Shown: piece by piece, positions 1-64,000 of the stretch
Numbering within the stretch: position 1 is the stretch's first letter
Layout: every line of letters begins with the position of its first letter
Source: Limnoperna fortunei
Lineage: Eukaryota > Mollusca > Bivalvia > Mytilida > Modiolidae
NCBI GenBank assembly: GCA_944474755.1
Contig: OX104124.1
Span: 24,712,452-24,776,451, forward strand
Direction of reading: 5' to 3'
Length of the DNA: 64,000 nucleotides
Notes under the pieces: model-generated
What the model was told of the DNA's origin: nothing
Databases searched by the model: none
What the model saw: the letters and a program-made list of their open reading frames with translations, nothing else
Program-made: the position numbers and the translations under genes

Positions 1-640
1 AAATAACATGATACAGGGAGATTCTCTCAACAACTAAATGGTACAGTGGATTTTCCCAACAAATACATGGTACAGGGGGATTTTCCCAACAAATAACATG
101 GTACAGGGGTATTATCCCAACAAATACATAGTACAGGGGATTCTCCCAACAAATACATGGTACAGTGTGATTCTCCCAACAGATACATGGTACAGGGGAT
201 TCTCCCAACAAATACCATGGTACAAGGGGATTCTCCCAACAAATACATAGTACAGGGGATTCTCCCAACAAATACATGGTACAGTGGGATTCTCCCAACA
301 GATACATGGTACAGGGGATTCTCCCAACAAATAACATGGTACAAGGGGATTCTCCCAACAAATGCATGGTACAGGGGGATTCTCCCAACAGATACATGGT
401 ACAGGGGATTCTCCCAACAAATACCATGGTACAAGGGGATTCTCCCAACAAATACATAGTACAGGGGATTCTCCCAACAATTACATGGTACAGTGGGATT
501 CTCCCAACAGATACATGGTACAGGGGATTCTCCCAACAAATAACATGGTACAAGGGGATTCTCCCAACAAATGCATGGTACAGGGGGATTCTCCGAACAA
601 ATAACATGGTACAGGAGAATTCTACCAACAAATACATGGT
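1..640. repeat. Minisatellite, about 30-bp unit
   Basis: About 21 head-to-tail units of 29-31 bp carry the core GATTCTCCCAACAAATACAT followed by GGTACAGG. Unit length and bases vary slightly (GGGGATT/GTGGATT, AATAC/AATAAC/AATGC). The array runs off the left edge. Open frames on both strands here are only a consequence of the periodicity. It probably lies in an intron of the Sec6-like gene that continues at 1996. Confidence 0.95.
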
Positions 641-1995
641 TTTATGGAAATGGTCCATTCACATGTCAAGAGAACAGTAAGATGGGAGCTATAGACGAGT
701 TCAATCTTCTAAAGTTTGTGCTTAAATTTGTTCAATGATAAATGATCCATGATGGATTAACACTTTGTCATTGTCTCACTGAAACATAAAATATGCTAGA
801 CAGACAGCTTGAATATAACATTAAAGCTTGACTATACATGGGTGACAACACACATACAGGTACCAGTACTTTTATCGAAGTCAACAATTACATGTTTACT
901 CATCTTAGGTGCCAAATATCTTAAGTGTTGGCCTAAAAAACTTTGATGTGTTAGGTGAAAGGACTTGAACCTTTACATGGAATGCTAAACTATTATCTCC
1001 TACCTCGATTTAAGAATGATGTTATTATTACCTACTCTGCAGCTTTGATCCAAAAATTGCATAGAGATGTACAGTTCTGTTGAAGATGATCCAGTTGTGC
1101 CTTTATATTTTCTCTACATTGTGTCTCTTGTAGTATGTATTTTTCATGTTGTGAAGAAAACACACAAATTATATTGTAGAAAATGCTTGTAAATATACAG
1201 CTGTATCTGTTGTACTAGTAATCAGGTAGTCATTATACAATGTGTGCATGCTCTATTGTGTATTCAGTCTCTACATATAACCTTCACATTCACATAGATT
1301 ATCTCACAAACTCAGGCTTACCTCAAATACCCTTGCAACATTGAGATTCTTATGTTTTGATTGGCTAAAATTGTTATTTGAATTCAGCTGTTTTAGAGAA
1401 GTTATAACTTGGTATTCAGGAGAATTTTCCAATCTCTGCACAGCAACCGTGTTGGTTATTGAATGGTAAATAGATATCACAGGGGTATATTCTACTGTTA
1501 TATCATCAAAAGATTTTAGCCATCTGAAACTTATAACTGGTAAATGCACTGCCAAACATCTCAATACAACTGGTACATTTTTAAGATAAGATGGAATTGC
1601 TGCCCAGAAAACTTGTCAACAAACAAGTTGAAAAACCACCTTCAATGCATTAATATGTTCATGGTTTTCAAAGAATTTTTTTATTTCTTATACTTTGTCC
1701 TGAAGTAAAATAAAAACATAATAAATTATTTGTTACCAATTAAACCAGTTTAAACTGGTTTGGCTTAACCCAGAATACAGTTTGCTGCAGTGAAGCTTAT
1801 TCACCTACCACAATGTCCTGCAGAAGCTGGATGTTTTTACTAATTATTCTTTCTGTCAAATTGCTGAAAGTTGTGTGAACCCCATTCAAAAAGCCAAATA
1901 TTTATTCTGCCACAACGACTGTCGTTATAATATGTTTATGCACATTTATACTTGAAAAATTTAATGAATATTTTGATGTATTTATATTTTCACAG
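641..1995. other. Non-coding, probable intron of Sec6-like gene
   Basis: AT-rich sequence with no convincing exon on either strand. It contains a 20-bp perfect palindrome AAACCAGTTTAAACTGGTTT near 1742. It ends in the acceptor TTTTCACAG just before 1996. Confidence 0.6.
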
Positions 1996-2079
1996 ACAGA
2001 GAACATATTCCATATGTTGCCAGTACTAGCAGAAGTTCTGAAGCTAAAAGACACTTCTATGTTGTCATTGGAGGTTATG
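1996..2079 (+). CDS. EXOC3: Exocyst complex component 3 (Sec6)-like, internal exon
   Basis: This 84-bp phase-0 exon of 28 codons contains LPVLAEVLKLKDTSMLSLEV. It has a clean TTTTCACAG acceptor and an ATG|GTAAAT donor. It joins in frame to the exon at 5967, producing a LEV...KYPD-type segment that I recognise from the C-terminal helical region of the exocyst subunit Sec6/EXOC3. The exocyst tethers secretory vesicles at the plasma membrane. The rest of the gene lies left of the window. Assignment rests on short motifs, and EXOC3-like paralogues (EXOC3L, TNFAIP2 type) remain possible. Confidence 0.65.
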
Positions 2080-2652
2080 GTAAATATAAAACAACAAGAA
2101 ATCACCATAAATGTAGTTAGGCTTGCTCCAAAATATGTCCAAAACAGGAGTACACTGTAATATCAAATAAAAGAAGAATCTGTCAAAAGTACACCCCACC
2201 CTGAGCTAATTAAAATGGGTAAATCAGGGATTAGTTTATTCAAAAGCATTTCTAAAGGTATAATGCAGAAACTGCAAATTAAGATGTTTTATGTTACTTT
2301 AAAGGACAGTAGCTTTGGAATGATGGAAACCATAATTGTACAACTTTCTGAGTACCTCTAGAACAGCAGTAGAAAAATCAATCAAATACAAACTGTATCA
2401 GTGGTAAATGGTCCCTAAAACATGTCTGAATTATTTTATATGATTGTATTATAAGGCTTTTCTCACATCATCATGATAAAACTACAAGTTTTGCTATTTT
2501 TGGCCAGGTTGCACGAAGTGCAAACCCATATTATAGTATGTTGAAGAAAGATGGACAGGCAGGGAAAATAGGGTATCTATTTTGTGTAATCAGCTTCTCC
2601 TAGTTTTAAACCCAGATCTCATTTGTTAGCAAAAAAAAATTTTTATGGGTAA

Positions 2653-2810
2653 ACAGAGCATTGGTGGCTGAGTGGTTAGGGTTTTTTGTTTACTATTGAT
2701 CACTTGGTCTGTTAACTTTGAGCTTGCGGTTTCGAGTCTCAATGCAGGCAGGGTGGGCTTCCTCCCCCAATTATGCTGGATGCCATGATATAGCTGAAAA
2801 ATAAACAAAC
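2653..2810 (+). mobile_element. tRNA-derived SINE
   Basis: A pol III A-box-like TGGCTGAGTGGTTAGGG is followed about 50 bp later by a B-box-like GGTTTCGAGTC. Class-II (Ser/Leu-type) tRNAs have the same GCCGAGTGGTT start. The copy continues into GGGTGGGCTTCCTCC and TATAGCTGAAAAATAAACAAA, words that recur in the other SINE copies of this window. The degenerate A box and missing acceptor-stem pairing argue against a functional tRNA gene. Confidence 0.7.
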
Positions 2811-3485
2811 TGTATTGGGTACTTTTTTTATCGTCTCCTAACAGTTTTCAATTCAGATCTCTGAAAGTACAGAAAGATTGCACGTTGTGCACCTGCCATT
2901 ATGGAAATGTTCATGAATTTTTTTCCTAATTTTCCAGACTTGGGAACTTAGTCATTTGTCAGCAATACCAAAGTGGGTACATATTATGTTTAATTAACTC
3001 CTCATTCAGCTTTCAACCCAGATCCATGAAACCTAATAGAAGGATTGTTCACATATTAATACCTGCTATTATGGAATGTTTTCCATTGGAACTTAGTCAT
3101 TTTAGCACTTTATACATGACAATGGTTCTGTTTTTGTGTAATTAACTTCCTTAAAAAATCTTTTTACACAGAACCAAAACCTTCTTCCAACAAATTGTAA
3201 ATCATTAAGGCATTTGCTTTTTAACCTGGCCTTTTCAGACCTTTACAGTTATAAGGAGCTGCAATGCTAGAACAACAAAAGTAGAATTGTACAAATTCAA
3301 AATTGATCTGTTTTTTAATGGTCCCCAAAAAACATTTCCACATTTCAAATGGTGTGGCCAAGGCTTTCGCAAATTGTAATACTGAAACCATAACTGTTGG
3401 TGTTTCTGCCCATTTTTTGGGGCCATAACTCTAGAACAAAAGAATAAAAAAATAATAAATAGTTATCATGTGATAACCATTTTTA

Positions 3486-5060
3486 GCTCACCTGGACCGA
3501 AGGTCCATGTGAGCTTTTGCTATCACTTGGCGTCCGGCGTCTGTCCTTGGCGTCCGGCGTAAACTTTTTCAAAAATCTTCTCCTCTGAAACCACTGGGCC
3601 AATTTTATTCAAACTTGGTCACAATCATCCTTAGGGTTCCTAGTTTCAAATTTGTACCCAGGGTGTTGGTTAACAGACAAATATGGCCGCTGTTACTAAA
3701 AATAGAACATTGGGGTCAACACAGGTTTTTGATCATTATCTAGAAAATTATAATAGCTATAGAGAAAACCATTACTTCAAATTGATCAGCACATTAAGGT
3801 CTACAATAGTTGCTATTAGTGTGAAGTTGTGTATCGGCTTCTTGTAGGAGTTATTGCCCTTTATTGACAATTTTGGACAAAATGTTTGGTATTTACAATA
3901 TAACCTGAAAACTATACGAGGTAGAGTGAAACTGTAAATGGCAAAAATGATCAGAAATAAAAGCAAATAAAACTATAACAGCTACAGTAAAACTGTAAAT
4001 TGCACAAATGATCAGCAATACAAGCCCTACAAATTACTAAATAAGTCTGAAATTGTCAGATGACTCCTTATAGGAGTTATTGCCCTTAAATGGCAATTTT
4101 TTATAAAATTTTCCGTTTTTGTCCTGTAACTTTAAAACTATAGCATCTAGATTTAAACTGTAAATTGCAAAAATGATCAGCAATAAAGGCCCTACAATTC
4201 ACTTGATTGGTCTGAAATTGTCAGACAACTCCTTAAATAAGTTATTGCCCATAAATGACAATTTTTTATGAAATTTTCCATTTTTGTCCTGTAACTTAAA
4301 AATTGTAACAGCTAGAGTGTAACTGTTAATAGCAAAAATGATCAGCAATACAAGCCCTACAAATTACTATACAAGTCTGAAATTGTCAGATGACTCCTTA
4401 TAGGAGTTATTGCCCTTAAATTGCAATTTTTTATGAAATATTCCGTTTTTGTCCTGTAACTTAAACACCATAACAGCTAGAGTGAAATAATAAATTGCAA
4501 AAATGATCAGCAATAAAAGCCCTACAATTCACTTAATTGGTCTGAAATTGTCAGATGACTCCTTATAAGAGTTATTGCCCTTAAATGACAATTTTGTTAT
4601 GAAATTGTCCATTTTTGTCCTGTAACTTGAAAACAATAGCAGCTAGATTAAAACTGTAAATTGCACAAATGATCAGCAATATAAGCCCTACAAATGATTG
4701 CTTAGTCCAAAATTGCAAGATGACTCTTTATAGGAGTTATTGCCCTTTCATTATGGACAAATGAACAGTTTTTGAATTATAAATTAGTCTATAAAACACA
4801 CCTATTAGTAGAGTAAAACTTTAAATTTCTAAAGTACCCTAAAGGGCAATGGCTAAAAACCATTTAATTTTCAGAAATTGTCTGATGGCACCTTATAGGA
4901 GTTATTGTATTTAACACAAATTTTTGAAGAAATGTTTAGTTTTTGCACAGTAACTTAAAAGCTATAACAACTAGACTGAAACTGTTAATTTCAAAAATTT
5001 TAATATAGATGAAGTCATTTGGATTCCAGGTGAGCGATTACAGGCTCCTGGGAGCCTCTA
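3486..5060 (+). mobile_element. Pearl/HINE-like element, family 1
   Basis: The element opens with a hairpin (CTCACCTGGACC, loop, GGTCCATGTGAG). Its core has about five degenerate units of roughly 165 bp containing TGATCAGCAATA and GGAGTTATTGCCCTTAAA. It closes with the hairpin AGGCTCCTGGGAGCCT followed by CTAG. A T-rich 5' flank, a 3' hairpin next to CTRR and a tandem core match Helentron-associated elements such as bivalve pearl. There is no coding capacity, so movement would depend on proteins supplied elsewhere. Confidence 0.65.
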
Positions 5061-5966
5061 GTTGGAAGTATATACAGGACCAATTCTATGTTCCCCCAAC
5101 AACTATCTGCAGGGACATATCCAAAGAGAATTCGAGTAAAAAGAATAACTAATTAAATTACACAAAATGGATAACATTGCTCAGCTATAGAGTATTTAAA
5201 AGGAATCAGATATTATCGTATAAAACTGATTAAACCCATGAAGCCATGCTCGAGTGGTAAACCTTCTGAGTATGATTTGAAATAAATGAAAACTAAATAT
5301 ACAATAAGTTATTGCAGGGTTATTGATAAATTGTAATGTGAGTTATCGACATACTGAAGGGTATGTTAGGTCTCTGACCAGGTCCTTGATTTTGAAAAGA
5401 GTCGTCAGATACTGTAAAAAAATGCTCTCTAAGATATTCCAACTCAGTAACTTCTGAGAGGTCCTAAAATAAATCCCTTAATATGGCATGATCATGCAAA
5501 GCTATTGTATCATTTATCATTGCTGAGAAAAAGTTACAGATCGGCGCACTATACACACACATACATGCTAACTGCAAACAGCATACCAGTATCCCCTATT
5601 GGGAGCAGTGTATTAAAATGAAAGAAAACTCGAGTTGCAAAAAAAATATTGCAGTTAGCCTAGAATGTGCAATGTCCCTGTTATCAGACACAAGTTCAAT
5701 AGAAGATGACTATCTACTTAACCATCATTATAGGAGAGTGTTCAAATCACTATATTTACGTATTCATTTACGAAATCTATCTTCTTATTCCAATATTTCA
5801 CGCAATTTCTTCTTACGTAAACTGGTGTTTACTTCCCCTAAAGTTCAGGTATGACAATTTACCACAAAGAGCAATGATTTACTTAACCAAAAAGAACCAA
5901 ACAACACCACCACCTCTACATACTTACTTCACTTATTTATAGTTTGTATGTTTGTAACATTTGTAG

Positions 5967-6059
5967 GGAGTTTTGAAAAAATATCCAGATATCCAAATGG
6001 AACAACTAATAAGTCTTCTGGTTCTGAGAGGTGATATGAACAGATCTGAAGCTCGACAG
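5967..6059 (+). CDS. EXOC3: Exocyst complex component 3 (Sec6)-like, penultimate exon
   Basis: This 93-bp exon of 31 codons follows the acceptor TTTGTAG and ends at CAG|GTAACC. It encodes a KYPDI motif, then LISLLVLRGD, then RSEARQ. The pattern KYPD...LL.LRGD..R is the signature I associate with the C-terminal end of Sec6. Both boundaries are phase 0, matching the exons at 1996-2079 and 6369-6455, which strongly supports real coding sequence. Confidence 0.7.
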
Positions 6060-6368
6060 GTAACCAGTCGTCTTATATTAAAACATCTATATTGCAATAT
6101 TTAAACTTTTTAAAAAATTTACAATACTGACAGAAAATTCAAATTGGGAAAACATAGAGCTCTTATTATTAAAAAAAATATATCTTGAGATAAAGGAATT
6201 GTTTTATATATGAAATAAATTGTCAGATTTGTATAAAATAACCTCTATGGAATAAGCTGATAAAATGTGGTCGACAGAATTATAAGTGAATTTCGGTATA
6301 AATATAATTATTGAGACTTCCATTTTTGACTAAAAAAACAATTGAAAATTACATTTTTTTTTTCACAG
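6060..6368. other. Short last intron of Sec6-like gene
   Basis: A 309-bp AT-rich intron with donor GTAACC and a long T-rich tract ending in TTTTTTCACAG. Nothing else is seen in it. Confidence 0.75.
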
Positions 6369-6455
6369 GTAATACAAGATATAATTGGTGATGAAGACCC
6401 CTTACGACCAAAACCCAAAGGGATCTTCACGGAAGTAGCCAATCTTAAACCATAA
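6369..6455 (+). CDS. EXOC3: Exocyst complex component 3 (Sec6)-like, terminal exon
   Basis: The terminal coding exon has 28 codons plus TAA. It starts VIQDIIGDED and ends GIFTEVANLKP. The acceptor is a strong polypyrimidine tract plus CACAG. The end resembles the short hydrophobic tail that closes metazoan EXOC3 proteins. A polyadenylation hexamer lies about 170 bp downstream, consistent with this being the gene end. The PASK gene on the other strand ends about 11.6 kb further on, so the two genes are convergent. Confidence 0.68.
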   Translation, partial: VIQDIIGDEDPLRPKPKGIFTEVANLKP

Positions 6456-6624
6456 ATCTTCCAAGCTGATTGTATACCAGAAATTTATCACATGTGCTTG
6501 TAGTTGTAAAACTTGTATTTACTGAAAAAATACAATTGGACTTCCAATGTTGTTTCAGTACAGTTATTTGTAGAAGATTTAAGATAATGTTTTAGGGTTG
6601 TTTTGTTCATTATTGAAGTAAACA

Positions 6625-6630
6625 AATAAA
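6625..6630 (+). terminator. Polyadenylation signal AATAAA of Sec6-like gene
   Basis: A canonical AATAAA about 170 bp after the stop at 6453-6455. It is a plausible 3' end, but AT-rich sequence makes chance hexamers common. Sequence from 6456 to 7162 shows no other feature. Confidence 0.45.
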
Positions 6631-7162
6631 ATCATGTTAAATGTTACCAGGTACATCAAAAAGTTCACCGTTTTCATGTCAGCTTCAATAGAAACATTGT
6701 TTAATTATTGTTGTTGCAGATGAATAGTTTTTTTGGTTTAAGCTTCAGGTATTATACTATATATAAGTTATCTAGATACATGTATGCTGTTGTAATGTTT
6801 TATAGAGCATTGGAAATGAAAATAAGCCTACATTACAATAAATAATAAGCTAAGTCATAGCTACAAAAAACATACATTATGGGGGTATAGAATCACATGG
6901 TTTTAAAAAAAATTAAGAATGTTTTTTTCTTATCTTTGGAAAAATTAACAAAAGGACATGACAGAAAATCAATCTAATGCTGTATGAATTTTAACAGGAA
7001 TTTGGCTTGTCAGTTTAACATAGATGACTTGTATGTTAACAGTATGCATATCCAGAAAATAGGGTGGATGGCTGAATCCTTTCTTTATAATCAGTATTAA
7101 AAAATGTATTGGTCGTAATGTAGCTCTTTCTTATTTAGCCCAAATATAAATCCCCCCTTTTT

Positions 7163-8613
7163 TAGCTCACCTGACCCAAAGGGTCATGTGAGCTATTGTT
7201 ATCACTTTGCGTCCGTCGGCGTCGTCGTCGTCGGCGGCGGGGGCGGCGGCGGCGGCGTCTGTAAACTTTTTACATTTTAATCTTCTTCTCTGAAACCACT
7301 TGGCCAATTGAAACCAAACTTGGCCATAATGTTCATTGGATGGACCTTTACAAAGTTTGTGTTTTTTATTTTGATTGGTAAACCAATATGGCCGCCACCT
7401 CAAGACTTAGTTTAACATAGGCCCTATGGGAAAAAAGTTAAAAAGGGCTTCTTCTCTGAAACCGTTTAACCAATCAAAACAAAACTTACTAGCAATATTG
7501 TTTAGATGGTCCTCTATAAAGTTTGTGTTTTAGATGGGAATTGGAAATTCAAAATGGCCGCCACTGCAGGACTTAGTTTAACATAGAACCCTATGGGAAA
7601 AAGTTTTAAAAGGCTTCTTCTCTGAAACCGGTTAATCAATGGAAATAAAAACTTACTAGCAATATTGTTTGGATGGTCCTCTATATAGTTTGTGTTTTTT
7701 ATGGCAATTGGAAATTCAAAATGGCCGCCACTGCAGGACTTAGTTTAACATAGAACCCTATGGGAAAAAGTTTTAAAAGGCTTCTTCTCTGAAACCGGTT
7801 AATCAATGGAAACAAAAACTTACTAGCAATATTGTTTGGATGGTCCTCTATAAAGTTTGTGTTTTTTATGGCAATTGGAAATTCAAAATGGCTGCCACTG
7901 CAGGACTTAATTTAACATAGAACCCTATGGGAAAAAGTTTGAATGGCTTCTTTTCTGAAACCGGCCAACTAATGGAAACAAAACTTACTAGCAATATTGT
8001 TTGGATGGCCCTCTATAAAGTTAATGTTTTTTATCCCAATCTGATATTCAAAATGGCCGCCACCGCAGGACTTAGTTTAACATTGGACCCTTTGGGAAAA
8101 AGGTTAAAAAGGGCTTTTTCTCTAAAACCGGTTAACCAATCAAAACAAAACTTACTAGCAATATTGTTTGGATGGTCCTTTATAAAGTTTATGATTTTTA
8201 TGCCAACTGGAATTCAAAATGGCCGCTACCGCAGGACTTAGTTTAACATAGGACCCTATGGGAAAAAGTTTTTAAAGGCTTCTTCTCTGAAACCGGTTAA
8301 TCAATGGAAACAAAAACTTACTAGCAATATTGTTTGGATGGTCCTTTATAAAGTTAATGTTTTTATGGCAATTGGAAATTCAAAATGGCCACCTCCCCCG
8401 CAGGACTTAGTTTAACATAGGACCCTATGGGCAAATAAAAAAAATCTTCTCTATACAACTGGTTAACCAATGAAACAAAGCTTTCTAGTAATATTGTTTG
8501 GATGGTCCTATTTAAAGTTTATTGAAAATTACAGGACTTACTTTAACATCAGGGAAATGCCATCTTCATTGCCTATAAAATCAGGTGAGCGATACAGGCT
8601 CTTAAGAGCCTCT
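7163..8613 (+). mobile_element. Pearl/HINE-like element, family 2
   Basis: It starts TTAGCTCACCTGACCC with a hairpin around GACCCAAAGGGTC. A GC-rich CGTCGGCG/GGCGGCGG segment follows. About seven units of roughly 155-165 bp then contain TACTAGCAATATTGTTTGGA and TTCAAAATGGCCGCCAC. It ends with the hairpin GGCTCTTAAGAGCC and CTGG, then TTTA. The terminal architecture matches family 1 with a different core. A full opposite-strand copy lies at 13364-14798. Open frames inside are by-products of the repeat. Confidence 0.65.
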
Positions 8614-8830
8614 GGTTTATAGAAAAGCCATATCATATTCTATGATATCTCTGTATTCTTGTACTTTGTACTATAATTTATGTTTAATGTTATTAGTTCA
8701 AGTGCAATATTTTGTTGAATAAAGATTTATTACTTGCTTTCTTGCATCAAATATATTGTGCCATAAACATCATTTACTGTGACAATACATTAATTCGAGG
8801 GTATGAATTTGTCAGTTGGACAAAAATAAA

Positions 8831-10680
8831 CAGGCCTCTTTGGTCTTACCATAACTGAGGTGTCAACACGGGCATCTGTTGTCTATCCTGCACTGAGATG
8901 TCAACACTGGCCTCTGGTCTAACCTTCACAGAGGTGTCAACGCGGGCCTCTGTTGTCTATCCTGCACTGAGATGTCAACACTGGCCTCTGGTCTAACCTT
9001 CACAGAGGTGTCAACGCGGGCCTCTGTTGTCTATCCTTAACTGAGATGTTAACACAGGCCTCTGTGGTCTAACCTTCACTGTGATGTCAACACCGGCCTC
9101 TGATCTAACCTTCACTGAGGTGTCAACGCGGGCCTCTGTTGTCTATCCTTAACTGAGATGTCAACACTGGCCTCTGTGGTATAACCTTCACCGTGATGTC
9201 AACACTGGCCTCTGGTCTAACCTTCCCTGAGGTGTCAACTCTGGCTTCTGTGATCTAACCTTTACTGGGGTGTTAACACTGGCTTCTGTGGTATAACCTT
9301 CACTGAGGTGTCAACACTGGCCTCTGTGATCTAACCTTCACTGAGGTATCAACACTGGCCTCTGTGATCTAACCTTTACTGAGGTGTTTACACTGGCCTC
9401 TGTGGTATAACCTTCACTGAGGTATCAACACTGGCTTCTGTGATCTAACCTTTACTGAGGTGTCAACACTGGCCTCTACGGTATAACCTTCACTGAGGTG
9501 TCAACACTGGCCTCTGTGGTATAACCTTCACTGAGGTGTCAACACTGGCTTCTGTGGTATAAACTTCACTGAGGTGTCAACACTGGCCTCTGTGGTATAA
9601 CCTTCATTGAGGTGTCAATTCTGGCCTCTGTGATCTAACCTTTACTGAGGTGTCAACACTGGCCTCTGTGGTATAACCTTCACTGAGGTATCAACACTGG
9701 CTTCTGTGATCTTACCTTTACTGAGGTGTCAACACTGGCCTCTGTGGTATACCTTCACTGAGGTGTCAACACTGGCCTCTGTGGGATAACCTTCACTGAG
9801 GTGTCAACACTGGCCTCTGTGGTATAACCTTCACTGAGGTGTCAACACTGGCCTCTGTGGTATAACCTTCACTGAGGTGTCAACACTGGCCTCTGTGGTA
9901 TAACCTTCACTGAGGTGTCAACACTGGCCTCTGTGATCTAACCTTCACTGAGGTGTCAACACTGGCCTCTGTGGTATAACCATCACTGAGGTGTCAACAC
10001 TGGCCTCTGTGATCTAACCTTCACTGAGGTGTCAACACTGGTCTCTGTGGTATAACCTTCACTGAGGTGTCAACACTGGCCTCTGTGATCTAACCTTCAC
10101 TGAGGTGGCAACACAGGCCTCTGTGATCTAACCTTCACTGAGGTGTCAACACTGGCCTCTGTGATCTAACCTTCACTGAGGTGTCAACACAGGCCTCTGT
10201 GATCTAACCTTTACTGAGGTGTCAACACTGGCGGTTGTTGTATAACCTTCACTGAGGTGTCAACACTGGCCTCTGTGGTATAACCTTCACTGAGGTGTCA
10301 ACACTGGCCTCTGTGGTATAACCTTCACTGAGGTGTCAACACTGGCCTCTGTGATCTAACCTTCACTGAGGTGTCAACACTGGCCTCTGTGGTATAACCT
10401 TCACTGAGGTATCAACACTGGCCTCTGTGATCTAACCTTCACTGAGGTGTCAACACTGGCCTCTGTGGTATAACTTTCACTGAGGTGTCAACACTGGCCT
10501 CTGTGATCTAACCTTCACTGAGGTGTCAACACTGGCCTCTGTGGTATAACCTTCACTGAGGTGTCAACACTGGCCTCTGTGGTATAACCTTCACTGAGGT
10601 GTCACCACTGGCCTCTGTGATCTAACCTTCACTGAGGTGTCAACACAGACCTCTGTGATCTAACCTTTATAGAGATATAA
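8831..10680. repeat. Minisatellite, 38-bp unit, about 48 copies
   Basis: Tandem 38-bp units of the type CTTCACTGAGGTGTCAACAC + TGGCCTCTGTGGTATAAC. Two variants, GTGGTATAAC and GTGATCTAAC, alternate irregularly. The left end (to about 9300) is more diverged and contains a higher-order duplication with TTGTCTATCC. It lies between the convergent host genes and has no coding frame or splice signals. Confidence 0.95.
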
Positions 10681-10989
10681 ACACTAGGCTTGCGAGTTCT
10701 AGTCTTATTATAAGCAGTTTGTTCAACTTCACTAAAACTAAGTAACATGAATTTGATGCTTCATTTTCTCAAAGGAAAGCACCAAGTACCCATCAGTTCT
10801 TTGGTTTGACCCCACCGTGATATCCTACCTGCGCCTCACAGTAGCAACACAAAAGCAAAATCAAATTTTTAAATGGCTATTCCAGTATTAAATGCAAGAT
10901 GGGATGGGTTCAAAAGGAACTATGTTAACTGAACAGTTGGTGGGTACTATAGAAAGATGCCAAATTATTAAAAAAAATAGGACATGTAC
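10681..10989. other. Non-coding intergenic
   Basis: Sequence between the minisatellite and the next repeat element. No gene, RNA or transposon end was recognised. Confidence 0.5.
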
Positions 10990-11360
10990 ATTAAATGATA
11001 CCCTGCCACTTTGCATTGTTTTTAATATTCATGAACACATTTTTACTGAATTACATATCAGTCTACAGGAACAGCTGAGCATGATAACAGTAAATCTCAG
11101 AAGACTTACCTTGACCCTAGACCTATAAAAATTTTAAAAATTGGTACATGTACAACTCAAAAACTACAAATGGGATTGTGCTGAAAATGCAACCCAATCT
11201 TTATTTTGTTGTACTTAATAGCTGTGCAAAGTTTAAATAAAATCTGTTGACACGTTTTCAAGTTGTCATCTGGAAATCACAGAGGCACTGACAGATGGAC
11301 ACTCATATCCATATAGAGGGTATCACATAATACCCCGCCACTTGTGTTAGGGGGTGTATA
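10990..11360 (+). mobile_element. Small pearl-like element (ACCCCGCCAC family)
   Basis: The left end ATGATACCCTGCCAC and the right end ATAATACCCCGCCAC match the ends of the element at 54309-54856. The interior shares AGCTGTGCAAA and the 'GTTTTCAAGTTGTCATCTGG' segment with that copy. It is non-coding and diverged. Confidence 0.5.
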
Positions 11361-11383
11361 AACTAGTAGAAAAGTATATCTAG

Positions 11384-11870
11384 TGACAATAGATACCCCC
11401 ACTTCAATTTTTTAAAACAATATTTGTTGAATGGTGACCTTGACTTTGATGTAATTCCTACAACACCAATAGGCTTCTTAACCAACTGATATGTAATAAT
11501 ATCCTGAAGTTTAATTAAAATCAAATGCACAATTTTTTGAATTGCTGTCAGAAAATTCTATTTTGTAAAAATGTTTGACATATTTTGGCAACTGTGAAAT
11601 TGAAATTTGATGAAATGTGTTGAATATATCCCCAAGTTGCATTGAAATCAAATGCAAACTTTTCAAGTTCTTGTCCAAAAACATCATTCTGGAAAAGTTT
11701 CTGGTTTTTTTGTGGACAGTGACCTTGACCTTTGACAGAATTCCCCCAGCATCAATAGGCTTCTTACCAACCTGATAAGTAATAATATCCCATAGTTTCA
11801 TTGAAATCAGATGAAATCTTTTTAAATTATCATCTGGAACCCAAATTTGGATGGACATGAGAATCAATGT
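11384..11870 (-). mobile_element. Diverged TACCCCC-family element fragment
   Basis: It begins GATACCCCCACTTC and contains two or three copies of a module with GTGACCTTGACTTTGA, ATAGGCTTCTTACCAACCTG and AATATCCC. The same module is clean in 28560-29462. The right terminal hairpin is missing, so this looks truncated. The strand assignment is arbitrary. Confidence 0.45.
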
Positions 11871-12214
11871 ATAAAAATAACCATGTTTTGGACAAATTTG
11901 TCAAGGTATTAATAGGAATTGAATTTTCTGTATGCTTGGGTTAAAGACTTAAAGAATTAAGTGGATTAAACAATTTGTTTCGCCATATTATACCTTTAAA
12001 ACTGGTTGTTTTAGATTTCCTTATTTTAATTGTGTAAATATGGATGGCAGGGTGAAATAAAATTGCCTTACGAACCCACACCTCATTATAAATTTATTTC
12101 TTGAGCATCTCCAATAATAAGGTGGGTGCAATTTCTGTTTTTTCTTAATTCCATCAATTAATTAAACATAACTGTAATAATATAGCTGCAATAGTAAGTA
12201 GCCATATATCCAAG

Positions 12215-12372
12215 CAAAGATTTGTTTGTTTGTTTGAAAGGAGATTTTAACGCCACTTTCCGCAATTTTTCAGCTATATTGTGGCGTCCAGTTTTCATTT
12301 GGGGAGGAAGCCAGAGTACCCGGAGAGAACCCCCAATCAGCGGTATGAAAACTGGCCAAACAAAGACTAATA
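12215..12372 (+). mobile_element. SINE-related fragment (conserved central block)
   Basis: It contains TTTTAACGCCACTTTCCGCA, then ATTTTTCAGCTATATTGTGG, then a CCAGAGTACCCGGAGAGAAC block. The same ordered words appear at 29840-29960, 63560-63830 and 63895-64000. The last complete copy also carries tRNA-like boxes, so this is a headless fragment of the same SINE family. Confidence 0.6.
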
Positions 12373-13097
12373 ACACAAATATACAATTCACCTTAAAAAT
12401 TTATTTGACCTATGTACATGCATATACATGGCAATATGTACTTGATAATAGTAAAAGTGTACAATAAATATGTGTATTGCGTATGTACAATAATTATTAG
12501 TACGTTGAAATGTCATAATAATCAACTTAAGTAAAATATAAAATAGGAAATTACAACTTGTAATGTTCAAAATTTTCAGCTAAAAATACACTGGAAAAAT
12601 GTTTAACTTTTTGGCATTTAAGTACCTTAAATATTTGTATTCTTAATATTAAGCTCTACATATAAGACATGAATAAAATAAACATCTGGCATATAGCAAA
12701 TTTTGAAACTGACTTTAAATAAACTTTTCTTGTAAAAGAATACATTTACCTACTATGTACTGTTAGCTCAGGCTTTCAGAAAACCTGTGGGTAAAAGCAG
12801 TTACAATTTTTAAATTAAGTTTATTTTTTGCCACTTTAGCCATTTTTTAATATCACAGTATCCAGGTTTCATAAGGTAAGAAAGCCAGAGTTACCTGGTG
12901 GAAATTTTGACTTTGACAGGAATAGAAAATAATTGAAAACCTCTATATTTTTAAAGCCTGATATACACTAAACAAAAATTTCTCCAAATCCTAAAATCTG
13001 TCATACTCCAGAATCATTCACCCATGAAAACTGCATAATGGAAACAGTTATATCAAATTATGATACTGTATCAGATAGCAATCCAAAAAATCCAAAA

Positions 13098-13126
13098 AGG
13101 GGGTGCGGGAGGGGGGGGGGGGGGGC
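13098..13126. repeat. G-rich run
   Basis: A run GGGGGTGCGGGA followed by 16 consecutive G. It could form a G-quadruplex; length is likely variable and assembly-sensitive. Confidence 0.9.
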
Positions 13127-13363
13127 ATAAAAGCTAGATACAAGACAAAAACTGACACTTGCATTAAAGTAAAGGCAATGATCCCTGGTAACTACAAATT
13201 ATATTCTGCAACAAGACACTTGTCAGAAAATATACATATTAAATCGTATATAAATAATAACATGCATATATAAAGCATTTTATGAAAATTCTTCATTTAC
13301 ATATATTACAACACAAACAATTTATATTTGACTGGCTATGTTGTCTATTACTTATGTAAGAGA

Positions 13364-14798
13364 CCAGAGGCTCTTAAGAGCCTGTATCGCTCACCTGATT
13401 TTATAGGCAATGAAGGTGGCATTTCCCTGATGTTAAAGTAAGTCCTGTAATTTTCAATAAACTTTAAATAGGACCATCCAAACAATATTACTAGAAAGCT
13501 TTGTTTCATTGGTTAACCGGTTGTATAGAGAAGATTTTTTTTATTTGCCCATAGGGTCCTATGTTAAACTAAGTCCTGCAGCGGTGGCGGCCATTTTGAA
13601 TTTCCAATTGCCATAAAAAACATAAACTTTATAAAGGACCATCCAAACAATATTGCTAGTAAGTTTTTATTTCCATTGATTAACCGGTTTCAGAGAAGAA
13701 GCCTTTAAAAACATTTTCCCATAGGGTCCTATGTTAAAGTAAGTCCTGCGGTAGCGGCCATTTTGAATTTCCAATTGCCATAAAAAACATAAACTTTATA
13801 GAGGACCATCCAAACAATATTGCTAGTAAGTTTTTGTTACCATTGATTAACCGGTTTCAGAGAAGAAGCCTTTAAAAACATTTTCCCATAGGGTCCTATG
13901 TTAAATCAAGTCCTGCGGTAGTGGCCATTTTGAATTTCCAATAGCCATAAAAAACATAAACTTTATAGAGGACCATCCAAACAATATTGATAGTAAGTTT
14001 TGTTTTGATTGGTTAAACGGTTTCAGAGAAGAAGCCCTTTTAAACTTTTTTCTCATAGGGTCGAATGTTAAACTAAGTCCTGCTGTGGCGGCCATTTTGA
14101 ATTTCCAATTCCCATCAAAAACACAAACTTTATAGAGGACCATCCACACAATATTGCTAGTAAGTTTTGTTTCCATTGGTTGACCGGTTTCAGAAAAGAA
14201 GCCTTTCAAACTTTTTCCCATAGGGTCCTATGTTAAATCAAGTCCTGCGGTGGCAGCCATTTTGAATTTCCAATTGCCATAAAAAACACAAACTTTATAG
14301 AGGACCATCCAAACAATATTGCTAGTAAGTTTTTGTTTCCATTGATTAACCGGTTTCAGAGAAGAAGCCTTTTAAAATTTTTCCCATAGAGTTCTATGTT
14401 AAACTAAGTCCTGCGGTGGCGGCCATTTTGAATTTCCAATTCCCATCAAAAACACAAACTTTATAGAGGACCATCCACACAATATTGCTAGTAAGTTTTG
14501 TTTTGATTGGTTAAACGGTTTCAGAGAAGAAGCCCTTTTAAACTTTTTCCCCATAGGGTCCTATGTTAAACTTAGTCTTGAGGTGGCGGCCATATTGGTT
14601 TACCAATCAAAATAAAAAACAAACTTTGTAAAGGTCCATCCAATGAACATTATGGCCAAGTTTGGTTTCAATTGGCCAAGTGGTTTCAGAGAAGAGGATT
14701 AAAATGTAAAAAGTTTACAGACGCTGACGACAACGACGACGCCGACGGACGCAAAGTGATAACAATAGCTCACATGACCCTTTGGGTCAGGTGAGCTA
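13364..14798 (-). mobile_element. Pearl/HINE-like element, family 2, inverted copy
   Basis: Reverse-orientation relative of 7163-8613. It starts with the hairpin GGCTCTTAAGAGCC preceded by CCAGA, holds about seven roughly 165-bp units, and ends with TGACCCTTTGGGTCAGGTGAGC. The purine-rich GACGACAACGACGACGCCGA segment is the counterpart of the CGTCGGCG segment. Read on the minus strand, the 3' end is CTGG followed by T. Confidence 0.65.
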
Positions 14799-17700
14799 AT
14801 AAAAAACTGATTCATTCGAACCTTAAAAAATTATGAATTTACTTTCTGTTTCTATAGAGAATGACATGTAATTTTATACGACTGCAGGTAGTGTTTACGT
14901 TTGTTCGACGTTCTACACTACTTTTAACAAATTATCAGCTACATCATGGTGACTCCGTCTTTTGGGGAGGAAAACCCAGTGCAAATGCACAACCATCAAG
15001 AAATCTGGGAGTTTTAGTCAATTACAGTTGGTCGTGCTAAACTTGCAAAGTCTAGCTCAGACCTGAAAACCTAACAAGTTAATTTATGTTCAGCTGCTGA
15101 GTTATTGTAGGTCATTGTTCAAGAACCCATACAATATGTATGTACATGTGTATGCATGCAGTTACCCCCTTCAAGCATTTTCTTGATCATATATATTTTA
15201 AATTTCCCATTGAAATTTGAATGCTGGATGAACTACATATCATGTATATTACTGACCAATGCACTGTCACCAGTTGTGTACAATGTTTAATCTTTTTGCT
15301 AAAAAAAATCAGCTTGGGGAAATATTACAGCAAGTCAAAAGGGTTCAATCAAATCACTTGTTTTTAGAACACTGGATGTATAATACTTTTGGGATTACAT
15401 GTAGTTAGTATTACACACCACACCTTTTAAGCTAAAATTCTTCAAGAAATAATATAAAAAGGTCATTATAGAGAAAAAATTACATTAGCTTCAATTTCTT
15501 CCATTAGTTTATAAGTTGTGGATAAACATGAGTGTGGCAATAATATGTTTATGGTTGTTTTGTAACATTGTACATCACAGTGTTTACTCAACAACATCTC
15601 CGCAGCGGTCAAGATGGGCCCAGCTCACATTAGTATAGTGAGATGGGATTACATTGCACATAAAGATCAAGGGAAAATGCTGCAAAATATTGATAATATA
15701 CTATGACCCCAAAGTGTCAATAAAACTTCTACTTTAACAGGTTCTACTGTATTTGTTAAGAAATATTTGTTTTCATTTTGAAGTACAAAACAATTGAAAA
15801 AGAGAGATATTTCATGCTTACCCGATTCATAGAAACAAAAAGTCATTTTATTACTTAGACCCATGATTCAATTAAATGGTATGTAACACAACCTTGCTGG
15901 CAGAATGGTTAAGGGAGTAATGAGCTACTGTTGATTACTGAAATGTCAACAGTGAGGTTGTTACTTCGCACCTTACTGCAGTAAGAATGTGCTTAACTCC
16001 AATCTTGATTGAAAAGAATTGCAAGTTTTTCTGCCAAAGGTCGGGGTTTTCAACAGTCACTCAGGCTTCCACTCCAAATAAAAACTGGAAGCTATGATGT
16101 AGCTAAAGAATTGCTAAAAATAGAATTAAACCCATTCAAACAAACGAGAAAAATTCAAAAAATGTACTAAAGGTGGAAGGAAAGCACTAAATTCAGCTAA
16201 CTATTTCATAACTCACATTTCCTAACTCCAATGACACCCAAAGCTACCATTCAGTATTTATAACTTGTGACACTGATATATACACAGATTGATAGTATGA
16301 ACATATCACAGAATATGAATTACTTATAAAATGTAAAAAAATACACATAAATGTGACTAGTGCCATGTTTATAGAAAGCAAGACTCTTGCAATGAGGAAA
16401 AACCTCGTTCGAAAATTAAAACATACAGTATACATGTATCTGGAAATGCCAACATGTTTTACCCACATATAATAAAAAATATTTAATAAAAATTTGTCTA
16501 AAAAGTGTGGTCTAGCATTGCCAGGTCAATAACATATATTTCATGGTTTTGGTATTACAATACACATGTAAATAAATCCTGTTTACCTAACTTTTTACAT
16601 CTGTATTTGTACATATGTGAAAACATTTTGTTTTAAAAATATAAAAAAAATACATGATTTTTCATTCAGATAAAACAACAATTGATGAACTAACAACATT
16701 TTTTTAATATTTGTAAAACTAAACTGGCATGCAAATAGTTATACATATGTTGATTAATATGATCACGACTGGGTTGAATGTGTTAATCTTCTACTAATTT
16801 TAGGCAGGTACCAGATGATTGTGCTTCAGCCATTTTGCATGATCCCTTTGTACATCTGGCGAGTCCATTCTATTATCAGAGGCAGTATTTCCATGAAATT
16901 CTAAATCAAAATTAATTAAACTTAATTTAGACAATACCTCAAAGCTCTCTGAAGATGAATTAAAAATGTTACATATATGAAGTATCCCGGACACCCTAAT
17001 CATGTTCCATGTCTTTTTAAGTACAGGTGTCACATGTCCATGTAAATATGCTTCAATTTCAAAACTTTAAAATCATTAAAAAACATTAAAATCATTGATT
17101 TTTTTTACAATGAATCAACATTATAATTAAACAGGTATCCCCTTGTCCGAGTAGACATTTAGTGTGGATATCAGGTAATTATGTGGGTTTTTTTAAGAAA
17201 AAATATTTGGTCACAGTAAAAATGTAAGTGGTATCACCTTAACTTGAAATTTTAACATCACAGGATTAAAAGAAGAGATGAGTACAAAATATACAGAGCT
17301 AGAAATTGTTGTACAAAATGGATCCAGACAAAGGGACATAACCCTAACATAACTTTATATATAATTGCACAGGGTGAATTTACTTTTTTGGTTGCTTTTA
17401 TAAAACAAACAGAACACAGAGATAGCATTTTGTTTATGGATATGTTAATGTGACAATATAATACTTAATCAGGACAAAATCATAAGTTGCCTCTAATTGT
17501 GTATCTGAATAAACGGTACAATAACCAGGATACCATATGTTTAAGTAATATTTTCTGAAAGCTGTTACTTTGCCAACACATCTGGGTGTCATAGCAGAGC
17601 AGTGGGGTTAAGCCTTCCACAGAATTTTTAAAACCAAAATTGACTTTTTTGAGATGTCATTGAACACACAATTTTTTTCATTAGTTATCTATAAAACACT

Positions 17701-18074
17701 AATTTTGTTGCATTTACAACAACACAATCTCCTAGATGAAACAAACAAGCCAAGTGTTTTATTTTGTTTGTAGGTGAAAACTCTATATTCATCACTGATG
17801 AATCCATTCTTCACAATTTTCAAACATGCTGTAATCGAGATCTTATCTGCCACTTATATTTATCGATTTTAAGTTTCTTTTAGAAAATTATGAAAAGAAA
17901 AATTGAAAGCAAAATCATCGGTCTGAATCTGGATTACGGAACAGCAATGTAAAAATAGGAACAATTCCTCCAAAACCCGAAAGGTTGGCAAATATGCGTT
18001 TAAACATAAGACTCCCTTAGTATGAACCAATTTCTGATATGAGCAATTAAAATTTATACATGTTATGTAATAGA
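14799..18074. other. Intergenic region 3' of PASK, with a SINE
   Basis: It holds a SINE at about 15885-16125 and a weak SINE-like block at about 14931-15060. The rest is AT-rich non-coding sequence, part of it presumably PASK 3' UTR. A reverse-strand AATAAA lies at 17758-17763, about 310 bp past the PASK stop. Open frames here (for example 16800-17033) show no conserved features. Confidence 0.55.
15885..16125 (+). mobile_element. tRNA-derived SINE, diverged
   Basis: An A-box-like TGGCAGAATGGTTAAGG is followed by ACTTCGCACC in the B-box region. It is then followed by TTTTTCTGCCAAAGGTCGGG, a SINE-family block also seen inverted at 63560-63830, and ends near GATGTAGCTAAAGAATTGC. The copy is clearly old. 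Confidence 0.55.
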
Positions 18075-18283
18075 TCAAACAGTTGAACCGTTACAACGGT
18101 ATCTGGCAAACACAAGCTGCTTATTTCCGACATGATTTGTACCTGTATTTGGCAGCACTTCCTCCCATCTATACATCAATATATCCACCGGCTGATTTAC
18201 CCAAACATCCTTCTCACAATCATTGATAGTGGACCGCTTCCTGGGGTCAGGATGTAATAAACCCATCAATAAAAACATCAATG
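18075..18283 (-). CDS. PASK: PAS-domain kinase, last kinase exon and C-terminus
   Basis: The exon follows ATAATTTCAG and continues phase 1 from the exon at 19236-19369. It encodes kinase subdomains X-XI: LLMGLLHPDPRKRS, then KDVWVNQPVD, then YRWEEVLPN. HPDPRKR carries the conserved Arg of subdomain XI, and the WVNQPV...WEEV segment is typical of PASK. Reading on gives a 20-residue tail and a stop at 18075. An in-frame CAG|GTACAA donor at 18143/18142 could instead splice to a further 3' exon, so the exact C-terminus is uncertain. Confidence 0.8.
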
Positions 18284-18394
18284 CTGAAATTATATAAGGT
18301 ATAAATAAATGGTGAAAGCAACGCAAGTCAGGGTTTTAAATGCTGAACCAGGCAAAAAAAAAGACAACTCTATGCAACTAGTAACCTTTGAGCT

Positions 18395-18655
18395 ACTGCT
18401 CACTCAGTATAACCCCGCTATTAACATCATTCAATTGACTAAGACCATAAACAGGAAGTAGATATGCAACAGACCTGAAATAGGTACTCGCACTATATGG
18501 ACCACATGATAAGGTCACATATAAAAGTTAAAGTCGTTGTGATAAGTAGTTGCTGAGAAAACTGTTACAAAAGTTATGTTGCGGACGGAAGGACGAACTG
18601 ACCAGGCTAAACCAGTATACCCTCTCTTCTTCAAAACAGGGGTATAACTAGTGGC
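18395..18655. mobile_element. Small terminal-inverted-repeat element
   Basis: Ends are AGTATAACCCCGCTATT on the left and AACAGGGGTATAACT on the right. The interior carries GGACGGAAGGACGAACTGAC, the purine-rich word that precedes the right end in the other pearl-like elements. It is short and non-coding, within the last PASK intron. Confidence 0.4.
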
Positions 18656-18773
18656 TAAAGAAAGCCTTTATTTTACACCTTGATAATAAACAGACATAAA
18701 ATATGATTTGTATTTGTTTGCACAGAATTAAGTGACACTTTAAGAGATTATCAAATTATTGTGAAATTACACA

Positions 18774-18774
<1 letters not shown>

Positions 18775-18821
<47 letters not shown>

Positions 18822-18842
18822 AGGGGGGGGGAAGGGGGGATA
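18775..18842. repeat. GT microsatellite and G-rich run
   Basis: About 20 GT dinucleotides followed by GGGAGGGGGGGGGAAGGGGGG. An ordinary simple repeat in the last PASK intron. Confidence 0.95.
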
Positions 18843-19137
18843 ATTTAACTACCTTTATGCCAATACTAGTACAGTGAAATGTTTTGAATGTCTGTATGGG
18901 TAGTTAATTTATTTAAATGTATTTTAAAAAGAATAGAAACTTTAGACCAACACAAAATTACAACATCAACTGCCTGATACAAATATGATATATTTACTGC
19001 AACGAATGTATATCTAAATGTGTTTTGAAATATAGGTAATATAAATGTATGGTAATGTGTTGTTATTATTTTCATGTCAGTTCTACATTCAAATTTAACA
19101 TGAATTTTAATTTTGGTGCTAAATTTATATTAACTTA

Positions 19138-19407
<270 letters not shown>

Positions 19408-19647
19408 TCAAGCATGAAAGGTCTAATTTCATAGTTGCTGATAAAAGAGATGAAATACTGTCTAAATGTTCCTAAAATTATCAGTTTGTGAAATCCATAA
19501 TGTATACAGACTGGTGGAAAAGCTTCAATATACCTGAATGTAAGAACAACTTTCCATATTTGAAGCAGTAAAAGGATTTTAATGAATGGAACCAATCCAC
19601 AGCATACATGTAAAACACACAATTCTGAAATATAAATAAAATAGTTA

Positions 19648-19869
<222 letters not shown>

Positions 19870-20392
19870 TTAAGTGTGTTTTATGGTGAAACTAAATGGA
19901 CAATAGCACTAAATAATACCTATAAGTTTATGTATGTCAGTTTGTGAATAGAAGCTGTTTGTACATGTATGTATTTCCTATAGCGTCGTCCTATGTTAAG
20001 CTATGTACCTATATGAAGGCCATCCTGGATACAGGATTGGACCCAAAAGTAACAAGTGCAGACACTGAAAGATCCTCCTCGAAGTAGGCTTTTGATGATT
20101 GTACAGCAATACAGTGCATTCAACTATACTCTACTGGTGGGCGATTTACATACTTGCCAACATATCATGGTTTTAAAAACACCATATTCTCCTGGATGAA
20201 ACGAGCAAGTTTTGGTTTCACATTTATGTGGTTTTATCACTGGTGAATCCATGTTTAGCCATTTTTAATCATGCCGTAATCAAGATCTTTAGTGTGCCTT
20301 ACATTAATGAATTTTAAATAGAATTACAATCATCTTTTGGAAAATTTGATATGGAAAATAGAAAGCAGAACAATTGGATATGCATTGCAATA

Positions 20393-20635
20393 TATCATCA
20401 CAATATTGTATTGTGGTATCATCAGGACCTATCCAACCTCCAAGTCACAATATTGTATTGTGGTATCATCAGGACCTATCCAACCTCCAAGTCACAATAT
20501 TGTATTGTGGTATCATCAGGACCTATCCAACCTCCAAGTCACAATATTGTATTGTGGTATCATCAGGACCTATCCAACCTCCAAGTCACAATATTGTATT
20601 GTGGTATCATCAGGACCTATCCAACCTTCAAGTTT
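20393..20635. repeat. 47-bp tandem repeat, about five copies
   Basis: Five nearly identical units beginning CACAATATTGTATTGTGGTA and ending GACCTATCCAACCTCCAAG. CAATATTG inside is palindromic. It lies in the PASK intron between exons 20944-21078 and 19649-19848. It does not copy exon sequence, and the three open frames through it come from the repeat. Confidence 0.95.
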
Positions 20636-20724
20636 GAAGCCAAACAGATTTTAAGATATGCTCTGGACTAATGGAAGATTTAAGGAACATGAAAAATAAA
20701 CTAAGGGAGATAACTGTAAAATTA

Positions 20725-21126
<402 letters not shown>

Positions 21127-21379
21127 TTACTGATTGTCCAGTACAGATGCAAAATTGACAAATCAAATGCTTAAATATAAAGATTTCAGGAAAATCTCAA
21201 TTTAAGAAGTATTACAAAACTGGGGCCAGACAAGTAGATTCATCTGCATGTTGGTCTGATTGGGCAAACAAAATACATGTACAATACCAAACATTTATGA
21301 AATATTTCAGCTACATCATGATATCTAGTTTATAATTATGGAGGAAGAGTGCCCAGTGAAAACACAATGTATGAAAATT

Positions 21380-21795
21380 TGACCAAAGAAAAGATGCAAT
21401 AAAATAAACTGAAAAAAACTTTCACAAAAGGTTATCATCTTTAAAATCAGTTAAACAGTTGAACATACTCATGTTTGCAAACGTCATAAATTCTTTGGGA
21501 TAGACTTATAAACCAAGGTTACAAGAAAAAAACAAGTAATTTTAATAAGTTTTACTACAGATACAATTTCTTTGTTTATAAATAATCTATCTCATATACA
21601 ACAGTAATGGAAGTGTGATGTTTGTCATGCCACAAAACTTGGTTAAAACAACAATTTCTTTAAATGCGGTCTTTTGGTTGTTTGTTCTCTTTGACTTTAA
21701 TTTATGGATTGTTTTTTTGACAGTTTCCCTGGTGTTCGGTATTCTCCTGCTACCTTCATTTAAACAATAAATCCAAAATTTATCAGGTTATTGTC
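21380..21795. repeat. Intronic segmental duplication, copy 1
   Basis: Recognisably the same sequence as 23655-23708 joined to 25882-26300. Shared words include AAATTCTTTGGGATAGACTT, GTTAAACAGTTGAACATACT and TGTTCGGTATT. This copy lacks the pearl-like insertion and so preserves its empty site at about 21415. Confidence 0.8.
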
Positions 21796-21804
21796 TTCAT
21801 TTAT

Positions 21805-23452
21805 GAGTGTCTGTCTGTTATACTTACAGATACTATGTTAGGATGAGATAACTTCCTCAGAAGGCCAAGCGTCTGTCTGTTATACTTACAGATACTATGT
21901 TAGGATGAGACAACTTCCTCAGAAGGCCAAGTGTCTGTCTGTTATACTTACAGATACTATGTTAGGATGAGAAAACTTCCTCAGAAGGCCAAGTGTCTGT
22001 CTGTTATACTTACAGATACTATGTTAAGATGAGATAACTTCCTCAGAAGGCCAAGTGTCTGTCTGTTATACTTACAGATACTATGTTAGGATGAGATAAC
22101 TTCCTCAGAAGGCCAAGTGTCTGTCTGTTATACTTACAGATACTATGTTAGGATGAGATAACTTCCTCAGAAGGCCAAGTGTCTGTCTGTTATACTTACA
22201 GATACAATGTTAGGATGAGATAACTTCCTCAGAAGGCCAAGTGTCTGTCTGTTATACTTACAGATACTATGTTAGGATGAGATAACTTCCTCAGAAGGCC
22301 AAGTGTCTGTGTGTTATACTTACAGATACTATGTTAAGATGAGATAACTTCCTCAGAAGGCCAAGTGTCTGTCTGTTATACTTACAGATACTATGTTAGG
22401 ATGAGATAACTTCCTCAGAAGGCCAAGTGCCTGTCTGTTATACTTACAGATACAATGTTAGGATGAGATAACTTCCTCAGAAGGCCAAGTGTCTGTCTGT
22501 TATACTTACAGATACTATGTTAGGATGAGATAACTTCCTCAGAAGGCCAAGTGTCTGTCTGTTATACTTACAGATACTATGTTAGGATGAGACAACTTCC
22601 TCAGAAGGCCAAGTGTCTGTCTGTTATACTTACAGATACTATGTTAAGATGAGATAACTTCCTCAGAAGGCCAAGTGTCTGTCTGTTATACTTACAGATA
22701 CAATGTTAGGATGAGATAACTTCCTCAGAAGGCCAAGTGTCTGTCTGTTATACTTACAGATACTATGTTAGGATGAGACAACTTCCTCAGAAGGCCAAGT
22801 GTCTGTCTGTTATACTTACAGATACTATGTTAGGATGAGACAACTTCCTCAGAAGGCCAAGTGTCTGTCTGTTATACTTACAGATACTATGTTAGGATGA
22901 GACAACTTCCTCAGAAGGCCAAGTGTCTGTCTGTTATACTTACAGATACTATGTTAGGATGAGATAACTTCCTCAGAAGGCCAAGTGTCTGTCTGTTATA
23001 CTTACAGATACAATGTTAGGATGAGACAACTTCCTCAGAAGGCCAAGTGTCTGTCTGTTATACTTACAGATACTATGTTAAGATGAGACAACTTCCTCAG
23101 AAGGCCAAGTGTCTGTCTGTTATACTTACAGATACTATGTTAAGATGAGATAACTTCCTCAGAAGGCCAAGTGTCTGTCTGTTATACTTACAGATACTAT
23201 GTTAGGATGAGATAACTTCCTCAGAAGGCCAAGTGTCTGTCTGTTATACTTACAGATACAATGTTAGGATGAGATAACTTCCTCAGAAGGCCAAGTGTCT
23301 GTCTGTTATACTTACAGATACTATGTTAGGATGAGATAACTTCCTCAGAAGGCCAAGTGTCTGTCTGTTATACTTACAGATACAATGTTAGGATGAGATA
23401 ACTTCCTCAGAAGGCCAAGTGTCTGTCTGTTATACTTACAGATACTATGTTA
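21805..23452 (-). repeat. 62-bp array duplicating a PASK exon end and its splice donor
   Basis: Twenty-seven donor sites sit at exactly 62-bp spacing: the first at 21826-21827 and the authentic one at 23438-23439, which is 26 x 62 = 1612 bp. On the gene strand each unit is 39 nt of exon (GGCCTTCTGAGGAAGTTATC and on to ATAGTATCT) plus 23 nt of intron (GTAAGTATAACAGACAGACA and CTT). Units differ by a few substitutions: TACTATG/TACAATG, TTAGG/TTAAG, GATAAC/GACAAC. Confidence 0.97.
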
Positions 23453-23565
23453 GGATGAGATAACTTCCTCAGAAGGCCAACCTCCATTGGAATTCTCTCT
23501 CCTGTTCTTTCAGTAATCCAACACTCTGACAACACTTTACATTTCCTTATAAATTTCACAACCAC
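23440..23565 (-). CDS. PASK: PAS-domain kinase, catalytic-lysine exon
   Basis: A 126-bp, 42-codon exon in phase 0 on both sides, with acceptor TTTTTTTTCAG. It encodes VVVKFIRKCKVL with the ATP-binding subdomain II lysine, then CWITERTGERIPMEVGLL, with the helix-C Glu probably in MEVGLL, and ends KLSHPNIVS. The donor TCT|GTAAGT is the gene-proximal member of the 62-bp donor array that follows. Using any later donor adds VSITDRHLAF and then TGA, truncating the kinase. Confidence 0.93.
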
Positions 23566-23654
23566 CTGAAAAAAAACATTGAATCCAAACAATCGTTCAT
23601 CAACATCAGAGAGTTATACATTCTGTTTGGTAAAATAAATATTTGTGACACAAG

Positions 23655-26300
23655 ACCGACAATAATGGGAATTTGATAAAAGAAAAGAAGCAATAAAATA
23701 AACTGAAACTAGAGGCTCCCAGGAGCCTGTAATCGCTCACCTGGAATCCAAATGACTTAAACTATATTAAAATTTTTGAAATTAACAGTTTCAGTCTAGT
23801 TGTTATAGCTTTTAAGTTACTGTGCAAAAACTAAACATTTCTTCAAAAAATTTGTTAAATACAATAACTCCTATAAGGTGCCATCCACAATTTCTGAAAA
23901 TTAAATGGTTTTTAGGCATTGTCCTTTAGGGTACTTTAGAAATTTACAGTTTTACTCTACTAATAGGTGTGTTATAGACTAATTTATAATTAAAAAACTG
24001 TTCATATGTCCAAATTCATAATGAAAGGGCAATAACTCCTATAAAGAGTCATCTTGCAATTTTTGGACTAAGCAATCATTTGTAGGGCTTCTATTGCTGA
24101 TCATTTGTGCAATTTACAGTTTTAATCTAGCTACTATAGTTTTCAAGTTACAGGACAAAAATGGAAAATTTCTTAACAAAATTGTCATTTAAGGGCAATA
24201 ACCCCTATAAGGAGTCATCTGACAATTTCAGACCAATTAAATGAATTGTAGGGCTTTTTTGCTGATCATTTTTGCAATTTATTATTTCACTCTAGCTGCT
24301 ATGGTTTTTAAGTTACAGGACAAAAATGGAAAATTTCATAAAAAATTGCAATTTAAGGGCAATAACTCCTATAAGGAGTCATCTGACAATTTCAGACCAA
24401 TCAAGTGAATTGTAGGGTCTTTATTGCTGATCATTTGTGCAATTTACAGTTTCAATCTAGCTGCTATAGTTTTCAAGTTACAGGACAAAAACGGAAAATT
24501 TCATAACAAATTGCCATTTAAGGGCAATAACTCCTATAAGGAGTCATCTGACAATTTCAGACTAATACAGTGAATTGTAGGGCTTGTATTGTTGATCATT
24601 TTTGCTATTTACAGTTTTACTCTAGCTGTTATAGTTTTAAAGTTACAGGACAAAAACAGAAAATTTCATAAAAAATTACCATTTAAGGGCAATAACTCAT
24701 ATAAGGAGTCATCTGACAATTTCAGACCAATCAAGTGAATTGTAGGGTCTTTATTGCTGATCATTTGTGCAATTTACAGTTTCAATCTAGCTGCTATAGT
24801 TTTCAAGTTACAGGACAAAAACGGAAAATTTCATAAAAAATTGCCATTTAAGGGCAATAACTCCTATAAGGAGTCATCTGACATTTTCAGACTAATACAG
24901 TGAATTGTAGGGCTTGTATTGTTGATCATTTTTGCTATTTACAGTTTTACTCTAGCTGTTATAGTTTTAAAGTTACAGGACAAAAACGGAAAATTTCATA
25001 AAAAATTACCATTTAAGGGCAATAACTCATATAAGGAGTCATCTGACAATTTCAGACCAATCAAGTGAATTGTAGGGTCTTTATTGCTGATCATTTGTGC
25101 AATTTACAGTTTCAATCTAGCTGCTATAGTTTTCAAGTTACAGGACAAAAACGGAAAATTTCATAAAAAATTGCCATTTAAGGGCAATAACTTCTATAAG
25201 GAGTCATCTGACAATTTCAGACTAATACAGTGAATTGTAGGGCTTGTATTGTTGATCATTTTTGCTATTTACAGTTTTACTCTAGCTGTTATAGTTTTAA
25301 AGTTACAGGACAAAAACGGAAAATTTCATAAAAAATTACCATTTAAGGGCAATAACTCATATAAAGAGTCATCTGACAATTTCAGACCAATCAAGTGAAT
25401 TGTAGGGCTTTTATTGCTGATCATTTTTGCCATTTACAGTTTCACTCTACCTCGTATATTTTTCAGGTTATATTGTAAATACCAAAAATTTTGTCAAAAA
25501 TCGTCAAAAAAGGGCAATAACTCCTACAAGAAGCCAATACACAACTTCGCACTGCTAGCAACTATTGTAGACCTTAATGTGCTGATCAATTTGAAGTAAC
25601 GGTTTTCTCTATAGCTATTATAGTTTTTTAGATAATGATCAAAAACCTGTGTTGACCCCCATGTTCTATTTTTAGTAACAGCGGCCATATTTGTCTGTTG
25701 ATCAACACCCTGGGTACAAACTCGAAACTAGGAACCCTAAGGATGATTGTGGCCAAGTTTGAAAAAAATTGGCCCAGTGGTTTCAGAGGAGAAGATTTTT
25801 GAAAAAGTTTACGACGGACGACGGACGACGGACGCCAAGTGATAGCAATAGCTCACATGGACCTTCGGTCCAGGTGAGCTAAAAAAGCTTTCATAAAAAT
25901 TCATCATCTTAAAAATTAGTTAAACAGTTGAACATACTGATGTTTGCAAAGATCACAAATTCTTTGGGATAGACTTATAACAAAGGTAACAAGAAAAAAC
26001 AACTCAAACAGAATTTTAAAAAGTTTTACTAAAGAAACCATTTCTTTGTTTATAAAGTTTTACTAAAGAAACCATTTCTTTGTTTATAAAGTTTCTATCT
26101 CATGTGTAACAGTAATGTAAGTGGGAGGTTTGGCATGCCACAAACCTTAGTTAAACCAACTTTTAGTTGCTGTGTTTTTGGTTGTTGGTTCTGAAGGTTG
26201 CCAGATCTTGGACATTTTGTGTGGATTGTCTTTTATGACAGTTTCCTTGCTGTTCGGTATTTTGTTATTACCTTCATTTAAACTATAAATCCTTAATTCA
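23655..26300. repeat. Intronic segmental duplication, copy 2, split by a pearl-like insertion
   Basis: Halves 23655-23708 and 25882-26300 align end to end with 21380-21795. The element at 23709-25881 sits exactly between them. A further local 33-bp duplication (CTAAAGAAACCATTTCTTTG) occurs at about 26028-26092. From 26301 to 26655 nothing else is seen. Confidence 0.75.
23709..25881 (-). mobile_element. Pearl/HINE-like element, family 1, reverse
   Basis: It begins CTAGAGGCTCCCAGGAGCCT (3' end on its own strand) and ends with the GGACCTTCGGTCCAGGTGAG hairpin. The core has ten or so units of about 165 bp with AGGGCAATAACTCCTATAAG and CTGATCATTT. A higher-order duplication of about 300 bp is seen at 24400-25400. 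It is longer than the 3486 copy through extra core units. The empty site at 21415 shows insertion into a T tract on the element strand. Confidence 0.7.
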
Positions 26301-26659
26301 AAGGGGGTCTAATTACCGTAGGTTTTGTTCATACAATTGAAAATCAGTATTCAATTTGTAAGTTATATATATATTTTTGTTCTTCAAGCATAGATTAAAT
26401 TATTATGGCATAATTAAATGGATAAAGAAGAACATATAGGTTCAGTGGAAAATATAATAGACTTATCACTTATTGCAATTAAAAAGAAATTACAGGTACT
26501 AAATGACCTTAAAGTTTAACCTCCAAATAATTTCTCTTTAGAAAGCAGTAAATTTGATGAAAAAAAAAATTAGCTATCAAACTTGGATGGTTTTAGTTCA
26601 TACAATCAAAACTCAGTGTTCAAATTATAAGTTTGGAGTTGACAAAGTATACTAACCTG

Positions 26660-27205
26660 GTTTAGTGCCAATTTGCCGAATCCCAAATTGCCGATTCCCA
26701 GATTGCCGTGCCCAATTAGCCGATTCCCAGTTTGCCGATTCATTGATATTTTACCATTAAAGAAAATATTTTGTTTAAGTTCAATAACTTAAATGCAATT
26801 CTTTTTTAAATGTTCTCAATCACTAATCTTTTTATATTAATTCAAAACAATAATGGCCAAAGCTGATAATTTATAATTGTTATAATAGATTGCCCAAATT
26901 AAGCACCGATAATTGTCGGTAAAGTTCAGTAACTTGATTATTCACAGCTTATCATATTTGTTGTCCCACGCAGATACTTTATAATTTTATAAGCCGATTA
27001 TTCCTTTTATGTCACTTAAATTATTTAATTTATATAATTAATTTTCCTAAAAACACATTGCTCTCAATACAATTCTTTTTACACCATTTGGATTGTTCTT
27101 AATTGGTTTAATAATATGTAATCGGCAAACTGGGAATCGGCAAATTGGAAGCGGCAATCTGGGAATCGGCAATTTGGGATTCGTCAAATTGGAATGCATC
27201 CACTA
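26660..27205. mobile_element. MITE with about 85-bp repetitive inverted ends
   Basis: The left arm (about 26671-26745) has CCAATTTGCCGAATCCCAAA, then repeats of TTGCCGATTCCCA. The right arm (about 27118-27195) is its inverse (AATCGGCAAACTGGGAATCG, TCTGGGAATCGGCAATTTGG). The arms are themselves built from a roughly 15-bp motif repeated about five times. The centre is AT-rich and non-coding. Transposase class is unknown. Confidence 0.75.
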
Positions 27206-27484
27206 ACCTAGAGGCTCCCATGAGCCTGTAATTGCTCACCTGGTACAAAAATGACTTTAATATTTAATTTTTTTTAAATTTACAGTTTCAGTCTAGTTGT
27301 TATAGCTCTAAAGTTACTGTGCAAAAACTAAACATTTCAAACATTTTGGTTAAGTACAATAACTCCTAAAGGGTGCCATTGGACAATTTCTGAAAATTAA
27401 ATGGTTTGTAGGCCTTGTCCTTTAGGGTAATTTAGAAATTTACAGTTTTACTCTAGGTGTGTAATAGACTAATTTATAATACAA

Positions 27485-28345
27485 CACTAAAAACACCAAA
27501 ACCTTAATTTCCTAGTTAAAACCTTAATTTTTTAAGAGTTTACTGTAAAATTAAGTGTTCTTTTCTTAAATTAAGGGTGTGACGGGGAAATTAAGATTTT
27601 GACGCGGAGATTAAGGTTTTTACTCAGAGATTAAGGTTTTTTGTGGATTGGACCCCTGGGTCGATTTCAATGACCTCAGGCAATGTTGTTGATAACAATC
27701 ATGTACTATACTGTAGATCTCTATCAATTTGTCTGTGGCTATCACTTTATCAATGTATACAATTATTTTTTGCCCAAATAAATACAGATCATGTGCAAAA
27801 AATTTTAAATTTTACAATGCACGAATGTGAATGCCTCCTGTCAACTTTTCATAACGAATGGCATTATTCATTGCAAAATTGTTTAATAAAAGTTATGTAT
27901 TTCGTAAGGTACAGTGATTGTTTTATAAATATTGCAATATAAAATTTACATTTGAAGATCAGAAGGAAATTTAATTTACAGGAAACTTCGCCGATCGGAG
28001 ATTCAATACACATCCGCCATATTATTTACCTGTAACGAATATGAATAGAATAAAGAACGGATGTTACTAAAGTGTTTGTTTTGAAGGTTGTTTCATGGTA
28101 AGTTTGAGTTATTTAAATTTTGTTTACTGTTTAAAAATGTTTTTGTTTCATTTTGGTTTGTTCTTTTAGAAGTTGTTGCTGTTTTAAACTTTTTTATAAT
28201 TTTATTGTTCTTTGTTTTTACGTTGGTGTTAATGTCGTTAATTTTATAATAACTGCTGTCAGCGGTGGCTTTAAAATGAAACTTTTATTAATTATTACTC
28301 AAATATTAAATAAGTAAAATAAATAATTTCTGTGTTGTTGGGGGA
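27485..28345 (+). repeat. Left long terminal inverted repeat of CACTA element
   Basis: About 860 bp matching, in reverse complement, 42737-43009 followed by 32414-33061. Shared landmarks include CACATCCGCCATATT (28010 region), GCAAAATTGTTTAATAAAAG and GGTGGCTTTAAAATGAAA near the inner end. The two arms have diverged by many small changes, so the insertion is not recent. Confidence 0.8.
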
Positions 28346-28559
28346 ATTCCTTTTAGTTAAATCGTTTTTGCAATTGTTATTTGCGATGACTTTTAAATGA
28401 TAGTTTATTTATGACCACTTTAACACTTTTTAATCTTAAATCATTGTGTTTAAGATTTACATAATAAATTGCAGCGTCAATATGTAGTGAATTTATTTTC
28501 TCAACCTCTCAATTCTCAAATTTTGTCAGTGACAGTTTCGTACATCTGGTCACCAAAAT

Positions 28560-29462
28560 GAAACTAGACAAAGTCGATCTAGCGATCGCTGATACCCCCG
28601 CTTTTGTGAAAATTTCGTGGATTGTGACATTGAAATTGGATGGATTTCCACCAAAATCAAAAGGCTTCTTACCAACAAAATATATAAGAATATTTTACAG
28701 TTTCATTAAAATCAGATGAAAACTTTTTGAGTTATTTTCCCGAAACAACTTTTTGTAAAAATTTCTAACATTTTTCGTGGACTGTGACCTTGAAATTTGA
28801 CAGATTTCCCCCAAAATCAATAGGCTTCTTACCAACCTGATATATAACAATATCCCAAAGTTTCACTCAAATCACATGCAAACTTTTTGAGTTATCATCC
28901 GGAAACAACTTTTTTGTAAAAATTTCTAACGTTTTTCGTGGACTGCGACCTTGAAATTTGATGGATTTCCCCTAAAATCAAAAGGCTTTTTACCAACCTG
29001 ATATATAACAATATCCCAAAGTTTCATTCAAATCGGATGCAAACTTTTTGAGTTATTGTCCGGAAACAACTTTTATGTTAAAATTTCTAACGTTTTTCGT
29101 GGACTGTGACCTTGAAATTTGACAGATTTCCCCCAAAATCGATAGGCTTCATACCACCCTGATATATGACAATATCCCAAAGTTTCATTCAAATCACATG
29201 CAAACTTTTTGAGTTATCATCCGGAAACAACTTTTTTGTAAAAATTTCTAACGTTTTTCGTGGACTGCGACCTTGAAATTTGATGGATTTCCCCCAAAAT
29301 CGATAGGCTTCTTACCAACCTGATATATAACAATATCCCAAAGTTTCATTCAAATCGGATGTAAACTTTTTGAATTATCATCCGGAAACCAAATGTGGAC
29401 GGACGAACGGACGGACATGAGGACCACTATATACCCCCGACTCTGTCGAGCGGGGGTATAAT
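28560..29462 (+). mobile_element. Pearl-like element, TACCCCCGCT family, nested in CACTA element
   Basis: The left end is TGATACCCCCGCTTTTGTGA. The right end is the hairpin CCCCCGACTCTGTCGAGCGGGGG, given here only as CCCCCGACTCTG and GAGCGGGGG around a short loop. Between them are four to five units of roughly 145-150 bp with GTGACCTTGAAATTTGA and TCCGGAAACAACTTTTTTG. GGACGGACGAACGGACGGAC-like sequence precedes the right end. Confidence 0.6.
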
Positions 29463-29839
29463 AAGAGGATTACAAGTTTTTTCTTACAAAAGACTGCATT
29501 TTACTATAACAAAGCATTATTTTTATAGGAAAGAAGTGTCCACTGAAATACGACAAGAATTATCTCACGCTGTATTTACCTGCATTTTACTCCAACAATC
29601 CCTTATTTCACAGCAGAGACGTGTTTACGTGTATACTGATTATATCTTTAATGTTGTATGATAGTGTGTACTTTAAGATATATTACATTGCTTGAGAATT
29701 ATATTTGTCTCTTGTTAGAATTGTTTTCGAATAAAGTATCTATTTTCTTAAAATGTATTTTAGCTATAGCATATATATATGTCGAACTGTATTTATCATT
29801 GCGCTTCAAAAAACAATTGTTCTTTTTGTTTGAATAACT

Positions 29840-29960
29840 ATTGACGCCAGTTTCAGCAATTTTTCAGCTATATCATGGCTCCCAGTTTTTTATTGCCGAA
29901 GTAAACCCAGGACACTACCAATTGCAAAAGCACTTATTGCGCCCACGGCGAAAAAGTTGT
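29840..29960 (+). mobile_element. SINE fragment
   Basis: The ordered words TTGACGCCAGTTTCAGCAAT, TTTTTCAGCTATATCATGGC and AGTAAACCCAGGACACTACC match the conserved block at 12215 and 63895. No tRNA head is present. Confidence 0.5.
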
Positions 29961-31011
29961 TTTACCAGACGAAATATTTCTACTATGTATTTTCTTATAT
30001 ACTGAGAGAAGAATTTATAAAATTGCTTGTATCACTTGTTTTATAATCCCAACTTGTATTATACATACATGCATTGTGAACTATGCATTTATCAATAAAA
30101 TAATGTTTACATTAAATATTGCTTACTAAGAACATAAACAATTTAATAATAAATGAGCATGTGCAAACTGATACGATAACTGACGAATTAGTTTCAAGTT
30201 GTTAAACGGCACTGCCTTAAAAAGCGGTGTGTAGAAATACCACATACTACCAGTTAGTGCACTAACAAGGAGAAAACTGCACTAACAACATGAAGATTAA
30301 CAGTAATCACCACAAACAACAAATAATACCAAAGAATAATGCATTAATGAAGTTTTTACCAAGTTTCGTATTTTTTTATTTTATAGTTTTTGACATATTT
30401 GCATTTTAATCAGCACGTGCCGATTTTTTATTATCGGTCACCTGTGTTATGTGTTCACTCAACCGAAGATAATTGCATAATTGTATCGAGATCATTATCT
30501 GTTTGCGGAAACCTTATGTGAACGTAATTAAAACAGAAGTCATCAAATTGAAGCAATTTATGATTGATATCATTTTACTAATAATAACAAACCCGATACA
30601 AGAAAAGTCATGTCAATGTAGTAGTCATTTTTCAACACAAGGGATTTCGCATTAAAATCTGTCAAATCATTTGCCATTATTTATAGTCCACTCATAGAGT
30701 ACTAATCTAATAAAAAATATGTGTTAACTTTATAGAAGAAAATGTGTACTGACGATTAACAAAAAATTTTGGACAATGATAGGACATACCAATAAATCGA
30801 CTGATATGATATTCTGATACGATATGGTATTTTCCGGCACAATCCCTGAATCAGTTAGATTTCACAATCAGGATTTAAAGCAGAAAAGAAATATAAGTAT
30901 ATTACCTCATGAGGTCTTTCTAGACTGGTCCATAGAAATAAACAAGAATACCCAAGAACACCCAAGAATACATTATAAAACTACGAAATTGACAAGAAAA
31001 CAATATTTTTG

Positions 31012-31175
31012 GGGGACTCTGTGGCCGAGTGGTTAAAGTAGCCTCGCATTTCAACCCGTTTCAAAGGCTGCTGCAAATAAATTGAATATATTTTTGATGT
31101 AAGAATATTTCGTCCGACCAGGGGCATAAGGTTGTCGGTGCAGGACGTTAAAAACTCCCCCAAATCCAGTGTACG
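31012..31175 (+). mobile_element. tRNA-derived SINE head
   Basis: GACTCTGTGGCCGAGTGGTT followed by AAAGTAGCCTCGCATTTCAA resembles the 5' half of a class-II tRNA with A box. The B box (CCCGTTTCAAAGG) is degenerate. Downstream GTCCGACCAGGGGCATAAGG is tRNA-unrelated body. It is probably a SINE, not a working tRNA gene. Confidence 0.5.
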
Positions 31176-32413
31176 AATATTGTATATTTACAATGTACTA
31201 ATTGTACATGTTTCACCACAGTCATTTTCACCCTGAAGCCATCTGTAAGTACATACGTCGCGTGTTTGTCTATGTTGATCTATAAATTGTAAAATCAGTA
31301 AATAAAATAGATAACTTCCAGCCTTTTGAAATCCTCCGATGTGAATCCTTGTTGGATGTTAAATATTTTTTAGCACAGTTTAGTCGTAGCGCGGAAAGCT
31401 AAAAGACTCTTGAACCTTGTCCATTTTGAAAAATGACGCGACTCAAATGTCAATGTTAAAGTGATTTTATTACCCGTTCTGAATAAAGTATGAACACTTC
31501 TGTTCTAGATGCGCGCGATGTAAAACACGCTTGTAGTATTTCAAAGCAAAATCTCGCATTCATAAAAAAGTCAGTCTTTGTTTCGCTCATACGATTTAGT
31601 CAATACTATAGCCATTTCAGATTTTATAGTATTAATTATATGCTTCAAGTAACAAGATGCTTAACAGTTTGGAATTCTTGCAACTACGAATACATTATCT
31701 CACACTGGGTACAAGAGGAAAATATGTTTACTTTTTCATAAAAAAGAAATATCATTTAAATAAGCTCAATTTGGGTTCAACTGATAATTTACGTATGTTT
31801 TCCTTCACAACATCATTGATACTTTCTACCTTCTTCACAAAATAAAAAATAACTCCTATAAAAAATTATAGTGATAATTGTCCGATTAGATGGACACCTG
31901 CTGATATTATAACGTAACTATAACTTTCTAAAAATTCATAAATACTGTCTAGTGGTGGTATTTGGGTATTTTCATGCAACGTAATCGGTTTTTTTTTCAG
32001 CCGGTGTGCACAACTTTGGCCCTCGTAATCTTTATTGCTTATTTTGCATGCATTTTTTCCGACCAGAACTACCAAAAATTCAAAATAACATTTTTGATGT
32101 TGTTTGCCGTTCAAATTAAATTCGGAGCTTCTAAAGGTAATAAGAAAGAACAAGTTACAAAAATTTTTTTTTTTAATTTTCTTTACGTGCAATTTAGTTC
32201 GCAATAAAATGCATTTTACATTTTCTGCCTTACTTCCATGCATGTGCCCCTTTACCACACATCGCTTTTACAATACACCAACATTAAGTCGGTAACAAAA
32301 AATATTTAAACCTGTAAAACAATGATTACAAAATTCCAGAAACCAAATTATATATATAATAGAATTAAACGTTTTACAGTACCTCGTCGTAGCATTAAAC
32401 TTATTACGTATTG

Positions 32414-33061
32414 AGGAACAACAAAGAAATTATTTTATTTAATTATTTAATATTTAAGTTATCATTAATAAACACATTTTCATTTTAAAGCCACCACTGA
32501 CAATATAACAGTTACGCAAATAAAATTGTAAAAAATAAAACGACATTCAGCACCAACATGAGCAACGTAATAATAAGGCAAAAATAAATTAAACAATTTT
32601 AAACAGATTTAAAAAGAACACAGCAAAACGAACAAACATGAAACAGGTAACAAAAATTTAAATTTAAATAACACAAACTTTCCATGAAACCTGTTGGGGA
32701 AAAAAAGAAACAAAGTAATTAAAAACAATGTTCAAAACAAATACTTTAGTAACATCCGTCCTTTATTCTTTTCATATTCAATACAGGTAAACAATATGGC
32801 GGATGTGTATTGAATCTCCGAACGGCGAAGTTTCTTGTAAATTAAATTACCTTCTGATCTTCAAATGTAAATGTTATATAGCAATATTTATAAAACAATC
32901 ATTGTACCTTACGAAATACATAACTTTTATTAAACAATTTTGCATGAATAATACCTCTCGTTATGAAAAGTTGACAGGAAACGCATTCACGTTCGTGCAT
33001 TGTAATATTTTATATTTTTTGCACATGATCTGTATTTATTTGGACAAAAAATAATTGTATA
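32414..33061 (-). repeat. Right long terminal repeat of CACTA element, inner part
   Basis: Reverse complement of about 27760-28345. It breaks at 33061 within TAATTGTATA, and the remaining outer part resumes at 42737. The break defines the insertion site of the 33062-42736 element. Confidence 0.8.
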
Positions 33062-33387
33062 GGCCATGTAAAAAAAATCATTAGCTTCTCAGGTCACTTT
33101 TCAAATTTTTTGATGAGGCAGGGAGGAGTCTTTTTTTTTTTTCCTTGTTTTTTCTTTAAAAAATTGTTGCTTCTCAGGCCATTTTTCATATTTTTTAATG
33201 AGGCAGGGCGGCTCTTTTTGTTTTTTTTTCTGGCAGGTACTTGTGGAAACTTTCATGTCTGAATTATTAAGATATAGCATCTGTTCTTATACACTGGTAT
33301 ATAAAACAAGAAATTGAAGAATTCTGTTTTAATGGGAAATTAAAACCAACTTTTTGTATACATATTTGTTGTCTTCTTTTTGATATT

Positions 33388-33572
33388 GGCAATTTAAGAT
33401 AATTAAATTAGAGTTTATGCATCATTAGTTCTGTTCTATTTTCCGTGCTGGCATCTGATTAATATGTGCATATTCATGAGCTAATTGTGTTGGCCATTCA
33501 TAATTGAGATTTATATTTAGAAGTCAGTTCAGGTTTCAATAATGGTGGCCAGCACGTCCACAAAAATTTGCT
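33388..33572 (+). repeat. Ngaro split direct repeat A1
   Basis: 185 bp starting GGCAATTTAAGATAATTAAA and ending CACAAAAATTTGCT. It looks identical by eye to 39135-39319. The gag leader follows at once. Confidence 0.9.
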
Positions 33573-33702
33573 GAATCGAAATGTCGTTTTATTTGATTGC
33601 ACATGACAGTGGAATAATATTTGGAATCTATATCGTTGCCTTCGTGGGCTAATTGGAATTTTATTGCAGTTTTGTAAACAGTAGTTTATCGTAGTCGTTT
33701 AA

Positions 33703-35117
33703 ATGGGTCCGGTACGTAACACAGCTCGTGTAACGAGAGGGCTGTATGACCCAGAGTTGATGGAGAACTGGACATTGAACCGTCTAAAACAGGAACTTAT
33801 GAAAAGAAACATTGACTTCCCTAACAATGCCAGGCGAATGGCGCTCGTGCGCTTGTTGAAGCAGTCAATTTCCAACCAAGAGGAGCACGCTAATGCCAAT
33901 ACCATTTTAGGTAGTGCGCGATCCCAGAATGCAAGCACTTCGCAAGATGACGTTGTTCAAGATGGCCGCGCCCAGGGTGTGAACAAACTCTTATAAACTT
34001 CGTCGCTAGCATGTCTTCTACTATGCAAACCTTGCAGCGAACGGTCACAGATTTGTCAGGTAAAGTGAACAATTTAATTAATAAAGGTGCAGAAAATAGG
34101 AACTGTTCCGCAACCGAACAGGCTCGTGTATACCAATCGCAAGAATCGCAACAAGCAGGATCGAGCCAACAATACAACAGAGAATCAGTTCTAGAAACAT
34201 CTTTCGACTTGCAATCGGCGTATAAAGCACTAAATCACCGCATTTTGGGGAATGGTCGACAGTCAATACCAAGTGCGGCAGCGGGAAGTGAAATGCAAGC
34301 TACAGCAATGGCTAGTTGCTCTCCGCCGTCTCAGTGGGGCTACTCTGCCGAGAACCTGCCATTTGTGGAAACTATTTCCCCTCAGATAAAAAAGAACATT
34401 ATTTCAGGTAGGGATATTAATTTAGCCACCCTATTGATTCCCTACTTCAGTGGTTCAGGGATAAATGCTACAGAGTGTTGTGAAGCGGAAATTAAAGTTA
34501 AACCAGATTTTAGATTAAACAGAAATTTAAGTATTGCTGAGTTCATACAGGCCTTCGGTATTTACAAGAATGTAATGTGCTCGGCATTTCCACAAAGACG
34601 TACAGAGATGGATTTATACGAGCGGGATATCGTGGATATGGCAACAAGGTACCAAGGTCAGGGATTTTACGAGTACCACAAACGATTTTCAGCTGAGGCA
34701 GCAGCTCACCTGACTTACAATAACACAGCAATTGATTGGTCTATTAGAAATAACACTCTGTTCTGTAATATTTTTTCCAATTTAAGACCATTAGCTTGTT
34801 CCATATGTTCTAGCACTTTTCACACGGCCAACTCTTGTAATAGAACCATTCATAGGGCGAGCTCTCTTAAATCCAATTACATGTATAAGAGAAATGACGA
34901 AGTTGACACTTATGGCAGAGAACGTATTTTTTATCAAGATAGAGAGATCTGTAACAATTTTAATGGGTCCAAAGGTTGTCTTTCTTTAAGATGTAGAAAT
35001 TATCATATTTGTGTATCATGCAAAGGTGACCATGCTAAAGTCAACTGCCCCCTCGCGTCAAAAAACGAGGGAGTGGGGTCTCAGAGAATAGGGGCCCCCA
35101 TGTCGAGAAAGAATTGA
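33703..35117 (+). pseudogene. Gag-like ORF with SAP domain and zinc knuckles, frame break near 33990
   Basis: The first frame (33703-33996) has a SAP-like motif, LNRLKQELMKRNIDF...ALVRLLKQ. It stops at 33996, and an overlapping frame that is open before the ATG at 34011 continues to 35117. The second part has a central Gag-like region with WSIRNNTLFCNIFSNLRPLA, then a cysteine/histidine cluster: CNNF.....C....C...H.CVSCKGDHAKVNCPL. This resembles the nucleic-acid-binding end of Ngaro/DIRS Gag. The frame change could be a mutation or programmed slippage; I favour mutation. Confidence 0.7.
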
Positions 35118-36743
35118 GATGTTTGACACACAGTTGTATTAATTTGGAGATACACACCCCAATTCAAGTCGACAGATTAGAAAAGGAGCTACAAAATTAT
35201 CCTGATAAAAATTTTTCAAATTATCTATTGTCAGGGCTCAGAAATGGTTTTGATACTGGTATTAAAGAACTTCCTGCAAATTCTATTATTTGCAAAAATT
35301 TACGATCAGCTTTATCGAATAAAGACACAGTGTCAGAGTTAATTAAAAATGAAGTTAGTAAAGGTTATCTTAATGGTCCCTATGAAACGATTCCATATGT
35401 TAATTTTAGAATCAATCCTGTAGGGGTGGCAGAAGGAAAATACAATAAAAAGAAGCGATTAATTGTGGATCTGTCGGCACCACATGACGATTTTGACAAC
35501 CCAAGCTTAAATGAGTTGATAGATAAACAAGAATTTTCTTTACAATATGTCTCTATCGACGATGCTATAAAAATTATTAAAAAATTAGGGGAAGGTTCTT
35601 GGTTAATTAGAACTGATATCACTGATGCTTTTAAAACAATTCCGTTAGCACCTTGTCTGTGGCCATATCATGGAATACATTTATTGGAACAATGAATATT
35701 TTTTCTTCAATAAGTTGGTTTTTGGTAGTAGATCATCTCCAAAAATTTTTGATAATTTATCAAAAGCCGTTTGCTGGATAGCTGAGCATAATTATGGAAT
35801 CGATAACGTTTTACATTTGCTCGATGATTTTCTTGTTATAGTCCCACCGGAAGGCAATGCCCAAGGAATCATGAATTCATTTTTAAGTATATTTGCAGAA
35901 TTAGGTATCCCTCTGTCTGCAAAGAAAACTGAAGGTCCATGTACAGAATTAGAATATTTAGGGATTCATTTAGATACTCAAAAAATGGAAGCACGTTTGC
36001 CTATTGAGAAAGTTAAGCGTATTCAAGAAATAATTGAATCCTTTTCTACAAGAAAGTCATGTACTAAGAGGGAGCTTTTAAGTCTCCTAGGCCACTTTAA
36101 TTTTGCTAGTAGAGTAATTCATCCAGGCCGTTCATTTGTTTCACATTTGATTAAACTGTCAACTTCAGTTTCTAAGTTGTCACATTATGTTAGCATAAAA
36201 CAATGTATGTCAGATTTAGCCATGTGGGCTAGTGTTTTAAAGAATTGGAATGGCATGTCATTCTTTTTAAATGATTATATGACTAAAGCATCAGATATGA
36301 ACTTGTATACAGATGCGACTGACAAATCGTTTGGGTGTTTTTATAATAACAAATGGTTCCAAGGATATTTTCCCGATTCGATTTTAAAAGAAGACACATC
36401 AATGGCTCTTTTTGAACTGTACCCCATAGTCATGGCTTGTGTTTTATGGGGACACTCGTGGGCTAGACTTAAAATCTTGTTTTATTGTGATAATTTATCT
36501 ACGGTTGAAATAATAAATAAAGGTAGATCTCGTAATCACAGTATTATGAAGCTGATGCGAAAATTGACCTATCACTCTGCAGTGAACAATTATATCATTT
36601 ATGCAAAGCACATACCGGGGCGTTTCAACACTATAGCTGATGCCATCTCTCGGTTTCAGATGACAAAGTTTCGGAGGTTAGCACCCCTTGCAGAGGAGCT
36701 CCAAACTCCTTGTATCCCTCCATCCTTGCTGCTGATGGACTAG
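35114..36743 (+). pseudogene. Reverse transcriptase-RNase H ORF with a frame break near 35680
   Basis: The first part ends at 35695 after KKRLIVDLSAPHDDFDNPSL and the first catalytic Asp in RTDITDAFKTIPLAP. The continuation, in another frame, is open around 35670-36743 and has FGSRSSPKIFD, the catalytic box HLLDDFLV and LEYLGIHLD. RNase H follows with LYTDATDKSFG, LFELYPIVMA and YCDNLSTVEIINKG, ending near DAISRF. Order and motifs match DIRS/Ngaro RT-RH. The split lies between RT motifs and so breaks the enzyme. The 4-base overlap with the gag stop suggests coupled translation. Confidence 0.88.
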
Positions 36744-36745
36744 AT

Positions 36746-37714
36746 ATGAACATTGAGAAATTGTGGGACGCCTGTATAAGCAAGCAAACAAAACAGGTGT
36801 ATACAACCGGTTTTAACTGTTTTGTTAAATTTTTGAAGATGAATAGGTACACAGACTACACATTGGACTTAAACATCATTTCTGAAGATCATCTTATTCA
36901 GTTTGTTACATACTGTAAATTTGTTTTAAACCTAAAATTTGATACAATCAGCTTGTATCTAGCAGGAGTTCGACACTTTTTTATTCGTTATCATAAAAGT
37001 GACCCGTTAGTAAATACTATTCGTTTGGATTATATTTTAAGAGGCATCAAGAAAATACAAATCAATGCCACAAATAAGCGGTTCCCAAGTACTTCAGATA
37101 TATTGTTGGTTATGTGTAAAGAATTGGGAAAAGGAGTGTTTTCCCAATTTATTGATAGAATGTTACTTTGTATTTTTACAATGGCATTCTTTGGTTTCCT
37201 TCGCTGTGGAGAATTTACTCGTAATAATGATAGTGACCCATATCTTATTATAAATGATATTCATTTAGCCAAAGGGACAAAGTACACCATACATTTAAAG
37301 TCTTCCAAGTGTGATCGTTTTAATAAGGGGGTTCACATAGATATTTTTGAAAATGAGACAACATTGCCAGTTAAGGAAATGAGCGAGTACTTAGAGGAGA
37401 GAATGAAGCAAGGTGCTGTCGCATCTTCCCCCTTATTCATTGAAAATGATTTTGATAATCGACCCCTTTCTAGAAAAACTTTTATTAGATTACTCAAGGT
37501 AGTTTTGCAAAAATGTGGTTTTAATGATAGCTTATTTTCGGGCCACTCCTTTCGTATTGGTGCAGCTACATCAGCTGCAGCAGCAGGTGTAGAAGATCAC
37601 ATCATCAAGGCCCTAGGTAGATGGAATTCTGACTGTTATATTAGATATATCAGAATCAATAAAGATATTTTAAATTTGGCACAACAAGACATGTGTCCAC
37701 ATAATTTTATATAA
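36746..37714 (+). CDS. Tyrosine recombinase of Ngaro-type retrotransposon
   Basis: The ORF has 322 residues starting at the ATG three bases after the RT stop; the frame is open further upstream. The N-terminal SAM-like helical region includes KQTKQVYTTGFNCFVKFLK. The catalytic region shows the first Arg in GFLRCGEFTR, the HxxR box in FSGHSFRIGAATSAAAAG, and the Tyr in LGRWNSDCYIRYI. All R-H-R-Y residues are present, so this ORF appears intact. Such enzymes insert the circular cDNA in place of a DDE integrase. From 37715 to 37937 nothing else was seen. Confidence 0.92.
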   Translation: MNIEKLWDACISKQTKQVYTTGFNCFVKFLKMNRYTDYTLDLNIISEDHLIQFVTYCKFVLNLKFDTISLYLAGVRHFFIRYHKSDPLVNTIRLDYILRGIKKIQINATNKRFPSTSDILLVMCKELGKGVFSQFIDRMLLCIFTMAFFGFLRCGEFTRNNDSDPYLIINDIHLAKGTKYTIHLKSSKCDRFNKGVHIDIFENETTLPVKEMSEYLEERMKQGAVASSPLFIENDFDNRPLSRKTFIRLLKVVLQKCGFNDSLFSGHSFRIGAATSAAAAGVEDHIIKALGRWNSDCYIRYIRINKDILNLAQQDMCPHNFI

Positions 37715-37937
37715 TATTTAGTAAAAAGGTACAGCTAATTAAGCTATTACAAATTATTGTACTTGTATATACATACGTATGCCTCTTACCTTCTATATAT
37801 TAATTCTCACTTAAACATGTACTTTAGCATTTTCTTTTATTGTATATATATATTAAAGGCATTTCTATATTTTAACAACATTTGATGTATCTCTTGGGGG
37901 CTTCACTCGTTTTACATGTAAACAACTCGTTCATTTT

Positions 37938-39133
37938 GGCCTGCATAATTTCGGGGAAATTATTTCTCCCCCAATTATATACATCAGGTTTTTTTATGTT
38001 TTTAATACATGTTTAGGTTACATTACACATATATGGGTTTAGTGCTAATGATGCTGGGTTCTACCACATCACCCTGAATGTTCCAATACTTAGAGTTGCT
38101 AAAGCTGGGTTCTACCGCTTAGCACGTGCCGGGTTATAACGCATTAAACAAACTTTGCTCTACAACATTTATAAAAGCTGGGTTCTACCGCTTTTCCTAT
38201 GCTGGGTTCTACCGCATACAACTATTAATCAAGCTGGGTTCTACCGCTTTCCTCTGCTGGGTTCTACCGCACACAACAATGCTGGGCTCTACCACATTGA
38301 TGCTATACATGTAACGTTTTGTTCAGTTTGGATTTTACACTTCACATTATGCTGGGTTCTACCGCATAATAGCAGGGGTACATTGTAGTTTTGTTATGAT
38401 TTAGTTGTAGAAAACACTTAAGTATTTAGTCACTGTTATTTTTCTATTTTGTATTTGTAAGTAGTAAATGAGTAGCCCCCAAGACGCCAAAAGATACATC
38501 CAGTTTTTAATATTACATGAGTTTGTTTTATACTGTAATGAGCAGATAGTTTACTTGTATATGATTTGTTTATATTTTAGTATTCCAATGCATTTAGTAG
38601 TAATAAATGTGTTCTTATCTATGTTTTATTATCTATAATAATGCAACTAGGAAGTACTTATATTATGAATCTGGCTTCTAGATAGGGTTAGTCATGTAAC
38701 TTTGTGACAACATGAACTTGGGATGTACTTGACATATTTACTAGATAGATGAACTTGGTATGCACCCATCATAATTACTAGGTAGATGGACTTGGAATGC
38801 TCTTGACATAATTACTTGGTTAAGGAACTTGGTATACAGATGTAATAGATCAGTATTGGTACTTGCTTGAAAGCATAGTAGGCTTTTCAGAGCGTAAAAA
38901 GGGTCTTTGAACAAACAGGTAGCCAGCAGGTAACCCATACCAGTGCGGCACGTATAAGCACTAGCAGTTATAGATTACATAAGAATGCAACAACTCGTGC
39001 GGCATGTATAAGCACTATCAGTTATAGATTACATAAGGATGCAACAACTCGTAATGTTCCTTGTTCACCTTACGTTGACATGTAAATAATGAAGTTGAAC
39101 TAGTCGTTAGTCTTATATCAGATGATGAATAAA
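37938..39133 (+). repeat. Ngaro split direct repeat B1 with a reiterated 15-bp motif
   Basis: 1196 bp, repeated at 40309-41503. Between 38049 and 38370 it carries about nine copies of GCTGGGTTCTACCGC, with variants ending CCACA and one GGGTTATAACGC. The far end GATGATGAATAAA abuts A2. ORFs here are short and not conserved features. Confidence 0.92.
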
Positions 39134-39134
39134 T

Positions 39135-39319
39135 GGCAATTTAAGATAATTAAATTAGAGTTTATGCATCATTAGTTCTGTTCTATTTTCCGTGCTGGCA
39201 TCTGATTAATATGTGCATATTCATGAGCTAATTGTGTTGGCCATTCATAATTGAGATTTATATTTAGAAGTCAGTTCAGGTTTCAATAATGGTGGCCAGC
39301 ACGTCCACAAAAATTTGCT
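39135..39319 (+). repeat. Ngaro split direct repeat A2
   Basis: A 185-bp copy of 33388-33572, directly after B1. Beyond TTTGCT the sequence departs from A1 into CCCGC and the 39325-40121 insertion. Confidence 0.9.
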
Positions 39320-39324
39320 CCCGC

Positions 39325-40121
39325 CAGGGCTTTTCCTCCCTTTTATTTAGTGCCGAATATCGGCACCTTTCCCAATGGCAAAAACTGCCTCTTTTTTCCC
39401 AATTTTGACTTAAATTTCCCAATCGTAAATTTCCGGATATTTTTCGGGTTTTTTCCGACATCGTACCGCATATTTTCACACTTATGCTCTCTAAAATGGA
39501 GGGAGAATTATGATCATTGATATCATTTTTGCGCTTTAATCAATACAATTGCATAACTGTTTGCATACGCTCAACTTTGAAACGTGATTTAGTTTGTTTG
39601 ATTGACAACTCTAAACGTCATGTCCTATAATGGGAAATACTATTCAAAAACTGTAAAATGGGTGGTAAAAAACGAATACCACCAGATTGACAAACTTTTT
39701 GCTAAAAAGCCTAATATACACTCTGTATCTAGATTTCTAAACTAAAAGATTTTGGTTGCTGGTTTAAATTGGGCTTAGCAAAAGTATAATGTCATATGTC
39801 TTTGAAATTTCTGTTGTTGAACTTTAGATAATATTCAGTTGGAGTGTCAGTCTTTGGATAGTCATACAGAATTAAAATTGCATAGCTGTGACAGTATGAA
39901 ACAAATTGAAAAAGATTCATGATCATTTTGCAGTTTATAATTACCACATCTAAATTTACAAGCATGCTGCATAAAAAAAAAGCACACAGAAACTAAGTTC
40001 AAACCTAGAAACTTCAAACTAAAGCATGATTGCAAAGTTTCCCAAAATCACAGAAAATGTCGATAAATTTTCCCAAAATCAGCGGAGAAGGACATTCCCA
40101 AAAAGGCCAGGAAAAGCCCTG
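39325..40121. mobile_element. TIR element (hAT-like ends) nested in the Ngaro copy
   Basis: A perfect 13-bp inverted end, CAGGGCTTTTCCT at left and AGGAAAAGCCCTG at right. Looser inverted words (TTTCCCAA/TTGGGAAA) reach about 100 bp inwards. CCCGC flanks both sides (39320-39324, 40122-40126). CAGGG ends suggest hAT, but an 8-bp duplication is not seen, so the class is open. It is 797 bp and non-coding. Confidence 0.65.
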
Positions 40122-40308
40122 CCCGCCCACCAACCCCAACTACGCCTTGTGTTTAAAATTTTGTTATTTTACTTAATAGGTCAGCATTTATGTTATTTTA
40201 TTCCCCCCCCCTTTTGTTTATTGTAATGGGGCTGCTCATATTATTTTTGTTTTTGAAACATATTGTATATATTTTGTTGGTATCTTTGTTCTGCATAATT
40301 TCGGGGAA

Positions 40309-41503
40309 GGCCTGCATAATTTCGGGGAAATTATTTCTCCCCCAATTATATACATCAGGTTTTTTATGTTTTTAATACATGTTTAGGTTACATTACACAT
40401 ATATGGGTTTAGTGCTAATGATGCTGGGTTCTACCACATCACCCTGAATGTTCCAATACTTAGAGTTGCTAAAGCTGGGTTCTACCGCTTAGCACGTGCC
40501 GGGTTATAACGCATTAAACAAACTTTGCTCTACAACATTTATAAAAGCTGGGTTCTACCGCTTTTCCTATGCTGGGTTCTACCGCATACAACTATTAATC
40601 AAGCTGGGTTCTACCGCTTTCCTCTGCTGGGTTCTACCGCACACAACAATGCTGGGCTCTACCACATTGATGCTATACATGTAACGTTTTGTTCAGTTTG
40701 GATTTTACACTTCACATTATGCTGGGTTCTACCGCATAATAGCAGGGGTACATTGTAGTTTTGTTATGATTTAGTTGTAGAAAACACTTAAGTATTTAGT
40801 CACTGTTATTTTTCTATTTTGTATTTGTAAGTAGTAAATGAGTAGCCCCCAAGACGCCAAAAGATACATCCAGTTTTTAATATTACATGAGTTTGTTTTA
40901 TACTGTAATGAGCAGATAGTTTACTTGTATATGATTTGTTTATATTTTAGTATTCCAATGCATTTAGTAGTAATAAATGTGTTCTTATCTATGTTTTATT
41001 ATCTATAATAATGCAACTAGGAAGTGCTTATATTATGAATCTGGCTTCTAGATAGGGTTAGTCATGTAACTTTGTGACAACATGAACTTGGGATGTACTT
41101 GACATATTTACTAGATAGATGAACTTGGTATGCACCCATCATAATTACTAGGTAGATGGACTTGGAATGCTCTTGACATAATTACTTGGTTAAGGAACTT
41201 GGTATACAGATGTAATAGATCAGTATTGGTACTTGCTTGAAAGCATAGTAGGCTTTTCAGAGCGTAAAAAGGGTCTTTGAACAAACAGGTAGCCAGCAGG
41301 TAACCCATACCAGTGCGGCACGTATAAGCACTAGCAGTTATAGATTACATAAGAATGCAACAACTCGTGCGGCATGTATAAGCACTATCAGTTATAGATT
41401 ACATAAGGATGCAACAACTCGTAATGTTCCTTGTTCACCTTACGTTGACATGTAAATAATGAAGTTGAACTAGTCGTTAGTCTTATATCAGATGATGAAT
41501 AAA
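40309..41503 (+). repeat. Ngaro split direct repeat B2
   Basis: Nearly identical to B1. By eye I see one T deleted in a T run (near 40367) and A to G near 41026. A 20-bp word with TGCATAATTTCGGGGAA is duplicated just upstream. 40127-40308 is non-coding. Confidence 0.92.
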
Positions 41504-41532
41504 ATGTACTATAATTGGTAACCGAACAACTT

Positions 41533-42307
41533 GGAACGCAGACAACTCGGACTGTAGCAAGGACAGCTCGGCCCATGAAAATAGGACAACTCGGACCGCA
41601 TTTATTTCTCATAATGTCATAATGTCATTAAAATATTAAAATATGATAGTCCTGTTTATAATATTTATCCATATAATGTTATAAATTTTTTCTAGTAAAT
41701 TGAAATAGTTCTACTCGAATGTAAATTATACCGATTTAATTATATAAAAGTTAAATGTTAAGATGAGAAATGCGACACAAATAACAACATTAAATTTTAA
41801 GAATTCAGAAAACACTCACAATTATCTATAATAATTGTGGCTTCAATTAATGTGATCGGTAATCATGTTGTTTCAAATTTAAGATCTGAAAGAATTTGAG
41901 CTTGTTTGTTTTCAAATAAGTGAATTTAGTGAAACTTAATAGATAGAAACTTCCGTGATTCCAAATGAGTAGCTTGGTCAAGATGTGAAAAAATGGTGAC
42001 GACATGATACCATACTCTGATATCACAATTCCCTTATTTTAAAACAAATATATGTTGAAGCTTTTTTTTGTTTTGTTTTGTTTTTTTCTGATAAATAGTA
42101 AATTTCACGTTAAACAACAAATTTCAGTCTGGTCAACTGCTGTACAGTTAATAAAATAAACGTCTGCAGTTAACAATAACAAACAAAAACTTTATTTTTT
42201 TACATGACATTATAGATTTCTTGGAACATAAATTATAGGACAACTCGGACCGTATATGAATAAAACGGTCCAACTTGTCCTATTACGGTCCGAGTTGTCT
42301 TGCATTC
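41533..42307. mobile_element. MITE with reiterated GACAACTCGGACCG ends
   Basis: Left end GGAACGCAGACAACTCGGAC; right end GTCCGAGTTGTCTTGCATTCC, given here as GTCCGAGTTGTC and GCATTCC. GACAACTCGGACC occurs about three times near the left end and, in both orientations, three times near the right end. The interior is AT-rich and non-coding. It lies just outside B2 within the GGCC-ended element. Confidence 0.7.
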
Positions 42308-42736
42308 CTGCAATGGTATAATGGACCTCGCAGTGAAGCCAACAATGGCTGCTGCAGCGTTGGCTTTAATTGATTCTAACAAGTCCCCATGCGTACTCCG
42401 TCATAAAATCACAATGAATTGTCCACAGTATTATCGTTTTCCTCCCGTGAGGACTTTGCATGACACCAAAGACGATGCCATGCTGACGGAAGTTAAACAA
42501 ACGCTGTATATTTAAATCACCACACCACGTGATAAAGCGTGTTAAAGAAAACGTTTTGATGATTGTTAAAATCATACATTTTACCGGTAACGGAAAGAGA
42601 CGCGAAAAATTTCCGAGCGGGACGCGGAACTGCCGATTTTTATTTATTTTTTTTTTGGTATGATAAAAAACGAATGCGGCGGGTAAATGGGACACAAGGC
42701 GGGGCCTGAGAAGCTAATAATTTTTTTTTTTTGGCC
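42308..42736. other. Right arm of the GGCC-ended transposon
   Basis: Less AT-rich than its surroundings in 42308-42520. Overlapping frames on both strands (42300-42515, 42366-42695) are open but have no motif I recognise. It ends in CCTGAGAAGCTAATAA and a T run before TTGGCC. Confidence 0.45.
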
Positions 42737-43009
42737 ATACATTGATAAAGTTATAGCCACAGACAAATTGATAGAGATCTACAGTATAGTACATAATTGT
42801 TATCAACAAAATTGCCAGAGGTCATTGAAATCAACCATGGGGTCCAATCCACAAAAAACCTTAATCTCCGCGTCAAAACCTTAATTTCCCAGGCATACCC
42901 TTAATTAAGAAAAGAACACTTAATTTTACAGTCAACTCTTAAAAAATTAAGGTTTTGACTAGGAAATTAAGGTTTTGGCTAGGAAATTTAGGTTTTGGTG
43001 TTTGTAGTG
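42737..43009 (-). repeat. Right long terminal repeat of CACTA element, outer part
   Basis: Reverse complement of about 27485-27760. It includes the subterminal motifs AACCTTAATCTCC and AATTAAGGTTTTG and the terminal TAGTG. Confidence 0.85.
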
Positions 43010-43454
43010 CAAAAACTGATCATTTGTCCAAATTCATAATTAAAGTGCAATAGCTCATATAAAGAGTCATCTAGCAATTCTGGACTAAGCAATCATTTGT
43101 AGTAGGCCTAGCCGTTATATTTTTCAAGTTACAGGACAAAAATGAAAAAATTTTATTAAAAAATTGTCATTTAAGGGCAATAACTCCTATAAGGAGTCAT
43201 CTAAAAATTTCAGACCAATACAGTGAATTGTAGGGTTTTTATTGCTGATCAATTTAGTTATTTATAATTTCACTCTAGCTGTTATGGTTTTTAAGTTACA
43301 GGACAAAAACGGAAAATTTCATATAAAATTGCAATTTAAGGGCAATAACTCATATAAGGCGTCATCTGATAATTTCAGACCATTTAAGTGAATTGTAGGG
43401 CTTTTATTGCTGATCATTTAAAAAAATAAGCTTCCACAGAAACTTATTACCTAC

Positions 43455-43619
43455 CTCTTTTCCATCAGTTTTTCTAAATCCAGTTTTTACAAATCCAAAG
43501 GCTCCTTTCCCAATAGAGTCCATGGTTTCATATTTCAGATCATACAGCCCCCTTCCTGGTGACTTCTCATTTTCTTCACCCTCTCCTTTTTCTTCATTGT
43601 CATTCTTATCAACAGACAA
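43455..43619 (-). CDS. PASK: PAS-domain kinase, glycine-loop exon
   Basis: A 165-bp, 55-codon exon in phase 0 on both sides, with acceptor ATCTGTAG and donor GAG|GTAGGT. It starts LSVDKND, passes an acidic stretch (EEKGEGEENEK), then GLYDLKYETMDSIGKGAFGF with the ATP-binding loop, and ends FRKTDGKE. It joins to VVVKF of exon 23440-23565 across a 19.9-kb intron. A family 1 pearl-like fragment abuts its 3' side within about 35 bp. Confidence 0.92.
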
Positions 43620-44712
43620 CTACAGATAAATGTTAACAAAATAAAGTTCTGTATTAATCAAAAGAGATTTTCCAGGAAAATTAAATTGTGGTCAGACTTC
43701 AGTAACAATTTGGGATACTACTATTTTTGATTGGTATGTGTGAAACCATTAATATCATTCAGATCAAAATGTTAAATATCAGGTGCACAATTGCATTATT
43801 TGACAAAGATTCTGTGAAAGTGTCATAAACTTCCATTAAGTGGTGTAGGTGGAGTTGTGGACAAGAGATAGGTACCCACTTATCATGCTTATGTCAATGA
43901 CAAAGTCCATGTTTCCATTGGAAACCCCAAATATCAATCTGATCAAGTGTTACATATCAGGTCACAATGACACTATGTCACAAAGACTCTGTGAAAGTCT
44001 CATCAAATTCCATTCAGTAGTGTAGGTGGAATTGCTTAAAAGAGATGGGTACACCTTTATTTCCATGACAAAGTCCCATTGCAAAAGTCGAGGACAATTT
44101 GTGACCTGTGAACAACAGATGCATAGTATTAAACATGGAAAGGTTATCGTGACTAAATTTTGTCTACTGGTTTTTCATAATAAAAAAGGCAAAATATAGA
44201 ATTACAAAAAATGCACTATAAGGAGGTGTGAATTTAAGTATACGGGTTGGGGCCCTAACTCATATTCTGTCTGACCACACCAAAACTTTTAATAGAACAG
44301 AACTCCAGAAATAAATCCATACAAAAGCAACCTTAATGTTGATACAGTTAGTACCTATATTATCTTTGTATGCTATAGAGGTAATAATTTATCTAAAATT
44401 AAGTATGTATCTTGTCAAAATCTGAAATATAAGCGATTGATACAACCTATGTGATACAAAACCTTGTATCATCTATATATGTGATACAAGATGTACTTTT
44501 GTCGGAACTACTTATTGACGTCACAATGAATGGTATAACCAATGATACGTTGAATTACTTTTATTCTGTGAATGATATATGACATCATAATATGTGTGAC
44601 GTTAGGAACTCTATTTATAAACAAATGGTTCGTTGAATGCTAAATTTTAAATTTTAAACATTAGTTTTGTTTTGCCTTTTTATACTTTTTAATTTTAGAT
44701 AAACTTATTACA

Positions 44713-44863
44713 TACATTTAAGTGTAGGTAAAACTACCTGTATCATGTCTTGACAGTTACATACATTCCGCATCACAACTCGACGCTGCGCGTCTCGTAG
44801 TGATACGAATGTATACAACTGTCTCGACGTGATACAGGTAGTTGTACCTACACATAATGTATG
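44713..44863. repeat. Imperfect palindrome, about 150 bp
   Basis: The arms are TGTAGGTAAAACTACCTGTA...ATACATTC and GAATGTAT...ACAGGTAGTTGTACCTACA, with the centre around CGACGCTGCGCGTC. It could be a fold-back element. GTGATAC words also occur at 44450-44490. Confidence 0.7.
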
Positions 44864-45344
44864 TTATGTGTATGTATCTATAAAATATGAATTTGAATAT
44901 AGGCACATCCTAAAATGCAAGTGCCACACTTTTCATGATTTATGATGTTACTTCTGAGCAACTGCAGTGCCTACCAATTTCCATGGTTACCTGACATCTT
45001 TCTCTTATGGTGATGTCACATAAATAGCAATTATCTCCCCTTCATGACATCCAAGGTCAATAAAATATCCTTCATGCACATCTACATACAATGTACTTCC
45101 TTTATGCCAAGTTTCATGAAATTTCATCAAGTGGTTTAGGAGGAGTTGTGCTTACAAGGGATGTGGACAGATGGACAGACAGACAGGGTGATTCCTATAT
45201 ATTCCCCCAAACAAGTTTGCAGGAGGTATCAAAATACAATTTGAAGATACATATTTAACTCATATTATTCTATAACTGCAGTTTTTACTTAACCAGTACA
45301 CTAAATATTTTGCTTCAATATAATGTTTAAGAAATGATTCATAG

Positions 45345-45475
45345 GGGAAGGACTATATACTGATTTTACCACGCTTTTGCCCATCGTGCCAAATATTTTA
45401 CACCATGCATTAGCGAGAGGTAAAATGTGGGCATAAAGGCCCTACCGTTTATAAAATCAGTATATATTTGTGTCG
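45345..45475. repeat. Imperfect palindrome, about 125 bp
   Basis: Outer arms TATATACTGATTTTA and AAAATCAGTATATA; inner arms CTTTTGCCCA/GTGGGCATAAAG. The TIR-like outer arms suggest a small fold-back MITE. Confidence 0.6.
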
Positions 45476-45852
45476 GCAATGAATTATTTAGATTCTAATA
45501 GGAAATATTAATGAACTTTTATCAACAACATAACCTATGAGATGCAGGACATGTCAGCCATCAAGGACTTGATTGTGAAAAATCTTACTATGATGTTGCA
45601 ATAAAAAGTGTTGCTCGTTTTTGACATTGCTTAGGAGTCATTGACAAAAGAGGTTTTAGGCATGTTCTATTAGAATATTTTAATTTCCTTTATATACTCA
45701 ATAGCTGAACAACATTGTCCATTTCGTATAACCTAACTTGGCATTTCAACACATGACTGATTGTTGACGTCATAATTGCATTGATGACGTTCAGCTATTC
45801 ATGAATTCTTAGGCATACAACAAGTGACAACACTTAAAATTGTGAATTCAAA

Positions 45853-46003
45853 ATAGAATTGTTTTCAATTGTTGGTTAGATTATTGGATATAGATGACTT
45901 TAGGGTTTTGTGCTGTACATAAATCGCTTCCCAGTTTATTGGCGTAAACGGACCAACAATCGTCTATATCTAATAATCGAACTAGCAATTAAAAACAATC
46001 CTT
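45853..46003. repeat. Imperfect palindrome, about 150 bp
   Basis: Left arm ATTGTTTTCAATTGTTGGTT, then ATTATTGGATATAGATGA; right arm ATCGTCTATATCTAATAATC, then GCAATTAAAAACAAT. A probable fold-back element. Confidence 0.6.
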
Positions 46004-46249
46004 AAATGCACAACAACTGAAAGAAATATAACTGAGTTGGGAATAGCATGCTGGTTATTTTTCAGACCAAAATTAAGTAGTTTTGATATGGTTTATTTTC
46101 TTCAAAAACTATTTTTTTCTCCATTTTATAAAAAGTTTTTCCTCTTGCATATATTGCAGGCTTCCCCATTATAGGTCAAACTTTAATACAAACAACAGTT
46201 GAAAAGAGAGATTTGACACATTTTAAATCTGAACTTGTATAAAACAAAC

Positions 46250-46422
46250 CTCTCCAATGCTGACATTAGATTTGTCCATCGTGCTGTTAAAACTAGAAGC
46301 CAGCGTTAAGTTAGAAAATGATTTCCCATACTCTGGTGCGTCCTCGGGATCACGCGACACCCACATGCAATAGGTTAAAGTTCCATCTTCCAATTCTACT
46401 TTCTTCACTTGGAAAATAACAC
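46250..46422 (-). CDS. PASK: PAS-domain kinase, linker exon before the kinase
   Basis: A 173-bp exon with acceptor ACTGTAG and donor GAG|GTTTGT. Phases are 1 and 0. It encodes VIFQVKKVELEDGTLTYCMW then VSRDPEDAPEYGKS. The pattern 'F.V..VEL.....YC.W...D' matches the PAS-like segment that precedes the kinase domain in PASK proteins. It joins to GSHLG of the large exon and to LSVDKN of the next exon. Confidence 0.88.
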
Positions 46423-46802
46423 CTACAGTTGCAGCAATATAAAATAAAATTTTGAAAATTTTAAATAAATTTTTAAAAGATAACATTTTTCAGTGACATT
46501 ATTTTATTGAAATTATCTATTTAAAATAATTCCTGATTTCCAGTGTAATACTAACTAGATTTTATTGAGATGGAGAGGTTTCCCCCCATGTCAATAGGTT
46601 GTGATTTGAATAATGTGAGAACAGTACATCTCAAAGGAAAAAAGTGACAGCCTGGAAACTGCTTTTTTATTCAGAAACCTCAAGGTCAATAACCATGGTA
46701 CACGTTAAAATGATCTACCCACATGCTAAATATTAAAAGCATTGCTCAAAAGAGAACAAAATTAAAGCTATATTATGGACAAGAACAAGTTAAAAAATTG
46801 AA

Positions 46803-48066
46803 GAGTGTGTCCATGGGACACGGATGCCCCCGCTAAATGAAGTCCCAAACAGGAAGTAGTTGTCCGACAGGTCTGAAAGTCGCTTAGGACGTACAACTTG
46901 TGATACTGAACCACCCTGCCAAATTTCAAATTGTGCTGATGTACGGTTTCTGAGAAAAGCTTGACGGAAATTTTCATACTCATGTTAACACATTTTCATA
47001 TCGGCCCAGTCGCAAACAGGAAGTAGTTGTCTGAAAGGTCTGAAAGTCGCTTAGGACGTACAACTTGTGATACTGAACCACCCTGCCAAATTTCAAATTG
47101 TGCTGATGTACGGTTTCTGAGAAAAGCTTGATGGAAATTTTCATACTCATGTTAACACATTTTCGTATCGGCCCAGTCGCAAACAGGAAGTAGTTGTCCG
47201 ACAGGTCTGAAAGTCGCTTAGGACGTACAACTTGTGATACTGAACCACCCAGCCAAATTTCAAATTGTTCTGATGTACGGTTTCTGAGAAAAGCTTGACG
47301 GAAATTTTCATACTCATGTTAACACATTTTCATATCGGCCCAGTCGCAAACAGGAAGTAGTTGTCCGACAGGTCTGAAAGTCGCTTAGGACGTACAACTT
47401 GTGATACTGAACCACCCTGCCAAATTTCAAATTGTTCTGATGTACGGTTTCTGAGAAAAGCTTGACAGAAATTTTCATACTCATGTTAACACATTTTCAT
47501 ATTGGCCCAGTCGCAAACAGGAAGTAGTTGTCCGACAGGTCTGAAAGTCGCTTAGGACGTACAACTTGTGATACTGAACCACCCTGCCAAATTTCAAATT
47601 GTTCTGATGTACGGTTTCTGAGAAAAGCTTGACCGAAATTTTCATACTCATGTTAACACATTTTCATATCGGCCCAGTCGCAAACAGGAAGTAGTTGTCC
47701 GACAGGTCTGAAAGTCGCTTAGGACGTACAACTTGTGATACTGAACCACACTGCCAAATTTCAAATTGTTCTAATGTACGGTTTCTGAGAAAAGCTTGAC
47801 GGAAATTTGTACATACAGACGGACGTATTTACATACAAATGAAGTCCCAAACAGGAAGTAGTTGTCCGACAGGTCTGAAATTCGCTTAGGACGTACAACT
47901 TGTGATACTGAACCACTCTGCCAAATTTAAAATTGTTCTCATGTACGGTTTCTGAGAAAAGCTTGACGGAAATTTGTTCGGACGTACGTACGTACGTACG
48001 TACGTACGGACGGACGGACATGAGTAAAACTTAATGCCCCCCCCGACATGTCGTCGCGGGGGCATA
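46803..48066 (+). mobile_element. Pearl-like element, ATGCCCCCGC family
   Basis: The left end has the hairpin TGTGTCCATGGGACACGG followed by ATGCCCCCGCT. The right end is CGACATGTCGTCGCGGGGGC preceded by AATGCCCC. The core has about seven units of about 168 bp with AACAGGAAGTAGTTGTCCGA and CAAATTTCAAATTGT. A TACG tetranucleotide tract (47983-48008) and GGACGGACGGAC precede the right end. Confidence 0.65.
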
Positions 48067-49313
48067 AAAATAATAAATCAACAGGGCCAAGGATTAGAAA
48101 TAAAACTTACTGGAAAAGTACAGAGATCAAGAATTTAGCATTTGGTAATGTCTACAATAAGCCTAATCTTTTTCAAAATCTTCTAAAGGTGTCTATATTG
48201 TGCAAGAAGTGTAGCACTCTCCACATATGTTACCCACTATGATCTGTGGTCAGGCTTACTGTATTATAACCTAACAAGCCCCAGAGGGCTTCCACGGCCA
48301 CTATGCACATCTGTATGTAGATCAGAGTTATTTTGAAAAAAAAAACTTATGGTATTTCTTGTGCTTATTTACTAAAATGATCATTTGAAACAACATCTAA
48401 AAAAGATAACACTTTATTTATAGAACTATTTTTTCTTCCTCCATAAAGAGCAGTTAACAGGCTGTACTGAAGGCAACTATTAAAGACAATTAATGTCACA
48501 GAGATTATTGTGTTACCTTGGACATAGAAACCAGCAACAATTTATTTCACACCTGTGAAATCTGCCAGAGCCAAGTATTATACACAAGATAAGGTAAAGT
48601 CATGTCAATTAATGAAATCACTTGTTGTACTGTAAGAACACAAGTTTAGGTGCATAAATATGTTACAGTATTAACATGACTCATCTAAATGTGACCCATC
48701 TTTATGTTAGAGTATTAACATGACAGTCCTACATGTTTATACTAAATGTTGTCATATTTTGGTTATTGTATTTGCATGACAATGAAAACTACTTACCGTA
48801 TATGGTCCATCTTACGCTCCTTTTGTAGATAAAAAAACTGTGTAAATTTAATTCAACAATCATTTTCCACAGTTATTTAGCGTTTTGAAATGCGACTGAT
48901 TTTTCATTGTGATAGAGCAATTTTCTATAGAAAAGTCTGACCTAAATTGCAACGGAAGTGTATGTTTGGAAGAGTCCTTGTGGTCTGTTCAAAATCCTTT
49001 AGGTAATATCGTCTGCAGTTAAGTTGGGAAAATCCTCCTGGTTTGTCCGAATACCACTGAACATAACGAAAGCAGACGATCCTTTTGAAAAAAATGCTAG
49101 GTCCCTTTAGAAAGTCAAATGGCTGACTTCCTATGTAAAAATCCTGTAGGAAATGTCAAAAACCATTTGGAACATGTCAACAACAAAAGCATAATATAAA
49201 ATATTGATGTGTTATCATGTAGAATTGTTTTAAATTTGATTTTAACACTACAAATGGAATAATAAAAAAATGCAAGCATAACACTGAGCACAAGGGGGTG
49301 TATCTTTTAGTAT
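48067..49313. other. PASK intron, non-coding
   Basis: No exon was seen. A diverged copy of the 44-bp exon-end unit lies at about 48657-48736 (CTAAATGTGACCCATCTTTA). 48780-49270 has no recognised structure. Confidence 0.55.
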
Positions 49314-49510
49314 AAATGTAACCCATCTTTATGTTACAATATTAACATGACTTACCTAAATGTGACCCATCTTTATGTTACAATATTAACATGACTTACC
49401 TAAATGTGACCCATCTTTATGTTACAATATTAACATGACTTACCTAAATGTGACCCATCTTTATGTTACAATATTAACATGACTTACCTAAATGTGACCC
49501 ATCTTTATGA
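49314..49510 (-). repeat. 44-bp array duplicating the large exon's end and splice donor
   Basis: Four donors (GT at about 49487, 49443, 49399, 49355) are spaced exactly 44 bp apart, with a fifth unit lacking the donor at 49314-49348. On the gene strand each unit is 22 nt of intron (GTAAGTCATGTTAATATTGT + AA) and 22 nt of exon (CATAAAGATGGGTCACATTT + AG). Confidence 0.95.
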
Positions 49511-50491
49511 ACACATGCTCCAGCAAAACTTCCTTCAGTATAACTACTGGTATCGTACATTCCACTACTTTTGTGAAGATGTTTGACAGACTTCTTCTCT
49601 CCCTTCCTCCGCCGATGCTTTCGTGGACTGCGTGTCTTAGAATAAGACAATGATTGATTTGACAACTGCATAGAATCAGTACCCTCACTTGTACAATAGA
49701 TACTGTTTTTGTCTGCAACACTGGAGTCATATTCTGGCATCATGTCTGTCAAGTTACTGTCTGTTCCCTGTTCCTCCCATGATGAACCTGCCACCAATGG
49801 GGATAGAACATGATTGTGAATCGGTTGTTCCTCTTCACATGAAAACTCAGAACTTGTACTACTACTGTCAATGTGATCTACACATGGTGGAATATAATCA
49901 ACATTTTGTAACATAACATCATTTTCACTGTCATCTTCTGATTCTTTCACAGCACTACTGGACTGACAGTTGTTACTAGCATCTCCTGCCACTGTAGAAC
50001 AAGGCGGTTCAAACTGGTCTGATACCATGCTTTCATTTAACAAGTCCTCAGCCGACTGAAGATTGACGCCATTAACTTTTGCAGCCAATAGTTCCGCTGT
50101 GCTACTAAGTTCAGATGGGTCATTGTCATTATCAGATTCTATGTCACTCAGATCGTCTATTCTACCATCACATTGCACTTCTTCCATAGATTTATTCAGT
50201 AGATCTGCATCATCTGACTTTCTGAGCTTTGAAGGTGGAATTTCTCCTCCTGCATCAGGATTAATTGGTGGAAAATATTTTTTGTTTTCTCTTGCCGTAG
50301 GGATTGTCTCTGTACTAGAAGTTGATACATCACTCAGACGAACTGGCGACCTGACATCCGATTTGTACAATGGTTTTACAATTTCATCCGTATCACTATC
50401 AGAGTCAAGATTTAGTTTAAGCACTAAAGGATCATCTGCTAATGGTGAAATATGCTTGATGGATTTGCTGTTTTCACTATCCAAAGCTTTC
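49488..50491 (-). CDS. PASK: PAS-domain kinase, large acidic linker exon
   Basis: A 1004-bp exon (acceptor TTTTACAG, donor TTAG|GTAAGT; phases 2 and 1). It encodes about 334 low-complexity residues rich in Ser, Asp and Glu (DSDSDTDEIVKPL, DDLSDIESDNDNDPSELSS, SENDVM), a basic patch SPRKHRRRKGEKKSVKHLHK, and a C-terminal YTEGSFAGACVHKDGSHLG. That last block resembles the start of the pre-kinase PAS-like segment in vertebrate PASK. The disordered linker would be expected to carry phosphosites; the basic patch could be a nuclear localisation signal (inference). The donor is the gene-proximal member of a 44-bp donor array. Confidence 0.88.
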
Positions 50492-50673
50492 CTGTAAAAC
50501 AAAGCGTTAATAAAATATTTATGATGTAATAATTCTAATATGATTTGCATATTTAGAAATACGTTTATTTGATTGGTCTAGATTACTTCCGGTTGAGGTT
50601 TTTAACGAAATATATTTTTTGATAAATGAAGTTAACTCCATTTATTTTAGGACAAGTGTGGACACAGAAAAAC

Positions 50674-51912
50674 GTCTCGCCTGCATTCCGCATCAGTAAC
50701 GAAAATACATTTCGTCATAAGCATTACGTAAATAGCATTAAATATCAGCAGCGGCCTGTATACAAAATATTGTCACCATACCCTGCATAGTTACAGGGGA
50801 ACAGCCGTAACCCAAAAACTTTAACGTAGTCGCTGGACCATGAAATTGAGGTCAAGGTCATGTGGAACCTACCAGACAGTCATGTACTATTCATCAGCAA
50901 CCTATATACCAAATATTGTCATCCTACCATGCGTAGTTACAGAGGAACTATCGTAACCCAAAAACTTTAACGTAGTCGCTGGACCGTGAAATTGAGGTCA
51001 AGGTCAGGTGACACCTACCAGACTGTCATGTACTAGTCATCAGCAACCTATACACCAAATATTTTCATCCTACCATGCATAGTTACAGAGGAACTGTCGT
51101 AACCCAGAAACTTTAACGTAGTCGCTGGACCGTGAAATTGAGGTCAAGGTCAGGTGACACCTACCAGACAGTCATGTACTAGTCATCAACAACCTATACA
51201 CCAAATATTTTCATCCTACCATGCATAGTTACAGAGGAACTGTCGTAACCCAAAAACTTTAACGTAGTCGCTGGACCGTGAAATTGAGGTCAAGGTCAGG
51301 TGACACCTACCAGACAGTCATGTACTAGTCATCAGCAACCTATACACCAAATATTGTCATCCTACCATGCGTAGTTACAGAGGAACTGTCGTAACCCAAA
51401 AACTTTAACGTAGTCGCTGGACCGTGAAATTGAGGTCAAGGTCAGGTGACACCTACCAGACAGTCATGTACTAGTCATCAGCAACCTATACACCAAATAT
51501 TGTCATCCTACCATGTGTAGTTACAGAGGAACTGTCGTAACCCAAAAACTTTAACGTAGTCGCTGGACCGTGAAATTGAGGTCAAGGTCAGGTGACACCT
51601 ACCAGACAGTCATGTACTAGTCATCAGCAACCTATACACCAAATATTTTCATCCTACCATCCGTAGTTCCAGAGGAACTGTCGTAACCCAAAAACTTTAA
51701 CGTAGTCGCTGGACCGTGAAATTGAGGTCAAGGTCAGGTGACAGGTGACTGACTGGCAAGTACTCATCATAAGCTACCTCTGGACCAAATTTGATGGACC
51801 TAGGGCTTGGGCTTACAAAGATATGAAGCAAGATGTCAAGTGTTTACGCTGCCGCCGCCGCCGGATTCCCATACATATGTCTCGCCTCCAGCGACTTTCG
51901 TCGCAGGCGAGA
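50674..51912. mobile_element. Pearl-like element, GTCTCGCCTGC family
   Basis: Ends GTCTCGCCTGCATTCC and GTCGCAGGCGAGAC are inverted, and the right end forms a hairpin around CGACTTTCGTCG. About six units of about 147 bp contain AACTTTAACGTAGTCGCTGG and GAGGTCAAGGTCAGGTGACA. A GCCGCCGCCGCC tract precedes the right end. It is non-coding. Confidence 0.65.
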
Positions 51913-54308
51913 CAATAAACGACGTTGACCGAACTATTTTTAGCGTAACCAATGTAAACAAAGATGGCGGCTTTCAATATCGAAAGTAGCGATCAACTTA
52001 CAAATTATTTGTTTGATGAATTATCATTTATGATTTGTTAAATTTAAAACTTTCCTTGTGTTCGATACAGAAAATAAGGTTACAGATTGATGTAAAACTA
52101 AAAATTGTGTTTATTAAAATCAGAAAATGGTTTATGGAAATAATCGTACGTTTAAGAATAAACAAAATATTCATACGTCGTTCAGTCAATCCCGCTACCA
52201 AATACACAAGAAATATGAAGTTTAGAAACACGTTAGATAAATTAATTTCTTAATTCAATTTTAAAGAATTATAAGGATTAAACACCGTTTTCAATGGATT
52301 TATCGGTATATCAACAAGACCAACTCACTCACAAACATATCATAAAAGTCCTTCGGACTTTTATTTGTTTGTGAGTGAGTTGGTCTTGTTGATATACCAA
52401 TAAATCCATTGAAAACGGTGTTTAATCCTATATTGGAGTGCACAGTGAGCAGTTTTATGATAACTAGACTAAAAGACTGTAGGTGTTTAACACTTAAATG
52501 TGCACAATGCATCAAAGTCTTTCTGAAAGTTTCTCCCTGACCGCCACACAAACTAAAAAGTTTAAAAGAACAAATTTGTGCCTGACTGAAAATTTTAAAG
52601 AAAATGGCTAATATGGAAATTGCTTATCGGAATACTCTGAAATACTTTTTATTGTGGGTTACCATTTCGTGGTTTTCAAGGGTGCCTCGGACCATGAAAT
52701 TAAGAATTCAATGAAGAATTAAAACTTATATTATTAGATGGGTATAGATTACATTTGTGTGATTCCATACCTCTTCTTTAGTAATCAGTGAAGTTTTAGT
52801 GCTGATAGCATTTGAAAATTGACAATAGATTCTCAAGTCAATTTCATCACTGTATCCCAACAAGTAAAAAACTTTCGATAAAAATCAATTCTTTCTAAGT
52901 ATAATTGACATGGTTATGACCCAAGCCACTTAACTTGAAATTGAACGATCTCACCTTGATCCTCAATGACAGTAAATGTTTTACAAGAATTCCTATTAAT
53001 TAGTTATCCTGGTCAATAATAATGTAACAAAAAAGTGTGGCATAGGTCGCATTCAACCTTTGATTAAATATGTAATACAAATAAAAATTGCAACAATATT
53101 GCTTATTTTACTAGTTTTTCGTATTTTTACATGCTTCAAATGGATTACGTGTCATTTGATTACTTTCAAGATATATCTTATTACCTACAGTGATCAATTA
53201 GAAAAAAAGTAGTGTACCATGGCCCTCAATGAAAAATTGTAACTGATTGAAAACAAATACATTAAGGTTAGTTTTTAAAATTAAAATTCTTTCAAAATCT
53301 ATAAGTATATTTTATTTTAATCAATTTCTTTTAGAAAGATATAGATGCAATTTAAAGAATATACTTGTTTATACTGCACAATTATATGTCACATTACAGT
53401 GGCTGCTTCTGCTTATTCAGCAGGATCTGACTCAAACCCTCAGAATCCAGGAAAATTCACTGCTTAATGTCCATTTTAAATGAACATGTTGGCAGGTTTC
53501 ATGTGCACATTGTGCTTTCATTGAATGTTAAGTATCATTTATTTTTAAAGAGTAAGAAGAAACATTGACTTGAAGTCATGGAGTGGAGATATAGTGTTCA
53601 TCCGAAGTTAAAATCTAACAAATTATGAACATAAATAAAATAACAAAATAAGACATTTGAAATAGAAGGAACTTTTTTTATCTTCATTCATGCAAATCTA
53701 TGACACAATATAAAAATTAGATGTTATTATCATAGCTCATAACGTTTAATTAAACGACATTAAGTTAAACTGTTAAATGTAGTTTATTGCTACATGACAA
53801 AATAACCCTTCTTGGATTGACATCTTAGATTTGATTTCTATAAAGAAATCTTTATAAATAAATGATGTACATTATAGTGTTTAACAGTTGTGCATTTGAT
53901 GATATCTCTTTCTTGCAAATATAGATGTGTGACTAGAATTCATTTGAAAGTTATTTCTGTCTCTCATACCTTGAAAGTTATACAGTACATGTAGTATCTA
54001 AGATAAAACATAGTTAAGTATTTATTTAAATTCTAAAGATTGGAATACCTCGGGTAAACAGCATGCTCAATTCAGAAAGAACCCAACACAATGAACATTG
54101 AAATTTGAATATATACATTCATGAAAGTACGCATTTTATTTTTTTTTTATTGTTTGCTTTCTCCAAATTTTCTGTTTACCTATGATTTTTTTAAAGATAT
54201 CAAATTACAACATTTTTTTTAAATATCAAATTAAAACTATTACAATTTTTAATTCACTTTCTCTGTTTTAAAATGACAAAAATAGGGCATCTAATGGGAC
54301 ATTAAATG
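51913..54308. other. PASK intron, AT-rich, with one palindromic element
   Basis: Apart from the palindrome at 52270-52432, no exon, RNA or transposon end was recognised. Confidence 0.6.
52270..52432. repeat. Near-perfect palindrome (fold-back element), about 163 bp
   Basis: The arm ATAAGGATTAAACACCGTTT...CAACTCACTCACAAAC is mirrored by GTTTGTGAGTGAGTTG...AAACGGTGTTTAATCCTAT. The centre is AAAGTCCTTCGGACTTT with almost no loop. It is related to 60643-60808 and 61218-61390. Confidence 0.9.
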
Positions 54309-54856
54309 ATACCCCGCCACGATATTCATCAATAGTTAAATATATTTGTATAAACTAGTAAACTACACTGTATATACCATACATCCACTATATACTAGTA
54401 TATAGAGACAGAAAGAAATGAGTTATCTTTCTTAGACCAGAAAATTTCATTATTGTCAAATTTGAAAATTAATAAAGTGGCAAAACTTCAATAATATTTT
54501 TCGGATCATCCTGAAAATTGAACTTGACCTGTATTTTATTGTACTGAACAGCTGTGCAAAATATTATTCAAATCCCTTGAGGCGTTTTCAAGTTATCATC
54601 TGGAAACCTTCGGGGGTATTTGAAAATTTATAAAGTGGCAAAACTTCAATAATATTTTTCGGATCATCCTGAAAATTGAACTTGACCTGTATTTTATTGT
54701 ACTGAACAGCTGTGCAAAATATTTTTCAAATCCCTTGAGGAGTTTTCAAGTTATCATCTGGAAACCTTCGGGGACGGACGGACGGACGGACGGATAGACA
54801 CCGAACTAAACTGAGGGTATAACATAATACCTCGCCACTTCGTGTGGCGGGGTACA
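54309..54856 (+). mobile_element. Pearl-like element, ACCCCGCCAC family
   Basis: The left end is GATACCCCGCCACGATATTC. The right end is the hairpin CGCCACTTCGTGTGGCG and GGGTAC. The core has two units of about 175 bp (GGCAAAACTTCAATAATATT, AACTTGACCTGTATTTTATT). It has the same GGACGGACGGAC tract before the right end. A smaller relative lies at 10990-11360. Confidence 0.6.
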
Positions 54857-55555
54857 AAAATCAGAAGAACAAGAACTTAAATTGGTGTGGCCTTACCAAA
54901 TAAAAAGAATCTCCCATCGATCAAAATAAACCATTCCAAAAAATTTCTAGGAAAATGATGAAAGCATTTATAAGTTGGAATTTCCCCTTTTTAAAAATCA
55001 CCCTTTTTATAAACAAGAGTAAACAGACCATAAGGTTAACATAATGAACACGAGCAGTTTGAAAAAAATCTGTAATCGTATTCTCATGATACAGTGTGAC
55101 ATGAGAACGATGGACGGACATTGGTTTATCATCAGTCATAACTGGGCATATTAAACAAAAAATAAACACAAATACCTGGATGCATAAGAGAGGGGGGAGG
55201 GTGAGGAGGGAGGAAGAGAGGATTTTCCTTAAGTATGTCAAACCATAATCCAAAAGTATTGTTCTGCATGGACAATAAACAAAGGAGACTTCGTGAGTTA
55301 GAAGTAAATATACTGTTAATCCTGTTGCTTTATGACCTAAATATTAAGAAAAGGAGAAAGAAGTATATTTTAAACCTTAGTCAGTCGGTAAAAGATCAAA
55401 TCACTGGTTTAAGTATAAAAAAGGTCAGTATAATCAAACATGAAAATAAAAAAACTAGCATATAAAACATTTCAAGTGGAAGGAAAATTAACAAACTGTT
55501 TTTTACAAGCCAGAATATCATTCCATGATTAAAGAGGTCAGCCTACATTCAATGA
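54857..55555. other. PASK intron, non-coding
   Basis: AT-rich with a purine-rich patch AGAGAGGGGGGAGGGTGAGG at 55188-55220. The overlapping short frames at 54921-55465 have no recognisable features. Confidence 0.5.
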
Positions 55556-55716
55556 CAATAGGCCTTCTCCGGCAGTGAGAAGATAAGGGATATCATATTA
55601 CCGAAACATCTGCAGTAGGTACAAACTGCAATTCTTATCATGAACCTCTATAGATTTCTATGGGAATTGTTTTGTTTACATCATTAAAAGTATTAATAAT
55701 TAGGTTATAGTTTAAG

Positions 55717-56109
55717 ATGGAGGGTCAAAATTTTTGGGGAAAGTCAGTAAAAGAATTACAAATATATCTTAAGGCTAGAGGAGTTATTTTTGCTGATCAG
55801 AGAAAAGCTGACTTAGTTTTTCTATGTGAAAATGCTGAAAAGATTGGAATTGAAGTTGACCCTGATGGTTTATTAGAAGATAGGAATGAAGTTTTGAAAG
55901 AAAAACTATCATTGAGTGATGATTCATATTTACCATCTCCAGACAGTATTGACAGTACTCCAGATCTTAGTATTTTGCCACCTTATGGAATATTTGACTT
56001 ATACAATTATTTAATAAAATTTGATCAGTATGACCATTCAAGTTTTGGAAAGTATCACAAAATGGATTGGATCCAGATTAACAGTTGGATTACCCTCAAC
56101 AAGTGCTGA
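55717..56109 (+). pseudogene. SAP-domain protein, N-terminal fragment
   Basis: A 130-residue frame from a good ATG. Residues 8-50 form a SAP-like helix-turn-helix: KSVKELQIYLKARGVIFADQ...KADLVFLCENA. FDLYNYLIKFDQYDHSSFGK follows at about 90-110. I recognise this order from long invertebrate proteins that continue into SWIM zinc-finger and YqaJ-type nuclease regions, often in repeat families. Here the frame leaves that pattern after KYHKMDW and stops, so the body is missing. Its own function is unknown. Confidence 0.55.
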
Positions 56110-56419
56110 AAACAAGAATAACTAATGTACTTTTAAACTTTTACTACATCAAATAATATACAAAAAATGTATTAACGAAAATGAAAGTGAGATTCTAATA
56201 TTCATATGTTAACTTTTATTCAGAAAATTTGGTAATTTAATTATTTAATTAGTTTTAAGGCTACATGTATATTTATAAAATAGAATGAGCCCATAATTTA
56301 TTTAAAAAATCAAATCATATTTATCAAACTATTAAAAATTAAAATAAAAGTTACCTACATGCAAGTAATGTATATAAGAATCTTACCTTGGAACAAACAT
56401 AATAATATTTGGAGATTTT

Positions 56420-56593
56420 TTATGTATTTAACTGTTCATGTGGTCTTCCCCAAGCTTTGATCCAGGCATTACATCTTTCAAGATCAATCCATGGTTTAGG
56501 AAATGGATGGAATTTCACATTTTCCATGTGAGGTTTATGCGAGTACCTACTGTCACTATTACATTGTCCCCAAGCACATCTTTTCTCTGGCAT
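56420..56593 (-). pseudogene. THAP-type zinc-finger N-terminal fragment
   Basis: A 57-residue frame starting MPEKRCAWGQCNSDSRY, with FHPFPKPWIDLERCNAWIKA and then GRPHEQLN. CxxxxC near the start, FxxFPKP and Cxx WIxxxGRP are the N-terminal half of a THAP (C2CH) DNA-binding domain; the closing Cys-His part is missing. The frame ends at TAA right after HEQLNT. THAP domains occur in P-element- and Kolobok-type transposases as well as host factors. Short and incomplete, so presumably non-functional. Confidence 0.6.
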
Positions 56594-56877
56594 ATTTATA
56601 TTAATGTTGCTAAATAATATTAAACATATTCTACTATCATAAAATTAAGTTTTAAGCGGAAATACTTGTTTACATGACATAATTAGCTAGAATTTGACCT
56701 GATTAGTGCACACATTCTATAGGAATTTTACTGCTGTAGCTGATATGTTTGTACCTACTGCTGAAATGTAAACAAAGAACAGATGTGATCTCTTATCTAG
56801 CCGGAGTGACCCTATTGAAAAGTACCTCAGTATGCTTTTTGTAATTGCCTTTATTATTCTAGCACTCCTATGCATAC

Positions 56878-57031
56878 CTTAAAAATGAGCCAGGATGACC
56901 TTTATTAGGTGTTGATGTCACTCCTGGTTTAAGGTCAACTAATCCATCCATTGGAAGGTCAAGTCTCCCAGCCTTACCAGAGGCAATACTGATACCAATC
57001 CCCTGGTCTTCACTGTGGTCTGTCTCTATCA
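56878..57031 (-). CDS. PASK: PAS-domain kinase, linker exon
   Basis: A 154-bp exon (acceptor ATATTTCAG, donor AAG|GTATGC; phases 1 and 2). It encodes IETDHSEDQGIGISIASGKA, then LDLPMDGLVDLKPGVTSTPN. It has no known fold, but the phases match both neighbours exactly and there is no stop. It is probably part of the disordered linker after the PAS domain. Confidence 0.75.
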
Positions 57032-57156
57032 CTGAAATATCACAAAAACAAACTAATGTCCACTCCAATTTGAACCCTACATGTATGTACAAGCATATAA
57101 AAGTCCATATTTTGCTATGAGGAAACCCCAAATATCATTCAGATAAAAATGTAAAG

Positions 57157-57494
57157 TACCGTACATACTCGCACATAAGTCGGGAAATTGGGAGTTAAAA
57201 TTTGGTTTTAGAGAAGGGTTCCGACTTTTAAGCAAGTCATACCACAAGAGGAAAGAATTCCGGTCGAAGTTTGAAGGCCGTACATAGATCTCCAACTATA
57301 ACGACGAAAATAGATAGATACGTGATTAGTTATGCTAAATAAAGTACATGTATATATAAGACATTAATAAAGATTGTTTTTACTTGTGTATTGTTTGTTT
57401 TATCCAGTTTCCATATTTCCATTCGTAATGCCCAAACCCCCCCCCACCCCCCGGACTTATATGCTGACCGACTTTTAAGCGAGCATCTACGGTA
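57157..57494. mobile_element. MITE with pogo-like ends (about 338 bp)
   Basis: The left end TACCGTACATACTCGCACAT, then AAGTCGG, is inverted at the right end (CCGACTTTTAAGCGAGCATC, TACGGTA). ACTCGC...AAGTCG ends with a TA target are typical of pogo/Tigger-related MITEs. A C-rich run CCCCCCCCCACCCCCC is near 57440. It is non-coding. Confidence 0.65.
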
Positions 57495-57714
57495 TCAGGT
57501 CCACAATGGCAATCTTAATTAAATTGGTACCCCAAGTGACAACTGAGACCCCCAATACTATATATGCTCCACTTTCCAAGCATGGAGTACAATAATTGAT
57601 GGCTGCAAAATAATAACAGCAGATGAGGTTTATGCAACTGGCTTTTTCTGCCAAGTAAATATTCACAAAACCTTATTCTAATAAAGAAAATCCAAGCAGT
57701 CCACTACATCTTAC

Positions 57715-57829
57715 ATTTCTTTTTTTTAATATGACTACTGTCATCATCGCCCAAATCCTCGGTAGGTTCTCGTCTGAATCCTTTATCTTCTAGTATGTCT
57801 CTGATCTCTGGTATTAATACAGCAATGTT
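57715..57829 (-). CDS. PASK: PAS-domain kinase, end of PAS region
   Basis: A 115-bp exon (acceptor TTTTTTTTTCAG, donor AAT|GTAAGA; phases 0 and 1). It encodes NIAVLIPEIRDILEDKGF, then EPTEDLGDDDSSHIKKKK. The start matches the 'N I x x L I P' strand that closes the PAS fold after ELIGR in the previous exon. The acidic then basic tail begins the linker. Confidence 0.85.
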
Positions 57830-57965
57830 CTGAAAAAAAAAGAGTTAAAACTTTGCAATTTGAAATCTCTATTTAATGATAATTAAAGAAACAGCACCAA
57901 GACATGTATGCATAGACAAAAAAAGTTATTAAATATATTTATTCTCAAATACTCAATATGTACAT

Positions 57966-58222
57966 TTAAGGTATCCGGACCATAATTGGACACGTGATCA
58001 TATTTGGTGTCCTGGATGTCCATTGTTTTTCAAAGGAGCAGACCGGCAAACATCGGAAATTCTATTTGAGTAACTAACTTTTTTTGCTTACAAATGTATA
58101 CAATGACTCAAAATATTTAATTTGTATCATTAATTGGCAATACATTGATTGAAAACCGCTGTATTTTTTAGTCATACATATAAAATGAAACGGTGACTTC
58201 AATTATGGGTCGGATACCTTAA
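57966..58222. mobile_element. MITE, about 257 bp
   Basis: The left end TTAAGGTATCCGGACCATAA is inverted at the right end (TTATGGGTCGGATACCTTAA). If TTAA is the target duplication, the ends are GGTATCCG and a piggyBac/Kolobok-like origin is possible; otherwise TTAA may be part of the inverted repeat. Confidence 0.6.
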
Positions 58223-58756
58223 ACTGAATAATCTTTGGTTGATTACTTGATTATGATTATTCAAAACAGATATTTGGTTTGTTTTGCACCACATACAGTC
58301 ATTGTTCAGCTATTTTTTATGGGGGGAGGAAGATGGAATACCCCTTCCCCATCTCTGCAAAGGGATTTAAAAAAAAAAGATGAGCACTTTTTGTTTGGTA
58401 ATAAGTGATGTTTTTCGTAACAATAGTTAAATGCTAGCTGTTCATTTAAAATCACTTAATGAATCATCATATATTCAAACCATGATAGTAATCATTGCAC
58501 CCAAACTTATGCTGTAAATGTTTCACGATTAAGATGACACTGATATATTACAGACAAACCTGCAGTGGGGAAAGACAAAAAAAAGTTGCAAGTCTGAAAT
58601 GGTTGGGTTGTAAAGCAAATGTCTTAATAAATAGGGAATGGTTTACAATTTGTTGGATGAAGGTTTTAGGTCTGTGTAAAAAAATGTAGGAAGAGCTGAT
58701 TAAGCATGGTACTATCTTCTGAAACGTTATGTAAAATGAAAGTCTGGAAAATGACA

Positions 58757-58905
58757 ACTCCCTTCACTGGTAAACCTAAACGACTAAAATGCCTACTTTC
58801 GGTAAAAATTAGAGCAAAACGGCTAAAAACTCCCTTCACTGGTAAACCTAAACGACTAAAATGCCTACTTTCGGTAAAAATTAGAGCAAAACGGCTAAAA
58901 ACTCT
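58757..58905. repeat. 75-bp tandem duplication
   Basis: Two apparently identical copies of a unit beginning ACTCCCTTCACTGGTAAACC and including CCTACTTTCGGTAAAAATTA. It lies in a PASK intron. The open frames on both strands here are by-products. Confidence 0.95.
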
Positions 58906-60320
58906 ATATTCTACCATTTTTCTTTATTTTAAACAATATTCTCCAAAATTAGACACAAACTTAATTTGACCGTAACTTTCTAAAGCGCTCAAGTGATCAC
59001 CATTTTCTGATAACGTAATCGATAATCTATAGCCATTAAATATAAAGAAAGCTGCTCACATAACTGTTAAAATGTCAAAGTTGTCACAAGCTATGGTAAC
59101 TATTTCAAGTCTGTAGTTTAAATATTATTGAACGTAAAAGCTTCCAAAATTTATTACAGACTATGGTAAATTAATGTAATTAATTTAAATTAAATATACA
59201 TTGTTTATTTATTTTGTGCGATGACAAATTGCTCTTTGTGACATATATAGTTAGACAAACGATTTGAATAGTGTGTTTATATTTCTTGGAGATAATCAAT
59301 CCACAGGTGTTACCAGTAATTTTGTCTGAACATGGTTTATGAGTACACAGCAGGTGTTCGAAGGTTGTTGTATTGCTAATGTTTCCTTTATTTTCTTAAT
59401 GGTTGTCAACATCCAATGCTTAATAAAGTAATAATATCTTAAAACCATTGTGGTAAAAACTATTGAATATTTATAATACGGTTGAATAAAGATGGCGTTT
59501 TTTATTTACATGTAAATAATGTTCACTTTTATGTTTTAACCAAGTAAAAGAATATACCAATATTTGTATACAGATTTAGAATAAATATAGAATAACATAT
59601 ATTTACGGATGTAGAAATATCCGTTAAAAATAATATATATACGAATTTAAAAAAAAAAAAAACAAACAAAATATATGAATACAATCTAATTAAAACAGAT
59701 CGGTCGTATCAGTATGTCGTAAAACAAAATTGTACGAGTTTTTTACAAGTTCCAGTGACTCATCTGTTACCAGATATCACTGAATAAACATCTATTTTCA
59801 ATACATGATGCCAATTTATGTGGTTCACGTGCCATCCTGTCATAGAAATTGCAAGACAAAAGAGGTAAGAAATTGTCAATATAAATATATATAAATATAA
59901 TAATGGTTTTAAAAATAAAAATGAAAAGAATGTTTTAGACTATCTACACTACAGCTCTAGTGTGTTTTTTCACTCATCTACTTTATGAATGGGGCATAGA
60001 GTGTGAAAAAAACTTCATGCTTATCAAAACTGCTCACCCTGTGACGCTTTGTAGTGGGCATGCTGTTTTTGTTCTTTTGTTTCCTTTCTAAAAAGCCCTA
60101 TGAATAATTGATTTTGTTTGAATGTGGTTTAAAGTGGCATGAATAATTTTTCAGCAATATCATTAAATGCAGTTGTCTTTACAGATGAAGCAGGTGTACC
60201 CATTGACCCTTGACCTGTGGCAGGAGAACTGGCCAATAGACATTGGTGGGATGACCAGTGTGACTGGGTGAAAAACTTGAGCTGTAGTGTTACAATGCAC
60301 TTCATTAGAACAACACTTAC
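58906..60320. other. PASK intron, non-coding
   Basis: AT-rich sequence with A and TA runs (59580-59700). Nothing recognisable was seen. Confidence 0.6.
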
Positions 60321-60472
60321 TCTTCCAATGAGTTCCTTGCTGTTATAACCAAACAATAAACGGGAAAAGTTTTCATTGATGGACTGGATCCTTCCATCAG
60401 GTAGAAAAGTGATCAGTCCACTGATACTAGAAAACACCCAGATAATTCCCAAATAGATGTTGTCATAGCAAC
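60321..60472 (-). CDS. PASK: PAS-domain kinase, PAS domain core exon
   Basis: A 152-bp exon (acceptor TGTTTACAG, donor AGA|GTAAGT; phases 1 and 0). It encodes GIIWVFSSISGLITFLPDGR, IQSINENFSRLLFGY, then NSKELIGR. WVF..ISGLIT.LPDG.I..IN..F...LFGY...EL.G is the sensory PAS domain of PASK, which in vertebrates binds small hydrophobic ligands and restrains the kinase (family knowledge). This is the best anchor for the PASK identification besides the kinase exons. Confidence 0.92.
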
Positions 60473-60642
60473 CTGTAAACAAAAAATGTTATTTCCTTCA
60501 GTCAATGTGAACACTTTAATCAGTCAAATCTCTTAGAACTTTCCTTTATTGTTCTACTATGTTCCTAAGAATATTAACTGTCAGGAATGCAACTGTTTGC
60601 CATTACTTTTTAATTTACTTTTCAACTCTGTAACAGAAAAAG

Positions 60643-60808
60643 TTATTATAGGATTAAACACTGGGATTTAGGAAATTATCAATGTGTAAACTCCAGCAAC
60701 TCACAAACTAAGTAAAGTCCGAAGGACTTTATGTCAAGTTTGTGAGGGAGTCGCCGGAGTTCACATATTGATAATTTCCTAAATCCCAGTGTTTAATCCT
60801 TATAATTC
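60643..60808. repeat. Near-perfect palindrome (fold-back element), copy 2
   Basis: Arms TTATAGGATTAAACACTGGG and CCCAGTGTTTAATCCTTATA enclose GAAATTATCAATGTGTAAAC and its inverse. The centre is AAAGTCCGAAGGACTTT. It shares the terminal GGATTAAACAC and the central CTCACAAAC with 52270-52432. Confidence 0.9.
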
Positions 60809-61217
60809 TATGAAATAATCATTGCAATTTTAAAAACAGCAAAAAACAGTTGCTGAAACCCATCTAGACCTTAAAACGTACCTAGGCCTGAAGGCGTAGG
60901 GATATGCAAAATATAGTACCATGGGAATCGCTGTTCTGTATATATTAATAGGAAAAAAAAACAAAATGAAACACTAAATTGAATATATATTATATTTTTT
61001 TTTAAATCTCAGTCGATTTAATTGGAAATAATTGTGGCAGAGAAAACATTGTCCCCTCTCCCTAACGATACGCTAGGAGGACGCCATCTTGTATACATTG
61101 GATACTGAAAGTAGTCCCCTCAGAGGAAATATCGATATATAAATTATCTGAGATGACGCCATTGAAGTGTTTTTATCCAATCGAAGCACTTAATATAAAT
61201 AAATTACAGCATGAATA

Positions 61218-61390
61218 GAATTATTATAGGATTAAACACTGGGTTTTAGGAAATTATCAATGTGTAAACTCCGGCGACTCACTCACAAACTAAATAAAGT
61301 CCGAAGGACTTTATGTCAAGTTTGTGAGGGAGTCGCCGGAGTTTACACATTGATAATTTCCTAAAACACAGTGTTTAATCCTTATAATTC
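61218..61390. repeat. Near-perfect palindrome (fold-back element), copy 3
   Basis: Same arms and the same AAAGTCCGAAGGACTTT centre. This copy retains the longer CGACTCACTCACAAAC arm. It was produced with its flank by the tandem duplication. Confidence 0.9.
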
Positions 61391-61874
61391 TGTGAAATAA
61401 TCGTTGCGATTTTTAAAACAGGAAAAACAGTTACAGAAACCCATCTAGACCTCAAAACGTACCTAGGTCGGAAAGCGTTGGGATATGCAAAACATAGTAC
61501 CAATGGAATCGCAGTTCTGTAGAATATTGATAGGAAAAAAACAAAAATGAAACTCTAAATTGTGTTTATATTATATTTTATTTGAAATCTCAATCGATTT
61601 AATTTGAAATAATTGGGGCAGAGAAAACATTGTCCCCTCTCCCTGACGATACGCTAGGAGGACGCCATCTTGTTTACATTGGATACTGAAAGTAGTCCGC
61701 TCAGAGGAAATATCGATATATAAATTATCCAATCAAAGCACTTTATATAAATAAATTACAGCATGAATAGAATTATTCAATCCTAAACAAAAGAAACAAT
61801 GTATTTATGCATTTGTATACCTTAATTGTACAATTAACTAAACTTATGGATATTGGATATTTTATTACATTAAC

Positions 61875-62004
61875 CTTTTTCATGGTTACTAGGTGGTACA
61901 TTTCTGGGATCAGCTTCAACTTCTGATGCCATTTTGACTGATATACTTAAAGGAAATGGCACCCCATCTTTGGTTCTGCCTGTAGCTCTTTGTTTTCTGA
62001 TATC
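61875..62004 (-). CDS. PASK: PAS-domain kinase, inter-PAS exon
   Basis: A 130-bp exon (acceptor TTTGTATAG, donor AAAAAG|GTTAAT; phases 0 and 1). It encodes DIRKQRATGRTKDGVPFPLS, then ISVKMASEVEADP. GRTKDG..FPLS is the characteristic closing strand of a PAS-associated segment, and it continues LPKSGKPISK of the previous exon. Confidence 0.88.
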
Positions 62005-63264
62005 CTATACAAATTACAAGTTAAATAAAATAACAGAAATGTTATAAACAAATGTTTATGTATTAATTGGTCATAAATGGTGTGAAGATCGAGGCCATAC
62101 CTGTAAAAAGTTTGATCGTTATTGATTTAATCCATATTCTAATACACCATCATGCTTTTGCTATTTAAACAAAGCCATGTTAAATTCCAATAAATTTAAT
62201 TTGCACATGTCTAGATTGTCAATTTCAATCTATTTAATTTTATTAAAAAACGTTTGTAAAATTTTTTGTTAATAAAGTTCTTATTTTTGGTTTGAATTTT
62301 CAGATTAGCATAACTTAACATAATGCGATTAAATCATTTTTCTCATCACTCGAGATTATGACAAACGGCCATCCACTAGCATGCATTTATATGCTGCTTC
62401 AATGTTCAGATTGCCGTATTTGTCCTAATCAGAATCAAAATAATTCATGCATATCATACTTCATTGTCATTTTAACATGGGCAATATATCCACAAATATA
62501 ATGCAAACCCATGTTAAAACTACAATTAAGTATAACATGCATGCATACTTTCTTAAATACATGTAGTTATGTATTTACGACAAAACTGTCATCAGTTAGT
62601 ACTTATTTATGCCTTTGTCGGTAAATTTGCAGAAATTGGTTTTACTTATATAAATATACGCCAAGAAATTGCAATAAAATCTGATTTATTATCAAGATCA
62701 TTGACACATGCAATAATACCTATTCACACATCTTATCAATAATAGGATACATTTATATTTTCACAAAAACATAAATTCATGTCAAAAAAAGATTTATTTA
62801 TCTAATACAATGAAGAAACACAATTTAATTGATAAAATGTGACCTGGTTTAAAATATATAAACAGCTATCGATTACAATTCATTCATCAACCATTTCTGG
62901 AAAATACAAGACATGGTTTATTGATCTCAGTTTTACTTGAACACTCAATTTCAAGCCATCAAAATTTGCCTGTACTTCTATATAAAACATTAAAGGTGTT
63001 TACAATTCTTATCGGAACACTATTCAAAATAAACCATGGTTTTGCTATGAACAGTCATAGATACAAGTACAATAAAATCACTGACATCCGATCTTTCTTA
63101 TATTCATCCATTTAGAGAATAATTATGTTAAACAAAAAATGACCATAAGCAACAACATATACACAGCACAGACAATTTCACTAACTGGTTAATCATATTA
63201 CTAGGAGCCATTTCACCATATCAATGTTAAGGAACAAATAATGTTCTACTTAATGTATACCTAC
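62005..63264. other. PASK intron, non-coding
   Basis: A 1.26-kb AT-rich intron. No repeat element or extra exon was recognised. Confidence 0.65.
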
Positions 63265-63399
63265 CTTAGATATAGGTTTCCCAGACTTTGGTAGACAAAA
63301 GGACGGTATTAACTGTGTCATATCCAAACCTTCCAAATCATCTGGTGAATCAAATCCATGCAGATAGGCTAACTGGTGATCACATGATAAAATCACACC
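63265..63399 (-). CDS. PASK: PAS-domain kinase, most 5' exon in the window
   Basis: A 135-bp, 45-codon exon in phase 0 on both sides (acceptor GATTTCAG, donor AAG|GTAGGT). It encodes GVILSCDHQLAYLHGFDSPD, then MTQLIPSFCLPKSGKPIS. The G.I..CD...AYLHG...D.L.G...T.LIPS pattern fits the region between the two PAS domains of PASK. No start codon is here; the first PAS domain and the 5' end lie beyond position 64000. Confidence 0.88.
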
Positions 63400-63559
63400 C
63401 TGAAATCATACATCAATGGTTGTTCAGAGAGTTATATGAATTTATGGTTTTTGTTGTGACTTATTTCATACAAAATGTTGAAATTATTTAAATAACAAAA
63501 GTTGAGTGTGCTTTTATCTGAAAGAATCTTTGGTTTTGTTAAAAAAACAGGAGGCAATT

Positions 63560-63830
63560 TGGTTTGTTTAAAAGATGTTTAATGGCACTTTCAGCAATTT
63601 TTCATGGAATCCACTTTTTATTGGGCATGTTGAGGGTAGGAAGAGAGAGTACATGGAGAAAACCCTACATTCGGTAGAAAAACTGGCAATCCCTGTCAAT
63701 AAAGATTGAAGTCCAGTACACCCTACCCTTACTGAGACTCGAATCGCAACCGCAGTGTTGACAGACCAGGTGATCAATTGTGACAAGCTACCTTAACCTC
63801 TTTGCCACATAGGCCCCTGAGGCATGCTGG
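63560..63830 (-). mobile_element. tRNA-derived SINE, full-length-looking copy
   Basis: On the minus strand: a degenerate A box (GTGGCAAAGAGGTTAAGG), B-box region GCGATTCGAGTCTC, body TTTTTCTACCGAATGTAGGG, and a conserved block ending AAAAATTGCTGAAAGTGCCA. The other SINE fragments of the window can be ordered along this copy. Confidence 0.7.
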
Positions 63831-63894
63831 TATTCCCCAAATAACTGGGGCAAGATAATGCTAAAAATAAACTTATCTGTACCCATGTTCTGTT

Positions 63895-64000
63895 TGTGTG
63901 TTTGTTTGAATGTCATTTAATGCCAACTTCAGGAGTTTTTCAGCTATATTATGGCCTCCAGCTTTTTTTTTGGGGGGGGGGGGGGGGGGAGGGGGGAGGA
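63895..64000 (+). mobile_element. SINE-related block and G-run at right edge
   Basis: GTTTGTTTGAATGTCATTTA, then TTTTTCAGCTATATTATGGC, matches the 12215 and 29840 fragments in the same orientation. It ends in a T run and then a G-rich tract that reaches the window edge. Confidence 0.6.

Follow-up and report, generated by a model that had tools for sequence, protein, structure and literature searches.

The window examined here, a stretch of 64,000 bp from the genome of the bivalve Limnoperna fortunei (C14:24712452-24776451, in an assembly of 1.335 Gb and 285 contigs), carries a PASK gene of which seven exons were mapped (table 1). Stitched together, its kinase exons match the Pfam family Pkinase (E = 4e-53), and the exon encoding the catalytic lysine (VVVKFIRKCKVLSECWITERTGERIPMEVGLLRKLSHPNIVS) shares an open frame with the exon starting at 21078; joined, these two exons match human PASK (PDB 3dls, E = 2.1e-17), which bears out the gene identity given in a first-pass annotation of this DNA. 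Also within the window are long open frames on the plus strand (33703-37711) that by eye resemble a retrotransposon with a reverse transcriptase and a tyrosine recombinase, a pair of short tandem repeats that occurs twice at a distance of 2370 bp (38712-39052 and 41082-41422) and so suggests a direct duplication of ~2.4 kb, and two 167-bp satellite arrays about 5 kb apart and apparently in opposite orientation (7282-8520 and 13457-14695), with a similar array at C14:24669540. Kinase-like genes form a large tandem family elsewhere in the assembly, with dozens of protein-kinase matches of near-equal score, many of them ~1.3 kb apart.

Table 1. Features mapped at the PASK locus and at related loci; positions count from the first letter of the window unless a contig is named.
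Feature	Position	Strand	Basis
PASK exon, C-terminal end of kinase domain; donor GTACAA, no array	18143-18283	minus	exon census
PASK exon; donor GTAAGG, no array	19236-19369	minus	exon census
PASK exon with HRD and DFG motifs; donor GTAACT, no array	19649-19848	minus	exon census
PASK exon following the catalytic-lysine exon; acceptor ttacacag at 5' end; donor GTAATA, no array	20944-21078	minus	exon census
PASK donor array: 27 copies, 62-bp unit, 27 GTAAGT donors	21805-23478 (21806-23480 in Tandem Repeats Finder)	minus	unit alignment, Tandem Repeats Finder
G of 27th donor, most intron-proximal	21827	minus	unit alignment
Authentic donor GTAAGT, first and exon-proximal; G at 23439	23434-23439	minus	unit alignment, exon census
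PASK exon with catalytic lysine (VVVKFIRK...HPNIVS), 126 nt	23440-23565	minus	PDB match, exon census
PASK exon with glycine-rich loop; donor GTAGGT, no array	43455-43619	minus	exon census
Array at the other PASK exon end: four GTAAGT donors in 44-bp units, each 22 nt of exon plus 22 nt of intron	49313-49509	minus	
Long PASK exon ending in second array; 5' end picked by simple acceptor score	49488-50491	minus	exon census
EXOC3 exon-end array: 41-bp unit, about nine copies, 83% matches	C14:24688218-24688576		
GMEB-like gene exon-end array: 44-bp unit, three copies	C14:24635912-24636044		
IFT172 exon-end array: 47-bp unit, 12 donors	C1		
Kinase-like tandem family loci	C1:52064725-52089304, C1:69305411-69352313, C6:18352677-18365461, C45:574-13672		

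Donor arrays at two PASK exon ends

At the catalytic-lysine exon, the repeated unit (CTGTAAGT) straddles the exon-intron boundary, with 39 nt on the exon side and 23 nt on the intron side. All 26 donor-to-donor spacings equal 62 bp without a single indel, placing the first and last donors (23439 and 21827) 1612 bp, or 26 x 62, apart; Tandem Repeats Finder reports a period of 62 with 27.0 copies, 97% matches, and 0% indels. Each copy departs from the consensus by 0-2 substitutions and GTAAGT is never altered, a regularity far beyond chance. Three positions of the unit vary among the copies, in several combinations and without regular pattern, which points to exchange or conversion within the array; such reassortment within one assembly, in which the copy number is as assembled, is an indirect sign of the length instability typical of mirages (minisatellite-like repeats over exon-intron boundaries, discussed below). 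The outermost copy is a real exon end, the frame being intact up to the first donor and again from 21078 onward, whereas reading on past the first donor meets TGA after ten codons. The unit, the donor count, the spacing, and this loss of frame had all been correctly described in the first-pass annotation, which nevertheless gave an incomplete account of the gene in that it overlooked the second array. It had also raised the prospect that an uncluttered copy of the exon elsewhere is the one used. A two-unit DNA query of the whole assembly, whose first look passed one candidate place, returned 13 matches, all at C14:24734257-24735930 (the array itself); this DNA-level search found no other copy of the exon, which disfavors such a duplicate.

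The second PASK array has its donors at 49487, 49443, 49399, and 49355, the exon ending at 49488, and all four junctions read TTTAG/GTAAGT, in which a donor directly follows what looks like the end of an acceptor; we take this to resemble the recursive splice site consensus. Losing one unit of this array (49355-49487, minus strand) would restore an identical junction, and its AG/GTAAGT junctions could in principle permit intron gain by tandem duplication. Among the seven mapped PASK donors, both that read GTAAGT carry arrays and none of the five others (GTAGGT, GTAATA, GTAACT, GTAAGG, and GTACAA) does. Two further arrays in the window, one with a 47-bp unit (20398-20633) and one with a 38-bp unit in 48.5 copies (8833-10667), lack GTRAGT and touch no mapped PASK exon end, and we do not count them as mirages.

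Arrays at other exon ends and the GTAAGT motif

The arrangement had been treated as peculiar to a single locus, which is wrong, as several such arrays are present in this genome. Two were found in a contiguous 284-kb stretch that includes the window, in EXOC3 (two joined exons match Sec6 in Pfam, E = 1.8e-13) and in a GMEB-like gene, and a third lies in IFT172 (the array exon matches PDB 8bd7, E = 4.6e-12). The GMEB-like array exon itself has no Pfam match at E = 0.1, and its PDB match is at chance level; judged by its position, it presumably belongs to the same gene as a nearby SAND exon, which resembles human GMEB1 (E = 6.7e-12). At both PASK arrays and those of EXOC3, the GMEB-like gene, and IFT172, the unit spans the exon-intron boundary, and in all five an in-frame stop follows within 13 codons of the first donor, so that intact genes require the first donor. 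A single mobile element seems an unlikely source of the arrays, since the units differ and by eye have little in common beyond the donor. The same region holds an array (C14:24694357-24697570) in which a partly self-complementary 34-bp unit is repeated about 82 times, with GTAAGT on both strands.

We compiled a census of 23 exons from three neighboring genes (PASK 7, EXOC3 13, and GMEB-like 3), a small sample in which the catalytic-lysine exon of PASK and the GMEB-like array exon entered owing to their arrays, one GMEB-like exon (24636913-24637530) lacks a valid acceptor, and a simple score served to place several of the EXOC3 ends. Arrays occupy 4 of the 23 donors versus none of the 23 acceptors (one-sided Fisher test, P = 0.054), and they fall on 4 of 8 donors of the strongest type, GTAAGT, versus 0 of 15 other donors (P = 0.0079, or 0.023 after dropping one of the exons chosen for its array); without both array-chosen exons, the latter comparison becomes two of six versus 0 of 15 (P = 0.07). 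Random placement of arrays would put 0.64 of the 23 donors within an edge unit where four are observed (P of four or more = 0.004; 0.025 without one array-chosen exon and 0.12 without both).

Across the whole assembly we counted triplets, that is, a motif occurring three times at 28-58 bp spacing, for AGGTAAGT (which we take to be the perfectly U1-complementary form of the donor), for AGGTGAGT (presumably not so), and for an anagram and an acceptor-like control; these counts refer to matches rather than loci and owe much to a handful of long arrays. AGGTAAGT yields 5914 triplets against 2154 for its mirror pattern, whereas the excess of AGGTGAGT over its mirror is slight (1612 and 1365), the anagram AGTGAAGT gives 1000 (mirror 927), and the acceptor-like TTTTGCAG gives 542 (mirror 621). 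AGGTAAGT thus exceeds the seven control motifs (542-2154) 2.7- to 11-fold, although as a single motif it is rarer than its mirror (51,448 versus 64,255; singles were counted for this pair only). In the first 10.24 Mb of C1, a chromosome end that is possibly atypical, 13 arrays of AGGTAAGT stand among the matches listed, compared with 2 of AGTGAAGT, 2 of AGGTGAGT, and 3 of TTTTGCAG, loci being counted by eye under a 2-kb rule. When the flanks of four of these C1 arrays of AGGTAAGT were read, a recognizable coding exon end was found in one (IFT172), in two the frame upstream of the first donor is open for nine codons at most, and in one for 20-22 codons. Many arrays would then sit at noncoding exons, or else the motif is amplified outside exons too.

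In the 284-kb sample the enrichment of GTAAGT in arrays is moderate only. This sequence holds 118 array loci, with 72 kb masked as tandem repeat; GTAAGT occurs in 10 array-strand cases, the mean for 90 anagrams being 5.2 and four six-mers including GTAAGT itself reaching 10. Its 92 occurrences outside arrays fall short of the anagram mean of 122. Among array unit families, GTAAGT was observed in 6 where 2.3 were expected (P = 0.03), which ranks it 67-68 of 3047 six-mers in a count that missed the second PASK array through its period filter.

Choice among equal donors

We hypothesize that the 27-copy PASK array is a donor-side mirage minisatellite, tolerated because the first of its equal donors is the one spliced, and assign this reading a probability of about 0.68. 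The minisatellite would have grown out of these 39 exonic and 23 intronic nucleotides and would since have changed through unequal exchange or conversion. The first, exon-proximal donor would be joined to the exon at 21078 because the first of equal tandem donors is favored, and the other 26 would pass as intron sequence. Where a later donor is occasionally used, a premature stop would result and that mRNA would probably decay. The array would be one of many in this genome with GTAAGT-type donors. Predicted RNA structure offers no selector of the first copy, as the units fold no better than shuffled sequences (z = -0.47 and +0.29); all 27 donors are predicted to be poorly accessible (0.002-0.066, with 0.02 for the first copy), within the limits set by 80 other GTAAGT sites.

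A preference of this kind is described in a designed reporter library assayed in human cells, in which, according to the available text, the first of two tandem 5' splice sites is predominantly used when both are consensus (P = 3.3e-5) and no order preference is seen for tandem 3' splice sites; the study itself states that earlier evidence on the order of tandem donors was conflicting (PMC6783452). If this preference, seen with two donors in human cells, also applies to 27 donors in a bivalve, an extrapolation by analogy, donor arrays may grow harmlessly where acceptor arrays would not, which fits the census count of four donors and no acceptors. The first-pass annotation had offered dominance of exon-proximal recognition as one of its readings, and the reporter data and the lancelet mirages make it the best fitting of them, with use of the first donor in PASK being what we infer. 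Its statement that the splicing machinery must select the most upstream donor does follow from the frame; such a choice is less odd than it may seem.

The same frame information has been read as regulation, with the array tuning PASK because whatever share of transcripts uses a later donor gains a stop and is destroyed by nonsense-mediated decay, copy number setting that share. That the later donors are all intact and each leads to a stop, and that none of the unit lengths (62, 44, 41, and 47 bp) is divisible by three, accords with this proposal; yet stops are expected past nearly any intron start, and the arrays sit in the unrelated genes PASK, EXOC3, GMEB-like, and IFT172, so that we consider tuning improbable. 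Distal donors might instead be kept as U1 snRNP sites that aid exon recognition or shield the intron from premature polyadenylation. To this we give similarly little credence: the triplet excess does lie in the form perfectly complementary to U1, and three of the four C1 arrays lack a recognizable coding exon end, but the copies are so alike that conservation of the motif is indistinguishable from recent origin. Inflation of the copy number by assembly error, to which tandem arrays are prone, is very improbable given that the copies hold distinguishing variants without regular pattern and that arrays with different units occur at several loci.

More weight attaches to the view that arrays land at random in a minisatellite-rich genome with no preference for donors, selection merely clearing those that strike acceptors and exons. 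The abundance of arrays in the 284-kb sample, the middling rank of GTAAGT among their six-mers, and the loss of significance in the census once both array-chosen exons are removed all speak for it; the full edge-unit count and the genome-wide triplet excess of a motif that is rarer than its mirror when single speak against it, and on balance we hold it to be possible but unlikely. Tolerance of a donor-side mirage accounts for the survival of donor arrays; that GTAAGT arrays outnumber neutral controls calls for something more, either a seeding bias or a benefit. We tentatively suggest, at somewhat less than even odds, that a perfectly U1-complementary 5' splice site itself seeds tandem amplification, GTAAGT far more so than acceptors, matched sequences, or donors of other forms; something at the donor, such as an R-loop or U1-bound nascent RNA, would promote duplication, or else the arrays would be kept once formed.

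Known tandem systems and wider meaning

The PASK array resembles the mirages of amphioxus, minisatellite-like tandem repeats that lie over exon-intron boundaries with splice signals in the unit and for which, in the available text, the data suggest that regular splicing is intact (PMC3087553; PMC3902484). Amphioxus units are reported as 10-72 bp in Adh3 and about 150-160 bp in the globins BflGb6 and BflGb9, on donor as well as acceptor sides, so that the 62-bp unit falls within the range of 10-160 bp. PGBD5 and troponin C are further amphioxus cases cited in the same literature, and the 60- and 108-bp repeats over PGBD5 splice sites number 2 or 7 and 3 or 6 depending on the assembly (PMC3902484). 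The 27 copies in PASK compare with up to seven in the amphioxus cases of known number, among which Adh3 is not included. Further, the arrays described here belong to another animal group and, among mapped exons, are donor-side only and tied to GTAAGT, whereas BflGb6 is acceptor-side and PGBD5 involves both kinds of site as far as the accessible text goes. Among the matches listed in our literature search, which covered mainly freely accessible papers, no boundary-spanning arrays appeared beyond amphioxus; the available text of papers on earthworm metallothionein, C. elegans minisatellites, and tunicate GH6 genes describes intronic minisatellites or nothing relevant, and no exon-end repeats.

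Intron gain by tandem genomic duplication, reportedly seen in potato RdRp and in Drosophila, likewise involves the tandem duplication of sequence that contains a splice signal; in the accounts available it makes a new intron, whereas in PASK an existing intron merely lengthens. A new intron inside former coding sequence is not what we find, as both PASK arrays extend from the end of an exon into the intron behind it. The subtle tandem GYNGYN donors of TassDB2 are also 5' splice sites competing in a row, but as described there they lie 2-12 nt apart, compared with 27 sites at 62-nt spacing in PASK.

Natural rows of equal donors such as these are a ready-made test of spliceosome choice among identical sites, for which the reporter study used two. 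The most interesting part of the data is the excess of GTAAGT arrays over controls: if it holds, splice signals would be linked to the birth of minisatellites, and the resulting arrays would provide material from which introns could lengthen or arise.
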